Assembly (NCBI RefSeq): GCF_016806125.1
Contig: NZ_CP047166.1
Span: forward strand, 3,224,001-3,288,000
Reading direction: 5' to 3'
DNA from: Ponticoccus alexandrii
Lineage (GTDB): Bacteria; Pseudomonadota; Alphaproteobacteria; Rhodobacterales; Rhodobacteraceae
Length of the DNA stretch: 64,000 nucleotides
Shown in pieces: positions 1 to 64,000 of this stretch; the first letter of the stretch is position 1, and every line of letters starts with the position of its first letter. The notes beneath the pieces are model-generated. The model ran no database searches. It saw only the letters and a list, made by a program, of their open reading frames with translations, and was not told the origin of the DNA. The position numbers were made by a program, and so were the translations under genes.

Positions 1-608
1 GACAGCGCGCGGGTCACGATGGTGTTGCCCTTGATGAAATAGGCGTTGTTGCTGGTGCCCTCGGTCACATAACCGTCCTCGATCAGCCAGGCGTCGTCGA
101 CGCCCGCCGTCTTGGCCATCATCTTGCCCATCGACGGGTAGAGCAGCTGCACCGTCTTGATGTCACGGCGACCCCACCGCTGATCCTCGATCGAGATCAC
201 GCGGATCCCGGTCTTCGCCGCAGGGCTGTCGGCCAGACCGGGCTTCGACTGGGTGAACAGCACCACGGTCTGCGGCACCTCTTCGGGGTCCGGGAAGACG
301 AAGTCGCGATCCGCCGCCGCACCGCGCGTGATCTGCAGGTAGATCATCCCGTCCACCACGTCGTTGCGGCGCACCAGTTCGCGGTGGATCTCGAGCAGCG
401 CGTCCTTGCTTAGCGGCACCCCCATGTCGAGCTCCCGCAGCGAGCGTTCCAGCCGCACCGCGTGGCCGTCGAAGTCGATCAGCTTGCGGTCAAGCACGCT
501 GGTCACCTCGTAGACCCCATCCCCCATCAGGAAGGCGCGGTCAAAAATAGAGACCTTGGCCTCGGTCTCGGGCAGGTATTCTCCGTTGACGTAGACGGTA
601 CGGGTCAT
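1..608 (-). CDS. dat: D-amino-acid transaminase, fold type IV PLP enzyme (C-terminus cut by window edge)
   Basis: About 202 N-terminal residues are present; the remaining third lies beyond the window edge. The protein starts MTRTVYVNGEYLPE and has the fold-type IV landmarks: FDRAFLMGDGVYE near residues 22-34, the presumed Schiff-base lysine in DIKTVQLL (about K151), and the EGTSNNAYFI strand with E183, which is typical of D-alanine/D-amino-acid transaminases rather than of IlvE. Members move the amino group of D-Ala and other D-amino acids to 2-oxoglutarate, giving D-glutamate, in the cytoplasm. It is transcribed in the same direction as the Nudix gene, dgcA and dgcN upstream, which suggests one D-amino-acid module. 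A branched-chain aminotransferase-like specificity cannot be excluded without the C-terminus. Confidence 0.85.
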   Translation of the reverse strand, partial: MTRTVYVNGEYLPETEAKVSIFDRAFLMGDGVYEVTSVLDRKLIDFDGHAVRLERSLRELDMGVPLSKDALLEIHRELVRRNDVVDGMIYLQITRGAAADRDFVFPDPEEVPQTVVLFTQSKPGLADSPAAKTGIRVISIEDQRWGRRDIKTVQLLYPSMGKMMAKTAGVDDAWLIEDGYVTEGTSNNAYFIKGNTIVTRAL

Positions 609-661
609 GGCATTGGCTCCTTCTGAGGCCCGCGCGGGGCCGGGCTGGCTCGGGGCGAGTT

Positions 662-1312
662 CTAGGCGTGCGAGGATGGCGCCGCAAGGCCGCCGTTCCG
701 GGACATGCCCGACTCATGGCGCAGGGCGCCGGGCATCAGATGCAGCGCCGCGTATTGCAGAAGGATCACCGTCTTGGCATCGCGAATCCGCCCGTCGGCC
801 ACCATCGCAAGGGCCTCTGCCAGCGGCAGGTCGAGGATCTCGATCTCTTCGCCTTCCTCGCGCAGCCCGCCGAACCGCGCCTGCGCGTCCTGTGCCGCAT
901 AGGTGGCGGTGAAGAAATGCAGACGCTCGGTGACCGACCCGGGCGTCATGTAGAGCGCGAAAAGGAAGTGTACCGAGGCCAGATCCAGCCCCAGTTCCTC
1001 GGACGCCTCGCCGCGGATGCGCTCCGCCGGGTCCGCCCCCTCCAGCAGACCGGCGGCGGCCTCGATCAGGTAGGGCTCGGCTTCGCCATTGTAGGCGGCG
1101 GGCCAGCGGAACTGTCGGCCCAGCAGGACGTGGCCGCGCCCCGGATCGCAGGGCAGGATGACGGCGCCATCGCCCCGGTCATAGGTCTCGCGCCACTGCT
1201 CCGACACATGGCCATCGGCCATCGTCAGCCGCAGCCGGGTGGTCTTGAGCAGCCCCCAGTCGTCGGACAGGACCCGCTCTTCCAACACCTGCCAGCGCGC
1301 GGTCAGCCCCAC
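662..1312 (-). CDS. Nudix hydrolase, ADP-ribose/GDP-mannose pyrophosphatase (NudK/YffH-like)
   Basis: 216 residues. The Nudix region reads GLLEGADPAERIRGEASEEL followed by GL, near residues 88-110. The classical REUxEExGU core keeps its glutamates but has Gly at the Arg position, and spacing from the first Gly resembles E. coli NudK (GDP-mannose pyrophosphatase) more than the strict Nudix box. Such enzymes cleave nucleoside diphosphate sugars to NMP plus sugar phosphate using Mg2+. The GTG start overlaps the last 10 nt of dgcA, so the two are probably translationally coupled. A role in D-amino-acid use is not evident; housecleaning of ADP-ribose or a sugar nucleotide is the default reading. 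Confidence 0.8.
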   Translation of the reverse strand: MGLTARWQVLEERVLSDDWGLLKTTRLRLTMADGHVSEQWRETYDRGDGAVILPCDPGRGHVLLGRQFRWPAAYNGEAEPYLIEAAAGLLEGADPAERIRGEASEELGLDLASVHFLFALYMTPGSVTERLHFFTATYAAQDAQARFGGLREEGEEIEILDLPLAEALAMVADGRIRDAKTVILLQYAALHLMPGALRHESGMSRNGGLAAPSSHA

Positions 1313-2268
1313 AGCACGGGTTCCGGAGGGTGCACGCCCCGGTCGTCGAACACCAGCGGCGAGCGGCGATCCCCGGCCAGCAGAAGCGGTCCGTCCAGAT
1401 CGGTGATCCGCGCGCCCTGCGCGACCAGCACCGCAGGCGCCATGGCCAGCGAAGAGCCGACCATGCAGCCGACCATCAGGCCATAGCCCTCGGACAGCGC
1501 GGCCTCGCGCAGGGCCAGCGCCTCGGTCAGTCCGCCGGTCTTGTCGAGCTTGATGTTCACCACGTCGTACTTGCCCTTCAGGCCCGGCAGCGAGGCCCGG
1601 TCATGGCAGCTTTCGTCGGCGCAGACGGGCACCGGACGGTCCAGCCCGATCAGCGCCTCGTCCTCGCCTGCGGGCAGGGGCTGCTCGACCAGCGACACCC
1701 CGAGCCGCACCAGATGCGGCGCAAGGTCGGCATAGACCGCCGCCGACCAGCCCTCGTTGGCATCGACGATAATCCGCGCGTCCGGAGCACCGCGCCGCAC
1801 GGCCTCCAGCCGGGGCATGTCGTCCGGCGTGCCCAGCTTGATCTTCAGCAAGGGCCGCGCCGCGTGTTTCCGGGCAGAGGCCTCCATCCGCTCCGGCGTG
1901 TCCAGCGACAGCGTATAGGCGGTGACCTCTGGCCCCGGCACAGGCAGCCCCGCAAGCTCCCAAACCCGCAGACCGGATGCCTTGGCCTCCAGATCCCAAA
2001 GCGCGCAATCCACGGCATTGCGCGCCGCGCCCGCGGGCAGGGCCGCTTGCAGGTCTCGCCGCGAGATATCCTCGGGCAGACCGGCGATTTCGGCTTCGAC
2101 ACTCTCCAGCGTTTCGCCGTAGCGCGCATAGGGCACGCACTCGCCCCAGCCGGTGACATGGCCGCGCCGGATCTGCACGGTCAGCACCTGCGCCTCGGTG
2201 CGGGAACCGCGACTGATCGTGAAGGCCTCGGCCAGCGGAAAGACGTCCCGCGTGACTGTGATGCTCAT
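1303..2268 (-). CDS. dgcA: N-acetyl-D-glutamate racemase / dipeptide epimerase-like enolase superfamily enzyme
   Basis: 321 residues from ATG at 2268 (MSITVTRD); longer upstream readings have no support. It is a muconate-lactonizing-type enolase superfamily member: KIK (K142, K144) supplies one general base, the metal ligands are D169 (IIVDANEG), E195 (LVEQPLP) and D218 (CADES), and a second lysine lies in NIKLDKTGG (about K240). By sequence alone it would be called L-Ala-D/L-Glu epimerase. Placed next to dgcN it fits DgcA, which racemizes N-acetyl-D-glutamate to the L form in the D-glutamate route described for marine proteobacteria. The 178-nt gap to dgcN holds two hairpins, so the two genes may not be a tight operon. 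Confidence 0.8.
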   Translation of the reverse strand: MSITVTRDVFPLAEAFTISRGSRTEAQVLTVQIRRGHVTGWGECVPYARYGETLESVEAEIAGLPEDISRRDLQAALPAGAARNAVDCALWDLEAKASGLRVWELAGLPVPGPEVTAYTLSLDTPERMEASARKHAARPLLKIKLGTPDDMPRLEAVRRGAPDARIIVDANEGWSAAVYADLAPHLVRLGVSLVEQPLPAGEDEALIGLDRPVPVCADESCHDRASLPGLKGKYDVVNIKLDKTGGLTEALALREAALSEGYGLMVGCMVGSSLAMAPAVLVAQGARITDLDGPLLLAGDRRSPLVFDDRGVHPPEPVLWG

Positions 2269-2382
2269 GACTGCTGCCTCTTCCAGATCTCGTGCCGGGC
2301 GCCCCGCGCAGGGCGCCCATCCTGTTTCTTCTCTGTGCAAATACTCAATGGCAACCGTTCCCCCGCACGCGACGCCACCGCC

Positions 2383-2417
2383 AAAGCGCCCCGACGGGAC
2401 GGCGGGCGGGGCGCCTT
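2383..2417 (-). terminator. Hairpin behind dgcN, possible terminator
   Basis: GCGCCCCG at 2386-2393 pairs with CGGGGCGC at 2407-2414; short A/T runs flank the stem (AAA on one side, TTT on the other). It lies about 30 nt past the dgcN stop on the minus strand. A second GGGCGCC/GGCGCCC hairpin lies at 2297-2318 just before dgcA. There is no long U-run, so efficiency is uncertain. Confidence 0.45.
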
Positions 2418-2446
2418 TCGCGCCAGCGAAACAGCGCCGTCCGGCG

Positions 2447-3448
2447 TCAGACCGCCGCCAGCGCGTCCGCCAGCCGCCCGGCGCCGTGGCGGAACGGGTC
2501 CACCGTGGGCAGGCCCAGTCGGGCCTCGACCTCGGCGCAATAGGCTGCGGCCTCATCCTCGCCCATGTGCTGCGTGTTGATCGAGACACCGACGACCACG
2601 CAGTCGGGGTTGCCCACCCGTGCCAGCATCAGCGCCGAATCCCGCACCTGCTCCAGCGTCGGCAGGGCGTAGCCCGGCAGCCCGCGCATGTGGGTCCGCG
2701 TCGGCTCGTGGCAGAGGATCAGCGCGTCCGGCTGGCCGCCATGGATCAGCGCCAGCGTCACCCCCGAGAACGAGACGTGGAACAGGCTCCCCTGCCCCTC
2801 GATCACGTCCCAGTGGTCGGGATCGTTGTCGGGCGTAAGGTACTCGATCGACCCGGCCATGAAATCCGCGATCACCGCATCCAGCGGCACGCCGTCGCCG
2901 GTGATCAGGATGCCGGTCTGGCCGGTGGCGCGGAAGGTCGACTTCATGCCCTTTTCCTGCATCGCCTTGTCCAGCGCCAGCGCCGTGTACATCTTGCCGA
3001 CCGAGCAATCCGTCCCCACCGCCAGCACCCGCTTGCCGGTCCGCTTGGTGCCGTCGGCGATGGGATACTCGACCGAGGGAATGCGCACGTCATGCAGGGT
3101 GCGGCCCGTGGCCTCGGCCACCGCCGCCAGATCCTTTTCGTTGCGCAGCAGGTTGTGCAGGCCAGACGCAAGGTCGAAGCCCTCTTCCAGCGCCTCGACC
3201 AGCACCTTCTTCCACGCGGCAGAGATCTTGCCGCCCCGGTTCGCCACGCCGATCACCAGCGTCTTGGCGCCCGCCGCCTTTGCCTCGGCCAGCGTCATGT
3301 CCGGCAGCTTCAGGTCGGCCTTGCAGCCCTCCATGCGGAATTGTCCGACACAGTTGTCGGGGCGCCAGTCGCGGATGCCCTGTGCCACCTTTGCGGCCAG
3401 CCCGTCCGGGGCGTCTCCGAGAAACAGCAGATACGGCGTCTCGATCAT
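2447..3448 (-). CDS. dgcN: D-glutamate N-acetyltransferase DgcN (DUF1611 family)
   Basis: 333 residues from ATG at 3448, preceded by a good AAAGGA site; the longer open frame upstream has no such site. It carries an N-terminal Rossmann-like half (ending about residue 120) and a P-loop-like GTDCSVGK at 145-152 in the C-terminal half, the layout of DUF1611 proteins. The family is now named DgcN: it acetylates D-glutamate, and the neighbouring DgcA then racemizes the product, so D-glutamate can enter arginine synthesis or glutamate catabolism. Pairing with dgcA and a D-amino-acid transaminase strongly supports this over an older generic NTPase label. No dgcR-type regulator is adjacent in the window. 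Confidence 0.85.
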   Translation of the reverse strand: MIETPYLLFLGDAPDGLAAKVAQGIRDWRPDNCVGQFRMEGCKADLKLPDMTLAEAKAAGAKTLVIGVANRGGKISAAWKKVLVEALEEGFDLASGLHNLLRNEKDLAAVAEATGRTLHDVRIPSVEYPIADGTKRTGKRVLAVGTDCSVGKMYTALALDKAMQEKGMKSTFRATGQTGILITGDGVPLDAVIADFMAGSIEYLTPDNDPDHWDVIEGQGSLFHVSFSGVTLALIHGGQPDALILCHEPTRTHMRGLPGYALPTLEQVRDSALMLARVGNPDCVVVGVSINTQHMGEDEAAAYCAEVEARLGLPTVDPFRHGAGRLADALAAV

Positions 3449-3712
3449 GATGGTCCTTTCGTCTCGTCTTTCCTGCAGACTGCACGGTTTGGCCGGGATG
3501 TTCTGCCTGTCTGCTGCAGTCGCAAGGCGATTGCGCGAATATTCCACCAGACAGATGGGGCGGGGCGAAAGAACTTCCATTTCTTCGGCAGGAACCGGAC
3601 GCGGGCCGCCCGTCATGCTGCAGGGCAGAAATTCCGCTTGCACCGCGCCGCGCAATTTCCTAACCCGTGAGGCAGATCAAACGAAACATCCTTACCCAAA
3701 GGGGAATCGTCC

Positions 3713-4672
3713 ATGTCCTTCCGCATCCAGCCCGCCGCGCCCGCGCGCCCCAACCGCTGCCAGCTTTTCGGCCCGGCCTCGAACACCAAGCTGCCGCCCA
3801 AGATGGCGGCCAGCGCGGCGGACGTGATCAACCTCGACCTCGAGGATTCGGTCGCCCCCGACGACAAGGACACCGCCCGCAAGCTGGCGATCGAGGCCAT
3901 CGGCGACGTCGACTGGGGCAACAAGACCCTCTCGGTGCGGATCAACGGCCTCGACACGCCCTACTGGTACCGCGACGTGGTCGACCTCTTGGAACAATCC
4001 TCCGACCGGCTCGACCAGATCATGATCCCCAAGGTCGGCTGCGCGGGTGACATCTATGCCGTGGACGCGCTGGTGACCGCCATCGAGCGCGCCAAGGGCC
4101 GCACCAAGCCGATCAAGTTCGAGGTCATCATCGAAAGCGCCGCCGGCATCGCCTATGTCGAAGAGATCGCCGCCGCTTCCCCCCGGATGGAGGCCATGAG
4201 CCTCGGCGCCGCCGACTTCGCCGCCTCCATGGGCATGGCCACCACCGGCATCGGCGGGACGCAGGAAAACTACTACATGATCCGCGGGGGGCAGAAGCAC
4301 TGGTCGGACCCGTGGCACTGGGCGCAGGCCGCCATCGTCGCCGCCTGCCGCACCCATGGCGTGCTTCCCGTGGACGGCCCCTTCGGCGACTTCTCGGACG
4401 ACGAGGGCTACCGCGCGCAGGCCCTGCGCTCGGCCACGTTGGGCATGGTCGGCAAATGGGCGATCCACCCCAAGCAGGTGGCGCTGGCCAACGAGGTCTT
4501 CACCCCCACCGAGGAAGCGGTGACCGAGGCCCGCGAGATCCTCGCCGCCATGGAAGAGGCCAAGGCCAAGGGCGAAGGCGCCACGGTCTACAAGGGCCGC
4601 CTCGTGGACATCGCCTCCATCAAGCAGGCCGAGGTGATCGTCCGCCAGTCCGAGATGATCGCGGCGGGGTAG
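3713..4672 (+). CDS. mcl1: L-malyl-CoA/beta-methylmalyl-CoA lyase
   Basis: 319 residues, the usual Mcl1 length in Rhodobacterales. It starts MSFRIQPAAPARPNRCQLFG, then shows the CitE-like TIM-barrel motifs NLDLEDSVAP (about 39-48), KFEVIIESAAGI and LGAADFAASMG, ending with the lid lysine-rich helix. It cleaves beta-methylmalyl-CoA to glyoxylate and propionyl-CoA and L-malyl-CoA to glyoxylate and acetyl-CoA in the ethylmalonyl-CoA pathway, which replaces the glyoxylate shunt. A clear AAAGGGG site precedes the ATG. It stands alone, with a 264-nt upstream gap from the divergent dgcN; the methylsuccinyl-CoA dehydrogenase gene of the same pathway is at 49.1 kb. Confidence 0.95.
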   Translation: MSFRIQPAAPARPNRCQLFGPASNTKLPPKMAASAADVINLDLEDSVAPDDKDTARKLAIEAIGDVDWGNKTLSVRINGLDTPYWYRDVVDLLEQSSDRLDQIMIPKVGCAGDIYAVDALVTAIERAKGRTKPIKFEVIIESAAGIAYVEEIAAASPRMEAMSLGAADFAASMGMATTGIGGTQENYYMIRGGQKHWSDPWHWAQAAIVAACRTHGVLPVDGPFGDFSDDEGYRAQALRSATLGMVGKWAIHPKQVALANEVFTPTEEAVTEAREILAAMEEAKAKGEGATVYKGRLVDIASIKQAEVIVRQSEMIAAG

Positions 4673-4973
4673 GTTGCGCGAGAGCACTGCGCGGCACGGA
4701 AGCGGCGATGACCCGATCAAGCACGGTAGACGGAGCCGAGTTCCGCTCACGACCGCCCGATGGAAAGCAACCGGCGTCCGACCGAATTTTCGGGAGCCGG
4801 TGCCAGCGAGTGACGGCTTTGCGGACGAAGCTGGCGTTCGGGCGGACCGTAGAAATGACCGGTCCCAGCCCGGAGCGGCCCCCCTCGCGAATTGTTGTAG
4901 AGTACTTAGAGGCTGATAGATTTTACTTTAAAAGCGAACGTCTCATGCCTTGATATCTCTTGGGGAGAACGGA
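4673..4973. other. Gene-free spacer before an AT-rich orphan gene
   Basis: About 300 nt with no credible reading frame. It contains strings such as GCGGACGAAGCTGGCGTTCG and AATGACCGG that resemble the spacer repeats seen later around accessory genes, then switches to AT-rich sequence after about 4890, probably the promoter of the next gene. This marks the left edge of a small insertion. Confidence 0.4.
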
Positions 4974-5807
4974 GTGACTTTTGAACACGATGAACTTGTA
5001 GCTGCGTGGGGGGAACCTCAGACCAGTCGGGTTGTTGATAGGCTACATCGCTTCGCCTTTATCCCGAATGAACTGCTCGAGAAACTAGCAGAAACGGCTC
5101 TGCCGGAAAACTGGGGGCGGAATAATCATGTTCTTAAAAAGTACCTTGCGGTTCAGGTTGCTTGGAGCATCGAGCAGACACAGTACACTGAAGGAGATGG
5201 CCAATTTTATGTGACGGCCGGACACCTGCAAACGCGTTACGGAACGCCGATCTACTTGGCATTCGCACGAAACAGAAATCCTGACCGAGAACCATTCTAT
5301 TTGGTCTCTGTTGAAGCGAACATGTCGGCACCTAGGTTGCCAGTTCCGCCCGAGATTCCCACGCCCAACGCTATTCCGAGGGGCGTGGAAATCGTCATGA
5401 TGCACGACCATATACTCGATGATAACTCTGATCGAGTTCCATTTTTTGCAGAAACGCCAAGAGTGGCACAGATGTGTGCAGTTTCCGGGGCTATTCAATG
5501 GCCTCTAAATCGTAACTTACATCTGCCATACTGGTATTTGGGCCAGATAAGCTATGTCGTTCCTCTGCACCTCAGCAGCCGCGAAGACATTACTCTAGCG
5601 CCTGACCTTATTGCTCCAATTCAAGTAAATCCGGGAAGCCTTCTTGTGCGAACGGTGTTGAAGCCTGTAATGCCTTTTGGCAATGCGCGTGTTGCGGTGC
5701 AGCGACACGATCAACTGCCTCATTGGTTACTGCAGGCATGGAAAGAGCATGCCATTAATGCGACAGAAGATGAGATTGAAAACCCTGAGTCTGTGCGCTC
5801 TGCTTAA
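4974..5807 (+). CDS. AT-rich orphan protein, probably DUF3825 type
   Basis: 277 residues if started at GTG 4974, which has GGGGAG about 8 nt ahead; a TTG at 4950 would add eight residues. The reading FAFIPNELLEKLAETALPE, then a YLAVQVAWSIEQ stretch and YGTPIYLAFARNR, recalls DUF3825 proteins, a family of unknown function sometimes fused to RNA-linked domains. I am only moderately sure of that family. No signal peptide or membrane segment is visible. Base composition is far more AT-rich than the neighbours and the gene sits alone between mcl1 and an Lrp gene, so it was probably acquired by transfer. A role in defence or RNA metabolism is possible but not shown. Confidence 0.7.
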   Translation: MTFEHDELVAAWGEPQTSRVVDRLHRFAFIPNELLEKLAETALPENWGRNNHVLKKYLAVQVAWSIEQTQYTEGDGQFYVTAGHLQTRYGTPIYLAFARNRNPDREPFYLVSVEANMSAPRLPVPPEIPTPNAIPRGVEIVMMHDHILDDNSDRVPFFAETPRVAQMCAVSGAIQWPLNRNLHLPYWYLGQISYVVPLHLSSREDITLAPDLIAPIQVNPGSLLVRTVLKPVMPFGNARVAVQRHDQLPHWLLQAWKEHAINATEDEIENPESVRSA

Positions 5808-6022
5808 ACTGCGCGAAACCAAACCTGACACTTCGTAAAGCCTCCTGCCTGCGCAAAGCGGACGCTCGGACCCGACGCAGCATCGGTCAAGGTAGGCTCA
5901 AACCAGTCATTGCGCTCCAGACCCTTCACAGCCTCTTTGGCGCACCACTTACCGCACTGGGCCGCCTCCGAACCGCTCCCCCTCACCTGACAAGACAAAT
6001 CCGGCCCGGCATCGGTGCCGCG

Positions 6023-6475
6023 CTATTTCCTGTGATCCACCGGAGAGCCCATGACCATGTAGGTGGTCAGGGTGTTCACCTGCGGCAGCGCGCCGAGGAT
6101 GTCCGTGTGGAAATGCTTGTAGGCGGCGAGGTCGCGGGTCTCGACCCGCAGCAGGTATTCCACCGCGCCGGTGATGTTGTGGCACTCGCGCACCTCGGGC
6201 GCGGCGGCCATGGCGCGCTCGAAGGATTCCTGCGAGGCCTTGGTGTGCCGGTTCAGCCCCACCGCGATATAGGCGACGAAGCCTACGCCGGTCTTCTCGG
6301 GGCTGACGGTGGCGCGGTAGCCGGTGATGACGCCCGCCTTCTCCAACGCCTGCACGCGGCGCAGGCAGGCCGAGGGCGACAGCCCCACCTTTTCCGCCAG
6401 AGCCAGATTCGACTGGCGTCCGTCGCGCGACAGGGCTTGCAATATCCGGCGGTCGGTCTGGTCGATTTCGCTCAT
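6023..6475 (-). CDS. Lrp/AsnC family transcriptional regulator
   Basis: 150 residues from ATG 6475. N-terminal winged helix (MSEIDQTDRRILQALSRDGR, then NLALAEKVGLSPSACLRRVQ) followed by the RAM ligand-binding domain, including the TGAVEYLLRVETRD strand near residues 105-118. It belongs to the short Lrp-like group that reads amino-acid levels. It is divergent from a LysE-type exporter across a 72-nt gap, the standard arrangement in which the regulator turns on amino-acid export when its ligand accumulates. Confidence 0.93.
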   Translation of the reverse strand: MSEIDQTDRRILQALSRDGRQSNLALAEKVGLSPSACLRRVQALEKAGVITGYRATVSPEKTGVGFVAYIAVGLNRHTKASQESFERAMAAAPEVRECHNITGAVEYLLRVETRDLAAYKHFHTDILGALPQVNTLTTYMVMGSPVDHRK

Positions 6476-6547
6476 TTGTTGCGAAAGTAGCGCCAAACCT
6501 GCGCAGTTTGCAATCCAATCGCGCGCGATACGCCGCAGGATTGCGGC

Positions 6548-7138
6548 ATGACACAGGACCTCTTCCTTGCGCTTGCGCTCTTCTGCTTCGTGACCGTGGC
6601 CTCTCCGGGGCCGAACAACCTCATGCTGATGGCATCGGGGGCCAACTTCGGCTTTCGCCGGACCCTGCCGCATCTGGCGGGCGTGGCCTGGGGCTTTCCG
6701 GTGATGATCGTGCCGGTCGGGCTTGGCGTGATGCAGGTCTTCGCGCTCTGGCCGTGGACGCAGGACGTTCTGACCGCCCTCTGCCTTGCCTACCTGCTGT
6801 GGCTGGCATGGAAGATCGCCCATGCCGCCCCGCCCGCCGAGGCGGAGACGACCGCCCGCCCGCTGAGCCTGTGGCAGGCGGCGGGGTTCCAGTGGGTCAA
6901 CCCGAAGGCATGGACCATGGCGCTGGGGGCGATCACGCTTTACGCCGCCGCGCGGGACCTGCCGTCGATCCTGTGGGTCGCGGGCACCTACGCGGGGATC
7001 GCCACGCTCACCTGCTCGGCTTGGGTGGTGCTGGGCACCGGCATCCGCCGCCTGCTGGCGCGCCCCGAGCGGTTGCGGTGGTTCAACCGGGCCATGGCGA
7101 TGCTGCTGGTCGCGTCGGTCCTGCCCATGATGCGATAG
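6548..7138 (+). CDS. LysE/RhtB family amino-acid exporter
   Basis: 196 residues, an integral inner-membrane protein with about six hydrophobic helices. The family signature SPGPNNLMLMASGANFG lies at residues 19-35, and the second half carries QWVNPKAWTMALGA. Members export basic or neutral amino acids or homoserine lactone/threonine by proton exchange. The substrate cannot be told from sequence; the divergent Lrp-type regulator implies an amino acid. No other gene follows in the same direction. Confidence 0.92.
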   Translation: MTQDLFLALALFCFVTVASPGPNNLMLMASGANFGFRRTLPHLAGVAWGFPVMIVPVGLGVMQVFALWPWTQDVLTALCLAYLLWLAWKIAHAAPPAEAETTARPLSLWQAAGFQWVNPKAWTMALGAITLYAAARDLPSILWVAGTYAGIATLTCSAWVVLGTGIRRLLARPERLRWFNRAMAMLLVASVLPMMR

Positions 7139-7192
7139 GACCGACGGCGCCGGCGCCCCTGACACGGGGCACCGGGCGCTGCCCGCCCTGCC

Positions 7193-8053
7193 CTACGCAG
7201 CCGTGACGGAAGCCGGTCGAAGCGGCATGAAGATTTTCGTCACCAGATCCTGTGGCGCCGTCTCTTGAGGAGAATTCATGTACAGCTCCATGCAGGGGGC
7301 CTCTGCCGCCTCTTCGCCCGACGCGGGCAGCCAGCTGCCGAAGAACCAGTCGTAGCAGCCTTTCAGGCCCGCGTAGGGGCCGGTGTAGGTAGCCACGGCA
7401 TAGCGTTGCGAAGGCACGCGGATCTCTTCCAGCGCCTCGGGCATGGCGAAGTCCTCTGGCACGATAATCCCGGCGTGGGACCGCAGGTCGGCCTCGGGCA
7501 CCGAATCCGGGTCGTCGTAGTAAAGGCCGATCATGCCCCGCCCTTGCGGCCAGAGCCCGCGTGCAGCAAAGACGGTGCTGACCTGCTCGAAGGTGCGCCC
7601 GATCTCGATATAGGGGCCGGTGTGCGGCAGGGCAGCGATGCGGAACGGGTCTTCGGCCGGGCGGATCTCGACGGGGTACATTGCGGGGTCTCCTGTGATG
7701 AAATCGGGATCGAGCGGATCGGGGCGGCCCGCCTTGCGGAAGGCGGCGGGCGTCATGGCGAACTGCGCCTTGAAGGTGCGGGCAAAGCTCTGCGCGTTGT
7801 CATAGCCGGCGCGGGCGGCAATCGTCTCCAAGGGCCAGTTGGTCTGAACCAGCCAGCAGGCGGCGCGATGGGCGCGGATGCGCCGGACCGCCTGCGCGCA
7901 GGTCTCTCCGGTCATGCCGTGGAACACCCGGTGCCAGTGAAAGCGCGACATGGCCGCGACCCCGGCCAGCGCGTCCAGCGACAGGTCTCCGGCGGGATTG
8001 TCGAAGATATACTGCCGCACGCGGCGGATGCGGGTCTCGTAGCTGGCTGTCAT
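7193..8053 (-). CDS. AraC family regulator with GyrI-like effector-binding domain
   Basis: 286 residues from ATG 8053. Two helix-turn-helix units occupy residues 1-105 (LSLDALAGVAAMSRFHWHRVF and IAARAGYDNAQSFARTFKAQ); the C-terminal 150 residues form a GyrI/SOUL-like small-molecule binding domain starting VEIRPAEDPFRIAALPHTGPY. This N-terminal DNA-binding plus C-terminal GyrI order is that of Rob and SoxS-like multidrug sensors. It is divergent from accA across 112 nt, but control of accA is not implied; the target is unknown. Confidence 0.9.
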   Translation of the reverse strand: MTASYETRIRRVRQYIFDNPAGDLSLDALAGVAAMSRFHWHRVFHGMTGETCAQAVRRIRAHRAACWLVQTNWPLETIAARAGYDNAQSFARTFKAQFAMTPAAFRKAGRPDPLDPDFITGDPAMYPVEIRPAEDPFRIAALPHTGPYIEIGRTFEQVSTVFAARGLWPQGRGMIGLYYDDPDSVPEADLRSHAGIIVPEDFAMPEALEEIRVPSQRYAVATYTGPYAGLKGCYDWFFGSWLPASGEEAAEAPCMELYMNSPQETAPQDLVTKIFMPLRPASVTAA

Positions 8054-8165
8054 TCCGGTCTCCTGTCTTTGTCCTTTTATGGCAGACCGGCGCCCGACAA
8101 ATCTTGCTTTGTTGCAAATGCCGCGCCGCGCAGCCATATAGCGCCCGACCCTCTGGAGGACCCCG

Positions 8166-9128
8166 ATGACCCACTACCTCGACTTCGAGAAGCCGCTTGC
8201 AGAGATCGAAGGCAAGGCCGAAGAACTGCGCGCCATGGCCCGCGGCAACGCGGAGATGGACATCGAGGACGAGGCCAAAGCGCTCGACCGCAAGGCCGCA
8301 ACCCTGCTGAAGGACCTCTACGGCAAGCTGACGCCCTGGCGCAAATGCCAGGTCGCGCGCCACCCCGAACGGCCCCATTGCAAAGACTACATCGACGCGC
8401 TGTTCACCGAATACATGCCGCTGGCCGGTGATCGCGGCTTTGCCGACGATCACGCGGTGATGGGCGGGCTGGCGCGCTTCGACGACACGCCGGTGGTGGT
8501 GATCGGCCATGAGAAGGGCAACGACACCCAAAGCCGGATCGAACGCAACTTCGGCATGGCCCGCCCCGAGGGCTACCGCAAGGCGATCCGCCTGATGGAG
8601 ATGGCCGACCGCTTCGGCCTGCCGGTGATCACGCTGGTCGACACCCCCGGCGCCTACCCCGGCAAAGGCGCGGAAGAGCGCGGCCAGTCCGAGGCCATCG
8701 CGCGCTCGACCGAGAAATGCCTCCAGATCGGCGTGCCGCTGGTTTCGGTGGTGATCGGCGAAGGCGGCTCCGGCGGGGCGGTGGCCTTTGCCACGGCCAA
8801 CCGCGTCGCGATGCTGGAGCATTCGGTCTATTCGGTGATCTCGCCCGAGGGCTGCGCCTCGATCCTGTGGAAGGACAGCGACAAGATGCGCGAGGCCGCC
8901 GAGGCGCTGCGCCTGACCGCGCAGGACCTGCTGAACCTCGGCGTCTGCGACCGGATCATTCCGGAGCCGCTGGGCGGCGCCCATCGCGACAGCGCGGCGG
9001 CTTTTGAAAGCGTCCGCGAGGCGCTGCGGGCCCTGCTGGGCGATCTCGACGGGATGGAGCGTGGCAAACTGATCGACGCGCGGCGCCGGAAGTTTCTGTC
9101 GATGGGCGCTAAGGGCCTCGCCGCCTGA
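8166..9128 (+). CDS. accA: Acetyl-CoA carboxylase, carboxyltransferase alpha subunit
   Basis: 320 residues, standard AccA length. The N-terminal coiled helix ([17 protein letters not shown]) is followed by the crotonase-like core with [19 protein letters not shown] (about 161-179) and [17 protein letters not shown], whose glycines form the oxyanion hole for carboxybiotin. With AccD it transfers the carboxyl group from biotin to acetyl-CoA, giving malonyl-CoA for fatty-acid synthesis in the cytoplasm. accD is not in the window, and AccA standing apart is usual for this group. Confidence 0.97.
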
Positions 9129-9529
9129 AATCGGGTGCCGCCCACGCCAGAAGGCGCCGGCACAAGGCCCGGAGAGCCTGATGGGCCAAGAGCCGCGAAG
9201 GCAACGGGCCGAACTGCCCTGACCGCCTCGGGATGACGCTGGCGGCCGGGGAAAGCGGCTCGGTGTCAGACAGTGACCGTGCGGATCCGGTCGGCGCCGA
9301 TTCGGCGGGCTTTATCCTCTGGACCATGGGCGCAAGAAAAATGGCCTGCCGACGCCCTGGAAGGTCAGAGCTGTCAGGAACCCGGACATATCCCGCCCCC
9401 CGCGCGCCGGCCCGGAACGCCCTGCCCCGAGACCTGTGCCAAAGGGCCTGCGCATACGCCGCGCTGCACCAATTGCTACAGCGATGCGCCAGAAGTCTTC
9501 GACGAAGACGTCCCCCTGACAGGGCCGTC
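9129..9529. other. Gene-free interval between accA and a GntR gene
   Basis: Four hundred bases between two convergent genes. All open frames across it have poor codon use and no recognisable motif. No strong terminator hairpin was seen. Confidence 0.5.
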
Positions 9530-10174
9530 TCAGCTGACCAGCATGCGCAGGCCCTGCGTCACGTCCGACCGCACGGCGAGACGCAGGCTCGGTTCGTCCC
9601 CTGCTTTCAGAGCGGCAATGATCAGCCGGTGATACTGTGGCGCCTCGGTCCGGCGCAGCCGCCCGTAAAGCTCGCGCATGGTCGGGCCGAGTTGCAGCCA
9701 AACGGTTTCGGCCATGGCCAGCATCGCGGGTGCCTGCGCCCGCAGGTACAGCGTGCGGTGAAATTCGAGGTTGCTGCGGATATAACCCACCGCATCGCGG
9801 TTCGACACGACGTCCGTGATGGCATTGTTGATCGTCTGCAGCCGTTCGATCAGGGCCATGTGGGCGCGCGGCAGCGCCCGCGAGGCAAGCTCCACCTCGA
9901 TCAGCGCGCGCAGCGCCGCCAGTTCCTCGATCCGTTCGTTCGACAGTTCCGGCGTCTGGACCCGGCCAGAGGACGACATGGACAGCGCCCCCTCGGCCAC
10001 CAGCCGGTTCACCGCCTCCCGCGCGGGGGTCATGGAGACGCCGAACTCCCGCCCCAGTCCACGCAGCGTCAGGGCCTGCCCAGGCGGGATCTGGCCCAGC
10101 ATGATGCGGGTGCGCAGGCCGCGATAGACGCGGTCGTGGGCAGAGGCGTTTTCAGGCTTGGCACTGGGGGTCAT
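9530..10174 (-). CDS. GntR family regulator, FadR/FCD subfamily
   Basis: 214 residues. A winged helix-turn-helix covers residues 10-75, with LRGLGREFGVSMTPAREAVNRL as the recognition region, and an all-helical FCD ligand-binding domain covers residues 85-214, with the metal-binding-type motif NLEFHRTLYLRA. Such proteins repress catabolic genes for organic acids or amino acids and respond to a carboxylate. There is no adjacent catabolic operon on either side, so the target is unknown. Confidence 0.9.
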   Translation of the reverse strand: MTPSAKPENASAHDRVYRGLRTRIMLGQIPPGQALTLRGLGREFGVSMTPAREAVNRLVAEGALSMSSSGRVQTPELSNERIEELAALRALIEVELASRALPRAHMALIERLQTINNAITDVVSNRDAVGYIRSNLEFHRTLYLRAQAPAMLAMAETVWLQLGPTMRELYGRLRRTEAPQYHRLIIAALKAGDEPSLRLAVRSDVTQGLRMLVS

Positions 10175-10412
10175 GCCGCGCTTGTGATCACGAAACCGGG
10201 CCGGGTCAAGCCACCACGGACAGCGTCACGCCCGTGTTTTTCTTGCGCGGCGTGCAACCCAAGGCAGGGTTCGCGCGTGTAACTCACAAGACGGCGCGTA
10301 TTGTCGCGCCTCTCCTTGCCGAAGATCCCGGCCCCTCGTCCCGGGTCCTGTGACCGACGGCACCCGGCTTGGATCGAAGGCGGGCTTTGTCCCCCCGTCT
10401 TCCCCTTGCCAG

Positions 10413-10444
10413 GGGCCGTGCCCGAAATCCCCCGGGCACGGCCC
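10413..10444 (-). terminator. Strong GC hairpin behind the SprT-like gene
   Basis: GGGCCGTGCCCG at 10413-10424 pairs perfectly with CGGGCACGGCCC at 10433-10444, loop 8 nt. It sits 16 nt past the stop codon of the minus-strand gene at 10461. No U-run follows, so it may be an mRNA-end-protecting hairpin or a weak terminator. Confidence 0.5.
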
Positions 10445-10460
10445 TACCCCTGCCACCTCG

Positions 10461-11150
10461 TCAGTCGAAACGATAGCGATGCAGTTCCGCGCCATGGTCC
10501 CGCAGCCAGCGCCGTGGGGCCTTCCAGTCGCCGTACAGGTTTGTGACCTCCGCCCAGAATTCAGGCGAATGGTTCATGTGCCGCAGATGCGCGACTTCAT
10601 GCGCCGCGACGTAGTCAAGCACCTGCGGATGCCCAAGGATCAGCCGCCAAGAGTACATCAACCCGCCGTCATGGGTGCAGGATCCCCAGCGCGAGCGCGT
10701 GTCGCGCAGCGTCAGGCGGCTGTAGGGTCGCCCCAGAGCCTCTGCGTAACGATCCGAGGCTTCCGACAGGCGGTCACGCGCGCGGGTGCGCAGCCAGCCC
10801 TTCAGCCGCGCGGCCATGCGGTCGGGCTCTCCGGGAACCAGCAGCAGCCCCCCGGCCTGAACAACAGAGCGCCCGGATGTCGGCCGGATCTCGTGCAGGA
10901 CACCTTCGACCGGCAGGCGGGCGCCGGGGCCGACGACCACCACCGCCTGGCGTTTCGAAAGATGCCCGCGCAGCCACTCTTCCTTGTCGCGCAGAAAGCG
11001 CAGCCCCTCCTTTTCAGAGACGGCATTCGGCAGGGTCAGCGTGACCCGTCCGTCCAGTTGCGAAACCCGCAACGACAGCCTGCGCGCCCGCGCAGAGCGG
11101 CGCAGCGTCACACTGATCTCCGGATTTCCGCCGAGCCGTATCTGCCCCAT
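10461..11150 (-). CDS. SprT/YgjP-like zinc metallopeptidase (DUF45)
   Basis: 229 residues from ATG 11150. The family core is clear: LRDTRSRWGSCTHDGGLMYS around 148-167, then the zinc site HEVAH at 184-188 with a further histidine in HMNHSPEFW (about H194). Related proteins are predicted metal-dependent hydrolases found with nucleotide or restriction systems, but the cellular substrate is not known. A longer frame to 11252 exists without a better ribosome site. It is divergent from the FYDLN gene, 104 nt apart. Confidence 0.88.
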   Translation of the reverse strand: MGQIRLGGNPEISVTLRRSARARRLSLRVSQLDGRVTLTLPNAVSEKEGLRFLRDKEEWLRGHLSKRQAVVVVGPGARLPVEGVLHEIRPTSGRSVVQAGGLLLVPGEPDRMAARLKGWLRTRARDRLSEASDRYAEALGRPYSRLTLRDTRSRWGSCTHDGGLMYSWRLILGHPQVLDYVAAHEVAHLRHMNHSPEFWAEVTNLYGDWKAPRRWLRDHGAELHRYRFD

Positions 11151-11254
11151 GTGCCGCCTGCCCTCACATGGCCCGCAAAGCCTTTGACAACCCCTTCGTC
11201 CTATGGCAAGGCCCCCGGATTGTCGACAGCACCATGAGTTGAAGGGGATCACCC

Positions 11255-11578
11255 ATGCCCAAGGAAGAATGGGGCACGAAGCGCGTCTGCCCGACCACCG
11301 GGAAGCGCTTTTACGACCTGAACCGCAATCCGATCGTCAGCCCCTACACCGGCGAGGTCGTCAACCTGGAAACCGGCAAGCGCAGCATGATCGCGGCGGA
11401 TGCCGCAGACGCCGCGTCCAAGGCGAAGGCCAAGAAGGACGAGGACGAGGACGATCTGCTGGACGATGACGACGTCGACGTCGATCTGGACGACGATGAT
11501 GTGCTCGAGGACGAGGATGACGACAACGTCTCTCTCGACGAGATCACGGACGTGTCCAACGAAGACGACGACTCCTGA
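11255..11578 (+). CDS. FYDLN acid family protein (TIGR02300 type)
   Basis: 107 residues. The N-terminal half has the family signature WGTKRVCPTTGKRFYDLNRN, which resembles a small zinc-ribbon remnant with a single Cys here. From about residue 62 it becomes an almost pure Asp/Glu tail ending EDDDS. The family is limited to alphaproteobacteria and its function is unknown; the acidic tail suggests a nucleic-acid-mimic or chaperone-type interaction, which is inference. A GAAGGGG site lies ahead of the ATG. It sits directly before tRNA-Ala. Confidence 0.92.
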   Translation: MPKEEWGTKRVCPTTGKRFYDLNRNPIVSPYTGEVVNLETGKRSMIAADAADAASKAKAKKDEDEDDLLDDDDVDVDLDDDDVLEDEDDDNVSLDEITDVSNEDDDS

Positions 11579-11668
11579 ACTTTTTGCCGCCGGGCGGGAT
11601 TTTTCCGCTTGAACCCGCCCGCGGCATTGCGTAATTCCCGCGCACAGCGTCGGAAACGGCGCAGGTAA

Positions 11669-11744
<76 letters not shown>

Positions 11745-11911
11745 AACCTTTCTGAAAAGAATCAGATAGTTCTGCCTTTCTCGTCAGAGGATTTGCCTCT
11801 GCAGCGTAGATCGGTGCTGTTTTCCCTGTGAAAATTTATGCTGCCTTGATCCGCGCTTTCGGCGCGTTGATCGCCTCGCAGCCTTTCCCCTGTCAAATTC
11901 GAGGATGGCCC

Positions 11912-12451
11912 ATGAGCGACCATTTCTTCGTCGTGACGGGCGGTCCCGGTGCGGGCAAGACCAGCCTGATCACCGAGCTCTCCCGCCGCGGCTTTCATAC
12001 GATCCCCGAATCCGGCCGCGCGGTCATTCGCGAGGAGATGCAGAGCGGCGGAAACGCCCTCCCTTGGGCCGATCGCCTTGCCTATGCAGAACGGATGCTG
12101 GAGCAGGACCTCCGCGCCTACAGCGCCGCACAGGCACTCTCAGGCCCCGTGGTTTTCGACCGAGGCATTCCCGACATTATGGGCTACCTGACCCTCTGCG
12201 GCCTCCCCGTGCCGCCCCACATCGCTGCAGCGGCCAAGGCAGCGAGGCACAACGCCCGCGTATTTCTGGCGCCATATTGGGATGAGATCTTCACGCAGGA
12301 CACCGAACGCAAGCAGAGCCGCGCCGAGGCCGAAGCAACCTGTGCCGTCATGCGCGAGACCTACACTGCGTTCGGATACGACATCGTAGAGCTGCCGCAC
12401 GTCGACATTGAAAGGCGTGCCGACTTCGTCTGCACGCAACTCGCTATTTGA
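11912..12451 (+). CDS. Small P-loop ATPase/kinase-like protein (AAA_28 type)
   Basis: 179 residues from ATG 11912 with GAGGA eight bases ahead; a longer frame from 11828 lacks a site. Walker A GGPGAGKTSL at residues 10-19; FDRGIPDIMGYL around 87-98 resembles the Walker B/LID region of thymidylate-kinase-like enzymes; Arg-rich segment ERKQSRAEAE further on. Members are called AAA family ATPase or predicted ATPase; substrate unknown. It sits between tRNA-Ala and the accessory modules and has no operon partner. Confidence 0.85.
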   Translation: MSDHFFVVTGGPGAGKTSLITELSRRGFHTIPESGRAVIREEMQSGGNALPWADRLAYAERMLEQDLRAYSAAQALSGPVVFDRGIPDIMGYLTLCGLPVPPHIAAAAKAARHNARVFLAPYWDEIFTQDTERKQSRAEAEATCAVMRETYTAFGYDIVELPHVDIERRADFVCTQLAI

Positions 12452-12656
12452 CCGTCATCTCTAGATGCCGTGGCGAAACTGCTGAAACAGGTAAACCAAA
12501 TGGTCCCTCCGACCTCCCGCTGCCTGACACTCACGGCCCATTCCGGACCTTCGCCTCCGCTCTCAATGCTGCAGCGCGGCCCGCCGAACCGGTCGTTCGC
12601 CACACTCGCGAGATAGAGACGGCCGCGAACTCACACTATGCGGACTTTGCGGCCAT
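12452..12656. repeat. Diverged copy of the accessory spacer repeat
   Basis: The spacer carries GCTGCAGCGCGGC, GAACCGG and TGCGGACTTTGCGGCCA in the same order as the better-preserved spacers at 14.1 and 15.8 kb. No reading frame is credible here. Confidence 0.35.
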
Positions 12657-13379
12657 TTACCAAGGCGTTTGGCCGCCCGGTTCCAAGAAGCGGCCACTGA
12701 CCTCAGCTTCCAGGGCGTATTCGGCCGGCAACCTTGCGCCTTCTTCCGGTGTCATCTCGCCGTAGCCCCCCGTAAGATCGGTCTTGACGAAGCCCGGGCT
12801 GACCGAGTTCACCTTGATACCTTCGGCCTGCAGCTCCTCATGCAGCTGGATCGTCAGCATGTTCAACGCCGCCTTCGACGCGTTGTAGCCGATGAAGCGC
12901 TGAGAGTAGTAGGGCGCCTCGGGGTCCGCGTTTTCCGCAAGTGAGCCCATCGAGCTCGAGAGGTTCACGATTGTCGCCCCGGGCGCGGCACGCAGCAGAG
13001 GCAGCATGGCCTGCGTCACCGCGAGCGTCCCGATGAAGTTGACCTCCATGACCCGGCGCACGGCCTCCACCGAGGCCTTGCCGGGCGCCGCGTCGCCCAA
13101 ATCGAAGATGCCGGCATTGTTGACGAGGATGTCCAGGCGGCCGAAGCGGGACTCTATCGTGGCCGCCGCGGCTGAGATGGTCTCGGCGGAGTCGAGATCG
13201 AGATGAAGGCTTTCGGCGGCAACCCCTTCATCGGTCAGCAGGGCTTCGGCGGCGTCGCCCCGCGCTCTGTCGCGGCTGCCGATCAGGACGTGAACGCCGG
13301 CCCCGGCGAGCTTGCGGGCAATTTCGAAACCGATCCCCTTGTTGGCGCCGGTCACGAGGGCAATGCGTGTCTGTGTCAT
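12657..13379 (-). CDS. SDR family oxidoreductase
   Basis: 240 residues, classical short-chain dehydrogenase/reductase. TGANKGIG at 10-17 binds NAD(P); NNAG near 90 holds the fold; the catalytic set includes Ser in NLSSSMGS and Tyr/Lys in YNASK around 165-169, preceded by a small insert typical of carbonyl-reductase-like members. The substrate is unknown. It is divergent from a TetR gene, with a perfect inverted repeat between them, so it is very probably that regulator's target and may serve detoxification of a carbonyl or quinone. Confidence 0.92.
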   Translation of the reverse strand: MTQTRIALVTGANKGIGFEIARKLAGAGVHVLIGSRDRARGDAAEALLTDEGVAAESLHLDLDSAETISAAAATIESRFGRLDILVNNAGIFDLGDAAPGKASVEAVRRVMEVNFIGTLAVTQAMLPLLRAAPGATIVNLSSSMGSLAENADPEAPYYSQRFIGYNASKAALNMLTIQLHEELQAEGIKVNSVSPGFVKTDLTGGYGEMTPEEGARLPAEYALEAEVSGRFLEPGGQTPW

Positions 13380-13399
13380 AAGTCTTTCCTTCTTTTACG

Positions 13400-13425
13400 A
13401 TTATCCAGGTTATATGAAGGATAAT
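13400..13425. promoter_or_regulatory. Candidate TetR operator between the SDR and TetR genes
   Basis: ATTATCC at 13400-13406 and GGATAAT at 13419-13425 form a perfect inverted repeat with a 12-nt spacer, centred in the 65-nt divergent gap. The position fits a site that represses both genes. Confidence 0.6.
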
Positions 13426-13444
13426 TCAGATATTGGATTCGCAT

Positions 13445-14074
13445 ATGCCGCCGCAGCCGCCTAAGGCCCTGAAGCCCCGGAAAACACCGTCTCAGTCGCG
13501 ATCCCGCGTCACCGTGGATGCGATCTTCGAGGCGACGATTCAGGTTTTACTGTCACAGGGGATGACCGGATTGACGACCACAGACGTGGCCGAACGGGCC
13601 GGTGTTTCGGTCGGCACGATGTACCAGTACTTCCCCAACAAGCAGGCGCTCGTCTACGCGCTGAACGAACGCTTCCTGACGACGCTGGCCGAGCAGGTGG
13701 AGGCCACCTGCGCCCGCATGCAGGGGCGTCCGGTTGAAGAGGCGGCCGAGGCGCTGATCGACACCTACTGGGCCGCCAAGACTGAGCGTCCCGAGTTGAC
13801 ACGAGCGCTCTATCGCTCGGTTGCGGAATTGGAGACTGACGCGCTCCTCCATGCTTTCGCCGCGCGCGTAGACAAGGCGACCATGGAAATTTTCTGTCAG
13901 ACCTCTAACTTCCGGTCGCCGGATGCAGGTGAGGTGAACCTGCTTCTGACCACCGTTATCTACGGCTCCGTCCGCAATGCTTTCGAACGCGGGCTTGGAC
14001 AGGAAGAAATCTCGGGGCTGAAGTCCGGGCTCAAAGCTATGTGCCGCGCCTATCTGGTAGCCGTTGGAAAATGA
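13445..14074 (+). CDS. TetR/AcrR family transcriptional regulator
   Basis: 209 residues from ATG 13445; a TTG four codons earlier is the alternative. A basic N-terminus leads into the HTH domain (residues 20-67) with TTTDVAERAGVSVGTMYQYF followed by PNKQALVYAL, then a helical ligand domain. It reads away from the SDR gene at 12657. The expected role is repressor of that gene and of itself, released by a small molecule. Confidence 0.93.
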   Translation: MPPQPPKALKPRKTPSQSRSRVTVDAIFEATIQVLLSQGMTGLTTTDVAERAGVSVGTMYQYFPNKQALVYALNERFLTTLAEQVEATCARMQGRPVEEAAEALIDTYWAAKTERPELTRALYRSVAELETDALLHAFAARVDKATMEIFCQTSNFRSPDAGEVNLLLTTVIYGSVRNAFERGLGQEEISGLKSGLKAMCRAYLVAVGK

Positions 14075-14079
14075 ACGGC

Positions 14080-14285
14080 CGCCAGCGATGGGCTCGAAGC
14101 TGACCTGCGGCGGTGCAGCGGGTCGTGCGCCTGGCCAGCAGCGGCGGCCGTCGCTCCCGGCCCTCTCCGGACAGTCGCGAGATTTCTCATCGCTGCGATG
14201 CAGCTTCTCCAGACCTGCCCTTCATGGCACCGTGCAGCATAGCCCAGGGTCCCAAGGTCAACAGTGCGGACGCAGCGGACTTTGA
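14080..14285 (+). repeat. Accessory spacer repeat, copy B
   Basis: About 205 nt of non-coding sequence with ordered blocks shared with the spacers at 15.74, 16.83 and 17.95 kb: GGGCTCGAAG, GCGCCTGG, CCGTCGCTCCCGGCCC (14148-14163), GCAGCTTC, CATGGCACCG, GCAGCAT, and GCGGAC near the end. The 16-nt block at 14148 recurs exactly at 15801. The conservation is patchy, as in an old decayed family. Confidence 0.55.
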
Positions 14286-14302
14286 TACCCTTGGCCTGCA
14301 GG

Positions 14303-15289
14303 TCAGAATGTAACGACGATCTTCCCTGGCAGCTTTTCTCTGGCAAAGGCCACAACGGCATCGACCGCCTGATCGAACGGGAAAACCTTGCCTATTTCCA
14401 CGGTCAGCTCGCCCTTGCTCGCGGCCTCAGCGACATCCGGCATGCCTCCATACACGCCGTCCATATCCAGCATGAAATGATATTCCACGTCGTCGCGCCC
14501 AAGATCAGCTGCGGTTGCAGCCGGGTGCATGATCGAGAGGAGCTTGCCCCCAGTTCTGAGGCTTGCGGCCGCGTGCCAGATTCGGTCCTCGAAAAGTGCC
14601 ATGTTGAAGACGACATCCACATCCTTGGGATAGTCGGCAGGATCATGACCAACCGTGGCAACAGCCCCCAGACGCAGCAACATCTCCGCCTTTTCAGGTG
14701 ATCCTGCGGTTGCGGTCACGCGGATGCCCTGGCTTGCCAGCAACGATACCAACGAAGTGCCGGACCCACCGGTCGCCCCGATGATCAAGGCGGACGTTCC
14801 GGCGTCCATCTGAGCGATCTTCATGAGAGCGCGGGCGGTCATCCCCGAAATCGCCAGGGCTGCTGCCGTTTCGACCGGAACCGTATCGGGTCGGTGTGCT
14901 AGAAGGGGAGTGTCGGCCTCGAAGACCGCATATTCCGCCAAGGAGCCGGTGCTGACAGAGGGTTTGGTGGGGGAGGTCGCCGCCCGCAGATCTCGCGGAA
15001 GCGCCTGACCGAAGACTTCGTCTCCAACCTCATAGCCACTTACGGCCTCACCAACCTGGGTGACAGTGCCTGCGAAATCGTTTCCCAGGACATAAGGAAA
15101 ACTCACCGGAAGCATGGCCTTGTATCCGCCTGTGACGACGCGCAGGTCGTTAGGGTTGACTGTCGCCGCCTGGATCCGCACCTGAATCTGCCCGCGACCT
15201 GGCGTAGGGATAGCGCTTTCGATTATCACCAGCTCTTCCGGGCGGCCGTAGCCCATCGCAGCCAGTGCTTTCATTGTCGTGTTGGTCAT
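14303..15289 (-). CDS. MDR-family NADP-dependent quinone/enone oxidoreductase
   Basis: 328 residues. Medium-chain dehydrogenase/reductase without the zinc ligands: an N-terminal GroES-like domain (PGRGQIQVRIQAATVNPNDL near 29-48), then the Rossmann domain with ALIIGATGGSGTSLVSLLAS around 165-184. This is the QOR/zeta-crystallin branch, which reduces quinones or activated double bonds with NADPH. It is divergent from an HxlR regulator with a near-perfect palindrome between the starts, so it is the likely target. The natural substrate is unknown. Confidence 0.9.
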   Translation of the reverse strand: MTNTTMKALAAMGYGRPEELVIIESAIPTPGRGQIQVRIQAATVNPNDLRVVTGGYKAMLPVSFPYVLGNDFAGTVTQVGEAVSGYEVGDEVFGQALPRDLRAATSPTKPSVSTGSLAEYAVFEADTPLLAHRPDTVPVETAAALAISGMTARALMKIAQMDAGTSALIIGATGGSGTSLVSLLASQGIRVTATAGSPEKAEMLLRLGAVATVGHDPADYPKDVDVVFNMALFEDRIWHAAASLRTGGKLLSIMHPAATAADLGRDDVEYHFMLDMDGVYGGMPDVAEAASKGELTVEIGKVFPFDQAVDAVVAFAREKLPGKIVVTF

Positions 15290-15315
15290 CTTGAGGTCCT
15301 TCTCTTAGATTGACC

Positions 15316-15346
15316 TGCAGTAGATATACAACGTATATCTACTGCA
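15316..15346. promoter_or_regulatory. HxlR operator: 14-bp-arm palindrome
   Basis: TGCAGTAGATATAC at 15316-15329 and its exact complement GTATATCTACTGCA at 15333-15346 are separated by three bases. It lies in the gap between the oxidoreductase and the HxlR gene, 26 nt before each start. No transcription terminator is expected there, so a dimeric regulator site is the best reading. Confidence 0.75.
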
Positions 15347-15371
15347 AGAACGCACCTTGGATAGCCTAGAT

Positions 15372-15731
15372 ATGACCGATGATACCGACCTCGCAGCCCG
15401 CGCTAGCCTTGCGCTCGCGGATGTGCCGCTCATCAGGACAGTGCTGGACAAGATTGCAGACAAATGGACAATCTTGATCTTGATCGTCTTGTGCCCGGAA
15501 CCCGTGCGCTTCAACGAGCTCAAGCGACGCCTTGACGGCATCACGCACAAGTCACTTTCAGATGCGTTAAAACGGCTGGAGCGCGACGGTTTCATCAGTC
15601 GCAAAGTGCTGCCGACGGTGCCTCCGGGCGTCGAATATGCGATTACGCCTCTTGGGTATTCGCTCCGGCAACCTTTCGAAGAGTTATGCCTCTGGGCCAC
15701 TGAGCATCAACGCGAATTCGGCGGTTCCTGA
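15372..15731 (+). CDS. HxlR family winged-helix regulator
   Basis: 119 residues from ATG 15372; a TTG five codons upstream is possible. HxlR signature: LDKIADKWTILILIVL, then RFNELKRRLDGITHKSLSDALKRLERDGF and the wing YAITPLGYSLRQPF. Such small dimers control genes for aldehyde or quinone stress in a divergent layout. The palindrome between this gene and the oxidoreductase at 14303 is its likely binding site. There is no Cys at the redox position of QorR/YodB type proteins in the helix 1 region, so ligand or redox sensing is open. Confidence 0.93.
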   Translation: MTDDTDLAARASLALADVPLIRTVLDKIADKWTILILIVLCPEPVRFNELKRRLDGITHKSLSDALKRLERDGFISRKVLPTVPPGVEYAITPLGYSLRQPFEELCLWATEHQREFGGS

Positions 15732-15739
15732 ATGCCTGC

Positions 15740-15948
15740 AAAAGGCTCAAGCCGACATGCGACGGGGCGGCGAGCACCTCGCCTTGGCGTGCCAGGAATG
15801 CCGTCGCTCCCGGCCCAGAGCCGACCCTAGCCAGGATCACCGTTGCCGCAGCGCGGCTTCCCCATACCGGACCTCCATGGCACCGCGCAGCATCGTCCAG
15901 GACCCCGAGGTCAGCTGTGCGGGACGGAGCGGACTTCCATGTGTCCGC
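15740..15948 (+). repeat. Accessory spacer repeat, copy C
   Basis: Closest relative of copy B: identical 16-nt block CCGTCGCTCCCGGCCC at 15801-15816, then GCCGACC, GCAGCGCGGCTTC, ACCGGACCTCCATGGCACCG and GCGCAGCAT, then GAGGTCAGCTGTGCGGGA and AGCGGACTT at the end. It follows the stop codon of the HxlR gene, as copy B follows the TetR gene. Confidence 0.55.
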
Positions 15949-15986
15949 TCCTAACCACTATCTCGCCCAAACGTAGCTGTTTTCGC

Positions 15987-16316
15987 TCACGACGACATGT
16001 CGAGGGATGTTCTGGACGCGATGGCATACACGTCGGCTCGACGCTCGACGATGGCGAGTTTACCGGCTTCCGCGAGAATCGTTTGGAAATCCTCCGAGGA
16101 CTGGTGCCTGTCCAGCGCTATCTGATCTCGCCAACCTTCGATCAGGCGGAAAGTGCCGGGCGCGCCGACCTCTTCTGCAACATTTAGGAAGGTGCAGCCT
16201 TCCCGTGATCTTGCGGCCTTAGCCATGCGGGTGGCGACGTCTCGAAATTCACCCTGGTCGTGGGCTTCGATGCGATAAGTCGCGTAGATGATGATGGTGG
16301 GTGCGTCGTCTGGCAT
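15987..16316 (-). CDS. Antibiotic biosynthesis monooxygenase (ABM) domain protein, putative quinol monooxygenase
   Basis: 109 residues from ATG 16316 with AGGA ahead. A single ferredoxin-like ABM domain: IIIYATYRIEAHDQGEFRDV at the start, REGCTFLNVAEE in the middle, and the RLIEGWRDQIALDRHQSS strand-helix. YgiN-type members oxidize quinols or small phenolics without a cofactor and occur beside HxlR regulators. Here a second HxlR gene is divergent, 115 nt away, completing a quinone-response type module. Confidence 0.85.
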   Translation of the reverse strand: MPDDAPTIIIYATYRIEAHDQGEFRDVATRMAKAARSREGCTFLNVAEEVGAPGTFRLIEGWRDQIALDRHQSSEDFQTILAEAGKLAIVERRADVYAIASRTSLDMSS

Positions 16317-16404
16317 ATTCAATTTCCTATTGATGAAGAATAACGTCGGGTCTGACGTCTTCATCCTCGCCATATAGACTGTGGCTGACCTTTATGGCAG
16401 TACA

Positions 16405-16416
16405 TACCAAAAGGTA
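16405..16416. promoter_or_regulatory. Candidate operator ahead of the second HxlR gene
   Basis: TACCAAAAGGTA is a perfect short palindrome 15 nt ahead of the ATG at 16432 and in the gap shared with the ABM gene. Another 5-bp repeat (ACGTC/GACGT) lies closer to the ABM start. Weak on its own. Confidence 0.35.
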
Positions 16417-16431
16417 AGCTTGGGATATTTC

Positions 16432-16788
16432 ATGGAGCAGTCGGATACGCCGTGTGGACTGGACGTTTCCTTGGAGATCATGGGGGGGAAATGGAAGCCG
16501 TTGATCCTGTATCATGTTCAGGATGGCCCAACGCGGTTCTCCGAAGTTCGGAGGTTGATCGGTGGCATCAGCGAGAAGGTCTTGGCACAGCAGCTTCGTG
16601 ACCTCGTAGCAGTGGGCGTGCTCGAGCGACGCGACCATCATCGCGTGCCGCCGGTGGTCGACTATTCGCTCACCCCCTTCGGCAGGACACTCGTGGAAGC
16701 GCTGATCCCTCTATGCGAGTGGGGCAATAGGAACCGTGCGCATGTAGCCAAGCTTTCTCAAAACGCATCCAAAATGAAGATCGAATAA
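16432..16788 (+). CDS. HxlR family winged-helix regulator
   Basis: 118 residues from ATG 16432. CGLDVSLEIMGGKWKPLIL holds the conserved N-terminal cysteine (C8) used for redox sensing in YodB/HypR/QorR-type members; RFSEVRRLIGGISEKVLAQQ is the recognition region and DYSLTPFGRTLVEAL the wing. The N-terminal cysteine together with the divergent quinol-monooxygenase gene suggests a thiol-based quinone or aldehyde sensor. Confidence 0.93.
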   Translation: MEQSDTPCGLDVSLEIMGGKWKPLILYHVQDGPTRFSEVRRLIGGISEKVLAQQLRDLVAVGVLERRDHHRVPPVVDYSLTPFGRTLVEALIPLCEWGNRNRAHVAKLSQNASKMKIE

Positions 16789-16829
16789 CAGTCAATTTCA
16801 GAAAGGTGCCGTAGGCTGCGAAGTAGAAG

Positions 16830-17040
16830 CCGGACGGTATGGGCTCGAAGCCGACCTCCGCTGCGCCGCAGGGCGAGGCGCCTGGTCGCTCCTGGGGAGC
16901 CGTCGCTCGCGGCCCATTGCCGACCTTGGGACTTGGTTACCACGCCGCGGCGCAGCTTGACCGAAGCGGCCATTCATGCCCCGACGCAGAACAATCCCGA
17001 GACGAATGTCGCGGATGCGGACGGACCGGGCCATGCGCTA
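16830..17040 (+). repeat. Accessory spacer repeat, copy D
   Basis: Blocks GGGCTCGAAGCCGACCTCCG, GCGCCTGG, CCGTCGCTCGCGGCCC (16900-16915, one mismatch to copies B and C), GCCGACCTTGG, GGCGCAGCTT, TTCATG and GCGGACGG occur in the same order as in the other copies. It follows the stop of the second HxlR gene. Confidence 0.5.
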
Positions 17041-17077
17041 TGTGCAGCCTACTTCATAGTGCGCTAGGTAATCCAGC

Positions 17078-17929
17078 ATGAGGCATTTCTTTGTGCCGAA
17101 GGCAGATCAGATCTTATACCATTACACAACACCCGAAGGCGCGGCGGCTATCCTTCGGAGTAGAGCTCTACGGCTGTCGGAATTTTCCATGATGAACGAT
17201 AAGTCGGAATACCTTTATTCCAGATCGAAATTTGTGGAGGCTTGCCAGAACCGCGAAGTCTGGGTCGAGGAAGTGCCTCGCTGGATGGCAAACATCAAGC
17301 TCAACACTCACGAGCCGTCAACGGTAATGATGATTGGGTGTTTGACGGAAGATCACGACGATGTCGGTCTTTGGGAACGCTATGCCAATTCTGGAAAAGG
17401 GTGCGTTCTCGGTTTCGACGCAAATTGGCTCGCTGAACGTGCCGGTGTTGCGATCAGGAGGGTGTCTTACGATGCAGATTATCTTCGGGATTTTGTCAAC
17501 GCCGGCCTTGCGATGCTACAATCTCATTATGAAGAAAACCCGGAAGATCGCGAAGAGCTCACACAACTTGCGACGATGTTTGTACTCGATTTATATGCTG
17601 TTAAGGACCCACGTTTTTGCTCTGAGCGAGAAGTGCGCATTTCCCGCCTCACGCTGACCGACGACACGGCGGAGTTTGGTCTGGTCAATCCCGGCGGGCA
17701 ACGTATCGATGGCCAAGAAGTTCCTGCGCTGCGCATTCGGCAAAGGCGAGGTGCATATGGTTCCACGCGCTTTGTTGAGCTACCCCTATGGGATGAAGAT
17801 GGGAAACCTGTGATCAGGTCGTTGGGATTTGGGCCGAACATCGACGTCGAAACCGAGGCGTCGGTAAAGGATGCGGCGAGCAAATATCCTGAGATTACGC
17901 TGTGGAAATCCGACCTACCTTTGCGTTGA
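17078..17929 (+). CDS. DUF2971 domain protein
   Basis: 283 residues. The N-terminus LYHYTTPEGAAAILRSRALR then FSMMNDKSEYLYSR is the DUF2971 signature; MIGCLTEDHDDVGLWERYAN carries the next conserved block, and a late FCSEREVRISRL holds the conserved Glu. The family has been linked to an ADP-ribosyltransferase-like fold and is frequent in defence islands, but no activity is established. It stands alone between two spacer repeats and is less GC-rich than its neighbours, which points to transfer. A phage-defence effector is a possibility, not a finding. Confidence 0.85.
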   Translation: MRHFFVPKADQILYHYTTPEGAAAILRSRALRLSEFSMMNDKSEYLYSRSKFVEACQNREVWVEEVPRWMANIKLNTHEPSTVMMIGCLTEDHDDVGLWERYANSGKGCVLGFDANWLAERAGVAIRRVSYDADYLRDFVNAGLAMLQSHYEENPEDREELTQLATMFVLDLYAVKDPRFCSEREVRISRLTLTDDTAEFGLVNPGGQRIDGQEVPALRIRQRRGAYGSTRFVELPLWDEDGKPVIRSLGFGPNIDVETEASVKDAASKYPEITLWKSDLPLR

Positions 17930-18359
17930 TTGACCACGATTGTCCCGGCCGCATACAGCACAGCTTGGAAAGGTCCGCTCGGACTCGAACTGGTCATGCG
18001 GCGCTGCGGCGGGGCGCACACAGATCCCCCAGGTGCGCCGGTAATCCCGGCCCTTAGCTGCCGTTCGCCGGTCGGGTGCATCGCTACAGCACGGCTTCAC
18101 CGAACCGGACGTTCGTGCAGCGCGCAGCATCTCCATCGCCCTAATGACCGATGTGCGGACAGCGCCGCCATCCGCTGCGTGGAGCATGGGGTCCGCTTCC
18201 TGCGCAATCGGGTCCTTCATCGGCGGCGCGCAAGTTCGGACGGCAGGAAGAGCGGAAGTCATCCCCGCGACTGCCTTAAAGATCTGAAAAGACCTTTCAC
18301 ACCTTGTCATTCGTCACTCTTCCTGCCTGCTTAGTGGTCGCAACTGTAGCACCGCGGGA
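17930..18359 (+). repeat. Gene-free spacer with accessory repeat, copy E
   Basis: 430 nt without a credible gene. From about 17950 to 18180 it carries blocks of the spacer family: GGCGCTGCGGCGGGGC, ATCCCGGCCCTTAGCTGCCG, ACAGCACGGCTTC, GAACCGGACGTTCGTGCAGC, GCGCAGCAT and ATGTGCGGACAGCG. The remaining 180 nt hold nothing recognisable. Confidence 0.45.
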
Positions 18360-18821
18360 CTAAACTGCCGTCCCTCGCCGAAAATGCCTTGGCAGACGGT
18401 GCGTCATACGCAGCCCATCTCGCATGTTCATCCCGAGCAGTGTGAGGTTAGCCGCTCCGGCCAAGAGTTCGATCGTTTGCACTGCGTAGAATGCGGAATC
18501 GAGATCGCCCATTCTTGCTTTCATGGACCGGAACAACGCTGCGGGGATCAGGATCAATACGCCGTTCGCTGCGATAATCGGCATCCGCCGCAGCTTGCGC
18601 CCGACGATCCCGCCCTTGCGACCACCGGACCGGATCACGCCCGTCGCGGCGGTGGCTGCAAGGGACGGGACGAGCAACAGAAACCCCCAGGGAATTGCTG
18701 TCTTCACAGCGGCGATCTGCGCTGCGTTGCCAAGGAGCTCTGTGATGACGGTCGATATCCAGAAGCTCGCGATCAGCAGGGTCGCAATGCCTCCCGCGAT
18801 GGGATGGATGAGTTTTGACAT
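18360..18821 (-). CDS. Small integral membrane protein, unknown function
   Basis: 153 residues from ATG 18821. Four hydrophobic segments are visible (about 7-28, 42-62, 80-98 and 112-131), with a basic loop GGRKGGIVGRKLRRM between the second and third, so the positive charges suggest a cytoplasmic loop. I do not recognise a family with certainty. It is divergent from a MarR gene with two operator-like palindromes between them, so it is probably the regulated partner, perhaps a membrane stress or transport accessory. Confidence 0.75.
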   Translation of the reverse strand: MSKLIHPIAGGIATLLIASFWISTVITELLGNAAQIAAVKTAIPWGFLLLVPSLAATAATGVIRSGGRKGGIVGRKLRRMPIIAANGVLILIPAALFRSMKARMGDLDSAFYAVQTIELLAGAANLTLLGMNMRDGLRMTHRLPRHFRRGTAV

Positions 18822-18874
18822 GGTGCAACTCCGTAATGCGCCCGGCCCATCCGAATCGCGGGCCCTACAGTAGC

Positions 18875-18908
18875 ATAGCATGCTATTTATAATTGCATAG
18901 CGTGCTAT
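18875..18908. promoter_or_regulatory. Tandem MarR operators
   Basis: ATAGCATGCTAT at 18875-18886 is a perfect 12-nt palindrome and ATAGCGTGCTAT at 18897-18908 differs from it by one base. The two starts are 22 nt apart, two helical turns, so two dimers would bind the same face. They fill the gap between the membrane protein and the MarR gene. Confidence 0.75.
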
Positions 18909-18927
18909 TGTGTCCTACCAATCCATC

Positions 18928-19401
18928 ATGCCCTTCTCACCAGACACCTCAGCCGGCTACCTGATCAACGACCTCGCTCGCCGGTTCGCGGCCGCGCTAC
19001 AGGCACAGATCAAGCCCATGGGCCTCTCGACCGGAGTCTTTCCGATCATGGTCCAACTCTGGGAGAAAGACGGGCTGACCCAAGCCGAGCTGGTCCGCCT
19101 GGTCGGGATCGAGCAGGCGACGATGGCGAACACCCTTGCGCGCATGCAACGTGATGGTCTTATCGAAAGACGGCGCAGCGATGCCGATGGCAGGGTTCAG
19201 GAGAACCGGTTGACTGAAAAGGGCAAGGGCTTGCATGTACCCGCCATTGAAGCGGCGTTGGCGGTGAACAAATCGGCTCTTTCAGGGTTGTCGCCAGAAG
19301 AGCGTGATCAGTTTCTTGGCCTCTTATCTAAGGCAATCCAGACGTTCGATAGTGAGGAACAGTTACAACGTAGCCCCAGGGTACAGCTGCCGACCGACTA
19401 G
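18928..19401 (+). CDS. MarR family transcriptional regulator
   Basis: 157 residues from ATG 18928; a GTG at 18910 is also in frame but lies one base past the second operator with no room for a ribosome site. Winged helix with LTQAELVRLVGIEQATMANTLARMQRDGL and the wing RRRSDADGRVQENRLTEKG. Typical of repressors released by phenolics or oxidants. The tandem palindromes upstream point to autoregulation and to control of the divergent membrane protein. Confidence 0.92.
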   Translation: MPFSPDTSAGYLINDLARRFAAALQAQIKPMGLSTGVFPIMVQLWEKDGLTQAELVRLVGIEQATMANTLARMQRDGLIERRRSDADGRVQENRLTEKGKGLHVPAIEAALAVNKSALSGLSPEERDQFLGLLSKAIQTFDSEEQLQRSPRVQLPTD

Positions 19402-19505
19402 CGGGAGACTGGGCTCGAAGCGGTCCTCCGCCGCGCCGTGCCCGAGCGGCGGCACTGCGGACGAAGCGGCCTTTCGTCCCATGCGCAGGGGTGCATGTCG
19501 AGCAT
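19402..19505 (+). repeat. Short piece of the accessory spacer repeat, copy F
   Basis: Right after the MarR stop: GGGCTCGAAGCGGTCCTCCG, then CCGCGCCGTGCCCGAGCGGC and GCGGACGAAGCGGCCTTTCG. These match the first and last blocks of copies B-E with the middle missing. Confidence 0.4.
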
Positions 19506-20408
19506 TCAGGCGACGGCACTTGCGGCGCGTATGTCCTTTCCAGGAGGTGCGTCGAAAAGACGGCCGTATTCCCGAGTGAACTGGGTCACGCTGGCATAGC
19601 CGACTGTGTGGGCTGCCTGCGCGATCTTCGCGCCCTCTGCCAGCATGAGCCGCCGCGCTTCGATCAGGCGAAGCTGTTTTTGAAACTGGAGCGGCGACAG
19701 GGTCGTAATGGCGCGGAAGTGCTTGTGAAACGCGGGTTCACTCATTGCGGCGGCCTCTGCGAGTTCCTCGACCCGGATCGGACGGGCGTACTCCCGCCGC
19801 AGGATATCGACCGCGCGCGCGATCCGTCCCGCGTGGCTGTCCGGCACCCCGAGCGCAGCGATGGCCGGGCCGTGAACCCCCATGAGAAGCCAGTAGTGCA
19901 GCTCGCGCAGCAGGCCGTCGGCAAGCACTGGCAGGGCCTCGGGCCGGTCCAGCAGACGCGCAAGGCGAAGGGAGGCATCGATGACCTCTGCGTCGATCGG
20001 CTCCACCCTCACGGGCGGAGCTTCACCCGACCGCACGGAGACAGCCGGATGCAACGCACGCAGGATCGCGGGGTCGAGTTCGAGGACGAGCGCATAGTAG
20101 GGTGCCGCGATACTGGCGCGGGTAATCCGGCTGACCGTCGGGATATCCGCCGCGACGACCATTGCCTCCCCCGGCGCGTATTCGAAGCTCGCGCCCAGCG
20201 TGGTCACGCGCTTCCTCCCCTGCAGCAGCATGGCGATCACGGGCTTCTGGACGGCAACCATCAGCTCTCCCGGGAGCAGGGCACGCACTACGGTGAGGCC
20301 CCGGGCAGGAGTCGGCGCCGAACCGTCGGGCCCGGCATTGGCGTCGGCGAACCGGCGGCAATGGACGAGCAACTGAGCAAGGGGGGAACTGCTTTGGGCA
20401 ATGGTCAT
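19506..20408 (-). CDS. AraC family regulator with AraC_N (cupin) domain
   Basis: 300 residues from ATG 20408. An N-terminal cupin sensing domain (PVIAMLLQGRKRVTTLG and FEYAPGEAMVVAADIPTVSR around 57-95) is followed by two C-terminal helix-turn-helix motifs from about residue 200 (IRVEELAEAAAMSEPAFHKHF; AHTVGYASVTQFTREYGRLF). This matches the group of AraC proteins found divergent to short-chain dehydrogenases, as here. Expected to activate the SDR gene at 20549 in response to an aldehyde-like or xenobiotic ligand. Confidence 0.92.
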   Translation of the reverse strand: MTIAQSSSPLAQLLVHCRRFADANAGPDGSAPTPARGLTVVRALLPGELMVAVQKPVIAMLLQGRKRVTTLGASFEYAPGEAMVVAADIPTVSRITRASIAAPYYALVLELDPAILRALHPAVSVRSGEAPPVRVEPIDAEVIDASLRLARLLDRPEALPVLADGLLRELHYWLLMGVHGPAIAALGVPDSHAGRIARAVDILRREYARPIRVEELAEAAAMSEPAFHKHFRAITTLSPLQFQKQLRLIEARRLMLAEGAKIAQAAHTVGYASVTQFTREYGRLFDAPPGKDIRAASAVA

Positions 20409-20509
20409 GCGGTATTCTATGGCCGGAATCGGCCTGTCTGGGAAGGGGTGAATGGGAACAGGCAAGAGGCGGCGAGGTTCAGGCAACCACGAGCGCCGGC
20501 ACTCTTCTA

Positions 20510-20538
20510 TTTCAGGGTGACACCATGACACCCTGAAA
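20510..20538. promoter_or_regulatory. Inverted repeat ahead of the SDR gene
   Basis: TTTCAGGGTG at 20510-20519 and CACCCTGAAA at 20529-20538 are exact complements 9 nt apart. The right arm overlaps the AAAGGA ribosome site of the SDR gene, so it may act on DNA or on mRNA. AraC proteins usually prefer direct repeats, which leaves its reader open. Confidence 0.55.
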
Positions 20539-20548
20539 GGACAGTCTC

Positions 20549-21304
20549 ATGAGCAAGATCGCTCTCGTCACCGGCGCCAATCGCGGCCTCGGTCGCAACA
20601 CAGCTCTCGCCATCGCCGAAAGAGGCGGCGACGTCATCGTCACTTACCGCTCGAACGCCCAACAAGCAGAGGAGGTCGTGACCCTTATCCGCGAGATGGG
20701 CCGCCGGGCAGTGGCGCTGCCCCTCGACGTTGCCGACACATCAAGCTTTCCGGCCTTCGCCGAGAGCCTGCGCACGGAGCTCCGCAACGTCTGGGGCCGC
20801 GACAGCTTTGATCACCTCGTCAACAATGCCGGGCATGGCGAGTTCGCCCTGATCGAGGAGACCTCCGAAGCGCAGTTCGATGGCCTGTTCGCGGTCCATG
20901 TGAAGGGCGTCTTCTTCCTCGCCCAGGCGCTTCTGCCGTTTCTGGCCGACGGCGGGCGGATCGTGAACTTCTCGTCCGGCCTGACGCGGGTCTCCTTCCC
21001 CGGCTTCGCGGCCTATTCGGCGGCCAAGGCGGCGGTCGAGATGCTCACGGTTTACATGGCGCGGGAATTCGGTGCGCGGGGCATCGCGGTGAACACAGTT
21101 GCACCGGGCGCCATCGAAACGGATTTCGGCGGCGGACTGGTTCGCGACAACGCCGAGGTGAACGCTCAGTTCGCGGGGATGACGGCGCTCGGCCGGGTCG
21201 GGCTGCCGGACGACATCGGTCCGATGATCGCCAGCCTTCTGCGCGACGATAACCGCTGGGTGACCGCACAGCGCATCGAGGTCTCGGGTGGTCAGACGAT
21301 CTGA
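20549..21304 (+). CDS. SDR family oxidoreductase
   Basis: 251 residues. Classical SDR: cofactor motif TGANRGLG at 8-15, NNAG near 92, Ser in NFSSGLTR and the YSAAK catalytic pair around 158-162, ending with the SGGQTI tail typical of 3-oxoacyl reductase-like members. Arg residues in VTYRSNAQQ after the second strand suggest NADP. The AraC regulator upstream is the likely activator. The substrate is unknown. Confidence 0.94.
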   Translation: MSKIALVTGANRGLGRNTALAIAERGGDVIVTYRSNAQQAEEVVTLIREMGRRAVALPLDVADTSSFPAFAESLRTELRNVWGRDSFDHLVNNAGHGEFALIEETSEAQFDGLFAVHVKGVFFLAQALLPFLADGGRIVNFSSGLTRVSFPGFAAYSAAKAAVEMLTVYMAREFGARGIAVNTVAPGAIETDFGGGLVRDNAEVNAQFAGMTALGRVGLPDDIGPMIASLLRDDNRWVTAQRIEVSGGQTI

Positions 21305-21579
21305 TCAAATAACGTGACATGCGACGCGCCAGCTCTCTCGGCGCGTCGCCTTACTGGTCGATCCAGGACGCAGGACCGGAGTGAGACGGGCTGCGTTCTG
21401 TCTAGTTCGGCTCACAGCACACTCGCGGTGGCGTGGCGGAGCGTCCAGCGGTTCTAAGGGCTTCCCGTCGCTCCCGCCCTTGGCAGACCTTCGAGCCCAG
21501 CGCGGGCCACGTCTGCCCCTAACCCTTCCGCGACCTTCAGCCACCTGACCTGCGTGCGATCATAAGCCCGGTTCGCGTG
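21305..21579. repeat. Gene-free spacer with repeat fragment, copy G
   Basis: 275 nt between convergent genes. CCGTCGCTCCCGCCC at 21465-21479 nearly matches the core block of copies B and C, followed by GGCAGACCTTCGAGCCCAGC. No gene or clear terminator seen. Confidence 0.4.
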
Positions 21580-22518
21580 CTACGCAGAAGTAACCCGCGC
21601 CAACGCAGATGCAGGGCCATCCAGCGCGTCGCTGGCCATCCGCCACGCCGCCTTTTCAAGTCCGAGCGTGTCGCGCAGCCAGGCGAGCGTCATGCGCTTG
21701 GTGGCTTCGAGGACGTCCGGCACCTCGGCCTCGGTTTCTTTCGCGTCGAGCGAGGCAATGCCGCCCAACCCGTGTCCGACACCATGCATCGTCAACAGCG
21801 CCTCGGCACCGGGGCCATCGTGGAAGGAATCGGCGAACCAGTCGGGCCCGCGGGTGGTGAAATGCGGTTGATCGGCATCGCCGCAGACCACGAGGGTCCG
21901 TGTTGTCAGGGTCGAGAAATCGACCTCGAAGAAGGGGAAACGCTCTGCGCTGTCCGGGGTCAATTCGCTGCCGCCACGGCCGGGCGCGGTCAACAGGATG
22001 CCCGCAGAGATACGCGGATCGCGGAAGTCCTCTCCTTTCAAGTTGGTGCCAAGCAACAGGCTGGTCGTGTGGCCGCCAAGCGAATGGCCCACGGCCGCGA
22101 CCCGAGCCAAATCCAGGCGCCCCGAGATTGCCGGTGCCTGCTGCATGATCTCGTGAAGACGGTCGAGGATGGTTTTCATCTCGGTCACCCGCTCGCGCCA
22201 GAAGAACGGCGCCCCCTCGGCGTCCGAGGGCAATCCGGCAAGATGGGAACTGGCATGGGTGGGTTGGATCACCGCAAAGCCACGCTCGGCCCAGAATTGC
22301 GCGAGATGGGCGTATCCATCCTTAGACGCGATGTAGTTCGACGGTCCGTGCCCATGCGACAGCAGGACGATCGGGATGTCGGTCCCCTGCACCGGCGCCG
22401 TGATGCGCAGTTCAAGCGGTTGGCGGCCCTCCATCGTCAGGGAGAGGGGGGTATAGGCCACGGTCGGCGCCGCATCGGGCGCGGGAATATGGCGGGAAAG
22501 GTCGATCAGTTTGTTCAT
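21580..22518 (-). CDS. Alpha/beta hydrolase, PAF-acetylhydrolase/dienelactone-hydrolase-like
   Basis: 312 residues from ATG 22518 with AGGAG ahead; 22539 is an alternative. Nucleophile elbow GHSLGG near residue 145, oxyanion SHGHGPSNY around 54-62, acid in VCGDADQPHF and a late histidine in MHGVGHGLGG. No signal peptide. The layout resembles the chlorophyllase/PAF-acetylhydrolase-like group of unknown substrate. It is divergent from an AraC gene whose start is 144 nt away, so it is the probable target of that regulator. Confidence 0.88.
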   Translation of the reverse strand: MNKLIDLSRHIPAPDAAPTVAYTPLSLTMEGRQPLELRITAPVQGTDIPIVLLSHGHGPSNYIASKDGYAHLAQFWAERGFAVIQPTHASSHLAGLPSDAEGAPFFWRERVTEMKTILDRLHEIMQQAPAISGRLDLARVAAVGHSLGGHTTSLLLGTNLKGEDFRDPRISAGILLTAPGRGGSELTPDSAERFPFFEVDFSTLTTRTLVVCGDADQPHFTTRGPDWFADSFHDGPGAEALLTMHGVGHGLGGIASLDAKETEAEVPDVLEATKRMTLAWLRDTLGLEKAAWRMASDALDGPASALARVTSA

Positions 22519-22632
22519 GGGACACAGGCTCCTGGTCATGAAGGGAGGGCGCCGCGCCCCGGTCCGGGATGACGGCGTCTGGACTCCGGAAAATCACATG
22601 ACCAGAAGATGGACGGCCTGCCTCGGACTTTC

Positions 22633-22638
22633 TATAAT
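22633..22638 (+). promoter_or_regulatory. Candidate -10 element of the AraC gene
   Basis: TATAAT lies 24 nt before the ATG at 22663 in a locally AT-rich stretch. No convincing -35 box was seen at the right distance. Confidence 0.35.
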
Positions 22639-22662
22639 AGATCATCCTTAAATGATTAGCGT

Positions 22663-23571
22663 ATGTCCGAATCCATGAACGATCCTCTCGCAGATGTCGT
22701 CAGCCTGCTGAAACCCGTCCCGTCGATCTCCAAGCGGGTGACGGGGGGCGGAGGCTGGAGGGTGGAACGCACGGAAATGGGCAACCCCTTCTATTGCGCC
22801 ATCGTTGCGGGCGGGTGCCTGCTGACACCATCGGGACGTGATCCGATCCGGCTAGAGGCCGGTGATTTCGTGCTGGTGCCCGAGATCTTCGATTTCGTGA
22901 TGACGGGCCTTGTGCCGCCTGGTCCGCAGGCAACGACGCGGTGGGAGGAGATCAGCCCCGGCGTTATCCGGCAGGGAGATCCGGAAGCACCCACGGACGT
23001 GATCATGCTGGTCGGACACTGCGCCTTTGCTTCGCGCGATCGGTCACTGCTCGTGTCGCTGTTGCCCGATATCGTGCATGTCCACGGCCAGGACCGACTG
23101 ATGCACTTGGTGCAAATGATCGATGACGAGACGCGCAGCGCCCGGGTGGCCCGCGACATGGTCCTGGAGCGCCTGCTGGAGCTACTGCTGATCGAGGCGC
23201 TTCGCTCGACCGCCGACACCATCGCATTCCCCGGAATGCTGCGTGGTCTGGCTGATCCGCAGCTTTCGGTCGCATTGCGCAAGATCCATGCGGATCCCGG
23301 ACGACCGCATTCGGTTGCCGCCCTGGCAAAATCCGCCGCGATGTCGCGATCGACCTTCTACGAGAGGTTTCACCGCGAAATCGGCGCGGCCCCCATGGAG
23401 TATGTCACCAATTGGCGCATGGCATTGGCAAGGGACATGCTGATGAAGCGGACAGCCCCGATCGCCGAGATCGCACGCGAAGTTGGCTACGGGTCAGCGA
23501 GTGCATTCAGCGTGGCATTCGTCCGTCACACAGGGAGGCCCCCGGGAGCCTTCTCCAACGCCCAAAGATGA
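22663..23571 (+). CDS. AraC family regulator with cupin_6 domain
   Basis: 302 residues. The N-terminal half is a cupin_6 sensing domain (NPFYCAIVAGGCLLTPSGRD, then LEAGDFVLVPEIFDF and DVIMLVGHCAFAS). Two HTH motifs lie near the C-terminus (HSVAALAKSAAMSRSTFYER; IAREVGYGSASAFSVAFVRH). Proteins of this shape sit divergent to oxidoreductases or hydrolases, here the alpha/beta hydrolase at 21580. It is the second AraC-plus-enzyme module within 4 kb. Confidence 0.92.
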   Translation: MSESMNDPLADVVSLLKPVPSISKRVTGGGGWRVERTEMGNPFYCAIVAGGCLLTPSGRDPIRLEAGDFVLVPEIFDFVMTGLVPPGPQATTRWEEISPGVIRQGDPEAPTDVIMLVGHCAFASRDRSLLVSLLPDIVHVHGQDRLMHLVQMIDDETRSARVARDMVLERLLELLLIEALRSTADTIAFPGMLRGLADPQLSVALRKIHADPGRPHSVAALAKSAAMSRSTFYERFHREIGAAPMEYVTNWRMALARDMLMKRTAPIAEIAREVGYGSASAFSVAFVRHTGRPPGAFSNAQR

Positions 23572-23981
23572 CCTACCAAAGCGCACCGCAGGGCAACCCA
23601 CTTCGGCCACCATTTATGGGCGGCGGATCCTAGCCATCTAAGCTTACGGATACGGCGTCTTGAGTTTCTCAAGATGCCCGCTTTTGCGAATCGCTGGCGT
23701 TTGACCTGTGATAACAGAAAGCTGGCTCTCCGCCCTATGTGACCGAACATCTACTTTGTCACGATCGCAGCGGGCATGTCCGGTTCGGGCTTTCTGATGA
23801 CCTCGGCCCCAAGCGTCCGGAGGTGGACCTGGTTCTCCAGTGTCTCCATCACAACGCCGTATCGCCGCAAGGCGGCTTTGAGCCCTTCTGAGACGTATGG
23901 AAGCCGGCCTCGCTGAAACGACCAACGCGGTGCGGTTCATCCGTCGAGGGCTGCCCCTCCGCCAGAGAGGGGCAGCACTGA
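23572..23981. other. Intergenic stretch with a short gene remnant
   Basis: About 410 nt without an intact gene. On the minus strand, 23752-23940 reads as a gene-like end of some 60 codons containing RLPYVSEGLKAALRRYGV and LRTLGAEVIRKPEP and ending in TAG. Its codon use is good but it is cut off upstream by an in-frame stop. I do not recognise the parent family, so it is listed only as a possible remnant. Confidence 0.3.
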
Positions 23982-24389
23982 TCACGCGGAGAGGCTTACG
24001 ACCATTTCAATTTCGAGCTGAAGCTCCGGCGCTGCCAGCGCAGAGACGCCGATGCCGGTCAGGCTCGGCTGCGCCCCGTCGAGAAACTCAGCGAGCCTGG
24101 TCATCACGACCTCCTGCGTTTCCGGGCGCAGGTCGGTCATGTAGATCCGCAACTGTGCGATCTGCTCCGGTCGCGCGTCCAACGCTGTCAGGGCGTGAGA
24201 GAGGTTTTCGACCACGACGCCGGTCTGCTCTTCGAGGTTTGCTGGCACCGCGCCACCGTCGCGCAGCCAGGAAACCTGACCTGAGACGAAGGCTAGCGGG
24301 CCCGCCGGGATCACGGAGATCTGGGAATAACCAACGCGCCCCGCATCGGGCAGGGTCGGAGGGTTCATGCGGGCTGGTGAGGTGGCCAT
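23982..24389 (-). CDS. RidA family protein
   Basis: 135 residues from ATG 24389 with an AAAGAG site. YjgF/YER057c/UK114 fold: GRVGYSQISVIPAGPLAFVS at the start, then ARPEQIAQLRIYMTDLRPET and QPSLTGIGVSALAAPELQLE near the C-terminus. The usual catalytic Arg position of RidA enamine/imine deaminases (in the R-I-Y segment) is retained as ARPEQIAQLRIY. It may be a true RidA or one of the Rid subfamilies. The divergent LysR-type gene that would have controlled it is broken. Confidence 0.9.
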   Translation of the reverse strand: MATSPARMNPPTLPDAGRVGYSQISVIPAGPLAFVSGQVSWLRDGGAVPANLEEQTGVVVENLSHALTALDARPEQIAQLRIYMTDLRPETQEVVMTRLAEFLDGAQPSLTGIGVSALAAPELQLEIEMVVSLSA

Positions 24390-24499
24390 GTTGGGCTCTT
24401 TCTTGGCTTCGACGTCGGGATGACAAGTGTCTTGCAAGCCGGTATCTAAGAGCGCGATCCGCGAATGGAGTTCGCTGCTGTGACGAAGAAGATGCCCCT

Positions 24500-25146
24500 T
24501 TGACCCGCGCCGCGCTGAACGGGAGCCGCGCGGACGAAATCCTGACGTTTCTTGCCATCGTCGAGACGGGGAGTTTCGTTTCGGGCAGCCGAAGCATGGG
24601 CCTGTCGCGATCCGCCGCCGGCAAGGCCCTGTCGCGGCTCGAGGTCCATGGCGGAGCGAGGCTGCTGAACGGACCTCTCGCGCCCTGAGCCTGACCGAAG
24701 AAGGCCGGCGGCTCTATGCCCAAGGGCTCAACTTGCGCAGCACGCTTGATGCCGTTGGCTCCGAGTTCGCTGGCGACGGCGGTGATCCCCGCGGCGAAAT
24801 CCGGATCAGTGCGCCGGACGCCCCCGGGCGCCGGCTCGTGCTGCCGGTGGTAAGACGGTTCCTCGAGACATGGCCGGACGTGCAGGTCGAGATGAGCCTC
24901 TCGGATGAGGTTACGGACCTCGTCTCGGACGGAACTGACCTCGCGGTGCGGATCGGCGTGCGCATGCCGAACCCCGGCCTGATCTGCCGGACCTTGCGGC
25001 AGGAGCCGTTGGTGCTCTGTGCCAGTCCCGCCTACCTATCTCGCACCACCGCTCCGACGCGGGTCGAGCATCTGGGCCGACATGATCTGCTCATACATGC
25101 CAGCCAGAACGTGCGGCAGACCTGGCGGCTGTCCGGGTCTATGGAA
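24500..25146 (+). pseudogene. LysR family regulator, frameshifted and truncated by an IS
   Basis: The first part reads LTRAALNGSRADEILTFLAI onward through LSRSAAGKALSRLE, the LysR HTH, and stops at 24691 in frame. Inserting one C after AAC near 24670 restores the family consensus RLLNRTSRALSLTEEGRRLY and the frame then runs through LVLPVVRRFLETWPDVQVEM and the LysR substrate-binding fold up to [10 protein letters not shown], about residue 215. There it joins transposase sequence, so the last 80 or so residues are missing. The start is probably TTG 24500 or further upstream. It is divergent from RidA, its probable former target. Confidence 0.8.
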
Positions 25147-25552
25147 AACCGGCCAGTATTGTCAGCGACAACGGCACCGAGTTCACCAGCCGGGCGATCC
25201 TGAAATGGGCGAACGACAACGATGTCGATTGGCATTACATTGATCCTGGCAAGCCCCAGCAGAACGCCTTCATCGAAAGCTTCAATGGCAGCCTGCGCGA
25301 TGAACTGCTGAACGAAGAGATGTTCGACAGCCTGGAGGACGCCCGCAGAAAGCTGGCGCTCTGGCGATACGACTACAACAACGTCAGGCCGCACTCTTCG
25401 CTGGCGAACCAAACACCCGCAGAAGCGCGCCGAACGCTTGAGCAATTCGAGGGCTCCACGCCCGCCTCGCTTGCGCCAGACGAGGAAGCCGAATACCAAA
25501 ATCAAACCTGCAGACGCTCGTTATGAATGACGGACCCGCAGGGGGCAGGTCA
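25147..25552 (+). mobile_element. IS3-family remnant: C-terminal third of the transposase plus right end
   Basis: The frame [20 protein letters not shown] then [20 protein letters not shown] (catalytic D and E of the DDE core, FIESFNG) and the tail [19 protein letters not shown] runs to the stop at 25526. It is followed by GGGGGCAGGTCA ending at 25552, which looks like the element's right terminal repeat. The left two thirds are lost. Its left edge lies inside the LysR gene. Confidence 0.85.
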
Positions 25553-25628
25553 CGGCCTATGCGTTTCGACATGATCTGTGAGGCCAACGGGATTGAGCAC
25601 CGGCTGACCAAACCCAATCATCCTTGGA

Positions 25629-25681
25629 GTTCCGAGGATCAGAAAACGATCCGGGGGATCGTTTTCCCGAGGGACGGACAA
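25629..25681 (-). repeat. Palindromic insert E3 in the IS481 remnant
   Basis: GAAAACGATCC at 25642-25652 and GGATCGTTTTC at 25656-25666 form an 11-bp stem with a 3-nt loop. On the minus strand it is preceded by CTCGGG, like E1 and E2 (TCGGG before the stem). It replaces CCAACCCCCAG of the intact copy; net +42 nt adds 14 residues and keeps the frame. Confidence 0.75.
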
Positions 25682-25775
25682 GTCGAACGGATGAACCGCA
25701 CGATCAAGGAGGCCACCGTCAAACGCTTCCACTACGCAGCCATGATCAGCTGAGAACGCACCTCTCGGACTTCAT

Positions 25776-25826
25776 CTTGCGTCGGGAACGACAGTCCACT
25801 GGACTGTCGTCTTTTCCCTCCTCACA
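25776..25826 (+). repeat. Palindromic insert E1 in the IS481 remnant
   Basis: A 51-nt stretch between TTCAT and TACAAC replacing about 7 nt. It has left flank CTTGCGTCGGG, a stem ACGACAGTCC/GGACTGTCGT (25788-25797 with 25801-25810) and a right flank ending CCCTCCTCAC. The insert at 38813-38863 has the same flanks and a stem with compensating base-pair changes. Confidence 0.8.
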
Positions 25827-26069
25827 TACAACTTCGCGCGCCGGCTCAAGACCCTCAACGGGCTCACACCCTACGAGTACATCTGCAAGATCTGGACTTC
25901 AGAGCCGGACAGATCCATCTTGAACCCGATCCACCAGATGCCGGGACTGAACACCTAGCTGCACGACCTTTGTGACGCTGCGCCCGATCTGAGCGCCGTG
26001 TTGCGTCTCGCGGTCTCTTTCGGGCCAAGGCACTTTCTGCTCTGATGGCGTTCTTGTACGAGTACGAAT

Positions 26070-26834
26070 ATGGAGTCCGCGCCTCAAAAGACAGTCCGCT
26101 CGGTCGAGCGCACCTTGCAGATCCTCGAATTGATGAACCGTGCGCCACTGGTGCGCGTGCAGCATCTCGCACAGGAGACGGGTCTGCCCGCGCCGACGGT
26201 CGTGCGCCTGCTGGAGACGCTCATGAGCGCAGGATACGTGCGCAAGATCGGGCGGCAGGCCGGGTATTGCGTGACCGAGAAGGTCGCGGCGTTGGGCGCC
26301 GGGCATCACGGGCTGCCTCAGGTTTTCGACGTGGCGCGTGAGACAGCAGAAGCGCTGACACGCCGCACGCTCTGGCCGGCGGCGCTGGCGACGCTGGACG
26401 TGGATGCGCTGGTGATCCGCTTCAGCACAATCCCCATGAGCCCGCTGTCGCACTACCAGTCGACGATCAACCGCCGGATGACGTTGCTGGATTATGCCCA
26501 TGGGCGCGCCTACCTGGGTTTCTGCCCCAAGGAGGAACGCGCGCATCTCGTGGCCTTGCTCCAGCAGGCGGCGGCAAGCCCGGCGGAGGCTGAGGCCATC
26601 GCGCAGCGCGCCGATGCTGTCGTGGCGCTCACCCGGGCCAGTGGCTTTGGCGAGCGCACGGGCAACATCCAGCCCGAGACACATTCCATCGCCGTACCGC
26701 TGCGGCTGGGGGCCAAGCTGGTCGGCACGCTGGGGATCACGTATTTCGCGCGTGCCGACGTCGACGTGGCTGCGCTGAAGACCGAATTGCGCGCCGCTGC
26801 GGAGGCCTGCGAAAAGGGCGAGCCCTACGTGTGA
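26070..26834 (+). CDS. IclR family regulator (MhpR-like)
   Basis: 254 residues. Winged helix at 8-75 (SVERTLQILELMNRAPLVRV; LPAPTVVRLLETLMSAGYVR) then the IclR GAF-like effector domain with YAHGRAYLGFCPKEER and the final SIAVPLRLGAKLVGTLGITY strand. The closest known types activate phenylpropionate and other aromatic catabolic operons. It stands at the left end of the aromatic cluster. Its 3' end overlaps the convergent quinone reductase gene by 10 nt. Confidence 0.92.
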   Translation: MESAPQKTVRSVERTLQILELMNRAPLVRVQHLAQETGLPAPTVVRLLETLMSAGYVRKIGRQAGYCVTEKVAALGAGHHGLPQVFDVARETAEALTRRTLWPAALATLDVDALVIRFSTIPMSPLSHYQSTINRRMTLLDYAHGRAYLGFCPKEERAHLVALLQQAAASPAEAEAIAQRADAVVALTRASGFGERTGNIQPETHSIAVPLRLGAKLVGTLGITYFARADVDVAALKTELRAAAEACEKGEPYV

Positions 26835-27427
26835 GCGGCCGCATCCTCGGGGTACACGGTGCGCGCGCGGTCGTCATCCTTGCCGGAGGCGACAAGGCGC
26901 GGTTCGGCCTGCCGGAGATGGTGCAGGTAAGCCTGCGCTGAGGCGTCAAGCGCCGCGTCATCGCATTCGCGCGCGCCGGTCAGGATAAAGGGCGGCAGAT
27001 AGTGCATGCCCGTATGCACGGCCATTAGCTCAAAAGGCACGGTGACCTCGTCGAGCGTCCGCCCATACCGTCCGTCCGGCTGGTAGTCGCGGCCGTTCGA
27101 CCCGGTAGAGACCGCGATGCCCAGCGTCTTGAGCCGCAGCGCCCGCCCGCCGGGACCGTAGGCCCAGCCGCGTTTCATGATCTCGGTCTGCCAGCCCGAC
27201 AACAGCGGCGGGCAGGAATACCAAGTCAGGGGAAATTGCAGCACGATGCGGTCGTGCTCGGTCACAAGCTGCCGCTCGGCCTCTCCGCATATCTGCCCAT
27301 CGGGGTAGCGCGCGTAGAGGTCGTGCAATGTGACGTCACTTGTGGCGCGGATGGCTTCGGCCCAGCGGCGGTTGATGCGGCTGCGGCCCATGTCGGGATG
27401 GGCGAGAATGACGAGCGCTCGGGTCAT
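26825..27427 (-). CDS. NAD(P)H:quinone oxidoreductase, flavodoxin-like fold (KefF/MdaB type)
   Basis: 200 residues from ATG 27427. Flavodoxin_2 fold: ALVILAHPDMGRSRINRRWA binds FMN/FAD phosphate, then HDRIVLQFPLTWYSCPPLLS with the conserved FP-WY motif, and GIAVSTGSNGRDYQPDGRYG further on. These soluble enzymes reduce quinones by two electrons, avoiding semiquinone radicals, which fits catechol or hydroquinone chemistry in the neighbouring cluster. It is divergent from the cupin-like gene across 156 nt. Confidence 0.9.
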   Translation of the reverse strand: MTRALVILAHPDMGRSRINRRWAEAIRATSDVTLHDLYARYPDGQICGEAERQLVTEHDRIVLQFPLTWYSCPPLLSGWQTEIMKRGWAYGPGGRALRLKTLGIAVSTGSNGRDYQPDGRYGRTLDEVTVPFELMAVHTGMHYLPPFILTGARECDDAALDASAQAYLHHLRQAEPRLVASGKDDDRARTVYPEDAAAHT

Positions 27428-27583
27428 GGGGTCTCCGTTTCCGTCCTTCGTGGCATCGCCCGCGCAGGTCCTCAAGCACGCGACAGTGCAATTCCGCACC
27501 GTGGAACAAGCGCAGGTTTCCTGTGCGCGGCGCGGTCCGCCATGCGAGGTGGAAGACCACCGCAGACAAGACATAGGCCCCCG

Positions 27584-28492
27584 ATGTTCGATGACAGCGA
27601 TCCGCGCAAGGCACTGACCTCCACGTCGAAAGAGCGCAGTTTCTCCGGCCCGTTCTGCGGCCCGGAAGTGGGCAATTTCAGCCAGGAACCGCCGCAGCAG
27701 GTGGGCGACGGCTGGCAGGCTTGGATGATGCGCTGCACCAACCTCGTGGTGCGGCTGGTCCGCCTGAAGGGCACGGCCACCTTTGCCCGAGCAGGACAGT
27801 TGGATGAGTACATGGTATTCTCGACCGACGCCGATGTCCGTTTCGACATCGAGACCACGGCGGGCACGGTCAGCGACCATCCCGGCAACCACCTGTTTGT
27901 CGTCCCGCCGGGAGACAGCAGCGTGACGGTCCGTGGCAGCGGGCAGGTGAGCTTTCTCTACACCACGCGCTCTGCCGACCTCGTGGCGCAATGTGCGAAC
28001 CCGGAGATCCCGGCCAATCCGAACATTCCGCCGTTCCAGCAATGGCCCGATCCGGTCGGGGGCTTCCGCCTGCGCGCCTACGATCTTGACGTGCCAGAGC
28101 AGGACGGCCGCTTTGGACGCATCTTCCGCTGTACGACGATCATGGTGAACGTGCTGCCGCGCTTTACCGCGCCGCGCGATGCGTCCAAGGTCTCGCCGCA
28201 TTACCACGCCAGCTTCGAGCAGGTCAGCCTGACGCTGGAAGGGGATTTCGAGCATTTCCTGCGCTGGCCCTGGACGTCTGACATGGTGGAATGGCTTCCG
28301 GACAGGCACGTGCGTTGCGCCAGCCCTTCGGTGACCGTGCTGCCGCCGCCCGCGATCCATACGACGCTGTGGACCTCGGAGGCGACGCAGATCGTCGATA
28401 TCTTCTCGCCGCCGCGCATGGATTTCTCAACGAAAGACGGATGGGTCCTGAACGCCGAGGATTACCCGCTGGCACGGACCGAGATCGAGTGA
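27584..28492 (+). CDS. Cupin-like protein of unknown function in the aromatic cluster
   Basis: 302 residues. No exact family recognised. The first half reads like a cupin (YMVFSTDADVRFDIETTAGT, then HLFVVPPGDSSVTVRGSG); the second half has a plausible metal or ligand site in VSPHYHASFEQVSLTLEGDF then FLRWPWTSDM and ends PPPAIHTTLWTSEATQIVDI. The bicupin layout and His/Glu pattern (HYH..E) could support a dioxygenase, isomerase or decarboxylase step. It lies between the quinone reductase and the TetR gene, only 2 nt from the convergent TetR stop. Confidence 0.75.
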   Translation: MFDDSDPRKALTSTSKERSFSGPFCGPEVGNFSQEPPQQVGDGWQAWMMRCTNLVVRLVRLKGTATFARAGQLDEYMVFSTDADVRFDIETTAGTVSDHPGNHLFVVPPGDSSVTVRGSGQVSFLYTTRSADLVAQCANPEIPANPNIPPFQQWPDPVGGFRLRAYDLDVPEQDGRFGRIFRCTTIMVNVLPRFTAPRDASKVSPHYHASFEQVSLTLEGDFEHFLRWPWTSDMVEWLPDRHVRCASPSVTVLPPPAIHTTLWTSEATQIVDIFSPPRMDFSTKDGWVLNAEDYPLARTEIE

Positions 28493-28494
28493 CC

Positions 28495-29238
28495 CTAATC
28501 CGCGATGTCCCCCAACGCGGGCATCGAGGCGATGACGATGGTCTCATGCGCGATCGGCGGCAGGGCGGGCAGCGAGCGGCGTGACAGGTCGCGCGCCGCA
28601 TCCCGGGACATGCCAAAGGCCATCAGGATGTGTTCAGAGATCTGCTCGGGGTAGTCCCCCGGGGTCGCGCCGCTGGTGATGGACACCATGGCCGCCGCGA
28701 CCGCGCCCATGAGAATGTCGCGCCCGATCTCTGCCGTGGGGATGTGGAACACTCCCTCCTCCACGCCGCGACGGATCGTCACCAGAGAGTTGTGCCAGAC
28801 CGTCTCGCCAAAGGTATGCCCCGGCGCGCTGGAGTGGATCATCGCCCAGCCCCAGGCGGGGTTCTTTTCCGCCGCGTGCAGGTAATAGCGGATGGCGACG
28901 GCGCTCTGTTCGGCGGCATTCTCCAGCGCGCCGAACATGTGGTGCACGGCGCGGTCGAACTCCCTCGTCATTTCTTCGAGCAATTGATAGCGGAGCGCTT
29001 CGAGATCGTCGAAATGGTTGTAGAAAGTGCCCCGCGCCACGCCTGCCGCCTTGCAGATGTCCTCGATCCGGACGATGCGCCCGTCCGCGCGCCCGTAGCA
29101 GGCGAAGGCTGCCGTCAGGATCGTGTTGCGCGACTTGGCCCGACGCGCGGCACCGATCTCTGCACGGCGAGCGTTCCGCACGGTGCGGTAGCCCATGCGG
29201 AGAATGGCCTCGTCGGCGTTTTCGGTGTTTTCTGACAT
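28495..29238 (-). CDS. TetR/AcrR family regulator
   Basis: 247 residues from ATG 29238; an upstream ATG is possible. A basic N-terminal arm (ARRAEIGAARRAKSRNTIL) leads to the HTH RIEDICKAAGVARGTFYNHF near residues 57-76, then a long helical ligand domain. It is divergent from the extradiol dioxygenase operon across 445 nt and is the most likely direct repressor of it; the IclR protein may regulate the cupin/quinone reductase pair. Confidence 0.92.
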   Translation of the reverse strand: MSENTENADEAILRMGYRTVRNARRAEIGAARRAKSRNTILTAAFACYGRADGRIVRIEDICKAAGVARGTFYNHFDDLEALRYQLLEEMTREFDRAVHHMFGALENAAEQSAVAIRYYLHAAEKNPAWGWAMIHSSAPGHTFGETVWHNSLVTIRRGVEEGVFHIPTAEIGRDILMGAVAAAMVSITSGATPGDYPEQISEHILMAFGMSRDAARDLSRRSLPALPPIAHETIVIASMPALGDIAD

Positions 29239-29683
29239 GCGCGAAGCAGGGCCTCTGATCATGAGATTGGACTGGCAACGTCCGAGGTATGCCGCAGCCG
29301 CAGCGCCGGGGCCACCCCGAAGCCATACCGTCACGCTAATTTCACTCTGCGGAATTTGTAAAATGACTATTTGTGCAAATTACAATCTGTCGTAGGCTTT
29401 GGACATGGCAGCTGGAGGGCTGCAGACAACGAGGGCCCGGGAGAGCCCGCAGGGAGGACGACGAAATGATCAGACGACAACGACCGAGCTGAGCCATCCG
29501 GAGGCGCGACACCGCGCCATCACCCGACATTTCCGTGACCAGCACCACAGTGCGCGAGACGCCCCCCGCCGGGCGCGATGGCTCCTGTTTGCCTGGTCAT
29601 TGGTGGGCGCTCTGCGTCCGCCGTCACACGGCGCCGACACGGCGACCGTCCCGAACACTTTTGACTGAGAAAAGGATCACATC
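29239..29683. promoter_or_regulatory. Long divergent regulatory region of the aromatic operon
   Basis: 445 nt. An AT-rich patch at 29351-29390 includes the inverted repeat TTGTAA (29356-29361) and TTACAA (29380-29385) around TTTGTGCAAA, a good candidate for TetR control. The remaining 290 nt before the dioxygenase start is GC-rich and unusually long for a leader; the short open frames in it have no recognisable content. AGAAAAGGATC just ahead of 29684 is the ribosome site. Confidence 0.5.
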
Positions 29684-30598
29684 ATGGGGATCAACCGTAT
29701 CGACCACGCCGCCGTCAGGGTTGGCGATCTTGGAAAGGCGCTTGCCTGGTACGAGGACGTGCTGGGCCTGACCGTGCTGTCGCGTGACGCCGACACCGTC
29801 CACCTTGCCTGCCGTGGCAAGGCCGCCGACATCACGCTGGTCAAGGGCACGCAATCGCTGGAGAATTTCACCTTTGGCGTTGACGATCAGGAAGATCTCG
29901 ATCGGGTCGAGAGCATCCTGAAGAAGGAAGGCGTGGCCGCCGAGCGTCTGAACGGCGACAGCCGCCCCGGTGAGGGCGCGACGCTGAAATTCCACCTCCC
30001 CTCGGGCCACGAGCTGCGGCTGTGCACCGGCGGCGCCGAGCGCCGCGCCGGCGTCTCGGACTTTGACGCCAAGGGCTCGCATATCCCGACCGACATGGAC
30101 CACATCAACCTCCTGGGCGAAGTCGACCCGGCGGTGATGCGCGACTTCCTCATGATGATCGGCTTCAAGTCGTCTCTGAACATCTCCGTCGGCGGGCAAC
30201 TGGCGGGCATCTGGCTGCGCGGCTCGGCCTATGACCATGACATCGCCTACATGCGGGCAGTGCGACCCTCGGACCGGCTGCATCACGTGGCCTTTGCGGT
30301 GGAGGATGGCAACCACTACTTCCGCCTGTCGGACCGGCTCATGGAAACCGGCCATCGCTGGGAATTCGGGCCGGGGCGGCACAATGCGGGTCTGGGAAAA
30401 TCCACCGGCTTCGGCACGAACAACTACGCCTATGCCTTCGACCCCTTCGGCAACCGCAACGAGTTCTCTTCGGGGATGGAGCAATTCGCCGATGACGCCA
30501 CCCCGCTCGACGTGGACATCGCACCGGAGCAACTGACGGACGTGATGAACGGCTGGGGCTACGAGATGGCCGAGACCTTCATGACGGTGGGATCGTGA
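29684..30598 (+). CDS. Type I extradiol ring-cleavage dioxygenase (VOC family)
   Basis: 304 residues, two VOC modules as in BphC/HsaC/catechol 2,3-dioxygenase. The N-terminal module starts NRIDHAAVRVGDLGKALAWY; the catalytic C-terminal module has the iron ligands His in MDHINLLGEV (about H145), His in RLHHVAFAVED (about H206) and Glu in GNRNEFSSG (about E257). It should open a catechol-type ring next to a hydroxyl, in the cytoplasm, with Fe(II). First gene of an eight-gene plus-strand operon; its TGA overlaps the next gene's GTG. Confidence 0.92.
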   Translation: MGINRIDHAAVRVGDLGKALAWYEDVLGLTVLSRDADTVHLACRGKAADITLVKGTQSLENFTFGVDDQEDLDRVESILKKEGVAAERLNGDSRPGEGATLKFHLPSGHELRLCTGGAERRAGVSDFDAKGSHIPTDMDHINLLGEVDPAVMRDFLMMIGFKSSLNISVGGQLAGIWLRGSAYDHDIAYMRAVRPSDRLHHVAFAVEDGNHYFRLSDRLMETGHRWEFGPGRHNAGLGKSTGFGTNNYAYAFDPFGNRNEFSSGMEQFADDATPLDVDIAPEQLTDVMNGWGYEMAETFMTVGS

Positions 30599-31065
30599 GC
30601 CTTTCGCCGGACATATTCCTGGCGGCGCAGGACCTTGTCCTGCGCTTCTGGGCGGTGGTGGACGAGGTGGACGACACGCCCGGCGCGGCGCTGTTCACCC
30701 CCGAGGGCGCGCTGGTGATCGAGAGCTTCCGCGCCGACGGAACGGAGGAATTGTCCCGCTACTTTGCCGCTCGCCGCAAACTGTCCGCCGAGCGGCAGCG
30801 CGCCACCCGGCATCTGTGCACGAACCTGCGGGCGCTGCTCGGTGAGGGCACAAGGGTCGCCGCGACGGTGACGGTGTTCTCCGGCACGGGCGCACGCCCC
30901 CTGCCGCTGGAGGCGCCGTCCTCGCTGGCGGATTTCACCTTTGACTGCGTCGAGACGCCGGACGGCTGGCGGTTTCGCGAAGTCCGGGGCGCGCTGGTCT
31001 TTGCCGGGGCCGACACGCCCGACCTGACAAAGGCCGCGCAGGCTGCCAAGGGAGTTCCGGCATGA
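30595..31065 (+). CDS. NTF2/SnoaL-like small protein
   Basis: 156 residues, GTG start overlapping the dioxygenase stop as GTGA. An alpha-plus-beta barrel pattern: LRFWAVVDEVDDTPGAALFT, then ALVIESFRADGTEELSRYFA, RATRHLCTNLRALL and TFDCVETPDGWRFREV. This matches SnoaL-like or ring-hydroxylating dioxygenase beta-subunit-like folds that act as isomerases, hydratases or structural partners. As the operon has no separate hydratase, it could take a step there, which is inference. It overlaps the next gene by 4 nt. Confidence 0.8.
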   Translation: MSLSPDIFLAAQDLVLRFWAVVDEVDDTPGAALFTPEGALVIESFRADGTEELSRYFAARRKLSAERQRATRHLCTNLRALLGEGTRVAATVTVFSGTGARPLPLEAPSSLADFTFDCVETPDGWRFREVRGALVFAGADTPDLTKAAQAAKGVPA

Positions 31066-31736
31066 AGCGGGTCGCACTTGTCCACGGCTGGGGCGGCTCG
31101 TATGCCGCGACCTGGCAGGCCGATGGCTGGGACGACGCTCTGCGCGACGCGGGGTTCGAGCCGGTCGGTGTCGATGTCGCGGGGCATGGTCCGCAGGGTG
31201 GTCCGCATGACCCGCAGGCCTATGCCGACCTTGCCAGCGATCTTGCCGCGAAACTGCCCGCCGGGCTGCACGGGGCGATCGGGTTTTCGCTGGGGACCAA
31301 GCTGTTGCTTGAACTGGAGGCACGCAGCCCCGGCGCGAACGGCCGGCTGGTGCTGGGCGGGATCGGAGACAACCTCTTTGCCCCGGAAGCCGCCGGTCCG
31401 GCCATCGTGGCCGCGCTGCGCGGTGAAACAACCGACCATGCGCCGCAGGTTGCAGCGCTTCTGGCCTACGCGGCCAAGAGCGGATCGGACCCGGCCTGTC
31501 TGGCTGCCGTGCTGGAACGGCCCGCCAACCCGGTCGTGACCGAGCAACGGCTCACCACCGCGACGGCGCCGATCCTGATCTTCAACAGCACCGACGACGC
31601 TGTTGCGCAGCCCGATGCGCGGCTCGTCTCGGCTCTGCCGGGCGCCACGCACCAGCTGATTGACGGCCCCGGTCACGTCGGCCTGACCGCCGACGACCGT
31701 TTTCGCGACGGGGCCATCGCATTCCTGACTGACTGA
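31062..31736 (+). CDS. Alpha/beta hydrolase, candidate meta-cleavage product hydrolase
   Basis: 224 residues, shorter than classical MCP hydrolases (about 280). Oxyanion LVHGWGGSYAATW at 6-18; nucleophile GFSLGT around 72-77; acid in NSTDDAVAQPD; histidine in DGPGHVGLTADD near the end. No lid domain of usual size is visible, which makes it more like BioH/RutD-sized esterases. In context it should hydrolyse the C-C bond or a lactone/ester after ring cleavage. ATGA overlap with the gene before it implies coupled translation. Confidence 0.85.
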   Translation: MKRVALVHGWGGSYAATWQADGWDDALRDAGFEPVGVDVAGHGPQGGPHDPQAYADLASDLAAKLPAGLHGAIGFSLGTKLLLELEARSPGANGRLVLGGIGDNLFAPEAAGPAIVAALRGETTDHAPQVAALLAYAAKSGSDPACLAAVLERPANPVVTEQRLTTATAPILIFNSTDDAVAQPDARLVSALPGATHQLIDGPGHVGLTADDRFRDGAIAFLTD

Positions 31737-31759
31737 ACCGCATAGGGAGGAGAAGACCC

Positions 31760-32932
31760 ATGTTTGACGACACCACACCGATGATCGACCGCGTTCGCGC
31801 AGTCCTGCCACAGATCAAGGCCAACGCGCCAAAGGCCGACGCGGATCGCATGGTCCCGGCCGAGAACATCGACCTGCTCAAGGGCACCGGCCTGCACCGG
31901 GCTTTTCAGCCAAAGGCCTACGGCGGGCTGGAAATGCCGGTGCCAGACTTCGAGAACTGCATCGCGCTGATCGCCACGGCCTGCGGGTCGACCGCATGGG
32001 CGTTTTCGCTGCTGGCGGAACACGCGCACCAGATCGCGCTTTACTCGAAGGAGTTGCAGGACGAGATCTGGGGCGACGACCCGGACACCCTGTCCTCTTC
32101 GTCCATCGCGCCTTACGGCAAGTCCACCGAAGTGGAGGGCGGCGTGCGCTTCTCCGGTGAATTCGGTTGGTCCTCGGGCTGCGACCATGCAACCTGGGCG
32201 ATCCTCGGGTTCCTGCGGGACACCCCGGACGGCGGCAAGGTCTACAGCTTTGCCATCGTGCCGCGCTCTGATTACGAGATCAAAGACAACTGGTTCACCG
32301 CCGGGATGCGCGGCACCGGGTCGAAGACGCTGGTGGTCGAGGATGCCTTCGTGCCCGAACACCGGATCGAAAGCGTGCCCGCGCTGATGACGCTGACTTC
32401 GGCGGGTGGCGCGCTTTATCCCGACAGCCAGATCTATCACGTGCCCTTCATCTACGTCTTTGCCAGCTGCTTCTCGGCGGTCAGTCTCGGCATCGCGGAG
32501 CGCATGATCGAGCTTTACACCGAACGCACGCAGGGCCGCGTGCGCGCCTATACCGGCGCGAAGGTCGGCCAGTCGATCCCGGCCTGCATGCGCCTTGCCG
32601 AAAGCACCCATCAGGTGGCGGCGGGCCGGGCCTTCCTGGAAAAGACATGGGCCGAGATGCGCGACCATGCCGAACGCCACGAATACCCGACGCCGACGCA
32701 GATGGCTTTCTGGCGGACCAATCAGGCCTATGCGGTCAAGATGTTCGTGGCGGCGGTGGACCGACTGTTCGAGGCCTCGGGCGGGTCGGCATGGTTCGAC
32801 GATGCCGAAGCGCAGCGCCTGTTCCGCAACAGCCACATGACGGCGGCGCATGCCTATACCGATTACGACATATGCGCGCAGATCCTCGGACGCGCATTGA
32901 TGGGTCTGGAGCCCGATCCCTCCCTCTTCTGA
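31760..32932 (+). CDS. Flavin-dependent monooxygenase oxygenase component (HsaA-like, acyl-CoA dehydrogenase fold)
   Basis: 390 residues. Acyl-CoA dehydrogenase fold used as a group D monooxygenase: LKGTGLHRAFQPKAYGGLEM at 42-61, ACGSTAWAFSLLAEHAHQIA, EFGWSSGCDHATWAILGFLR and the C-terminal FRNSHMTAAHAYTDYDICAQ with the helical tail seen in HsaA and p-hydroxyphenylacetate hydroxylase C2. It hydroxylates a phenol to a catechol with reduced flavin supplied by the reductase at 33011. A GGGAGG site precedes the ATG. Confidence 0.9.
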   Translation: MFDDTTPMIDRVRAVLPQIKANAPKADADRMVPAENIDLLKGTGLHRAFQPKAYGGLEMPVPDFENCIALIATACGSTAWAFSLLAEHAHQIALYSKELQDEIWGDDPDTLSSSSIAPYGKSTEVEGGVRFSGEFGWSSGCDHATWAILGFLRDTPDGGKVYSFAIVPRSDYEIKDNWFTAGMRGTGSKTLVVEDAFVPEHRIESVPALMTLTSAGGALYPDSQIYHVPFIYVFASCFSAVSLGIAERMIELYTERTQGRVRAYTGAKVGQSIPACMRLAESTHQVAAGRAFLEKTWAEMRDHAERHEYPTPTQMAFWRTNQAYAVKMFVAAVDRLFEASGGSAWFDDAEAQRLFRNSHMTAAHAYTDYDICAQILGRALMGLEPDPSLF

Positions 32933-33532
<600 letters not shown>

Positions 33533-33577
33533 GCCCCCCGCTTTCACCGTCTTCAAATAACCCAGGGAGGAGAACTT

Positions 33578-34444
33578 ATGAAGATGCTCTACAGTCTTGG
33601 CGCCACCGCAGTCGCGTTGACCATGGCCGCCGCACCGGCGCACGCCATCGACGTGGGCCCGGCGGATTACACCATCGTGCCCAGCGGCACGGTCGTGGGC
33701 ATGATCTATTATCAGCACCTGAGCTCGGACCGGCTTGAGATCGACGGCAACGACGTGCCCGGATCGACATTCGAGGCCGACATCGCGATCCTGCGCGGGC
33801 TCTACTACACCGAATTGGGCGGCCTTCCGGCGGTCTGGCACCTTGTGATGCCATTCTCCAACATCGGCGATGTCGACATCGGCACCCTGCCGCAGGACAC
33901 CACCAGCGGCATCGGCGACACCACCGTTGGGCTCACGCTCTGGCCGGTGCAACCGGACAACCCCGAAACCGGCACCACGCTGGGGCTGTCGCTGTTTGCC
34001 ACGGCCCCCACGGGACACTACGATCCGACCAGTATCGGCATCGGCGAAGGCACGTGGTCGATCACGCCGCAGGTCGGCCTGATCCAGGGGCTGGGAAACG
34101 GGTTTTACTTCGATGCGGCGCTCGACGTGGCGTTCAGCATGGACCACACCAAAGACGGCGTCGATTACGAGCGCGCCCCGTCGTGGCAGCTTCAGACGAT
34201 GCTGCGCAAGCAATGGGGGCCAACCTCGGTGACCTTCGGGTACAGCGGCCAGCGCGGCGGCGCGCAGAAGGTGAACGGCGTCGAAACCGGTCTCAAGACC
34301 CACCGTGATCAGCTGCGCCTTTATGGCACCCACTGGATCGACCAGACCACACAGATACAGGGCATGTACGCCAAGGACATCAACGTCGAAGGCGGCTTTG
34401 AATACGACAACGTCGTGCAGCTGCGCCTTGTGAAGGTGTTCTGA
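33578..34444 (+). CDS. Outer-membrane channel of the MetA/SphA phenol-degradation family
   Basis: 288 residues with a cleavable signal peptide (AVALTMAAAPAHA, cut near residue 23). Then repeated amphipathic strands and a final aromatic F, as in outer-membrane beta-barrels; the pattern GIGDTTVGLTLWP and GHYDPTSIGIGEGTWSITPQ is typical of the MetA-pathway-of-phenol-degradation family (PF13557). It should let a hydrophobic aromatic substrate cross the outer membrane. GGGAGG ahead of the ATG; same operon. Confidence 0.87.
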   Translation: MKMLYSLGATAVALTMAAAPAHAIDVGPADYTIVPSGTVVGMIYYQHLSSDRLEIDGNDVPGSTFEADIAILRGLYYTELGGLPAVWHLVMPFSNIGDVDIGTLPQDTTSGIGDTTVGLTLWPVQPDNPETGTTLGLSLFATAPTGHYDPTSIGIGEGTWSITPQVGLIQGLGNGFYFDAALDVAFSMDHTKDGVDYERAPSWQLQTMLRKQWGPTSVTFGYSGQRGGAQKVNGVETGLKTHRDQLRLYGTHWIDQTTQIQGMYAKDINVEGGFEYDNVVQLRLVKVF

Positions 34445-34498
34445 AACCATCCACGGCCCGGAGGTGATCCGGGCCGACCCAGACCAAAGGACTCCCCC

Positions 34499-35434
34499 GT
34501 GCCCCGGACTACGAAAAAGACTATTATTTCCTGCGCCGTGACCGGCTCTATCCACACACCGTCCATGTCGCCACATTTGCCGGTGACCGCCAACCAGATC
34601 GCCGAAAGCGCCATCGGTGCCGCCGAGGCCGGTGCGGCGGTGCTCCACCTGCACGCGCGGATGCCCGAGACCGGCGCGCCAAGCCAGAATCCCGCCCATT
34701 ACGCCGCCTTCCTGCCGCGCATCCACGCGGCCACGGATGCCATCGTGAACATCACCACCGGCGGCGGGCTGGGCATGTCGATGGAGGCCCGCATCGCCCC
34801 CGCCGTGCAGGCCGCACCGGAGCTGGCCTCTCTCAACATGGGGTCGTTCAACTTCAACATCTCCGCAGCCGAAAAGGGCTGCCGCGATCCGCAGCCATGG
34901 GAGGTCGATTACCTGCGCGGCACCCGCGACCTCATCATGTCCAACACCTTCAGCCAGATCGAGACGGTTCTGGCCACCCTGTCCGAGACGGGCACCCGGT
35001 TCGAGTTCGAATGCTACGACACCGGGCACCTCTACAACCTCGCGCATTTCGCGGATCGGGGACTGGTGAAGCCGCCGTTCTTCGTGCAGGCGATCTTTGG
35101 TGTCACCGGGGCTCAGGGCACCGACCCGGAAAACCTCATGCACATGCGCGCCACGGCAGAGCGGCTTTTTGGCGGTGATCACCTGCTGTCGGTGCTGGGC
35201 GCGGGCCGGTCGCAGTTCCCTCTGGTCACCATGGGGGCGATCCTCGGCGGGCATGTCCGCGTCGGGCTGGAGGACAACCTCTATATCGCCAAGGGCCAAC
35301 TTGCTGAGAGCAATGCGCAGATGGTCACCAAGATCCGGCGCATCCTCGAGGATCTGGGCCACGAGATCGCCACCCCGGACGAAGCGCGCGCGATCCTCGG
35401 GACCAAGGGCCGGGACAAGGTGTCCTTCGGATGA
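34499..35434 (+). CDS. BKACE family beta-keto acid cleavage enzyme (DUF849)
   Basis: 311 residues, GTG start at 34499. TIM barrel with IISCAVTGSIHTPSMSPHLP at the start, the metal-binding HxH in AAVLHLHAR (about residues 46-54), NITTGGGLGMSMEARI, and EDNLYIAKGQLAESNAQM late. The prototype Kce condenses 3-keto-5-aminohexanoate with acetyl-CoA to acetoacetate and an acyl-CoA; the family covers many beta-keto acids. In this operon it would cleave a keto acid derived from the ring, an unusual step for a meta-cleavage route. ATGA overlap with the aldolase gene. Confidence 0.9.
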   Translation: MPRTTKKTIISCAVTGSIHTPSMSPHLPVTANQIAESAIGAAEAGAAVLHLHARMPETGAPSQNPAHYAAFLPRIHAATDAIVNITTGGGLGMSMEARIAPAVQAAPELASLNMGSFNFNISAAEKGCRDPQPWEVDYLRGTRDLIMSNTFSQIETVLATLSETGTRFEFECYDTGHLYNLAHFADRGLVKPPFFVQAIFGVTGAQGTDPENLMHMRATAERLFGGDHLLSVLGAGRSQFPLVTMGAILGGHVRVGLEDNLYIAKGQLAESNAQMVTKIRRILEDLGHEIATPDEARAILGTKGRDKVSFG

Positions 35435-36174
35435 GGGCCGGTTTCCGCGCCCGCCTGCGCGCGCCCGAGCCGGTGATGGGGACCTTCCTCAAGATCCCCT
35501 CGACCCAGCCCGCAGAGATTCTGGGGTCGCTGGGCTTCGATTTTGTCGTGATCGACGAGGAACACGCGCCGCTGAACCCCGAGACAACCGATGCCATCCT
35601 GCTGGCCTGCCGGGCGCATCGCATGGCGGGGCTGGTGCGGGTGCGTCAGCCCGGCGACATCCTGCGCGTGCTGGACAGCGGCGCCGATGGCGTGCTGGTG
35701 CCGCATGTAACCTCTGCCACCGTCGCCCGCAAGATCGTCGCACTTGCGCGCTATGCCGGTGGGCGTGGACTCTCGCCCACCACCCGCGCAGGCGCGTTCG
35801 GCGGTGTGCCCGTGGCGGACCATATGGCGGCGCAGGATGCGCGCAGTGCCGTCATCGCAATGATCGAAGACGCCGAAGCCTTGGACCGGATCGACGAGAT
35901 CGTCGCGACCGAGGGGCTCGACGCCATCTTCATCGGCCGCGCAGACCTCGGGGCCAGCATGGGCGCTGCGGCGGAAGACGGTGGGCTGGACCGCGCGGTC
36001 GCGGATCTTTTGAGGGCGGCGACATCGGCCGCTCTGCCCGCCCTTGTGCTTGCGAACGGGCGCATCGACGCCACCGCGATGCGCGATCTGGGGGCCACCG
36101 GATTCCTGACCGGATCCGACCAAGGGTTCTTGAGAACCGCGGCAACAGCCGCGCGCACCCGCTTGTTTGAGTGA
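35431..36174 (+). CDS. HpcH/HpaI family class II pyruvate-type aldolase
   Basis: 247 residues. FLKIPSTQPAEILGSLGFDF then VVIDEEHAPLNPETTDAILL (general base His and metal ligand), LDSGADGVLVPHVTSATVAR and AIFIGRADLGASMGAAAEDG. Enzymes of this type split 4-hydroxy-2-oxo acids into pyruvate and an aldehyde using Mg2+ or Mn2+. The start codon overlaps the BKACE stop. It closes the aromatic operon; no aldehyde dehydrogenase follows. Confidence 0.9.
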   Translation: MRAGFRARLRAPEPVMGTFLKIPSTQPAEILGSLGFDFVVIDEEHAPLNPETTDAILLACRAHRMAGLVRVRQPGDILRVLDSGADGVLVPHVTSATVARKIVALARYAGGRGLSPTTRAGAFGGVPVADHMAAQDARSAVIAMIEDAEALDRIDEIVATEGLDAIFIGRADLGASMGAAAEDGGLDRAVADLLRAATSAALPALVLANGRIDATAMRDLGATGFLTGSDQGFLRTAATAARTRLFE

Positions 36175-36489
36175 CAAGGCACCGGACCGGGCGCGCAATG
36201 GCGCTCGCTCTTTTGAGATAATGTTTATCGTCTTGCTTTGAACGCTCTCAAAACGTGAGGAAAACGCTCAGTCCAGTCATCTGCGGCGCTTGACACCAAT
36301 GCGGCTGTGGGCCACCTCCGGTCACCCCCTGCGCCTGGCCGAACGGCAGCTCTGGGCCGGAACTGGCGTGCTACCCGGCCTGCACGAACACACGATCTGC
36401 CAACTGCGGCATGACCGCTACGAGCCCAACCTCCCAAATGCTGCGCGTTGTGGGAATGTCTTCTTTGAAGTATTCTCGGAGGAAAAATT
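36175..36489. other. Gene-free spacer behind the aromatic operon
   Basis: About 315 nt. The middle part (36290-36420) is GC-rich and holds CTGGCCGAACGGCAGCTCTG and CTGCGGCATGACCGCTACGA, of the kind seen in the accessory spacers. After 36430 it becomes AT-rich and ends in the GGAGG site of the next gene. No terminator with a U-run was seen. Confidence 0.4.
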
Positions 36490-36768
36490 TTGGTGCGGAG
36501 GCCCGAAAACGCTCTGGTAATTGGTTTCTGGCTTCTTCTCGCCGTAGCCATCATTTTGCATTTGTGGACTGGTGGGGTGGTTGTTGACTACAGAATTGAA
36601 GGCCGTCAGAATCTGATGAAACTGCGAGATCAACCGGGCGAATGGACTACGGTTAGCACAGCGGTTTTCTGGGTGCATTTGATTTTCAAATACTCAATGC
36701 TTGCCGCTTGTGTTTTGGTCGCAGCACGGGCGCTATGGCGATGGTTATGGTATGGCAGTCTTCGTTAA
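36490..36768 (+). CDS. Small membrane protein, unknown
   Basis: 92 residues, TTG start at 36490 (GTG one codon later) behind a strong GGAGG. Two hydrophobic helices (about 9-30 and 61-80) flank a polar segment VDYRIEGRQNLMKLRDQPGE; the C-terminus ends in an aromatic/basic WRWLWYGS tail. No family recognised. It is AT-rich compared with the catabolic genes, so probably acquired separately. Confidence 0.65.
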   Translation: MVRRPENALVIGFWLLLAVAIILHLWTGGVVVDYRIEGRQNLMKLRDQPGEWTTVSTAVFWVHLIFKYSMLAACVLVAARALWRWLWYGSLR

Positions 36769-36915
36769 TCCGAATGTTCCATCTGGACCTCTCACCAGTA
36801 CAGCGGTCATACGAATTCACGCATTGAGCGGTAGCTCCGTCCCGCGCTAAGGAATTCGGTGCAGATCGCGGCGAAGGTCCGATTTGAGCCCAAGCCGGAC
36901 ATTGGACGTGGTCGG

Positions 36916-37680
36916 TCAGGCTCTGAACATCTCCACCCCGACATCCAGCAGCCTCATAAGCTTTTCTGAAACTGCCGACGGCTTGCGCACGTCCAACACG
37001 TTCAGACTAATCCCGATATCGGCGATTGGCCTTATCAATACCTCGACATTATCGGCTTCGAAAAAATACACGCCGACGCCCAAATCAGCAGGAGCGCCAA
37101 AACACCGGCATGCCTCTGCAAAGAACGCCTCAGGATCTGAAGAGGCCGTAATCAGCGCTCGACCTTCTTTCGTCGTCTCTTGTCCGAAGAATCGTAAAGC
37201 GAAGGAGATAAGGCTGACATCGCCATATGGGGAACGCACAAGCTCCTGCCGCGCTTTGTATCTTTGCAGCGAATGGTTTGCTGTTGGACAAGGGGAGAAA
37301 GCTTGATGTGAACTCAGTATCGTAAAATATGATCTGTGATCCCGAGTCTCCATGAAGCTGATCCCTTCGATCGAAGGGTCAATATCGCTCAGGTCCCTCA
37401 ACTCAAGGCGGTACTGGCAGGATTGGGTTGATTTCATTTTCCCCTTCTCACCGACGAGCGTTTCCAAAACGTCGTTGGCAGCGATATCCGCGAGAAAACC
37501 CAGGAACGATTTCACCTCTTGCCCGAGCGGAGCCTTGAGAACGGTTTCTGCCTGATCCCAGGTTTCTGCACGATTGTGCGTCGGGGAAATCGAAACTCCG
37601 TGCTTCGCCTCTGCCATGTCACGCAACGCGTTGAAATGCCCGCAATGATCATCGGCGCTCAATCCTGTAAAAAAACCCAC
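36916..37680 (-). CDS. Hypothetical protein, unknown family
   Basis: 254 residues, GTG start at 37680 with AGAGGTG seven bases ahead. No signal peptide or membrane helix. Mixed alpha/beta with three cysteine-containing stretches (SADDHCGHFN, TQSCQYRLELRD, AEACRCFGAP) and a C-terminal strand-rich part LGVGVYFFEADNVEVLIRPI. I do not recognise a domain. Base composition is lower in GC than core genes. It follows the secreted-protein gene at 37740 on the same strand by 59 nt and may form an operon with it. Confidence 0.7.
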   Translation of the reverse strand: MGFFTGLSADDHCGHFNALRDMAEAKHGVSISPTHNRAETWDQAETVLKAPLGQEVKSFLGFLADIAANDVLETLVGEKGKMKSTQSCQYRLELRDLSDIDPSIEGISFMETRDHRSYFTILSSHQAFSPCPTANHSLQRYKARQELVRSPYGDVSLISFALRFFGQETTKEGRALITASSDPEAFFAEACRCFGAPADLGVGVYFFEADNVEVLIRPIADIGISLNVLDVRKPSAVSEKLMRLLDVGVEMFRA

Positions 37681-37739
37681 GGTTTTGCACCTCTTCGCCG
37701 GATTGCGTTTGGCTCACACCGGAACCGTCTCCGCCGTTA

Positions 37740-38267
37740 TCACAAATCGGTCTTCAGCAACTTTCCGAACGCAATATGCATCTCGCGATCTCTGTCGGTC
37801 ATCGTGTCGCCTATGCGCCAAGTGGTGATGCGCAGCGTTTTCGTCGGGCCGACAGAGACAGTATTCACATAAATATTGGATCGGCCATCCATCGTCCCGC
37901 GCGCGGCGTAAACATAGTTTTCGCTTGCAACCCTTCCTGACTTCAAAAGGGCGAAGTCTTGGGAGGCTTCACTGTCTGACCGGGCCATGAGGCGTGCGGC
38001 GCGCTCGCTTTCCACCCCGTCATTCGTGCCCCCGTCAAAAAACCTGACGCTACCGGCAAAACCATCTTCTGTGTTGTAGAAGAGGAAGCTATCCCCCTTG
38101 TCTTCACGCAGCTCCCATGCCGTGCCCGCGACACATATCGAGATATCCAGCGGCTTGTTAAGAGGCATACAAGCATAAGCAGGTTTCGAAGGCAGGCATA
38201 GACCGCACACAAATAACGCTACCTTTGGAAGGCTGGCTTTCTTGAGTGTTGCATTCAACAGTTTCAT
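37740..38267 (-). CDS. Secreted or periplasmic hypothetical protein
   Basis: 175 residues from ATG 38267. A signal peptide is plausible: KKASLPKVALFVCGLCLPSK then cleavage near PAYA at residue 32. The mature part has two cysteines close together (ACMPLNKPLDISICVAG), suggesting one disulfide, followed by beta-rich sequence with FLFYNTEDGFAGSVRFFDGG and MDGRSNIYVNTVSVGPTKTL. No family recognised. Confidence 0.7.
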   Translation of the reverse strand: MKLLNATLKKASLPKVALFVCGLCLPSKPAYACMPLNKPLDISICVAGTAWELREDKGDSFLFYNTEDGFAGSVRFFDGGTNDGVESERAARLMARSDSEASQDFALLKSGRVASENYVYAARGTMDGRSNIYVNTVSVGPTKTLRITTWRIGDTMTDRDREMHIAFGKLLKTDL

Positions 38268-38596
38268 TCGAACGGACGGGCTTTCACATATTCTAAAGCG
38301 GCTTGAGGTTTCCGGGTATCATCATGGTGTTCGCCGAGCAATCTGCATTACCACTTCACGCATGAAGTGTAGCCGCCCGTTTTCGACCGGCAGCTCCGTC
38401 CCGCGCAGCGGCCCTTCGCCTTCCCGGCCATGCTGCACGACACCACGAATGACCGGTTTGAGGAAGCTGCACCGCGGCGATAGCCGACCCGGCGAAAGTC
38501 CGGATTGGACCGGTTGTGCCAGACGGACCAGGCGCCCCCTTGTTGCGCGCCATTTCCGCTTCCTGCGCATTCCAGCCTTGCACTGCTCCCCAACCT
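38268..38596. other. Gene-free spacer left of the IS3 element
   Basis: 330 nt. Most of it (38375-38530) is GC-rich non-coding sequence with CGGCAGCTCCGTCCCGCGC, CGGCCATGCTGC, GAATGACCGG and CGGCGAAAGTCCGGATTGGA, resembling the other accessory spacers; a similar AGCTCCGTCCCGCGC string is at 36831. No gene seen. Confidence 0.4.
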
Positions 38597-38812
38597 TGGA
38601 CCGCCGGAAGCTGGATTTTCCCGGCTGTCTCACGATGACGGGCTGGTGACGCCATCGGGATAATGCATGGCGATCGGGACGTTGTATCCGATCGCGCTGT
38701 GAGGTCGGTCCTCGTTGTCGTGTCTACGCCAATCTTCCAACTTTTCACGGGCGTCGGCAAGGCTCATGAACCAGTGGGCGTTCAGGCATTCTGACCGGAG
38801 CTTGCTGTTGAA

Positions 38813-38863
38813 CGTGAGGAGGGGTCTGCAAACAGTCCGGGGGACTGTTTGCCCCGACGCAAG
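38813..38863 (-). repeat. Palindromic insert E2 in IS3 orfB
   Basis: On the minus strand it reads left flank CTTGCGTCGGG, stem GCAAACAGTCC, loop CCC, stem GGACTGTTTGC (arms at 38842-38852 and 38828-38838), right flank ending CCCTCCTCAC. It sits between TTCAT and TTCAAC, replacing about 7 nt (expected codons for ESF). Flanks are the same as in E1 at 25776. Confidence 0.8.
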
Positions 38864-39276
38864 ATGAACCCGTTATCCGTCGGCTTTCCAGGCCGTGAGA
38901 AGTCCAGCGTGACGTCGTTGGCATAGGCCCATAGGTCCAGGTCACGCGAGATGAACTCGCTGCCATTATCGACCCGAATTGTCTTCGGGTAGCCGAGCCT
39001 GGCGCAGACCTTCTCCAGCGTTTGCACGACGTCCTCGCCCCGGTAGGTGAAGCGGGGATCGGCCGCCGGGCACAGCCGGGAATGGGTATCGACAACGGTC
39101 AGGATACGGAGCTTCTTGCCCATGGCCAGCTGGTCGTGGACGAAATCCATTGCCCAGACATCGTTCGGACCGACCGCCTCCTGGCGATCTTCCCGCAGCT
39201 TTGCCTTCACCCTGCGCTTCGGGTGCTTGTTGCGCAACTGGAGCCCCAACTCATTGTAAATCCTACGGGTCTTCTT

Positions 39277-39320
39277 CATCCCTCTCGGGACATTGCTTTG
39301 CAATGCTCTGTCGGGCAGCG
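39277..39320 (-). repeat. Palindromic insert E5 in IS3 orfB
   Basis: 44 nt replacing about 3 nt between ATCAAC and AAGAAGACC. Its core CATTGC (39291-39296) and GCAATG (39300-39305) pair around TTT; CTCGGG precedes the stem on the plus strand and GTCGGG follows. Net +41 nt breaks the reading frame. Confidence 0.6.
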
Positions 39321-39550
39321 GTTGATGATCCAGCCTTCTCGCCGAAGCAAGACATGCACACGGCGATAGCCATACCGCACGCGGGTCTCGCAGATCTCCC
39401 TGATCCGCCTTTCGACGGCAGCCTGGTGCGTCCGCCGGGACTTGTAGTGGTCGCTGGACGTGTCGAAGCTGATGGCTCCACAAGCCTTCCTTATCGACAC
39501 GCCCCAGTCGACGCACAACCCGGTCACGATCTCTCGCAGACGCCCAGGCT

Positions 39551-39853
39551 TCAGAGCTTTCGGCGGATCACCTCCGCTCGCCATTGTCCTCGGACCAATG
39601 GCGGACAATGGCTCGCCATCTCCCGATCCAGCGTCAGATCAGCCACGATCTTCTTCAGCCGGGTGTTCTCGTCCTCGAGCGCCTTCAACCGGCGCATCTC
39701 ATCCGGCAACAGCCCGCCATACTTCTTTTTCCAGTTGAAATAGGTCGCCTGGCTGATCCCCGCCTTGCGACATATCTCGGCGACAGGTGTTCCCTGCTCG
39801 CCCTGCTTCAGGATGAGCGGCTTCTGCGCCTCCGTGAACTTCGATGCCTTCAT
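39551..39853 (-). CDS. IS3 OrfA (HTH) with an in-frame palindromic insert near its end
   Basis: 100 residues from ATG 39853. MKASKFTEAQKPLILKQGEQ and VAEICRKAGISQATYFNWKK form the HTH_Tnp_1 domain; LKALEDENTRLKKIVADLTL is the leucine-zipper-like helix. The usual family ending DREMLQDVIRRKL is interrupted after DREM by about 15 foreign residues (ASHCPPLVRGQWRAE) encoded by the palindromic insert at 39572-39616, and then resumes VIRRKL. The frameshift window to OrfB is therefore altered. Confidence 0.8.
   Translation of the reverse strand: MKASKFTEAQKPLILKQGEQGTPVAEICRKAGISQATYFNWKKKYGGLLPDEMRRLKALEDENTRLKKIVADLTLDREMASHCPPLVRGQWRAEVIRRKL
39572..39616 (-). repeat. Palindromic insert E4 in IS3 orfA
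   Basis: 45 nt replacing about 9 nt after the DREM codons. GCCATTGTCC (39580-39589) pairs with GGACAATGGC (39603-39612), loop 13 nt, and the loop contains a further GGACCAATGGC. Net +36 nt keeps the frame and adds 12 residues. Confidence 0.65.
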
Positions 39854-39986
39854 GCGTTTCCACTCCTCTCCCAGCCAGGAAAGAGTAGCCGAAAACTCCA
39901 GCTTCAAACGGGCCAGTTTTCAGGGGCAGAGCACTGTTGGCGAAGAGGCTACATCACGGTGAGGGATTTCCAGGGGGGCAGATCAC

Positions 39987-40391
39987 GTGCCTTACCAAGT
40001 CCACACGACCCTGACCGACAACGGCATCCAGCTCGCTGAGCAACCACGGAATAGGAATACAGCCTATTCACGACCGATGCGCTTCGACATGATCTGCGAG
40101 GCAAACGGGATCGAGCACCGACTGACCAAACCCAACCATCCGTGGACCAACCCCCAGGTCGAGAGGATGAACCGCACCATCAAGGACGCAACGGTCAAGC
40201 GCTTCCACTACGACAGCCACGATCAGCTGCGCACACATCTCTCAGACGACATGGCAGCCTACAGTTTCGCCCGGCGTCTCAAGACCCTCGGTGGCCTCAC
40301 TCCATACGAATACATCTGCAAGGTCTGGATTTCAGAGCCGGATCGATTCATCCCAAATCCGATCCACCAGATGCCGGGATTGAACACCTAG
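39987..40391 (+). mobile_element. IS481-family transposase remnant B
   Basis: 134 C-terminal residues, from VPYQVHTTLTDNGIQLAEQP (catalytic D in TDNG) through HRLTKPNHPWTNPQVERMNR (catalytic E in VERMNR), HDQLRTHLSDDMAAYSFARR and LTPYEYICKVWISEPDRF to PIHQMPGLNT. The N-terminal HTH half is missing, cut by or next to the IS3 end. It lacks the inserts present in remnant A and so serves as the reference for them. Confidence 0.85.
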
Positions 40392-40523
40392 GCTGATGCG
40401 TGTGATTGTGTTCACCGAAGCTTCTGGCGGCAACCGGCTCGTCTGCAGGCAAAGTCACATAATCTCTAGGATGTAGTCGATTATTATGCGTAAACTTAAG
40501 CGTGTGCGATGCTGAGGTTTGCA

Positions 40524-41102
40524 ATGAAATCGACGACGTTCTTATCCTTGACCGCTTTCCTTGCGACAGGTTTTTTTCAGGCGGCATCTGCGGACGGTTA
40601 CTTTCTGCAAACCGACGTGGGCGGGCGCACGCAGTCCTTCGTGGCATCGACCAGCCGTGGCCCACTGTCCTTCGGGCTGAACCTGTCAAACTACGAGGGC
40701 GGTCGCAGCGGCGCCATCAGTGCAACCTATGCCTTCCCGGTCGAGGGCGTGGCGACCTTCAAGCTGGGGCCGACCGTCGGGTTCGAGCGCGACGATGATG
40801 GCAGGCGGGGCGCAGAAGCGGGCGCGCGGCTGGCGGTGGATCGCTGGACCGGCACGTCGTTCGGGTCGACCTACATCCTAGCCGAGGCGAGCACGGTCAA
40901 CCGCTCATGGTTTTTGCTCGGACAGGTGACCTTTACCGAGGCAAATATCGGGATCGAGCTGTCGCGCGGTGGCAGCGACGACTATCACGAAACCACGCTG
41001 GCCGTGCAGCGGCGACTTGGCGGCGGGCCGGTGAGCCTACGCCTCGGCTACAAGCTCAGTTCGGAAGAGCTGTTCGCCGGCTTCTCCATCAACACGTTCT
41101 GA
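40524..41102 (+). CDS. Small outer-membrane-type beta-barrel protein at the glucan locus
   Basis: 192 residues from ATG 40524 with GAGG eight bases ahead. Signal peptide MKSTTFLSLTAFLATGFFQA cut near ASA/DG. The mature protein alternates Gly/aromatic strands (SFGLNLSNYEGGRSGAISAT, FKLGPTVGFERDD, LRLGYKLSSEELFAGFSINT) and ends in a terminal F, the sign of an outer-membrane barrel. No family recognised. It is 6 nt ahead of the sensor gene and may form a barrel that helps export or anchor the glucan. Confidence 0.75.
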   Translation: MKSTTFLSLTAFLATGFFQAASADGYFLQTDVGGRTQSFVASTSRGPLSFGLNLSNYEGGRSGAISATYAFPVEGVATFKLGPTVGFERDDDGRRGAEAGARLAVDRWTGTSFGSTYILAEASTVNRSWFLLGQVTFTEANIGIELSRGGSDDYHETTLAVQRRLGGGPVSLRLGYKLSSEELFAGFSINTF

Positions 41103-41108
41103 GGCGCC

Positions 41109-42200
41109 ATGATTGAGCTTCCCCGCCTGACCCTACGCAATGCGGCCATCGCCTTTGGACTGGCAACGCTTGTCGTGATGCTGACCGTACTGTCGATTTT
41201 TGCGCTGCTGCGCAGCGATCGCTTCACCGACAGCACGTTGGATTATGCCACGCGCTTCCGTACCACCGCTGCCGCCGAGGATCTGGCCCGCACGCTGGAA
41301 CAGGACTGGCGCGACCTGCGGGCGCTGGCGCAACGGGTGCCCGAGCTAGAGCCGGAGCAGCTGGGCAATCTGCTGACAGGCGCCAGCGGAGACGGCACGC
41401 GGATTTCGTGGCTGGGCTATGCCGATCTCAGTGGCAACGTGGTGGCCGCAACGGACGGGCTGCTGGTGGGGCAGGATGTCAGTCAGCGCCCATGGTATCG
41501 GGGTGGGCTCTCCGGTGGCTTTGCGGGCGACGTGCATGACGCTGTGCTGTTGGCGAACCTTCTGGGCCACGAGGGGGACGAGCCGTTGCGGTTCATCGAC
41601 CTGGCGCTGCCCGTTGCTGATGATAGCGGCGATCCGGCCGGAGTTCTGGGCCTGCACATCAACGCCGCTTGGCTGACAGGGGAATTGCGCGAATCCGCGC
41701 GGATCTACGGGCTGGACTTTTACCTTTTGAACCCGGCCGCAGAGATCTCCGCCAGTTCGACCGAGGAAACGCCGACCGCCGGCGAGCTGCAGATCCTGCG
41801 CGCTGCACAGACTGGGATCGAGACTGGTGAGCGCGAGCGCTGGCCGGACGGGGGTGACTATTTCTCGTCGCTCATCCCGCAGGTGACCTATGGGGATCTG
41901 CCGAACTTCGGCTGGCGCATGGTTGGCCGACTGGAGGCGACCAAGTTGACAATCGGCATAGACCTGATCCGCAACGGCGCGCTGTGGGCGCTGCTAGCGA
42001 TGATCGCCGCCATCGGGCTTCTGACACTGCTCTTCGTCGGTGCGGTCGCTACCCCGATCCGTCGGCTGGCGGACTCGGCCGAGCGCATTTCGAACGGGTC
42101 GGAGGAATACCCGGCAAATTCACGCGTGACGCGAGAAGCGGCGCAGCTATCCTTGGCACTGACACGGCTTCAGCTGGACCGCATCAGCGACGACCGCTGA
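41109..42200 (+). CDS. Membrane sensor with Cache and HAMP-like parts but no output domain
   Basis: 363 residues. TM helix at about 14-35, a periplasmic dCache-like domain (36-290; GYADLSGNVVAATDGLLVGQ, VSQRPWYRGGLSGGFAGDVH are the Cache landmarks), a second TM near 293-315 and a HAMP-like tail (VATPIRRLADSAERISNGSE). It then ends RLQLDRISDDR, where a GGDEF, kinase or MCP domain would be expected. It overlaps the convergent synthase gene by 17 nt. It may act by protein contact on the glucan machinery. A truncated diguanylate cyclase is the alternative. Confidence 0.85.
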   Translation: MIELPRLTLRNAAIAFGLATLVVMLTVLSIFALLRSDRFTDSTLDYATRFRTTAAAEDLARTLEQDWRDLRALAQRVPELEPEQLGNLLTGASGDGTRISWLGYADLSGNVVAATDGLLVGQDVSQRPWYRGGLSGGFAGDVHDAVLLANLLGHEGDEPLRFIDLALPVADDSGDPAGVLGLHINAAWLTGELRESARIYGLDFYLLNPAAEISASSTEETPTAGELQILRAAQTGIETGERERWPDGGDYFSSLIPQVTYGDLPNFGWRMVGRLEATKLTIGIDLIRNGALWALLAMIAAIGLLTLLFVGAVATPIRRLADSAERISNGSEEYPANSRVTREAAQLSLALTRLQLDRISDDR

Positions 42201-44163
42201 ACGACAGGCGCCGGCCCAGCCCGGCCAACAGCCCGCCCAGTTGTGAGCGGGCGGTGCCCGGTGCCGCTCCCTCGGCATAGAAGCGGACCAGCAGCGCCTC
42301 GCGCTGCTCGGTCGTGGGCATCAGGCGCACACGCAAACCGTCGACGGTGCGGGCGATCACCTCGACGGAGATGTCGCCCACGTCGCGCACTCGCAGTGTC
42401 CCAGCAGTGCCCTCGGACAGCACCAGGCCGCGCAGCCGCGCCTGGTCGATGGTCAACGAACGGATCCAGTAGCGGCGGATGTTGCCGTCAGTCACCAGGA
42501 TGCCCCGGTCCGGCAGGTCGGCGATGTGTCGCTCCCGCCGGGGCAGCTCGACACAGGCAAGGACTGTCATCGACAGCACGAAAAGATTGTAGATCGTCCA
42601 GAACAGAACCACCCACTTGCCGTCGCCCGCGTCCTGATACGAGAAGCGGTCGAAGAGGATCCCCAGAAGCAGCCCCACCAGCGTCAGCACCAGAAGGATC
42701 ACGAACGGCATCATCAACTGCCATTGCACGGTGATCTTCGTGCGATCGCCACCCTTGGCCGTGACCGAGAATGGATGCCCCTTGGGCTTGAACAGCCCGG
42801 TGAACGCGGCGCGGCTGATCGGGATGGCCCCGATCAATTGGCCGACATCGTGCAGGATCGGCACCACCATCCCCGGCATCAGCACCCGCTGCACCATCTG
42901 TCCCCAAAGGAAAAAGACCCCGAAGATGCTCAGCACGTCAGCGAGCTGTGCATCCACGACGATGGTGCCGAAATACCAGTAGAGCAGCGGGAAGACGACC
43001 ACCGCGATCCGGAAGGGAAAGCTGGTCGTCCAGAAGAGGACCGAGTCGACGACGCTCCAGCGGTCACGCAGGCGCAGGTTGTTCCGAGCAAGCGGCCCGA
43101 GGCGCGAGCGGGCGATCTGCATCAGCCCAAGGCACCAGCGAGCGCGCTGCGTGACGTATTCCTTCAGCCCTTCTGGGGCCAGCCCCTCGGTCAGTGGTTC
43201 CGACAAGTAGACCGTTGCCCATCCCTTGTCCTGAAGGTCCAGCGTCAGCATGAAGTCTTCGGTCACGCTTTCCGTAGGCAGTCCGCCGATGTCGCGCAGG
43301 GCGCTCCAGCGGCAGACCGAGGACGTGCCGCAGCAAAAGGCGATTCCCCAACCATCGCGCGAAGGCTGCATATGATCGAAGAAGAACCGCTGCTCGTCAG
43401 GATAGGACTGGCTGATCCCGAGGTTATGCTGGATCGGGTCTGCGTTGAAGAAATGCTGCGGCGTCTGCACCAGCCCCACCCGGGGGTCGTGAAACAGCGC
43501 TAGACTGCGCGAGATGAAGCCGCGATGCGGCACGAAATCGGCATCCAGCACGGCCACGAAATCGGGCGGCACCGGATCCTCGGCCAGCCGGTCAAGGCAA
43601 TGATTGATGTTACCTGCCTTCGAGCCCTTGTTGTCCGGCCGACGCATGTAGCGCACGCCCTGACTTGCGCAGTAGTCCCGCAACCAGTCACGGCGGCTGT
43701 CGTCCAGGATCAGCACCTCCTTGTTGCGGTGTCGCAAGGCGCGCGCGCCGACGATGGTGCGTTCCAGGACGTCCAGTTCCTCGTTATAGGTCGCGATCAG
43801 GATGGCGACGCGTGGCTCATCCTCGCCCCACCAGCCGGCATGCTCGTCCGCCTCGTCGGACCGCAGCTTCAGGCGCGACATGATGATGTAAGAGCTGACT
43901 GTACCGATCATGGCAAGCAGCTCGAACCCGAACAACGCATAGCTTGCCAGCATGTCGAGCGTCAGTCCCGGCGGTGCCAGCGTATCGGTTCCCCGCCACC
44001 AGATGTAGCGCATGGCCAACAGGAAGGTGGCGCTCAACAGGATCGCCCGGTGCAGGTTGTTGCGGATGTCGACCCAATAGGGCAGCGTCATCCCGACCCC
44101 GAGCGCCAGCAGCAGATGGACCGTGCTGGACCCGAGCGGGGACAGAAGCGGGAAATCCAGCAT
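42184..44163 (-). CDS. Processive GT2 beta-glucan synthase, BgsA/BcsA-like
   Basis: 659 residues. N-terminal TM helices, then the GT2 core: RVAILIATYNEELDVLERTI, KAGNINHCL, VLDADFVPHRG (DxD), SVTEDFMLTLDLQ (TED) and QRARWCLGLMQI (Q/RxxRW), then further TM helices and a C-terminal soluble part. The RxxxR and D/NxSxxG motifs of a PilZ domain are not convincing (PRRERHIADL, TIDQARLRGLVL), which resembles BgsA of Sinorhizobium, a c-di-GMP-responsive mixed-linkage beta-glucan synthase without a PilZ domain. Bacterial cellulose synthase is the alternative. Start ATG overlaps the stop of the adaptor gene by ATGA. Confidence 0.88.
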   Translation of the reverse strand: MLDFPLLSPLGSSTVHLLLALGVGMTLPYWVDIRNNLHRAILLSATFLLAMRYIWWRGTDTLAPPGLTLDMLASYALFGFELLAMIGTVSSYIIMSRLKLRSDEADEHAGWWGEDEPRVAILIATYNEELDVLERTIVGARALRHRNKEVLILDDSRRDWLRDYCASQGVRYMRRPDNKGSKAGNINHCLDRLAEDPVPPDFVAVLDADFVPHRGFISRSLALFHDPRVGLVQTPQHFFNADPIQHNLGISQSYPDEQRFFFDHMQPSRDGWGIAFCCGTSSVCRWSALRDIGGLPTESVTEDFMLTLDLQDKGWATVYLSEPLTEGLAPEGLKEYVTQRARWCLGLMQIARSRLGPLARNNLRLRDRWSVVDSVLFWTTSFPFRIAVVVFPLLYWYFGTIVVDAQLADVLSIFGVFFLWGQMVQRVLMPGMVVPILHDVGQLIGAIPISRAAFTGLFKPKGHPFSVTAKGGDRTKITVQWQLMMPFVILLVLTLVGLLLGILFDRFSYQDAGDGKWVVLFWTIYNLFVLSMTVLACVELPRRERHIADLPDRGILVTDGNIRRYWIRSLTIDQARLRGLVLSEGTAGTLRVRDVGDISVEVIARTVDGLRVRLMPTTEQREALLVRFYAEGAAPGTARSQLGGLLAGLGRRLSFSGRR

Positions 44164-45338
44164 CAGGGCATCAGCCGGCGCAACCCGTCCAACGGCCGTC
44201 CGTCGAAGAAGGCACGGCCGGTTCGGCCGATCATGCAACCCTCGCCCCCCAGCTGCGCAAGTGCGGGCACGATCAGGGCGACATCGTAACGTTCCAGATG
44301 CCGCTGGCTGGGCGCTACGGCCAGGTTGCGATAAATTGTTTCGGCCCCGCTGCCCGCCAGCCGCGCCACGGTCGCGTCATAGACAGTAGACGCGCCGCCA
44401 AGCCGGAAGCGCGCGGCATCCCCGACGGCCAGCGAGTTGTAGACCCGCTCGGTCACCGAGGCGGTCACCATCGTCGCACCGCAATCGACCAAGCGCAGCA
44501 GGGGATCGCCACGCTGGACGTTGACGCCATCGGCCTGCAGCACCTCCCACAGAAGGCCGGAAACGGGGGACTGCATCTCGCCACCGGTCAGGCCGTTGAC
44601 ACGCAGCCGCTCGCGGTCGGTGCGTTCGCGGACAGCTGCAACACGCTCCTGCGCCTCGGTCAGGCGGGTCTGGAGGGCGGCGATCTCGCTTGCGAGCTCG
44701 GTCGCGCGCTGCTCGGCACTAGGGGAATCGTTGTAGCCGTCGCCGAGAAACACGTTCTCCTGTGCCGCCCGGAGCGCGATCTGCAAGACAGCGACCCGTT
44801 CGCGGGCATGATCCAGAACCAGCGCATCCAGTCGAGGCTCGCCCGGCAGCCGCTCGGCCCCCTCCTCCACCGTGTCCAGAAGCTGCTGCTGCGCATCGCC
44901 CATCGACGCGCCACCGGCTTCCAGGATCGACAGCCGCGTTTCGGCATGGGACAGCCGGGCGCGCAGCTCTTCCAGTCGGCGCTGACGGAAGATCTCCGTG
45001 CGCTGCAGCAAGGCCTCTCGGGTGGCATCCGTCTCGGCGAGCAGTGTCTCGATCTGGACGCGCATCGCCTCTTCCAAGCGCGCCTCCATCAGAAGATCGT
45101 CCAGGCGGACGCGGTCTACGAGCGGGTCCTCAATGCTGGCGATGACCTCGCCTTCCGTCACCCGCGCACCCAGTCGGCGGGCCGGAACGGACAGGTTTCC
45201 GGCCACGGTCGCCCGCACTGTCACCACCGGCGCGTTGACGACCGCATCCGCGCTGGCGCCCGACATCTGCTCGCCCACGATGATCCACAGGGCGACGACG
45301 ATGGCCAGCAGGCCCAGGATCAGTCTTCCGTATTTCAT
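44163..45338 (-). CDS. HlyD-like periplasmic adaptor, BgsB-like
   Basis: 391 residues. One N-terminal TM helix (6-24), a biotinyl-lipoyl-like half (VTVRATVAGNLSVPARRLGA and VTEGEVIASIEDPL), a long coiled coil from about 85 to 245 (ERVAVLQIALRAAQENVFLG; LASEIAALQTRLTEAQERVA), the second lipoyl half (MQSPVSGLLWEVLQADGVNV) and a beta-barrel end. It should bridge the synthase to the periplasm for polymer export. In bgs loci this gene partners bgsA, as here with a 1-nt overlap. Confidence 0.87.
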   Translation of the reverse strand: MKYGRLILGLLAIVVALWIIVGEQMSGASADAVVNAPVVTVRATVAGNLSVPARRLGARVTEGEVIASIEDPLVDRVRLDDLLMEARLEEAMRVQIETLLAETDATREALLQRTEIFRQRRLEELRARLSHAETRLSILEAGGASMGDAQQQLLDTVEEGAERLPGEPRLDALVLDHARERVAVLQIALRAAQENVFLGDGYNDSPSAEQRATELASEIAALQTRLTEAQERVAAVRERTDRERLRVNGLTGGEMQSPVSGLLWEVLQADGVNVQRGDPLLRLVDCGATMVTASVTERVYNSLAVGDAARFRLGGASTVYDATVARLAGSGAETIYRNLAVAPSQRHLERYDVALIVPALAQLGGEGCMIGRTGRAFFDGRPLDGLRRLMP

Positions 45339-45444
45339 CCGCTGCGGCTCCGCTTAAATGCAATCCAACTCAACTTAAAGCTGATGACTAGGAATACCAC
45401 ATGGTTTCCGCATCCTATTGTTCCGAATTGCCTTCGGTCGTGAC

Positions 45445-46443
45445 CTAGCGCCCACAGCCCCCTTCCCGCCACGCCGTCCGCGCGAGCAACAACAACGTAT
45501 CCGGATAGTAGCTGCGACCTTCCGCCGGCCAGTCAGGCAAGGTCTGGCACGCGGCAAGCCGCCTTAGGGCGAGGAAGCCGGGATGATCGCTCTCCGCCTC
45601 GGGGGTGCCCTCCGCGCTGCGCTGAACGACCACCCGTCCGGGCGCGGACTGCAGCAGGCGCAGCCCTGCGGCAAGGGCAGGATGGGAATAGTTGCCGGAC
45701 CAAGCCAGATACAGCGGCACGCGCAGGGCGTCATAGCCCCAGCCCGGCCGAAGATCCGGCGGCGCGGCAAAGCCGTCCTGGGTGACGTCGACCCAGTCCC
45801 ACAGCCGATCCGCTGCCGCCAGCTCGGCCAGCAGCGTCTCGCCATGATCGGCAGCGCGGATCAGCTGCGGCTCTCCCGCCGCCTCGCCCAACTCGCGAAG
45901 GGCGCGGGGCATGATGTAGGAGGGGTTGAACAGCACCCGATCGGCACGGCGCCGCGCCTCGGCCCCGGGCGTCAGCAGCGCCTCGGACGGGGCGCGCGGG
46001 TCAGGCGCAAGGCAGAGCGAGGCAATGTCCCGGGCAATGGCAACCGCCGTCTCGGCATGATCCGCCCAGCCAGAGTCGCGTCCAGCGCGCAGCAGAGCCC
46101 AAGCCCGGAAAATGTCGCCATCCGTAGCGTTGCGCCAGTCGATCCGGCCATCGGCGGGCTGCCGGCTCCAACCCATCAGCCGGTCCTCCCGCACGGCTAG
46201 ATGCGCAGCCGTCCAAGCCTCGATCTGCTCGAATGCGTCCCGCTCGCCAGCGGCCTGCGCCAAAAGAAGGCCCCAGCCCTGTCCCTCGGAATGGCTGATC
46301 CCGTTCTGCTGCCAGTCGATCACCTGACCATCGCGCAGATATGTCGCGGCCCAAGTCCGAAAGTCAGGCGCTGCGGCTCGAGCTGAAGCAGCTCTCACCA
46401 CAAACCCGCAGAACATGAGCCTAAAGAAGAGTCGTCGCTGCAT
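45445..46443 (-). CDS. Glycoside hydrolase family 8 endoglucanase (BcsZ-like)
   Basis: 332 residues with an N-terminal signal (MQRRLFFRLMFCGFVVRAAS; a twin-Arg start RRLFF is notable). GH8 motifs: ISHSEGQGWGLLLAQAAGER with the catalytic acid Glu near residue 53, WRNATDGDIFRAWALLRAGR with the DxD-type aspartates, and PSYIMPRALRELGEAAGE. It trims beta-1,4 bonds of cellulose or mixed glucan in the periplasm and usually accompanies a synthase. It lies 106 nt upstream of the adaptor gene in the same direction. Confidence 0.9.
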   Translation of the reverse strand: MQRRLFFRLMFCGFVVRAASARAAAPDFRTWAATYLRDGQVIDWQQNGISHSEGQGWGLLLAQAAGERDAFEQIEAWTAAHLAVREDRLMGWSRQPADGRIDWRNATDGDIFRAWALLRAGRDSGWADHAETAVAIARDIASLCLAPDPRAPSEALLTPGAEARRRADRVLFNPSYIMPRALRELGEAAGEPQLIRAADHGETLLAELAAADRLWDWVDVTQDGFAAPPDLRPGWGYDALRVPLYLAWSGNYSHPALAAGLRLLQSAPGRVVVQRSAEGTPEAESDHPGFLALRRLAACQTLPDWPAEGRSYYPDTLLLLARTAWREGGCGR

Positions 46444-46510
46444 TCACCCAGATCATCTGCCTGCGGCTCTCGCGTCAAACTTTATAACACAAAGTCATTG
46501 GCCGCTTGAT

Positions 46511-46655
46511 GGGGCTCTGTTGCACGAATCGACTGATGGCCGCACTCCCCCTTTTCCTCGGTCCCACTTATCCCAAGGCCTCCGCCACGGGTATGCCGAG
46601 CGCGGTGAAGCCGTTCATGACGGCAACACGAACCCGAAGCTCGATGCGGGATATT
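46511..46655 (-). mobile_element. IS5-family remnant (transposase C-terminal end)
   Basis: GGGGCTCTGTTGCAC at 46511-46525 looks like an IS5-group terminal repeat. On the minus strand 46568-46650 reads SRIELRVRVAVMNGFTALGI then PVAEALG and stop, the familiar end of IS5 (IS427-type) transposases. The rest is missing. It closes the right side of the accessory region. Confidence 0.7.
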
Positions 46656-46855
46656 CACGGCGAGGGTCTTCGGGTGGCGTGAAAGCGTGCTGAACTCCGG
46701 CACCGGCCAGCCTCAGCTCTTTCGCTTGTAGACGCACTTTCGGGACGGTCATCTCTGCGGCGCAACGCGCCTTGCAGGAAATGCGCAGCCGACCCTTGGC
46801 ACCGCGGCCATCCTGCGCTTTGGTCTGCGCCACAAGCAGACGAAAAGGATGCCCC

Positions 46856-47854
46856 ATGCTGACCAGATCCCTTGGCCCCGACGGCCCGACCCTCCCGGCG
46901 CTGGGAGTCGGCGCCATGTCCTTCGCGGATTTCTACGGCCCGGTCACGACCGAGGGCTCTCATGCGATTCTGAACGCCGCGCGGGACGCGGGAATCGTGC
47001 ATGTCGACACCTCGAACGTCTACGGCATGGGCCTGTCCGAAGAGACGATCGGCAGTTACCTCGCCACCTGCAAGGGCGAGACGCCCTTCCACATCGCCAC
47101 GAAGGCCGGCATCTGCCGCGATCCCGAAACCGGCGCGCGCGGGTTCGACAACAGCCCCGAACACCTCGAGGCCGAACTGGACAAGAGCCTGATGCGCATG
47201 GGGCTGGATCGGGTCGACCTGTTCTACGTCCACCGCCGCGACCAAAGACACGAGATCGAGGCGGTGACCGAGTTCCTCGCCACGCTGATCGCCAAGGGCA
47301 AGATCGCCAGTTTCGGCTTTTCCGAGATCGCGCCGACCTCGCTGCGGCGCGCCGCGGCGGTGCATCCGGTGGCCGCAGTCCAGTCGGAATACAGCCTTCA
47401 GACCCGGGCGCCGGAGCTGGGGCTGATCCAGGCCTGCGAGGCGCTGGGAACGGCGCTCGTCGCCTTCTCTCCGGTCGGGCGGGCACTGCTGTCGGACACG
47501 CCGCCCACGCCCCAGCGTGTCGCCGCAAGCGTCTTCCTGAAGGACAACCCGCGCTTTATCCCCGGCGCGCTGGAGCGTAATATCGCCGCCAGCCAGCCGC
47601 TGCGCGATCTGGCCCGGCAGGAAGGCGTGGCAACAGCCTCTCTGGCCATCGCCTGGGTGCTGGCGCAGTCCGAAAGCATCTTCGCGATCCCGGGCACCCG
47701 GTCGACCGCGCATTTCGCGGAACTGGTGGCCGGGGCCAGGCTGAATCCGGCCCCCGACCTTCTGGCCGAAATCGGGCGCCGCCTGCCGGTCGGCTGGTGC
47801 CACGGAGCCCGGTATTCAGCCGCTCAGGCCATCGGCCCCGAGGATTACTGCTAA
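46856..47854 (+). CDS. Aldo/keto reductase
   Basis: 332 residues from ATG 46856 with AAAAGGA ahead; the in-frame extension to 46772 has no site. AKR fold: LPALGVGAMSFADFYGPVTT at the start, the catalytic Asp/Tyr pair in HVDTSNVYGMGLSEETIGSY (D49, Y54), DLFYVHRRDQRHEIEAVTEF with the His position, and SESIFAIPGTRSTAHFAELV for NADP binding. It resembles the YajO/AKR13 group acting on aldehydes. No operon partner. Confidence 0.92.
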   Translation: MLTRSLGPDGPTLPALGVGAMSFADFYGPVTTEGSHAILNAARDAGIVHVDTSNVYGMGLSEETIGSYLATCKGETPFHIATKAGICRDPETGARGFDNSPEHLEAELDKSLMRMGLDRVDLFYVHRRDQRHEIEAVTEFLATLIAKGKIASFGFSEIAPTSLRRAAAVHPVAAVQSEYSLQTRAPELGLIQACEALGTALVAFSPVGRALLSDTPPTPQRVAASVFLKDNPRFIPGALERNIAASQPLRDLARQEGVATASLAIAWVLAQSESIFAIPGTRSTAHFAELVAGARLNPAPDLLAEIGRRLPVGWCHGARYSAAQAIGPEDYC

Positions 47855-48173
47855 GCCCCCGTGCGCGCCTGACGGGCCGCGCAGGGCCCTAGACCGCCCC
47901 GAAGACCGCAAGAGCGGGGCGGTGCACGGCGGATGTCAACGGCGCCAAGGTCGGTGTCGATGCAGCGCGAAAAATACCCGGCCTTCGGCATCTAGAAGCC
48001 CGAAAAGGCGCCGGTCGACCGGGTCACCGCACAGCAGCCCCATACAAACCCGCCACTGAACCGGACAGAGACCGGACGCGGCGCCACGCGCAGCCGCGCG
48101 CCCCTCAACAACCGACCTGCCCCCGCGGCACCGTCGACGACGACAAGCTCCGCCTCGACAGCCGTGTCACCGC
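47855..48173. other. Gene-free interval behind the aldo/keto reductase
   Basis: About 320 nt. A 61-codon minus-strand frame starting with GTG that overlaps the TauE stop (47992-48177) is open, but has ordinary shadow-like composition and no motif. A GGGGCGGT/ACCGCCCC hairpin at 47896-47923 region may terminate the reductase gene. Confidence 0.35.
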
Positions 48174-48941
48174 TCACGTCAGGGCGCGCCGCAGGATGTT
48201 AAGGCCCGCGATGAGCAGCACGACCAGCGTCGCCCTCCGGAAGGCCACCTGGTCGATGCGATCCTGCACCAGCCCCCCCAACCACATACCCAGCACCGCC
48301 GGCGGGATCAGGGCCAGCGAGAACCAGATCGTCCGGGCGTTCAGCACACCCGACGCGATATGCGCCGCCGCCAGCGCCACGGCGCCAAGGCCGTAGATCC
48401 CCCCCTGCACCCGCATCTGTTCGCGCTTCTCGGTGTCCAGCGCGGTCAGATAGGCCACCGTGGGCGGCCCCCAGACCCCCGACATGCCACCGATGAACCC
48501 CGCGAAACCGCCAATGCCGACCTCCCAGACGCGCGAGGGTCCGTTGCGGAAGCGCGGCTGCCAGCCCGCCAGTTGCAGCGCCGCGAAGACCGTGATCGGC
48601 CCGCCAATCATCGCCAGCAGCGCGCCGACGGGCAGTACGCGCACCAGCTGCGCCGAGATCAACAGCGTCACCAGCCCGACCCCAAGGAACACCCGGAACC
48701 GCCCGACCGAGGCCAGCGCCGCCGCCGGCCCCTGCCGCATCGCCTGCATCCCGTTGGTCACCAGCGTCGGCATGATCAGCCCCGCCAGCGCCAGCTCGGG
48801 CGCGATGAACATGCCAAGGCCCGACACGAGGATCATCGGCATGGCGAACCCCACCATACCCTTGACCACGCCGCCCAATGCCGCAATTGCGAGGGCAAGC
48901 AGCCAGGTCCCGGCGGTCAGAGAAGTCAGCATATCGGTCAT
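48174..48941 (-). CDS. TauE/SafE family sulfite/organosulfonate exporter-type permease
   Basis: 255 residues, seven to eight TM helices. The duplicated family pattern is clear: ALAIAALGGVVKGMVGFAMP near 16-35 and GIGGFAGFIGGMSGVWGPPT near 141-160. Members move sulfite, sulfoacetate or other organic anions out of the cell. Substrate unknown; no sulfur genes nearby. Confidence 0.9.
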   Translation of the reverse strand: MTDMLTSLTAGTWLLALAIAALGGVVKGMVGFAMPMILVSGLGMFIAPELALAGLIMPTLVTNGMQAMRQGPAAALASVGRFRVFLGVGLVTLLISAQLVRVLPVGALLAMIGGPITVFAALQLAGWQPRFRNGPSRVWEVGIGGFAGFIGGMSGVWGPPTVAYLTALDTEKREQMRVQGGIYGLGAVALAAAHIASGVLNARTIWFSLALIPPAVLGMWLGGLVQDRIDQVAFRRATLVVLLIAGLNILRRALT

Positions 48942-49089
48942 GAGCGCGCCATATCATGCCCTTGTGCCCAGCACCTCAACTTTCGCCCGCGCAATAATTG
49001 AACAACAGTCGACCCAAAAGGGTATTTTTGTTGCGCTGCACTTGCAAAATGGTTAGGACCGGCAGGACCCGAACAGAAGGAAGCGATTC

Positions 49090-50775
49090 ATGGCCCATGA
49101 CGGACAAGACCCGAGCCTTGGCAGCGTGACCCTGCCCGATCTCCTTACCCTGACCGGCGCGGCCATTGCGCCGGTCGAAGCGGTCTTCGAAACCGCCCGA
49201 GCGCGTGTCCGTGACATGGTCAGCGCCGAGGGCCGGGTCTCCGGCGCGCTGGTGGAAGAGAACCAGACCGCCTGCCACGGGCTGGCCTGGCTTGCCACCT
49301 ACCTCGAAGCGCTGCGCCAGATGCACAAATGGGCGGAACGGTTGACCGCGGCGGGCACCTTCGGAGAGGTCGAGGAACTGATCCTGCAAATCGCCTTCGG
49401 CGAATACCTCTGGCAAGTTTACGGCGGCATCCAGATGAACCAGGGCGAAATCGTGCGCCTTCAGGACATGGGGCTCGCGCAGGACGACATGCGCGGGCTG
49501 ATGACCGAGGCGGTGACGACGCTGACCCAGCGCGGCAACACCCAGGCCGCCCGTACCCGGCTGGTCGACCTGATGCAGGAACGCGCGGCAGAGATCACCG
49601 TGGGCCGGACCGGTCTCGACGAAGAACTCGAAATGATCCGCGAGCAGTTCCGCCGCTTCGCCGTCGAGAAGGTGGAACCCCACGCCCACGAATGGCACCT
49701 CAAGGACGAGCTGATCCCCATGGAGGTGATCGAGGAACTGGCCGGGATGGGGGTCTTCGGCCTGACCATCCCCGAGGAGCTCGGCGGCTTCGGGCTGTCC
49801 AAGGCCTCGATGTGCGTTGTATCCGAGGAACTCTCGCGCGGCTACATTGGCGTGGGCAGCCTCGGCACCCGCTCCGAGATTGCCGCCGAGCTGATCATCG
49901 CGGGCGGCACGGACGAGCAGAAGCAGAAGTGGCTGCCAAGGATCGCCAGCGGGGAAATCCTGCCCACGGCGGTCTTTACCGAACCCAACACTGGCTCCGA
50001 CCTTGGCGCGCTGCGCACCCGCGCCGTGAAGAACGCCGAGGGCGACTACGAGATCACCGGCAACAAGACCTGGATCACCCATGCCGCACGCACGCATATC
50101 ATGACGCTGCTGGCCCGCACCGATCCCGCGACGGACAACTACAAGGGCCTGTCGATGTTCATCGCCGAAAAGACCCCCGGCGACGACGCCAACCCCTTCC
50201 CCACCGAAGGCATGACCGGCGGCGAGATCGAGGTGCTTGGCTACCGCGGCATGAAGGAATACGAGCTCGGCTTCGATGGCTTCAAGGTCAAGGCAGAGAA
50301 CCTGCTGGGCGGCGAAGAGGGCAAGGGCTTCAAGCAGCTCATGGAGACCTTCGAAAGCGCGCGCATCCAGACCGCCGCCCGCGCCATCGGCGTGGCGCAA
50401 TCGGCGCTGGATGTCGGCATGACATACGCGCAGGACCGCAAGCAGTTCGGCAAGCCGCTGATCGCCTTCCCGCGCGTCTCGGGCAAGCTGGCGATGATGG
50501 CGGTCGAACTGATGATCGCGCGCCAGCTGACCTATTTCTCGGCCTGGGAAAAGGACCACGGCCACCGCTGCGACCTCGAGGCCGGCATGGCCAAGCTGCT
50601 CGGCGCCCGGGTGGCATGGGCCTCTGCGGACAATGCGCTGCAGATCCACGGCGGCAACGGCTTCGCGCTGGAATACACGGTCAGCCGGATCCTCTGCGAC
50701 GCGCGCATCCTGAACATCTTCGAAGGCGCCGCCGAAATTCAGGCACAGGTCATCGCCCGCCGCCTTCTGGGCTAA
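49090..50775 (+). CDS. mcd: (2S)-Methylsuccinyl-CoA dehydrogenase
   Basis: 561 residues, about 170 longer than ordinary acyl-CoA dehydrogenases because of an N-terminal helical extension (GLAWLATYLEALRQMHKWAE, then QIAFGEYLWQVYGGIQMNQG), which is characteristic of Mcd. The ACAD core follows: EMIREQFRRFAVEKVEPHAH, AVFTEPNTGSDLGALRTRAV, KNKTW-type GNKTWITHAARTH, and ALQIHGGNGFALEYTVSRIL with the base region. It oxidizes methylsuccinyl-CoA to mesaconyl-CoA in the ethylmalonyl-CoA pathway, passing electrons to ETF. mcl1 at 3.7 kb acts two steps later. Confidence 0.93.
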   Translation: MAHDGQDPSLGSVTLPDLLTLTGAAIAPVEAVFETARARVRDMVSAEGRVSGALVEENQTACHGLAWLATYLEALRQMHKWAERLTAAGTFGEVEELILQIAFGEYLWQVYGGIQMNQGEIVRLQDMGLAQDDMRGLMTEAVTTLTQRGNTQAARTRLVDLMQERAAEITVGRTGLDEELEMIREQFRRFAVEKVEPHAHEWHLKDELIPMEVIEELAGMGVFGLTIPEELGGFGLSKASMCVVSEELSRGYIGVGSLGTRSEIAAELIIAGGTDEQKQKWLPRIASGEILPTAVFTEPNTGSDLGALRTRAVKNAEGDYEITGNKTWITHAARTHIMTLLARTDPATDNYKGLSMFIAEKTPGDDANPFPTEGMTGGEIEVLGYRGMKEYELGFDGFKVKAENLLGGEEGKGFKQLMETFESARIQTAARAIGVAQSALDVGMTYAQDRKQFGKPLIAFPRVSGKLAMMAVELMIARQLTYFSAWEKDHGHRCDLEAGMAKLLGARVAWASADNALQIHGGNGFALEYTVSRILCDARILNIFEGAAEIQAQVIARRLLG

Positions 50776-50980
50776 GACAGGCTCTTCAGGTGTCGCAGAC
50801 CCGCCCGGCCCCGGGCCCACGCCCACCACCGGACAAACCACCCAGTCCTTCTTTGGTCCGGAAAATACCTCGGGGGGCCCGAAGGGCGGGGGCAGCGCCC
50901 CCTCCGCCGCAGGCGCAGGCACATCACAGCCCCTGCCCCGGCGCATCCCACCGCGGACCGCCGCGGACCGCCCAAGGTAA
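50776..50980. repeat. Intergenic GC-rich inverted-repeat stretch
   Basis: CCTCGGGGGGCCCGAAGG followed by GCGGGGGCAGCGCCCCCTCC (50890-50915) forms strong hairpins, and ACCGCGGACCGCCGCGGACC (50951 on) is a short tandem repeat. It looks like the REP-type intergenic elements that many Rhodobacteraceae carry. No gene. Confidence 0.45.
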
Positions 50981-51008
50981 AAAGGCCCGGTCAATCGACC
51001 GGGCCTTT
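50981..51008 (-). terminator. Rho-independent terminator of pheT
   Basis: AAAGGCCCGGTC (50981-50992) pairs with GACCGGGCCTTT (50997-51008), loop 4 nt, followed on the minus strand by a T-run. It lies 20 nt past the pheT stop. Confidence 0.85.
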
Positions 51009-51028
51009 CTCAATTCGACGGCAAAGTG

Positions 51029-53431
51029 TCAGCCGCGCAGCACGCCCCCGGTGGCCTTGGTCACCTTCTCGACGATCTTCGCGGCGACCGCCTCGATGTC
51101 CTTTTCCTTCAGGGTCTTGTCCGTCGGCTGCAGGCGCACGGTGATGGCGAGGCTCTTCTTGCCCTCCCCCAGCGAACCCCCGATGAACTCGTCGAAGACG
51201 CGCACCTCGTCGATCAGCGCCTTGTCGGCCCCCTGCGCCGCGTTCACCAGATCGAGCGCCTGCACATCCGCATCCACCACGAAGGCAAAGTCGCGCTCGA
51301 CCGCCTGAAGGTCGCGCAGCGTCAGAGCCTGCCGGGTCGCGCCCGCCTTGCGCGGCAGCGGAACCTCGTCCGGCCAGATGGTGAAGCCGACAACCGGCCC
51401 CTTCACGTCCATCGCCTTCAGCACCTTGGGGTGCAGCTCGCCGAAGACGCCCAGCACCTTCTTCGGGCCGAGGCAGAACATGCCGTGCCGACCCGGGTGC
51501 CACCAGTCCGAGGCCCCGCGCAGGATCTGCATCTTGGCGGGCGCGCCGATGGCGGCCAGCACCGCCTCGGCATCCGCTTTGGCGTCGTAGACATCCACCG
51601 CGCGCGAAGCGCCATGCACGTCCTTGGGACCGGTCCGCCCCACCAACAGGCCAGAGATCAGCTGGTGCTGCTCGCCCGGTTCGCCGCCGTGGAAGGCCGC
51701 GCCCAGCTCAAACAGCGCAAGGTCCATGAACCCGCGCGCCTGATTGCGGGCGGCCGCCTGCAAGAGGCCGGGCAGCAGCGCGGGCCGCATGTGGCTCATC
51801 TCGGACGAGATCGGGTTGGCCAGCATCGTCGCATCGTCACCGCCGCCGAACAGCGCCGCGGACTCGCGGTCGATGAAGCTGTAGGTCACGCATTCGTTGT
51901 ACCCCAGCGCCGCCGCCGTGCGCCGCGCCACGCGCTCGCGCTTTTGCTGCGGCGACAGGATCGGGCCGGGAACGCCTGCGATGGTCCGGGCCAGCGGCTT
52001 GCCTTTCAGCTTGGTCAGAGAGGCGATGCGCGCCACCTCTTCCACCAGATCCGCCTCGCCGAGGATGTCGGGCCGCCACGAGGGCACATGCGCCATGTTG
52101 CCCTCCATCCGGAAGCCGAGCGCGGTCAGGGTCTGGCGCTGGGTCGATTCCGGGATCTCCATGCCGACCAGCGACACCACCCGCGCGGGGTCCAGCCGGT
52201 AGGCGCGCGCGGTGTCGGGGACGTAGCCCGCCACCACCACTTCCGAGGCCTCGCCGCCGCAGAGGTCGAGGATCATCTGCGCCGCGTCCTCCATGGCCTG
52301 CATGTTGTACTCGGGGTCGATGCCGCGCTCGTTGCGGTAGCGCGCATCCGAGTTGATCTTCAGCGCGCGCCCGGTGTGGGCGATCTGGATGCGGTCCCAG
52401 ACGGCGGCCTCGAGGAAGACATTGGTTGTGGCCTCGGTGCAGCCGGTCTCCAGCCCGCCCATTATCCCGCCGATGGACTCGATCGACTGGCTGTCAGAGA
52501 TCACCACCTGCCCCGCGCCGAAGCTGTAGGTTTTCTCGTCCAGTCCCACCAGCGTCTCGCCGCCTTCGGTCCGGTGCACGCGCAGCGCGCTGCCCTTGAC
52601 CTTGTCGGCGTCGAAAACGTGCAGCGGGCGGTTGCGATCGTGGGTGAAGAAGTTGGTGATGTCCACAAGCGCGGAGATCGGGCGCAGCCCGATGGCGCGC
52701 AGCCGGTCCTGCAACCACTTCGGGCTGGGGCCATTGGTGACGCCCCGGATCAGGCGACCGGCGAAGACCTCGCAGCCGTCCGTGCGCGTGTCCTCGTCGA
52801 TGGTGACGGTGATCGGACAGGGGAAGGTGCCCTTGACGTAGCATTCCTTCATCGGCTTCAGCGTGCCGAGGCCCCGCGCCGCGAGGTCGCGGGCGATGCC
52901 ATGCACCCCCAGCGCATCCTGCCGGTTCGGCGTGATGGCGATCTCGATGACCGGATCGACCTTGGCCGGGTCGTGCTCGGCCAGCCAGTCGGTGAACTTC
53001 TGCCCCACGATGCCCGAGGGCAACTCGATGATGCCGGTGTGCTCGTCGCTGAGTTCCAACTCGCGCTCCGAAGCCATCATGCCGTGGCTCTCGACGCCCC
53101 GGATGTTGCCCACGGACAGGGTCACGTCGATGCCGGGCACGTAGTCGCCGGGCTTGGCCAGCACCACGGTGATGCCCTCGCGCGCGTTGGGCGCGCCGCA
53201 GACGATCTGCTTCACACCCTCGTCGGTTTCCACCTGGCAGACGCGCAGACGGTCGGCGTCGGGATGCTGCTCGGCGCTCTGCACCTTGGCGAGCGTGAAA
53301 CCCGCCAGCTTGGCGGCGGGGTTCTCGACCCCCTCGACCTCGAGCCCGAGGTCGGTCAGGGTCTCGGCGATCTCCTCCACCGAGGCCGTGGTGTCGAGGT
53401 GCTCCTTGAGCCAGGAAAGCGTGAATTTCAT
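51029..53431 (-). CDS. pheT: Phenylalanyl-tRNA synthetase beta subunit
   Basis: 800 residues from ATG 53431 (MKFTLSWLKEHLDT). The tRNA-binding OB domain comes first (TLAKVQSAEQHPDADRLRVC), then B3/B4 editing domain (IGLRPISALVDITNFFTHDR), B5, and the C-terminal ferredoxin-like anticodon-binding domain (RDFAFVVDADVQALDLVNAA). It forms the alpha2beta2 enzyme with PheS, which lies 970 nt upstream rather than adjacent. Terminator at 50981. Confidence 0.97.
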   Translation of the reverse strand: MKFTLSWLKEHLDTTASVEEIAETLTDLGLEVEGVENPAAKLAGFTLAKVQSAEQHPDADRLRVCQVETDEGVKQIVCGAPNAREGITVVLAKPGDYVPGIDVTLSVGNIRGVESHGMMASERELELSDEHTGIIELPSGIVGQKFTDWLAEHDPAKVDPVIEIAITPNRQDALGVHGIARDLAARGLGTLKPMKECYVKGTFPCPITVTIDEDTRTDGCEVFAGRLIRGVTNGPSPKWLQDRLRAIGLRPISALVDITNFFTHDRNRPLHVFDADKVKGSALRVHRTEGGETLVGLDEKTYSFGAGQVVISDSQSIESIGGIMGGLETGCTEATTNVFLEAAVWDRIQIAHTGRALKINSDARYRNERGIDPEYNMQAMEDAAQMILDLCGGEASEVVVAGYVPDTARAYRLDPARVVSLVGMEIPESTQRQTLTALGFRMEGNMAHVPSWRPDILGEADLVEEVARIASLTKLKGKPLARTIAGVPGPILSPQQKRERVARRTAAALGYNECVTYSFIDRESAALFGGGDDATMLANPISSEMSHMRPALLPGLLQAAARNQARGFMDLALFELGAAFHGGEPGEQHQLISGLLVGRTGPKDVHGASRAVDVYDAKADAEAVLAAIGAPAKMQILRGASDWWHPGRHGMFCLGPKKVLGVFGELHPKVLKAMDVKGPVVGFTIWPDEVPLPRKAGATRQALTLRDLQAVERDFAFVVDADVQALDLVNAAQGADKALIDEVRVFDEFIGGSLGEGKKSLAITVRLQPTDKTLKEKDIEAVAAKIVEKVTKATGGVLRG

Positions 53432-53523
53432 GGGTCCGGTCCCCGGGTGACTGCGTGTTGCGCCGTGCTTAGCGGATGCGCCGGTGGGAGAAAAGAGGCA
53501 CACGGCCCGCCCCATGGCGGCGG

Positions 53524-53568
53524 CGAAGTCCGCGACGGACTTCGGCTCGTTTTCTTTGAAAGAAAACG
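53524..53568. terminator. Two adjacent hairpins between pheT and the YrhK-like gene
   Basis: CGAAGTCC (53524-53531) pairs with GGACTTCG (53537-53544), and CGTTTTCTTT (53548-53557) with AAAGAAAACG (53559-53568). The second lies just behind the stop of the minus-strand gene at 53574 and could end its transcript. Both may also be members of a dispersed palindrome family. Confidence 0.5.
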
Positions 53569-53573
53569 GCGCG

Positions 53574-53855
53574 TCAGGATCGGTACCGGTCCGCGAGGTC
53601 GTCGTCGTCGCCCATGGCGGCCAGCTTGACCTCGCGGACGAGGCGCAGCGTCGGCTTGGCCATGAAGAAGACCGACCCCACGGTGAAGAACCAGGTCGCG
53701 ACGAACATCAGGCTGTCCCAGAAGAACATGATCGACCCGATCGTGAAACAGACCGCCGCCGCGAAATCGACGAAGGTGTAGACCAGTTCGAAGAGGGCAT
53801 AGACGCGCCGCGTCTCGTGATTGCGTTCACGGTTCTCGTGGGAAAAGAGGGGCAT
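53574..53855 (-). CDS. YrhK-like small membrane protein
   Basis: 93 residues from ATG 53855. HETRRVYALFELVYTFVDFA then AAVCFTIGSIMFFWDSLMFV and ATWFFTVGSVFFMAKPTLRL form a helix plus two TM segments, the pattern of the YrhK domain. The acidic end MGDDDDLADRY faces the cytoplasm. Function unknown. It lies between pheT and pheS on the same strand. Confidence 0.78.
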   Translation of the reverse strand: MPLFSHENRERNHETRRVYALFELVYTFVDFAAAVCFTIGSIMFFWDSLMFVATWFFTVGSVFFMAKPTLRLVREVKLAAMGDDDDLADRYRS

Positions 53856-54111
53856 TGGTACTCCGGTCGGATTGTTTTCGCAGGGATGGTAACGCCGGAT
53901 GATGGCCCCGTCAGCCACCCCTTGGCATAGAGGCGGTGGCTCCTCCTGTCGGTCAGGAAAGCCCCCCGCACCCAAGTACAAAGGGAGCCGCGAAGACTAG
54001 CGCGGTCGGACGACAAGAAGGCATGCGCTCGGCGGGCGGCTGCAGACCGGCGGGGGCGTCCTTTCGCGGAAGGTCACACGAGCAGGAGCGTGCCGCTGTT
54101 CCTCCCCACCG

Positions 54112-54390
54112 CTATTTGCTGAGATCCCGCTCTCCACGCGCGATCAGTTTTTGGGTGGCGCGCACCGCCTCATACCGCTCGTACTTGGCTTTGAACCGTT
54201 TGTTCAGCCGCCGTTCGGCGCAGTAGACCGGAACGCTGCCCAAGAACCAAACGCTCAGGGACAGCCATATATTGACCCATGACAGAACGAAGGCTGCGAC
54301 TATGCCAATGATCCAAAGCCCCGGCCGCCGCGCGACCAGACGGTCACACCAGCCCAGATACGCGGTGACAGCATATGAGAGGGCCCACAC
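54112..54390 (-). CDS. Small membrane protein next to pheS
   Basis: 92 residues, GTG start at 54390, nine bases past the pheS stop, so probably cotranscribed. One or two TM helices (PGLWIIGIVAAFVLSWVNIW and LSVWFLGSVPVYCAERR), then a basic C-terminal helix NKRFKAKYERYEAVRATQKL. No family recognised. Confidence 0.7.
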   Translation of the reverse strand: MWALSYAVTAYLGWCDRLVARRPGLWIIGIVAAFVLSWVNIWLSLSVWFLGSVPVYCAERRLNKRFKAKYERYEAVRATQKLIARGERDLSK

Positions 54391-54399
54391 GGCGCCCTC

Positions 54400-55473
54400 T
54401 TACCGCGACAACCCCGCGTGCAGCGTCGGCACGTCCAGCGAGGCAAAGCCGTAGTGGCGCAGCCAGCGCAGGTCGCTGTCGAAGAAGGCGCGCAGGTCGG
54501 GGATGCCGTATTTCAGCATGGCGATCCGGTCGATGCCCATGCCGAAGGCAAAGCCCTGCCACTGGTCAGGATCGACGCCCGCCGCCTTCAGCACCTTGGG
54601 GTGCACCATGCCGGAGCCGAGGACTTCGAGCCAGTCGTCGCCCTCGCCGATCTTCAGCTGGCCGCCCTCCCACGAGCACTGGATGTCGACCTCGGCGGAC
54701 GGCTCGGTGAAGGGGAAGTGAGAGGCGCGGAAGCGGGTCTTGATGCCCGGCGTCTCGAAGAAGGCCGAGAAGAACTCTTCCAGCACCCACTTGAGGTTCG
54801 CCATCGAGATGTCCTTGTCGATGGCCAGCCCCTCGACCTGATGGAACATCGGTGTGTGGGTCTGGTCGTAGTCGGCACGGTAGACGCGACCCGGGCAGAT
54901 GATCCGGCAGGGGGTGCCATGCGCCTCCATGTGGCGGATCTGAACGGGCGAGGTATGCGTGCGCAACACGTGCGGAGCGCGCTCGTCGCCCTCTGCGCGA
55001 TGCATGTAGAAGGTATCCATCTCGGCCCGTGCCGGGTGGTGGCCGGGGATGTTCAGCGCGTCGAAGTTGTACCAGTCGCTGTCAATCTGCGGGCCTTCCG
55101 CGACCGAAAAGCCCATGTCGGCGAAGATCGCGGTGATCTCCTCCATGACCTGGCTGACCGGGTGGATGCTGCCCACCCGCTGCGGGCGGCCCGGCAGCGT
55201 CACGTCCAGCCATTCGCTGCGCAGGCGTTCCTCCAGCGCGGCATCGCCGAGGGCGGCCTTCTTGGCGGCGAGGGCCGAGTTGATCTCGTCCTTCAGCGCG
55301 TTCAGCGCGGGGCCTGCCGTCTGGCGCTCTTCGGGCGTCATCTTGCCCAGTTCGCGCATCCGCAGGCTGACCTCGCCCTTCTTGCCCACGGCGGCGACGC
55401 GCAGGTCCTCGAGCGCGGATTCGTCACCGGCCCCGGCGATCAGGTCGAGATATTTCTGGCGCAGGTCGTCCAT
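54400..55473 (-). CDS. pheS: Phenylalanyl-tRNA synthetase alpha subunit
   Basis: 357 residues. N-terminal coiled coil ([20 protein letters not shown]), then class II motifs: [20 protein letters not shown], motif 2 [20 protein letters not shown] and motif 3 [20 protein letters not shown]. It activates phenylalanine and loads tRNA-Phe with PheT. The small membrane gene follows directly. Confidence 0.97.
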
Positions 55474-55611
55474 CGGGGTCTCCTTCGGCTATCGCCTGCC
55501 GAAGTATCGCCGCCCGAGGTCAAGGGCAAGGCTGTGCGGACGCCTCGGGCGCTTGATCCCCGGGGCAGTCGGGCCACCTTTGGCACTGGACCCTGTGGAA
55601 AGGTAATCGAC

Positions 55612-56280
55612 ATGCTGCGTATCAGCCTCTTATTCCTGACCTTGGCCCTTGCGGCCTGCGGACGCGGCGTGCCCGACGACGCCCGCATCGTCGTCGCGGG
55701 CGATTCGGTCATGGCGTGGAACCGGGTCGAGGGCGGGTCTGTCGCGGACGGGCTGTCGCGGGCGCTTGGGGTGCCGGTGGGCGATGTCTCCCTGCCCTAT
55801 GCCAGCGTCAGTGGCGTGACCGGCGCGGGGCCGCTGAACATCTCGCGGCAGGCAGAGCCGCTGGACGCGCCATGGGTCGTGGTGAACGGCGGCGCCAATG
55901 ATCTTGGCATCAACTGCGGGCGCGCCAATCAGGGCATGGTGGAGGCGCTGATCACACCGGACGGCAGCAAGGGCGCGATCCCCAACCTCGTACGCGGCCT
56001 GACCTCCCGGGGGTCCCGCGTGGTCTGGGCCGACTACTACACCTCGCCGAAGTTCGCGGGCACGCCCTGCGCGCGGCTTTATGCCGACATGGAGCGGCGG
56101 ATCGAGCGGATGGCTGCGGCGATGCCCGGCGTGTTCTTCGTCGATATGGGAGACGTCATCGCGACCTCGGATCCGGCGATGTTCGACAGCGACCGCATCC
56201 ACCCCTCCCCCCAAGGATCCCGGCGGATCGCGGTGCTGATTGCAGAGACCATCCGCGCGGCGGACCCCACGCTTCGCTAA
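55612..56280 (+). CDS. SGNH/GDSL-type hydrolase lipoprotein
   Basis: 222 residues. Lipobox LALAACG with Cys at about 16, so a lipoprotein. SGNH block I is VVAGDSVMAWNR (catalytic Ser about 33), block III WVVVNGGANDLGINC (Asn), block V DSDRIHPSPQGSRRIA (Asp and His). It would deacylate or de-esterify a glycan or lipid in the periplasm. No partner genes; it diverges from pheS. Confidence 0.88.
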   Translation: MLRISLLFLTLALAACGRGVPDDARIVVAGDSVMAWNRVEGGSVADGLSRALGVPVGDVSLPYASVSGVTGAGPLNISRQAEPLDAPWVVVNGGANDLGINCGRANQGMVEALITPDGSKGAIPNLVRGLTSRGSRVVWADYYTSPKFAGTPCARLYADMERRIERMAAAMPGVFFVDMGDVIATSDPAMFDSDRIHPSPQGSRRIAVLIAETIRAADPTLR

Positions 56281-56479
56281 GCGCGCTTGGATGAGCCGCC
56301 CGCTTGATGACGCGGCCCTTCGATGAGCACGCCTCTTGGTGGCGCCGTTCTGCGGTGGGCACGCCCTTCGGTAAGCCGGCCTTTCGGTCTCTCCTCGCTT
56401 CGGCACCTGCATCTTTGACGACTCCCGTACCTTAAACGCGCGCCCACAGCGGGACGCCTCCCCTTCCCCAGAACGCAAG

Positions 56480-56508
56480 AAAGCCCGGGACGCGGGGTCC
56501 CGGGCTTT
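56480..56508 (-). terminator. Terminator of the rpmI-rplT operon
   Basis: AAAGCCCGGGAC (56480-56491) and GTCCCGGGCTTT (56497-56508) pair with a 5-nt loop, 23 nt past the rplT stop, followed on the minus strand by TTTCTTGC. Confidence 0.8.
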
Positions 56509-56531
56509 CCGAATGTCGTGCCGTGAAAGGC

Positions 56532-56897
56532 TTACGCGGGCAGAGCGCCCTTGGCCTGATCAACGATCGCCGCGAAGGCCTCGGGCTCGTGAACGGCGAG
56601 ATCCGCCAGAACCTTGCGGTCGACTTCGATGCCGGCCAGCGACAGGCCGTTGATGAAGCGCGAATAGGTCAGCGATTCGTCATGCGCGCGCACGGCGGCG
56701 TTGATCCGCTGGATCCACAGCGCGCGGAAGTTGCGCTTGCGGTTGCGGCGGTCGCGCGTGGCGTACTGGTTGGCCTTGTCGACGGCCTGTGCCGCGACCT
56801 TGAAGGTGTTCTTGCGACGGCCATAGTAGCCCTTGGCTGCCTTGATGACCTTCTTGTGACGCGCGTGCGTGACGGTTCCGCTCTTGACTCGGGACAT
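56532..56897 (-). CDS. rplT: 50S ribosomal protein L20
   Basis: 121 residues, starting [20 protein letters not shown] with the basic [20 protein letters not shown] helix and ending [17 protein letters not shown]. Binds 23S rRNA domain I/II early in 50S assembly. 15 nt behind rpmI. infC, often upstream in other bacteria, is not here. Confidence 0.98.
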
Positions 56898-56912
56898 GCT
56901 GAATCCTCCTGA

Positions 56913-57113
56913 TTAGCGGTCGTAGGGCATGTAGCCCTTGACGATCTTGGCGTCGGGGGCGGACAGCGTGGTGGTGCCGCGGGCGTCGCGGATGAATTTC
57001 GTGGTGCGCTTGATCATGCCGTGGCGCTTGCCGGCCTGACCTGCGACAACCTTGCCGGTGGCAGTAACCTTGAAGCGCTTCTTGGCGCTCGACTTGGTCT
57101 TCATCTTGGGCAT
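56913..57113 (-). CDS. rpmI: 50S ribosomal protein L35
   Basis: 66 residues from ATG 57113: [20 protein letters not shown], then [20 protein letters not shown] and YMPYDR. AGGAGAACC provides the ribosome site. First gene of the rpmI-rplT operon. Confidence 0.98.
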
Positions 57114-57482
57114 TTCGGTTCTCCTGTTCTTGACGCGACTCGGCATGCCGCTTGAGCCGGACGCGCGGTTGGAGCGGGCCGTATAGAGGCGTGGGGGCGG
57201 TTTGGCAAGGGGCAGATCGGGAAGGCGCGGCGCGCGGGCCACCCTGCGGCTTATCCATCCATGGCTGGATGCGATAAGGCAAGGCGCCGAGCCCGAATGC
57301 CCAGACCGCCCGAACACGCCACCCGCCGCTTTACCAAGCCGCTGTGCGGTCCGGCATGCTGGCAGGGTTCTGCGCGCCCCGCCACGGCGATAGCGTGGTC
57401 GCGGCGCCATCTGTGACAGGGCCATGGACGCGGCCCTCTCGCCACAGGACCGGCCCGGGCTGACGGGGGGCGCAGCCCATCG
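57114..57482. other. Gene-free stretch ahead of rpmI
   Basis: About 370 nt that should hold the rpmI promoter. GC-rich with no credible gene. No L20-binding leader hairpin of the E. coli type could be recognised by eye. Confidence 0.4.
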
Positions 57483-57704
57483 TCACAGAATCCGGGCGAT
57501 CACGCCGTACAGCACCTCCGGTAGCTCCGTCAGCCTGTAGCCGCCCGGCTTGCGCGAGGTGGCCCACAGCACGAGGCCTCCACCCGCCAGAAGCACCATG
57601 GCTCCGACTCGCGGCGCGCGTCCGTCCGACCAGGCTGCGATGATAGAGGGCAGCGACAGCACCATCAGCCCGAGGCCGGTCACCAAGGCCACGTCGTTGT
57701 CCAT
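57483..57704 (-). CDS. Small two-helix membrane protein
   Basis: 73 residues from ATG 57704 (MDNDVALVTGLGLMVLSLPS). Two TM helices (5-24 and 32-52) and a short cytoplasmic-looking end GGYRLTELPEVLYGVIARIL. Conserved-looking codon use and position between pyk and the ribosomal genes support it being real, but the family is unknown to me. Confidence 0.7.
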   Translation of the reverse strand: MDNDVALVTGLGLMVLSLPSIIAAWSDGRAPRVGAMVLLAGGGLVLWATSRKPGGYRLTELPEVLYGVIARIL

Positions 57705-57758
57705 CCCCGCCCCGTCATTCCATTGTCCCGAAGCCCGCCAGCGGGCCACCGGCCAAGG

Positions 57759-59204
<1,446 letters not shown>

Positions 59205-59374
59205 GAAGTCTCCTTGCCCGGTGCGGCGGCGGGGTGATCTGTGGCGGTCCGGGTTCTGCATCTGGCTGTCAGGCGGCATCCCGGAGACCCTGCCGGGCCT
59301 TGAGTTACCGCTAACGTCGCGGCGTTTATCCCGCAATTCCCTTTGCCGCGCAACTTGCTTATGTCTAGCGGGCG

Positions 59375-60127
59375 ATGGATGAAGAAACCATGACATATTG
59401 CCCGTTCCGGGTCGAGGGAGAGGAGCGGCAGAGCCGCTTCCTGATCACCTGCGATCATGCCACGAACACCGTGCCGCCGAAACTGGGTGGCACGCTGGGG
59501 CTGCCTGATGGCGATATGGCGCGCCACATTGCCTATGATGTAGGCGCCGCCGGGGTGGCGCGCGCGCTTGGCACAGCGCTTGGCGCGCCGGTGGTGCTGT
59601 CGGACTTCTCGCGCCTCGTGATCGACCCGAACCGGGGCGAAGACGACCCGACCCTGCTGATGAAGCTCTACGACGGCTCGGTCATCCCGGCGAACCGCCA
59701 CGCGGATGCGGCGGAACGGACGCGCAGGCTGGAGGCCTACCACCGCCCCTACCACCGAGCGCTCGAACGGCTGGCGGCGCGGCGGGAGGACGTGGTGATC
59801 GTCTCCGTCCATTCCTTCACCCGGCAGTTGCGGGGCCGGCCCGCGCGGCCATGGCACGTCGGCGTGCTGCACGCATGGGACGCGCGCCTCTCCGATCCGC
59901 TGATCGCCCTCTTGCAGGCCGAGCCGGATCTGGTCGTGGGCCGCAACGAGCCCTACCCCGGCCACCTGCCCGGCGATGCCATCGACCGCCACGCGCTGAA
60001 GCACGGGCGCCTGAACACTCTGCTGGAGGTCCGCAACGACCTGATCGAAACCGAAGCCGCGCAGCAGCATTGGGGGGAACGGCTTGCCGGCCTTCTGACC
60101 CGCGCGCTGGCGCAGGTTCCGGACTGA
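59375..60127 (+). CDS. N-formylglutamate amidohydrolase family protein
   Basis: 250 residues. LITCDHATNTVPPKLGGTLG holds the family's DHA(T) signature near 25-44; DFSRLVIDPNRGEDDPTLLM is the second block, VVIVSVHSFTRQLRGRPARP the third and RNEPYPGHLPGDAIDRHALK the fourth, all with His/Asp/Glu metal ligands. HutG-type enzymes hydrolyse N-formylglutamate in histidine breakdown, but this stand-alone form is common outside hut operons and may act on another amide. The DUF1244 gene follows 62 nt later. Confidence 0.9.
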   Translation: MDEETMTYCPFRVEGEERQSRFLITCDHATNTVPPKLGGTLGLPDGDMARHIAYDVGAAGVARALGTALGAPVVLSDFSRLVIDPNRGEDDPTLLMKLYDGSVIPANRHADAAERTRRLEAYHRPYHRALERLAARREDVVIVSVHSFTRQLRGRPARPWHVGVLHAWDARLSDPLIALLQAEPDLVVGRNEPYPGHLPGDAIDRHALKHGRLNTLLEVRNDLIETEAAQQHWGERLAGLLTRALAQVPD

Positions 60128-60189
60128 CCGGGCGCCCGGCCCAGCCGGGCGCGCCAAGCCACAGACCAAGCGACCAAGGAGGACGCACC

Positions 60190-60504
60190 ATGGACGACCA
60201 GACCCGCACCGAACTCGAAGCCGCCGCCTTCCGCCGCCTGCGCCAGCACCTGATGCAGGACCGGCCCGAGGTGCAGAACATCGACCTGATGAACCTCGCG
60301 GGCTTCTGCCGCAACTGCCTGAGCCGCTGGTATCAGGAGGCCGCGACCGAGCGTGGCCTCGAGATGGGCAAGGCAGAAGCGCGCGAGATCTTCTACGGCA
60401 TGCCTTACGACGACTGGAAGGCCGCCCAGCAGACAGAGGCCGGACCCGAGAAGCAGGCCGCCTTCGAAAAGGCCTTCAAGGAAAACGTCACCGACAAGGG
60501 CTGA
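60190..60504 (+). CDS. DUF1244 family protein
   Basis: 104 residues. LRQHLMQDRPEVQNIDLMNL then AGFCRNCLSRWYQEAATERG with the FCRNCLSRW cysteine pair and REIFYGMPYDDWKAAQQTEA are the family signature. Conserved across proteobacteria, function unknown; the CxxC-like pair may bind metal. AAGGAGG precedes the ATG, a near-perfect ribosome site. Confidence 0.92.
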   Translation: MDDQTRTELEAAAFRRLRQHLMQDRPEVQNIDLMNLAGFCRNCLSRWYQEAATERGLEMGKAEAREIFYGMPYDDWKAAQQTEAGPEKQAAFEKAFKENVTDKG

Positions 60505-60797
60505 CCTGCCCGGTCCCGGACCTGAGACGCCAACCGCCCGCCGCGCCCTCGGCGCTGTACTGCCGCGGCGGAGTCTCGGCGATGGACAAAGGCCGCATTT
60601 ACCCGGTGGCTTTGTCGCCTTCCGGCGTGAGACAGGCGGTCGGGCCGTGCCCGAGCACGGGTGCCGCCGGGTCCGCCCCGGTCCCGCCGCGGCGCATGCA
60701 GGCAACAGCACGGCAGGCCGCAGACGACCGTCGCGGCAGCCGCCCCCTGCCCGGGCCGCTTTCCTGCTACCCGGGCACGGCGCGCGACAACCGGGCG

Positions 60798-61826
60798 CTA
60801 GCGCCGGGCGCCCATCACCGCAAGGCGCACGAAAGCGCGCTCGACCAGCGCCATGGCCGGGGCCCGCTGCCCGGCAGAGCGCAGCTTCAGATCGGTGTCC
60901 ATCAGCACACCCAGCGCGCCCTCCAGCCGGTCCAGCGGCCAACCCTGCGCCTGCCGCAGCATCCGGTCGCGGCGCGGGCCGAAAAGCGGCGGACGCACCG
61001 ACCCGATGCCCTGCGCGGGCCCACCGGGGGCCGAGGCGATGGCATAGAGCAGGCGGAAATGCCGCGTGCCCATGATCAGCAGCGTCACCGGGGCGACACC
61101 CTGCGCCTCCAGCCGCTGCATGACCCGGGCGATATCGCCCGTCCGGCCCTCGGCAAGGATGTGAAAGACCTCGTCCATCTCGGCCTCGATCGAGGCAGGG
61201 GCGTTCAGCTCCACCTCTTCGACCGAGAGCGGCGCCGTATCGTCCAGCTTGTACAGCGCCACCTTTTCCAGCGTCTGGCGGAAATCGCCCGGCGTCAGCA
61301 CCCGCGCCAGCGCTTCCAGCGCGCCCATGGCGTCGCGACCGACGTCGGTCAGCCCGGCGCGCTTCAGCTCTTCCTGGATCTCGTCGCGGCCCATCGGGTC
61401 GTTGTAGAGCCCCGCCACCCGCGCCGTGCGGTGCTTCTCGAACAGCTTGCGCAGCGAGGAAGAGCCCTTCAGCCCGCCCGCCGTGGCGACGATCATCGCG
61501 TCACCCTCGCGCCAGTCCTGAAGCGCCGCCTCGAAGGTCTTAGTCAGCCCGTCCGTGGCTTCTTCGACCAGCACGGCACGGGCGCCGGGAAAGAAGCCCT
61601 GCGCCTTGACCGCATCCAGAAGCGCCGCCGGTTCCTTGCGCAGATCCGCCCCGGGCAGACGCGTCAGCCGCATCTCTTCCTCGCCCTGCGGTCCGACGAC
61701 GGCACCGATAACCTCTTGCCGCTTCATCCCCACGCGCATCGGGTCGTCGCCGTAGATCAGCAGCGCCGGAACGGCGGGATCGGGCCTGCGAAAGAAGGCA
61801 TTGGCGTCGCGCGGCGAAAGCTTCAT
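60798..61826 (-). CDS. holA: DNA polymerase III delta subunit
   Basis: 342 residues. Clamp-loader fold: PDPAVPALLIYGDDPMRVGM replaces a Walker A (no GK[ST], as expected for delta), QGFFPGARAVLVEEATDGLT, and the C-terminal collar with LLIMGTRHFRLLYAIASAPG. It opens the beta clamp for loading. Start overlaps lptE stop (ATGA), as usual in alphaproteobacteria where leuS-lptE-holA are linked. Confidence 0.95.
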   Translation of the reverse strand: MKLSPRDANAFFRRPDPAVPALLIYGDDPMRVGMKRQEVIGAVVGPQGEEEMRLTRLPGADLRKEPAALLDAVKAQGFFPGARAVLVEEATDGLTKTFEAALQDWREGDAMIVATAGGLKGSSSLRKLFEKHRTARVAGLYNDPMGRDEIQEELKRAGLTDVGRDAMGALEALARVLTPGDFRQTLEKVALYKLDDTAPLSVEEVELNAPASIEAEMDEVFHILAEGRTGDIARVMQRLEAQGVAPVTLLIMGTRHFRLLYAIASAPGGPAQGIGSVRPPLFGPRRDRMLRQAQGWPLDRLEGALGVLMDTDLKLRSAGQRAPAMALVERAFVRLAVMGARR

Positions 61827-62314
61827 CCGACGAAGTCGTCCGCCGCCAGCACAAGGTCGTCGACGGTCTGATCCGCCAGCATGGTCATCAGACGCTCGCG
61901 CGCCGCGCGCTCGGAGGCGCGGGTCGCAACGGTAGAGCCTGTGGTGGAATAGCCGGTGAAGGCATTGGTCGCAGCCGAATGCACCTGCCGCCCCGTCGCC
62001 ACCTCGATCAGGCGAAAGCGCGCGCGCCCGATCAGGCGATAGCGCGTGTCCTCACCCGCCGAGGTGCTGCCCACGGCGCTTTCCTCTATCTCGAAGGTCA
62101 CCGACAGCCGGTAGGGCGCGGATGCGGCGGCCCGGCCCAGCCGCTCTTCGAAGCGGCGGCTGTAAAGGTAGGCCTCTGTCGTTTCGGGCGCGTCCAGCAG
62201 CACCGAGTCGTGCAGGGCATCGCCGCTGCCGCCGGGGCCGTAGACGGGCGAGAAGCCGCAGGCGCCCAGACCAAGGGCGCCCAGCAGCAGGGTTCTTCGA
62301 TCAAACGACCACAT
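61823..62314 (-). CDS. lptE: LPS assembly lipoprotein LptE
   Basis: 163 residues. [20 protein letters not shown] gives a lipobox with Cys near 19 and the GFxPVY start typical of LptE. The rest is a small alpha/beta domain. It plugs LptD in the outer membrane for LPS insertion. Overlaps leuS by 14 nt and holA by 4 nt. Confidence 0.92.
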
Positions 62315-64000
62315 TCACGATCCGCCCCGGCACCACGATCAGCTTCTTCGGCTGGCCCCCGTCGAGGGCCCGCACCACAGCTTCATGCGCCAGCGCCAGC
62401 TTTTCAACCTCTTCCTTGGGCATGTCCTTGGGCACGGCGATTTCGCCGCGCCGCTTGCCGTTGACCTGAATGGGCAGCGTGACCGTATCCTCGACCAGCA
62501 TCGCCTCGTCGGCCACGGGCCAAGCGGCCTGTGCCACCAGCCCTTCGCCGCCCAGCAGGTGCCAGACCTCTTCCGCAAGGTGCGGCGTCATCGGCGACAT
62601 CAGTTGCGCAAGGACTTTGGCGGCGCGGGTCTTGACCTCCTTGCCCGCGCGCGACTTCGCCAGCGCGTTGGTGAAGGCATACAGCTTGGCGATGGCCGCG
62701 TTGAAGCCGAAGCTCTCGACGCCCATGGTCACGTCGTGGATGGCCTTGTGCATCTCGCGCTCCAGCGCCGCGTCCTCCTGCGTCGAGGGGGCATCGCCCT
62801 CGGCGATCTCGGCGGCGATGCGGTAAACGCGGGCAAGGTGCTTGTGCGCGGCCTCGGCCCCCGATGCGGTCCATTCCACGTCCCGCTCCGGCGGGCTGTC
62901 CGACAGCACGAACCAGCGCGCGGTGTCGGCGCCGTAGCTGGCGATGATCGCCACCGGGTCGACGACGTTGTTCTTGGACTTCGACATCTTGGCAGAGGGA
63001 ATAATCTGCACCTCGGCCCCGCCCTCCTTGAGGAAGGCCTTGCCGTCGCGCAGTTCCACCGCCTCGGGGTAGTGATAGACCGGGCGGCCGTTGTCGCCTT
63101 CGCTCTGGTAGATGGCGTGCGTGACCATGCCCTGCGTGAACAGCGCGTCGAAGGGCTCCGCCGATTTCTCCGGCAGATGGCCGGTCTTGACCATGCCCCG
63201 GCAGAAGAAGCGCGCGTAGAGCAGGTGCAGGATCGCGTGTTCGATGCCGCCGATGTATTGGTCGACGTTCATCCAGTAGGCGGCATCCTCCATCACCGTG
63301 GGCGTTCCGGCGCGCGGCGCGGTGAAGCGCGCCTGATACCACGACGAGTCGACGAAGGTGTCCATGGTGTCGGTCTCGCGCCGGGCGGGCGCGCCGCAGG
63401 CCGGGCAGGCGCAGTCGCGCCACGAGGGGTGGCGGTCCAGCGGGTTGCCGGGCACGGAAAAGTCGATCGCCTTGCCGTCCTCGTCGTAGGGCAGTTCGAT
63501 CGGCAGGTTCTCCTTCTTCTCGGGGACGACGCCGCAGGCCTCGCAATGCACCACCGGGATCGGACACCCCCAGTAGCGCTGGCGCGAAAGACCCCAGTCG
63601 CGGAGGCGGAACTTGGTCACGCCGTGGCCGACGCCGTTCTCCTCGCAAAAGGCGATGGCCGCATCCACGCCCTGCTCGCCGGTCTGCGCCTCTTCCCCGG
63701 CGAAACCGCCGATGTAGCGCACGGTCTCGGGCTTGGGCGGGACGTAGGCCGGGCCGCCGTCCTCGGGCAGGATGAAGGTGCCCTCTTCGCCCATCGCGGG
63801 CACATAGATCGAGCGCACGGGCAGGTCGTACTTGCGCGCGAAATCGAGGTCGCGCTGGTCATGCGCCGGGCAGCCGAAGATCGCGCCGGTGCCGTAGTCC
63901 ATCAGGATGAAGTTGGCGACATAGACCGGCAGTTCCCACGCGGTGTCGAAGGGATGGCGCACGGTCAGCCCGGTGTCGTAGCCACGCTTCTCGGCCTTCT
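62301..64000 (-). CDS. leuS: Leucyl-tRNA synthetase, C-terminal two thirds (N-terminus beyond window)
   Basis: About 566 residues in one open frame to the window edge. CP1 editing remnants come first ([20 protein letters not shown]), then [20 protein letters not shown], zinc cysteines in [27 protein letters not shown], the KMSKS loop in [16 protein letters not shown] and the anticodon-binding helices, ending [12 protein letters not shown]. It loads leucine onto tRNA-Leu. Confidence 0.97.

Follow-up and report, generated by a model that had tools for sequence, protein, structure and literature searches.

Hairpin inserts of 41-49 nt in transposase genes of marine Alphaproteobacteria: what looks like an unrecorded way of disarming jumping genes

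Two hairpin inserts, E1 and E2, sit in transposase genes of the unrelated IS481 and IS3 types within the 64,000-nt stretch of the Ponticoccus alexandrii genome analysed here (the window). We put at roughly 0.6 the probability that both derive from a single kind of non-autonomous mobile mini-element, and that this belongs to a set of four or more families of hairpins of 41-49 nt that would be moved in trans and inactivate transposases.

Hairpin inserts in the IS481 and IS3 genes of the window

E1 (25777..25825, + strand) and E2 (38814..38862, - strand) are each 49 nt long and belong to what we call family A, whose ends are TTGCGTCGGG and CCCTCCTCAC. E1 lies in the 3' part of an IS481 transposase gene (25550..25962, + strand; homologous to the intact IS481 copy L019), where it replaces 5 nt of the codons for ...DFMAAYN.... 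E2 lies in orfB of an IS3-family element with orfA and orfB (38579..39945, - strand), where it replaces the GAGGC of ...FIEAFN.... The GAG so lost is presumably the codon for the catalytic Glu of IS3, judged by DDE spacing, and E2 holds no GAG or GAA within it. Search model R1 matches the two copies at 74.2 and 73.3 bits, both being in its training set.

That the same hairpin cassette occurs in two unrelated transposase genes, as an earlier note had proposed, is confirmed exactly at both sites: TTCATCTTGCGTCGGG is found with zero mismatches at 25771-25786 (+) and 38853-38868 (-), and CCCTCCTCAC at 25816-25825 (+) and 38814-38823 (-). Allowing up to 2 mismatches, ACAGTCCNNNGGACTGT occurs in the window only at the E1 and E2 sites, a count equalled in 1 of 100 shuffles. 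E1 and E2 have the perfect stem described before, 10 bp in E1 and 11 bp in E2, closed in both by a 3-nt loop. The exchange itself, previously read as 51 nt for about 7 nt, is corrected to 49 nt in for 5 nt out (net +44), the base after CTCAC at the family A edge being ambiguous in its assignment. A further correction is that TTCATC is target and not element; other family A targets end in GCATC, ATCAAC or CGCC.

The picture of one insert per gene was incomplete. A 47-nt family B insert, GTTCCGAGGATCA-[25-nt hairpin 25642-25666]-CCGAGGGAC, lies in the same IS481 gene at 25629..25675 (+ strand; R1 match 39.1 bits, E 1.2e-8), and its RNA fold has an outer stem of 5 bp and an internal loop GA/GA. 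The same IS3 copy holds a clean 41-nt family C insert in orfB (39280..39320, - strand; R2 match 57.9 bits, E 1.4e-10, in the R2 training set) at a site that is empty in L018, and, from alignment and RNA fold, a 41-nt family D insert in orfA that replaces TTGCA, 5 nt (39576..39616, - strand). A second copy of this IS3 with the same inserts is found at G000:C1:2035139-2038760.

Empty and filled homologous sites could be paired for inserts of both window IS copies, using L018, L019, L020 and an uninterrupted IS481 fragment at 39986..40396 (+ strand; homology and alignment) that has empty sites for both B and A. L018 shares 90.8% identity with the window IS3, and over the common 1.1 kb the two are collinear save for the three inserts. 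An uninterrupted IS3-type fragment reading ...FIESFNG... (25203..25505, + strand, read by eye) is related to the gene that A interrupts in L081 and L090, and the L090 gene has an rve match. The intact relatives L018, L019 and L020 lack the family A stretch, which speaks against native IS3 or IS481 sequence.

Fold, target and spread of the families

Families A to D have similar folds (for A, seen with the actual E1 and E2 sequences), each consisting of an outer stem, an internal loop, a few pairs, a one-sided bulge, a long stem and a short loop. Covariation of the stem is well supported by alignments of 20 A and 26 C sequences, which were hand-chosen with degenerate copies left out (L014, L016 and several short or decayed C). 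For A, 94.9% of cells are paired and 9 of 17 pairs, all in the inner stem, are changed on both sides; the covariation score is 0.348 against 0.138 in shuffles, none of 500 reaching it, and sliding the pairing gives no more than 0.076. The outer pairs of A do not vary and so tell neither for nor against the outer stem. For C, 95.7% of cells are paired, 10 of 12 pairs are changed on both sides, and the score is 0.497 against 0.118 (0/500 shuffles). One of the 20 A rows, in model R1 as in the strand count given below, has one wrong base; the pair count gave the same result once corrected. An Rfam scan of the window at E up to 1 returned a tRNA and a weak snoRNA match, neither of them at the elements.

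Insertion of C is clean, with 0 nt lost and no duplication, and A, B and D each cost the target 5 nt; no target-site duplication was seen at the inserts examined. The net changes in length are +44 for A, +42 for B, +41 for C and +36 for D, which leaves B and D in frame and A and C out of frame. Family A targets read RTC|GNNNN. Among 48 rows for family C the target RTC^G has A/G in 40, T in 35, C in 40 and then G in 33, and the same bases recur at most A sites.

The P. alexandrii genome has 4 copies of A and 24 of C. In the 84,980 species genomes scanned, 88 stretches fit a loose A pattern, 21 of which are true copies, mostly in Rhodobacterales but also in Rhizobium and Psychrobacter; the remaining 67 were put down to chance, since their flank letters differ and their inner perfect stems do not exceed 7 bp. 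Viral contigs yielded 4 stretches with the loose pattern and none with an A-type hairpin. Family C is present in 30 of 80 sampled genomes of the family. Because A sits in both IS types in other genera, gene conversion between E1 and E2 is rejected, and true copies in 16 scan genomes besides P. alexandrii dispose of the idea of a local product found nowhere else. Copies elsewhere, together with intact relatives that lack the stretch, support the proposal of one small element with a site preference. Mobility of the elements is well supported by these comparisons of sequence. We also count as support the probable recurrent insertion of A at one site in L012 and L061, in which A is identical even though 55% of synonymous sites differ between their IS3 genes.

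In the mechanism that we envisage, a trans-acting enzyme would recognise the folded hairpin, cut at RTC^G and insert the hairpin there. The A, B and D junctions look as if the hairpin had been joined across a 5-nt staggered cut with the overhang removed, and C as if it had been inserted cleanly. The transposase would be broken through a frameshift or lost codons, and the broken IS might still be moved in trans together with its hairpins before it decays.

Transposase bias and the fate of interrupted genes

The expectation of covarying stems in mostly transposase hosts held on both counts, with the reservation that the search models were trained partly on copies from IS-rich loci. Every one of the 24 C copies in P. 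alexandrii has a transposase gene as host, 20 of these hosts being assigned by search or homology and 4 by eye. The same is true of 15 of the best C matches in 19 other genomes (11 assigned by search or homology and 4 by eye). The restriction to transposases is not absolute: C also occupies a RelE-type toxin gene (L202) and a DUF3768 gene (L215), the hosts at L199 and L216 are ambiguous, and family A is found in Psychrobacter Rhs genes. The bias might arise from machinery acting on transposons, or from removal of elements that landed elsewhere.

The latter source leads to the strongest competing account, which we consider possible though hardly probable: insertion anywhere, with the bias left by purging elsewhere and by IS copying. 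IS copies with inserts do multiply, and the two clear non-transposase C hosts are accessory genes. Under this account neutral intergenic copies are expected, but 0 of the 24 C copies in P. alexandrii are intergenic; an evenly spaced 400-kb sample gave three matches below E 0.01, all in IS3 genes (two so called by eye); and the variety of sites, spread over several IS families, would mean many strikes on a presumably small target.

The mini-element reading is supported by the tally of inserts as well. In 21 IS copies, picked because each holds an insert of family A or C and in several cases related, about 85 hairpin-type inserts stand against 24 other indels, a split sorted by hand on net size (36-45 nt with a single one of 29 nt, and two counted for each merged insert) where script labels gave 66 hairpin and 41 other. 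Five of those copies have 7 in-frame stops outside the 24 indels. Because inserts outnumber other indels, hairpins would precede ordinary decay. Two IS copies with a common internal deletion lie at different loci. More speculatively, Rhodobacterales may have an active system that, at RTC^G sites, writes structured hairpins into genes for transposases, a genome defence by templated insertion that would reach at least six IS families and outpace ordinary mutation; we hold this to be unlikely.

Removal of the inserts from RNA as mini-introns, or ribosome skipping, would leave the transposases functional. Ribosome bypass has precedents in mitochondrial byps and T4 gene 60; byps are hairpins of similar size, likewise densely inserted in genes, that the ribosome skips when it translates needed genes, whereas the host genes here look broken. 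We regard this account as improbable, although several comparisons speak for it. Outside its three inserts the window IS3 has 0 stops and 0 indels over 351 codons compared, with a dN/dS of 0.07 against L012; L087 carries about 10 inserts yet retains 264 codons without a stop and has one 1-nt deletion; and lineages with common hairpins have dN/dS of 0.22 (L055-L087) and 0.23 (L061-L062). Simple death at insertion would not predict the constraint in these last two lineage pairs unless the insertions had been independent. Against any skipping or splicing, C inserts occur in both orientations within one gene, A enters IS481 in two distinct reading phases, A deletes the presumed Glu codon of IS3, and the net lengths are mixed modulo 3; self-splicing, once suggested, is disfavoured on the first three of these grounds. 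Copies in Phaeobacter porticola look neutral after insertion, their non-synonymous to synonymous changes being 10:4, 6:4 and 9:5 in overlapping pairs with small numbers.

Mobilisation as REP/RAYT-type elements by a Y1 (HUH) transposase, the partner suggested at the outset, appears no likelier. Like REP/BIME repeats of the GTAG and CGTC superfamilies, the elements are short hairpins and some REPs are intragenic; A has the conserved tag CGTC beside its stem, and one C copy (L199) has a Y1 transposase gene in its neighbourhood. The search with PF01797 gave 0 matches in the P. alexandrii genome but was positive in 5 of 14 control genomes. Insertion by a Y1 transposase would not be expected to cost the target 5 bases. 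Family C lacks the CGTC tag, and the A stem of about 11 bp with a triloop is unlike the CGTC-REPs, for which stems of 8-9 bp and loops of 4-5 nt are given (PMC3733652). SINE-like, target-primed spread by a reverse transcriptase would suit the RNA-like fold with internal loops and the loss of target, but is very improbable: P. alexandrii has no RVT_1 match despite 24 C copies, such a partner is not needed since 16 of 30 C-positive genomes lack RVT_1 (14/30 C-positive and 15/50 C-negative genomes carry it, compared by hand), and G.T and A.C cells in A are equal at 10 and 10 in the alignment with one mistyped row, which shows no RNA wobble on either strand.

Precedents and meaning

Among the matches listed, we found no description of these hairpin elements in the open-licence literature. 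The nearest precedent, on our best reading, is the pneumococcal RUP, for habit and not for anatomy. RUP are small non-autonomous repeats with a proposed preference for landing in or beside IS elements, by which they would inactivate transposase genes and might hold down their number (PMC2229807, PMC3049150). That preference for IS transposase genes recurs here (24/24 C; 15/19 elsewhere). RUP are AT-rich, of about 107 bp, with terminal inverted repeats like those of IS630-Spn1 and with target duplications; the elements here are of 41-49 nt, form a hairpin with an internal loop, lose 0 or 5 nt of target, occur mostly in Alphaproteobacteria, and in A have ends that do not form inverted repeats with one another. 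The last trait and the absence of a visible target duplication also set them apart from classical MITEs, which are likewise short, non-autonomous, structured and multi-copy. Rickettsia palindromic elements are of about 100-150 bp, lie between genes as well, and sit in conserved genes without shifting the frame (PMC2229807, PMC3767692); the elements here are similarly palindromic, inside alphaproteobacterial genes and of several families, but shorter, often frame-breaking and in transposases.

Hairpins that break transposase genes in marine Alphaproteobacteria thus look like an unrecorded way of disarming jumping genes. If this is right, they would form a widespread class of mini-elements, with C in 30 of 80 sampled genomes, a strong transposase bias and an unusual mode of insertion that duplicates nothing and costs the target 0 or 5 nt, and the old suggestion made for pneumococcal RUP that small repeats curb transposases would become testable in a culturable, completely sequenced group. 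The elements may also be the reason why some genes of the IS3, IS5 and IS481 types are broken in marine bacteria.

Extent and hosts of family A

Both hairpin copies that the earlier note named, one in an IS481 gene (E1, 25777-25825, plus strand) and one in an IS3 gene (E2, 38814-38862, minus strand), are present exactly in the window sequence. Comparison with insert-free relatives revises the proposed exchange of 51 nt for about 7 nt: the element, family A, is 49 nt long, consisting of TTGCGTCGGG, 29 nt that include the hairpin, and CCCTCCTCAC, and 5 nt of target are lost where it enters. The TTCATC to its left is target sequence coincidentally common to IS3 and IS481.

IS481 and IS3 each host two of the four copies in this genome. 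Of 295 genomes of the family, two, counting the present one, match a strict pattern. When 84,980 species genomes were scanned, 88 stretches came back, of which 21, spread over 16 genomes, are true copies with exact flanks and hairpin. Six occupy one IS481 site and three a second, seven lie in the IS3 type of the window and two in a different IS3 type (with an rve match for locus L090), one is in a Sagittula gene that is IS21-like by eye and gave no match in a Pfam search, and two are in Psychrobacter Rhs genes, where the Rhs core match is below cut-off. Plasmid searches found filled copies in Marinibacterium, Antarctobacter, Rhizobium and Ensifer, degenerate copies in Thioclava, and numerous empty relatives.

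In Psychrobacter, a gammaproteobacterium, Rhs genes (L080, 707-754, 3043-3090 and 4543-4590; L032, 1091-1138) contain family A together with more palindromic stretches close by, the latter identified by eye. This genome also contains a palindrome, GGACAGTCC...GGACTGTCC, without family A flanks (L002, 1498-1520).

Related hairpin families

Alignment of filled IS copies to empty references reveals many additional inserts, mostly of 36-45 nt net and at shared positions: B and A in the window IS481, D, C and A in the window IS3, and about ten in a Pseudooceanicola IS481 (L087). The target of family C, a clean 41-nt insertion, is RTC^G (^ marking the insertion point), and is the same at most family A sites. 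Folding gives all four families a similar plan of outer stem, internal loop, a few pairs, one-sided bulge, long stem and short loop, with GA facing GA in the internal loop of A, B and D and GGCA facing GAGA in that of C; the folds of B and D come from only one or two copies each. Family A shows compensated variation in its inner stem between constant flanks, its outer pairs being invariant and thus proving nothing, and family C covaries along the stem. The window also holds an inverted repeat whose 14-bp arms match perfectly across a 3-nt loop, outside families A-D (15316-15346), and a pair of adjoining perfect 9-bp hairpins (53524-53568).

At an E cut-off of 0.05 a model trained on C copies detects 24 in this genome, 23 with E below 0.002; some of the 24 belong to its training set. 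The host is a transposase gene by Pfam for 12 (L179 under the curated cut-off, L182 and L187 via a match within the same gene), by DNA homology or shared site for 6, and by eye for 4 (L178, L186, L194 and L192, whose short pieces gave no NCBIfam match). Copies L177 and L196 lie in an IS256 gene, a downstream piece of which matches Transposase_mut. Family C occurs in 30 of 80 family genomes at E 1e-4 or better, with a maximum of 29 copies. Among the best matches of 19 other genomes, 15 are in transposases (10 by Pfam, 1 by homology and 4 by eye: L201, L204, L210 and L211), one (L202) interrupts a gene for a RelE-type toxin, another is in DUF3768, and two are unclear. The L202 element (about 1501-1541) has genes nearby that look phage-like by eye; in an IS256 gene (L165, 4235-4315) two C elements stand back to back, inverted and dimer-like.

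Independent insertion or inheritance

Family A is identical at L012 and L061, whose IS3 genes diverge at 55% of synonymous sites, yet the stems differ between the window IS3 and L012, a closer pair. Together these comparisons argue for one site having been hit repeatedly from a pool of elements. The pairs L055-L087 and L061-L062 suggest the contrary, that hairpins were inherited under constraint, and mainly for this reason we do not rate our best explanation, non-autonomous mobile hairpin mini-elements that break transposase genes, more highly. As to habit, these hairpins have their best precedent in RUP, although size, ends and target handling are all unlike. Searches of this genome detected neither a Y1 transposase gene nor a reverse transcriptase gene, and no Rfam family matches the elements.

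Order of events in IS decay

A set of 21 IS copies contains about 85 inserts of the hairpin size class, compared with 24 clusters of other indels. Ten of the 21 show no other indel in the same comparison, though for two of these ten a separate alignment reveals two stops (L023) and a 1-nt deletion (L073). The window IS3 has zero stops in 351 codons. The inserts thus mostly precede other damage. An insertion of 2.5 kb (L164, 5588-8085) divides the second IS3 copy, and its 9-bp overlap looks like a target duplication.

Of the four IS3 copies of Phaeobacter porticola (L217-L220), two have six inserts each, one has five, and a truncated one has four; no insert-free IS3 copy was found in that genome. 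Differences among the four look near-neutral, on small numbers. Two of them lack the same internal stretch of about 130 nt, deleted between GTCACC repeats, yet occupy different loci, and dead IS copies can therefore probably move in trans.

Follow-up and report, generated by a model that had tools for sequence, protein, structure and literature searches.

An output-less Cache-HAMP sensor as conserved partner of a putative alphaproteobacterial glucan synthase with a predicted PilZ-fold tail lacking c-di-GMP motifs

The genes of an HlyD-like adaptor, a putative GT2 beta-glucan synthase and a Cache-HAMP sensor form a conserved alphaproteobacterial unit, in which sensor and synthase co-occur far beyond chance and lie side by side in about a hundred relatives. 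The synthesis of bacterial cellulose and related glucans is the standard example of allosteric regulation by c-di-GMP. For the unit described here, the sequence comparisons leave the chances about even that the synthase is gated through contact with a ligand-sensing Cache-HAMP subunit, following the loss of c-di-GMP control. If true, the second-messenger link would have been replaced by direct wiring, with the PilZ fold kept, its binding sites lost and a dedicated transmembrane sensor gained, and a possible role of HAMP proteins without output would be explained.

The locus lies in a window of 64,000 nucleotides from Ponticoccus alexandrii (contig NZ_CP047166.1). The five genes described in the original prediction were all confirmed as reading frames at their coordinates, and family searches supported every assignment:

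40524..41102, plus strand: small outer-membrane beta-barrel, 192 aa, 12 strands, with signal peptide and C-terminal NTF, only distantly BcsS-like (alternative start at 40509)
41109..42200, plus strand: Cache-HAMP membrane sensor without output domain, 363 aa, with dCache_1 and HAMP matches; layout from hydrophobic segments TM1 ~13-37, periplasmic dCache ~38-283, TM2 ~286-308, HAMP 309-355, then stop
42184..42200: convergent 17-bp overlap of the 3' ends of the synthase and sensor genes
42184..44163, minus strand: putative GT2 beta-glucan synthase, 659 aa, C-tail 540-659 with a predicted PilZ fold without c-di-GMP motifs
44163..45338, minus strand: HlyD-like periplasmic adaptor, 391 aa, its stop overlapping the synthase start (TGATG)
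45445..46443, minus strand: GH8 glucanase, BcsZ-like, first gene of the synthase operon

On the minus strand, the GH8, HlyD-like and synthase genes form a single operon in this order, with the HlyD-like partner gene directly upstream of the synthase, and the plus-strand barrel and Cache-HAMP genes run tail-to-tail toward it. Searches against Pfam and NCBIfam returned GH8 (1.8e-29; BcsZ-like), HlyD_3 (4.9e-11), and dCache_1 (1.1e-08) and HAMP (7e-04) on the 363-aa protein. The synthase matched GT2 and CelA (1.2e-107), but with 360.8 bits it did not reach the curated BcsA score of 699.1 bits (TIGR03030). The closest named relatives of the locus are Paracoccus species (88% in the synthase), and the same 17-bp convergent overlap occurs in Paracoccus loci and in locus L015. 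Remnants of IS transposases (integrase-core matches at 38780-40391) are located directly upstream of the barrel gene, placing the module in an IS-rich stretch.

Synthases of the window type were detected in 11 of the 196 genomes of an order sample (57-100% identity), where further homologues fall to 39% identity or less and are mostly BcsA-sized. The Cache-HAMP gene adjoins the synthase in all 11 genomes (Fisher 3e-18, a figure that ignores kinship) and in 77 of the 80 loci of named species that were fetched by the synthase; wide co-occurrence of the genes, which the original prediction had put forward as a check, is supported. Adjacency was recorded in 45 of 48 loci of the Rhodobacterales, 26 of 26 of the Hyphomicrobiales, 3 of 3 of the Acetobacterales, the single locus of the Rhodospirillales and both unplaced loci. 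In a further order, the sensor accompanied all 11 strong synthase matches and neither of two weak ones. The sensor gene is oriented opposite to the synthase in most loci. In Bradyrhizobium, Microvirga and Bosea it follows the synthase downstream in the same direction, and in the Roseomonas group it is found upstream of the HlyD gene. Since the gene arrangement varies to this extent, the proximity of sensor and synthase has been kept through rearrangement.

Three of the 80 loci are exceptions: in a Salipiger the sensor lies elsewhere in the genome, and the other two species, which form one group in the tree, are without any sensor. The Salipiger mangrovisoli protein, an output-less sensor of the linked type with 362 aa (L209, 8876-9904), is encoded on a different contig from the synthase, and no other module genes were found within 19 kb of it. 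In the two sensor-less species the HlyD protein lacks its central part, a helical hairpin of approximately residues 75-226 (L099, 6330-6992; L121, 6094-6993); a short HlyD was also observed in some sensor-bearing species (L120, L123, L124). One genome without a synthase match contains sensor and barrel only as broken remnants (L024, 9133-10331), as if the whole module had decayed together. A plasmid of Bradyrhizobium barranii encodes an output-less sensor homologue of 344 aa (L201, 5764-6798) with no synthase within 12.8 kb.

The barrel gene is present in 34 of 48 Rhodobacterales loci and in 1 of 26 Hyphomicrobiales loci. Because it and GH8 are mainly Rhodobacterales additions, HlyD, synthase and sensor constitute the conserved core. 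An HlyD-synthase-Cache trio (L051; ATU_RS24390/24385/24380) also resides on the At plasmid pAtC58 of Agrobacterium fabrum C58, with no annotation beyond cellulose synthase catalytic subunit and cache domain protein, and with a sensor histidine kinase alongside. Owing to this plasmid copy, the question of sensor control is directly testable in A. fabrum C58.

In the window sensor, a periplasmic dCache domain between two TM helices is followed by HAMP, and the protein ends 8-9 residues after the HAMP match. Among 15 relatives, dCache_1 was matched in all and HAMP in seven, the window copy scoring under the curated cut-offs for both. No GGDEF domain follows HAMP in the window sensor or in any linked copy and, as originally described for the window protein, an output domain is absent in every linked locus examined, with 0-50 residues after HAMP in the classified set. 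The closest unlinked homologues mostly carry GGDEF or histidine-kinase domains. They share with the linked sensors a homologous Cache, TM2 and HAMP as well as motifs such as GDVHxAxLLA and PLRFxD, but the linked sensors are without GGDEF and form a separate clade: the 23 closest unlinked rows grouped as one clade (99) apart from them, and the linked part of the sensor tree repeats the branching order of the synthase tree. GGDEF-bearing homologues, which the original prediction had named as evidence against its reading, thus exist, but the sensor is not simply a shortened version of them. Since it is output-less across orders and belongs to a separate clade, its form is old and fixed, and a locally truncated cyclase was ruled out. 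The Cache part evolves fast (mean distance 0.71). One unlinked homologue (L157, 1315-2412) has a frame that also ends at HAMP, perhaps through a frameshift in a cyclase or its independent shortening.

The synthase carries the motif set of processive GT2 enzymes (D, DxD, TED, QxxRW and a gating loop FxVTxK), seen here as DAD207, TED301, QRARW339 and the gating loop FSVTAK465. Its AlphaFold2 model (pLDDT 86; tail blocks mostly 82-92) aligns to BcsA over residues 8-655, PilZ included, with Z 30-35 and TM 0.8-0.85, the best match reaching Z 34.6 over 618 residues. Together with the GH8 protein, which resembles BcsZ, this fold is shared with BcsA-BcsB systems that include BcsZ, but the synthase is at most 33% identical to Rhodobacterales BcsA and scores under the CelA cut-off, the PilZ motifs are lost, and HlyD instead of BcsB is found among the five genes. 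The bgsBA locus of Sinorhizobium meliloti is similar in combining an HlyD-like protein with a GT2 synthase of ~660 aa that has a short C-tail without PilZ motifs. Its synthase nevertheless belongs to another branch (~36% identity or less), far outside the sensor-linked clade (L198, L197), and the bgs locus L198 is without a Cache gene. Loci L056 and L211, which judging by gene order probably encode the curdlan synthase CrdS, likewise have a GT2 synthase of similar size and an upstream HlyD-like gene, but differ by ~36% identity to the window synthase, the lack of a Cache neighbour and a different tail. In the synthase tree these probable CrdS proteins form a long branch outside the sensor-linked clade.

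The view of the synthase as lacking a clear PilZ domain holds at the sequence level, where Pfam PilZ was not matched on the window synthase and in only 2 of 15 relatives, but not for the predicted structure: the modelled tail has six strands (552-615) and a helix (618-629) at the position of the BcsA PilZ domain. According to the model, the tail is a PilZ fold without binding motifs, as RxxxR and (D/N)xSxxG are absent and the window has PRR---ERHIAD and RSLTIDQARL instead. Aligned tails fell into three states. In most sister synthases that lack the sensor, RxxxR and DxSxxG are intact. The Azospirillum type combines the sensor with both motifs (14 of 14 rows). All other sensor-linked synthases, the window copy included, have lost both (91 of 91 rows). 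These states need two changes on the careful tree, which is the minimum, and the sensor-linked synthases form a clade (87/90 in the careful tree, 99 in the quick tree). The simplest history compatible with these trees would be a single gain of the sensor, followed by a single loss of the c-di-GMP motifs.

Decay of the altered tail is contradicted by a new conserved signature consisting of W566 (91/91) and the nearly invariant R576, R578 and G579. Motif loss alone proves nothing, however, because BgsA and the probable curdlan synthases (L056, L211) have lost the motifs without having a sensor. Even without PilZ motifs, BgsA binds c-di-GMP (0.23 uM; PMC5567048). The residues that serve it for this, R599 and H615 (numbering verified against 11 published positions), fall in an insertion that is gapped in 91 of 91 sensor-linked rows outside the Azospirillum type. 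The classification of the locus as bgs-like, with a synthase as in BgsA, therefore had to be abandoned, and orthology to BgsA was ruled out by both the synthase tree and these missing residues. Six GGDEF genes but a single recognised PilZ gene (a 122-aa frame) are present in the genome of P. alexandrii, so that c-di-GMP is available in the organism and standard receptors of the PilZ type are few.

Covariation between sensor and synthase parts was assessed by partial correlations of pairwise distances from 77 loci, controlling for the synthase core and for the remaining half of the sensor. In these matrices, whose rows are related sequences, HAMP distances correlate with those of the PilZ tail (0.28) and of the gating-loop segment 441-525 (0.33). 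Cache distances correlate with those of HlyD (0.45) and, weakly, of the N-terminal synthase segment. Across the same 77 loci, HAMP covaried neither with the catalytic segments nor with the N-terminal 110 residues, which are equally variable, and Cache did not covary with the synthase tail. The pattern persists without the Azospirillum-type rows and in the subset of loci near the window. It would fit a complex in which periplasmic parts face each other and cytoplasmic parts do likewise. Local recombination tracts could mimic the HAMP-tail signal because the respective codons are neighbours on the DNA in convergent loci; the Cache-HlyD covariation is not explained by DNA adjacency.

Taken together, the evolutionary pattern and the covariation favour the view that the sensor acts directly on the synthase, as the original prediction had proposed. 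In the corresponding model, HlyD adaptor, GT2 synthase and Cache-HAMP protein would together make up a single synthase unit in the inner membrane. Its periplasmic Cache domain would sense a small molecule outside the cell, the state of the adaptor or that of the growing glucan. The enzyme-less HAMP domain would transmit the change to the PilZ-like tail and the gating loop by touching them, thereby switching glucan synthesis. The data show the linkage, the conserved lack of output, the clade apart from GGDEF-bearing homologues, the PilZ fold with its lost motifs and the sequence of events on the tree, and we infer from them the contact, the ligand, the control direction and the polymer. The sensor shares ancestry with Cache-HAMP diguanylate cyclases and, after it had joined the synthase, the c-di-GMP motifs would have been lost in all lineages except the Azospirillum type. 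GH8 and the barrel may be Rhodobacterales accessories for chain trimming and export. The complete scenario, a ligand-gated synthase in which a cyclase-related periplasmic receptor, minus its cyclase, has replaced c-di-GMP and acts through contact between HAMP and the PilZ fold without a second messenger, is plausible but somewhat short of an even chance. If it is correct, the Azospirillum-type loci, which combine the sensor with an intact PilZ domain, would be a living intermediate.

Several observations count against gating by contact. Two related species have the synthase but no sensor. The motifs are also lost in sensor-less synthases, namely BgsA, where different residues still bind c-di-GMP, and the CrdS-like L056 and L211. 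With six GGDEF genes in the genome, c-di-GMP could still act. The synthase may continue to answer c-di-GMP at a non-canonical site in its tail, in a BgsA-like manner, with the Cache protein being only a second input or an assembly factor. The precedent of BgsA, the retained PilZ fold and the six GGDEF genes of the genome agree with this reading, which we regard as unlikely while taking it seriously, since the insertion with R599 and H615 is missing throughout the 91 rows and the conserved tail positions are new ones.

The Cache protein could also have a structural role instead of acting as a switch, as a BcsB-like anchor in the periplasm that directs the glucan from the synthase towards HlyD. 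Its inheritance, almost as strict as that of HlyD, its covariation with HlyD above anything else and the lack of BcsB among the five genes would fit such a role; the HAMP domain kept at the end of the protein would be superfluous for a mere anchor, HlyD accompanies the sister synthases (BgsA type, L055, L057) without a Cache partner, and the Cache part evolves as fast as is usual for ligand sensors, which together make this function rather improbable. HAMP proteins can dimerise, and an indirect route, in which the sensor would signal via a different protein such as a Cache-HAMP diguanylate cyclase or kinase with which it pairs in the same cell, would be in keeping with the closest homologues being Cache-HAMP-GGDEF and kinase proteins and with a second, weaker homologous match in the same genome (an 828-aa frame). 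As the linkage maintained through rearrangements is to the synthase and not to a cyclase, we consider this route very improbable. The existence of GGDEF-bearing homologues is all that speaks for a truncated diguanylate cyclase left over in an incidental neighbourhood; with every linked copy output-less in four orders and the Azospirillum type, and all of them in one separate, co-inherited lineage, this origin is hardly conceivable.

Contact gating of the synthase by the sensor would be a regulatory arrangement that appears new for an enzyme of a kind already known. A literature search conducted largely outside subscription journals found no output-less Cache or HAMP protein tied to a glucan synthase, and the accessible parts of Agrobacterium polysaccharide and Rhizobium etli glucan papers contain no mention of the locus. 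RprR of Ralstonia was rejected as a precedent, as it carries GGDEF and EAL domains.

The barrel of the window locus has a signal peptide, the C-terminal outer-membrane signal ...NTF and a confident 12-strand AlphaFold2 model (pLDDT 92), for which Foldseek retrieved only general 12-strand porin types (KdgM/NanC-type; best TM 0.52). It resembles BcsS (CBP_BcsS, PF17036), an alphaproteobacterial cellulose-locus protein, in being a small outer-membrane barrel of a glucan locus with sub-threshold similarity, but its identity as BcsS was rejected with a score of 13.7 bits against a cut-off of 24 and any match at all in only 3 of 37 relatives. For the polymer, the presence of GH8 suggests a product with beta-1,4 bonds.
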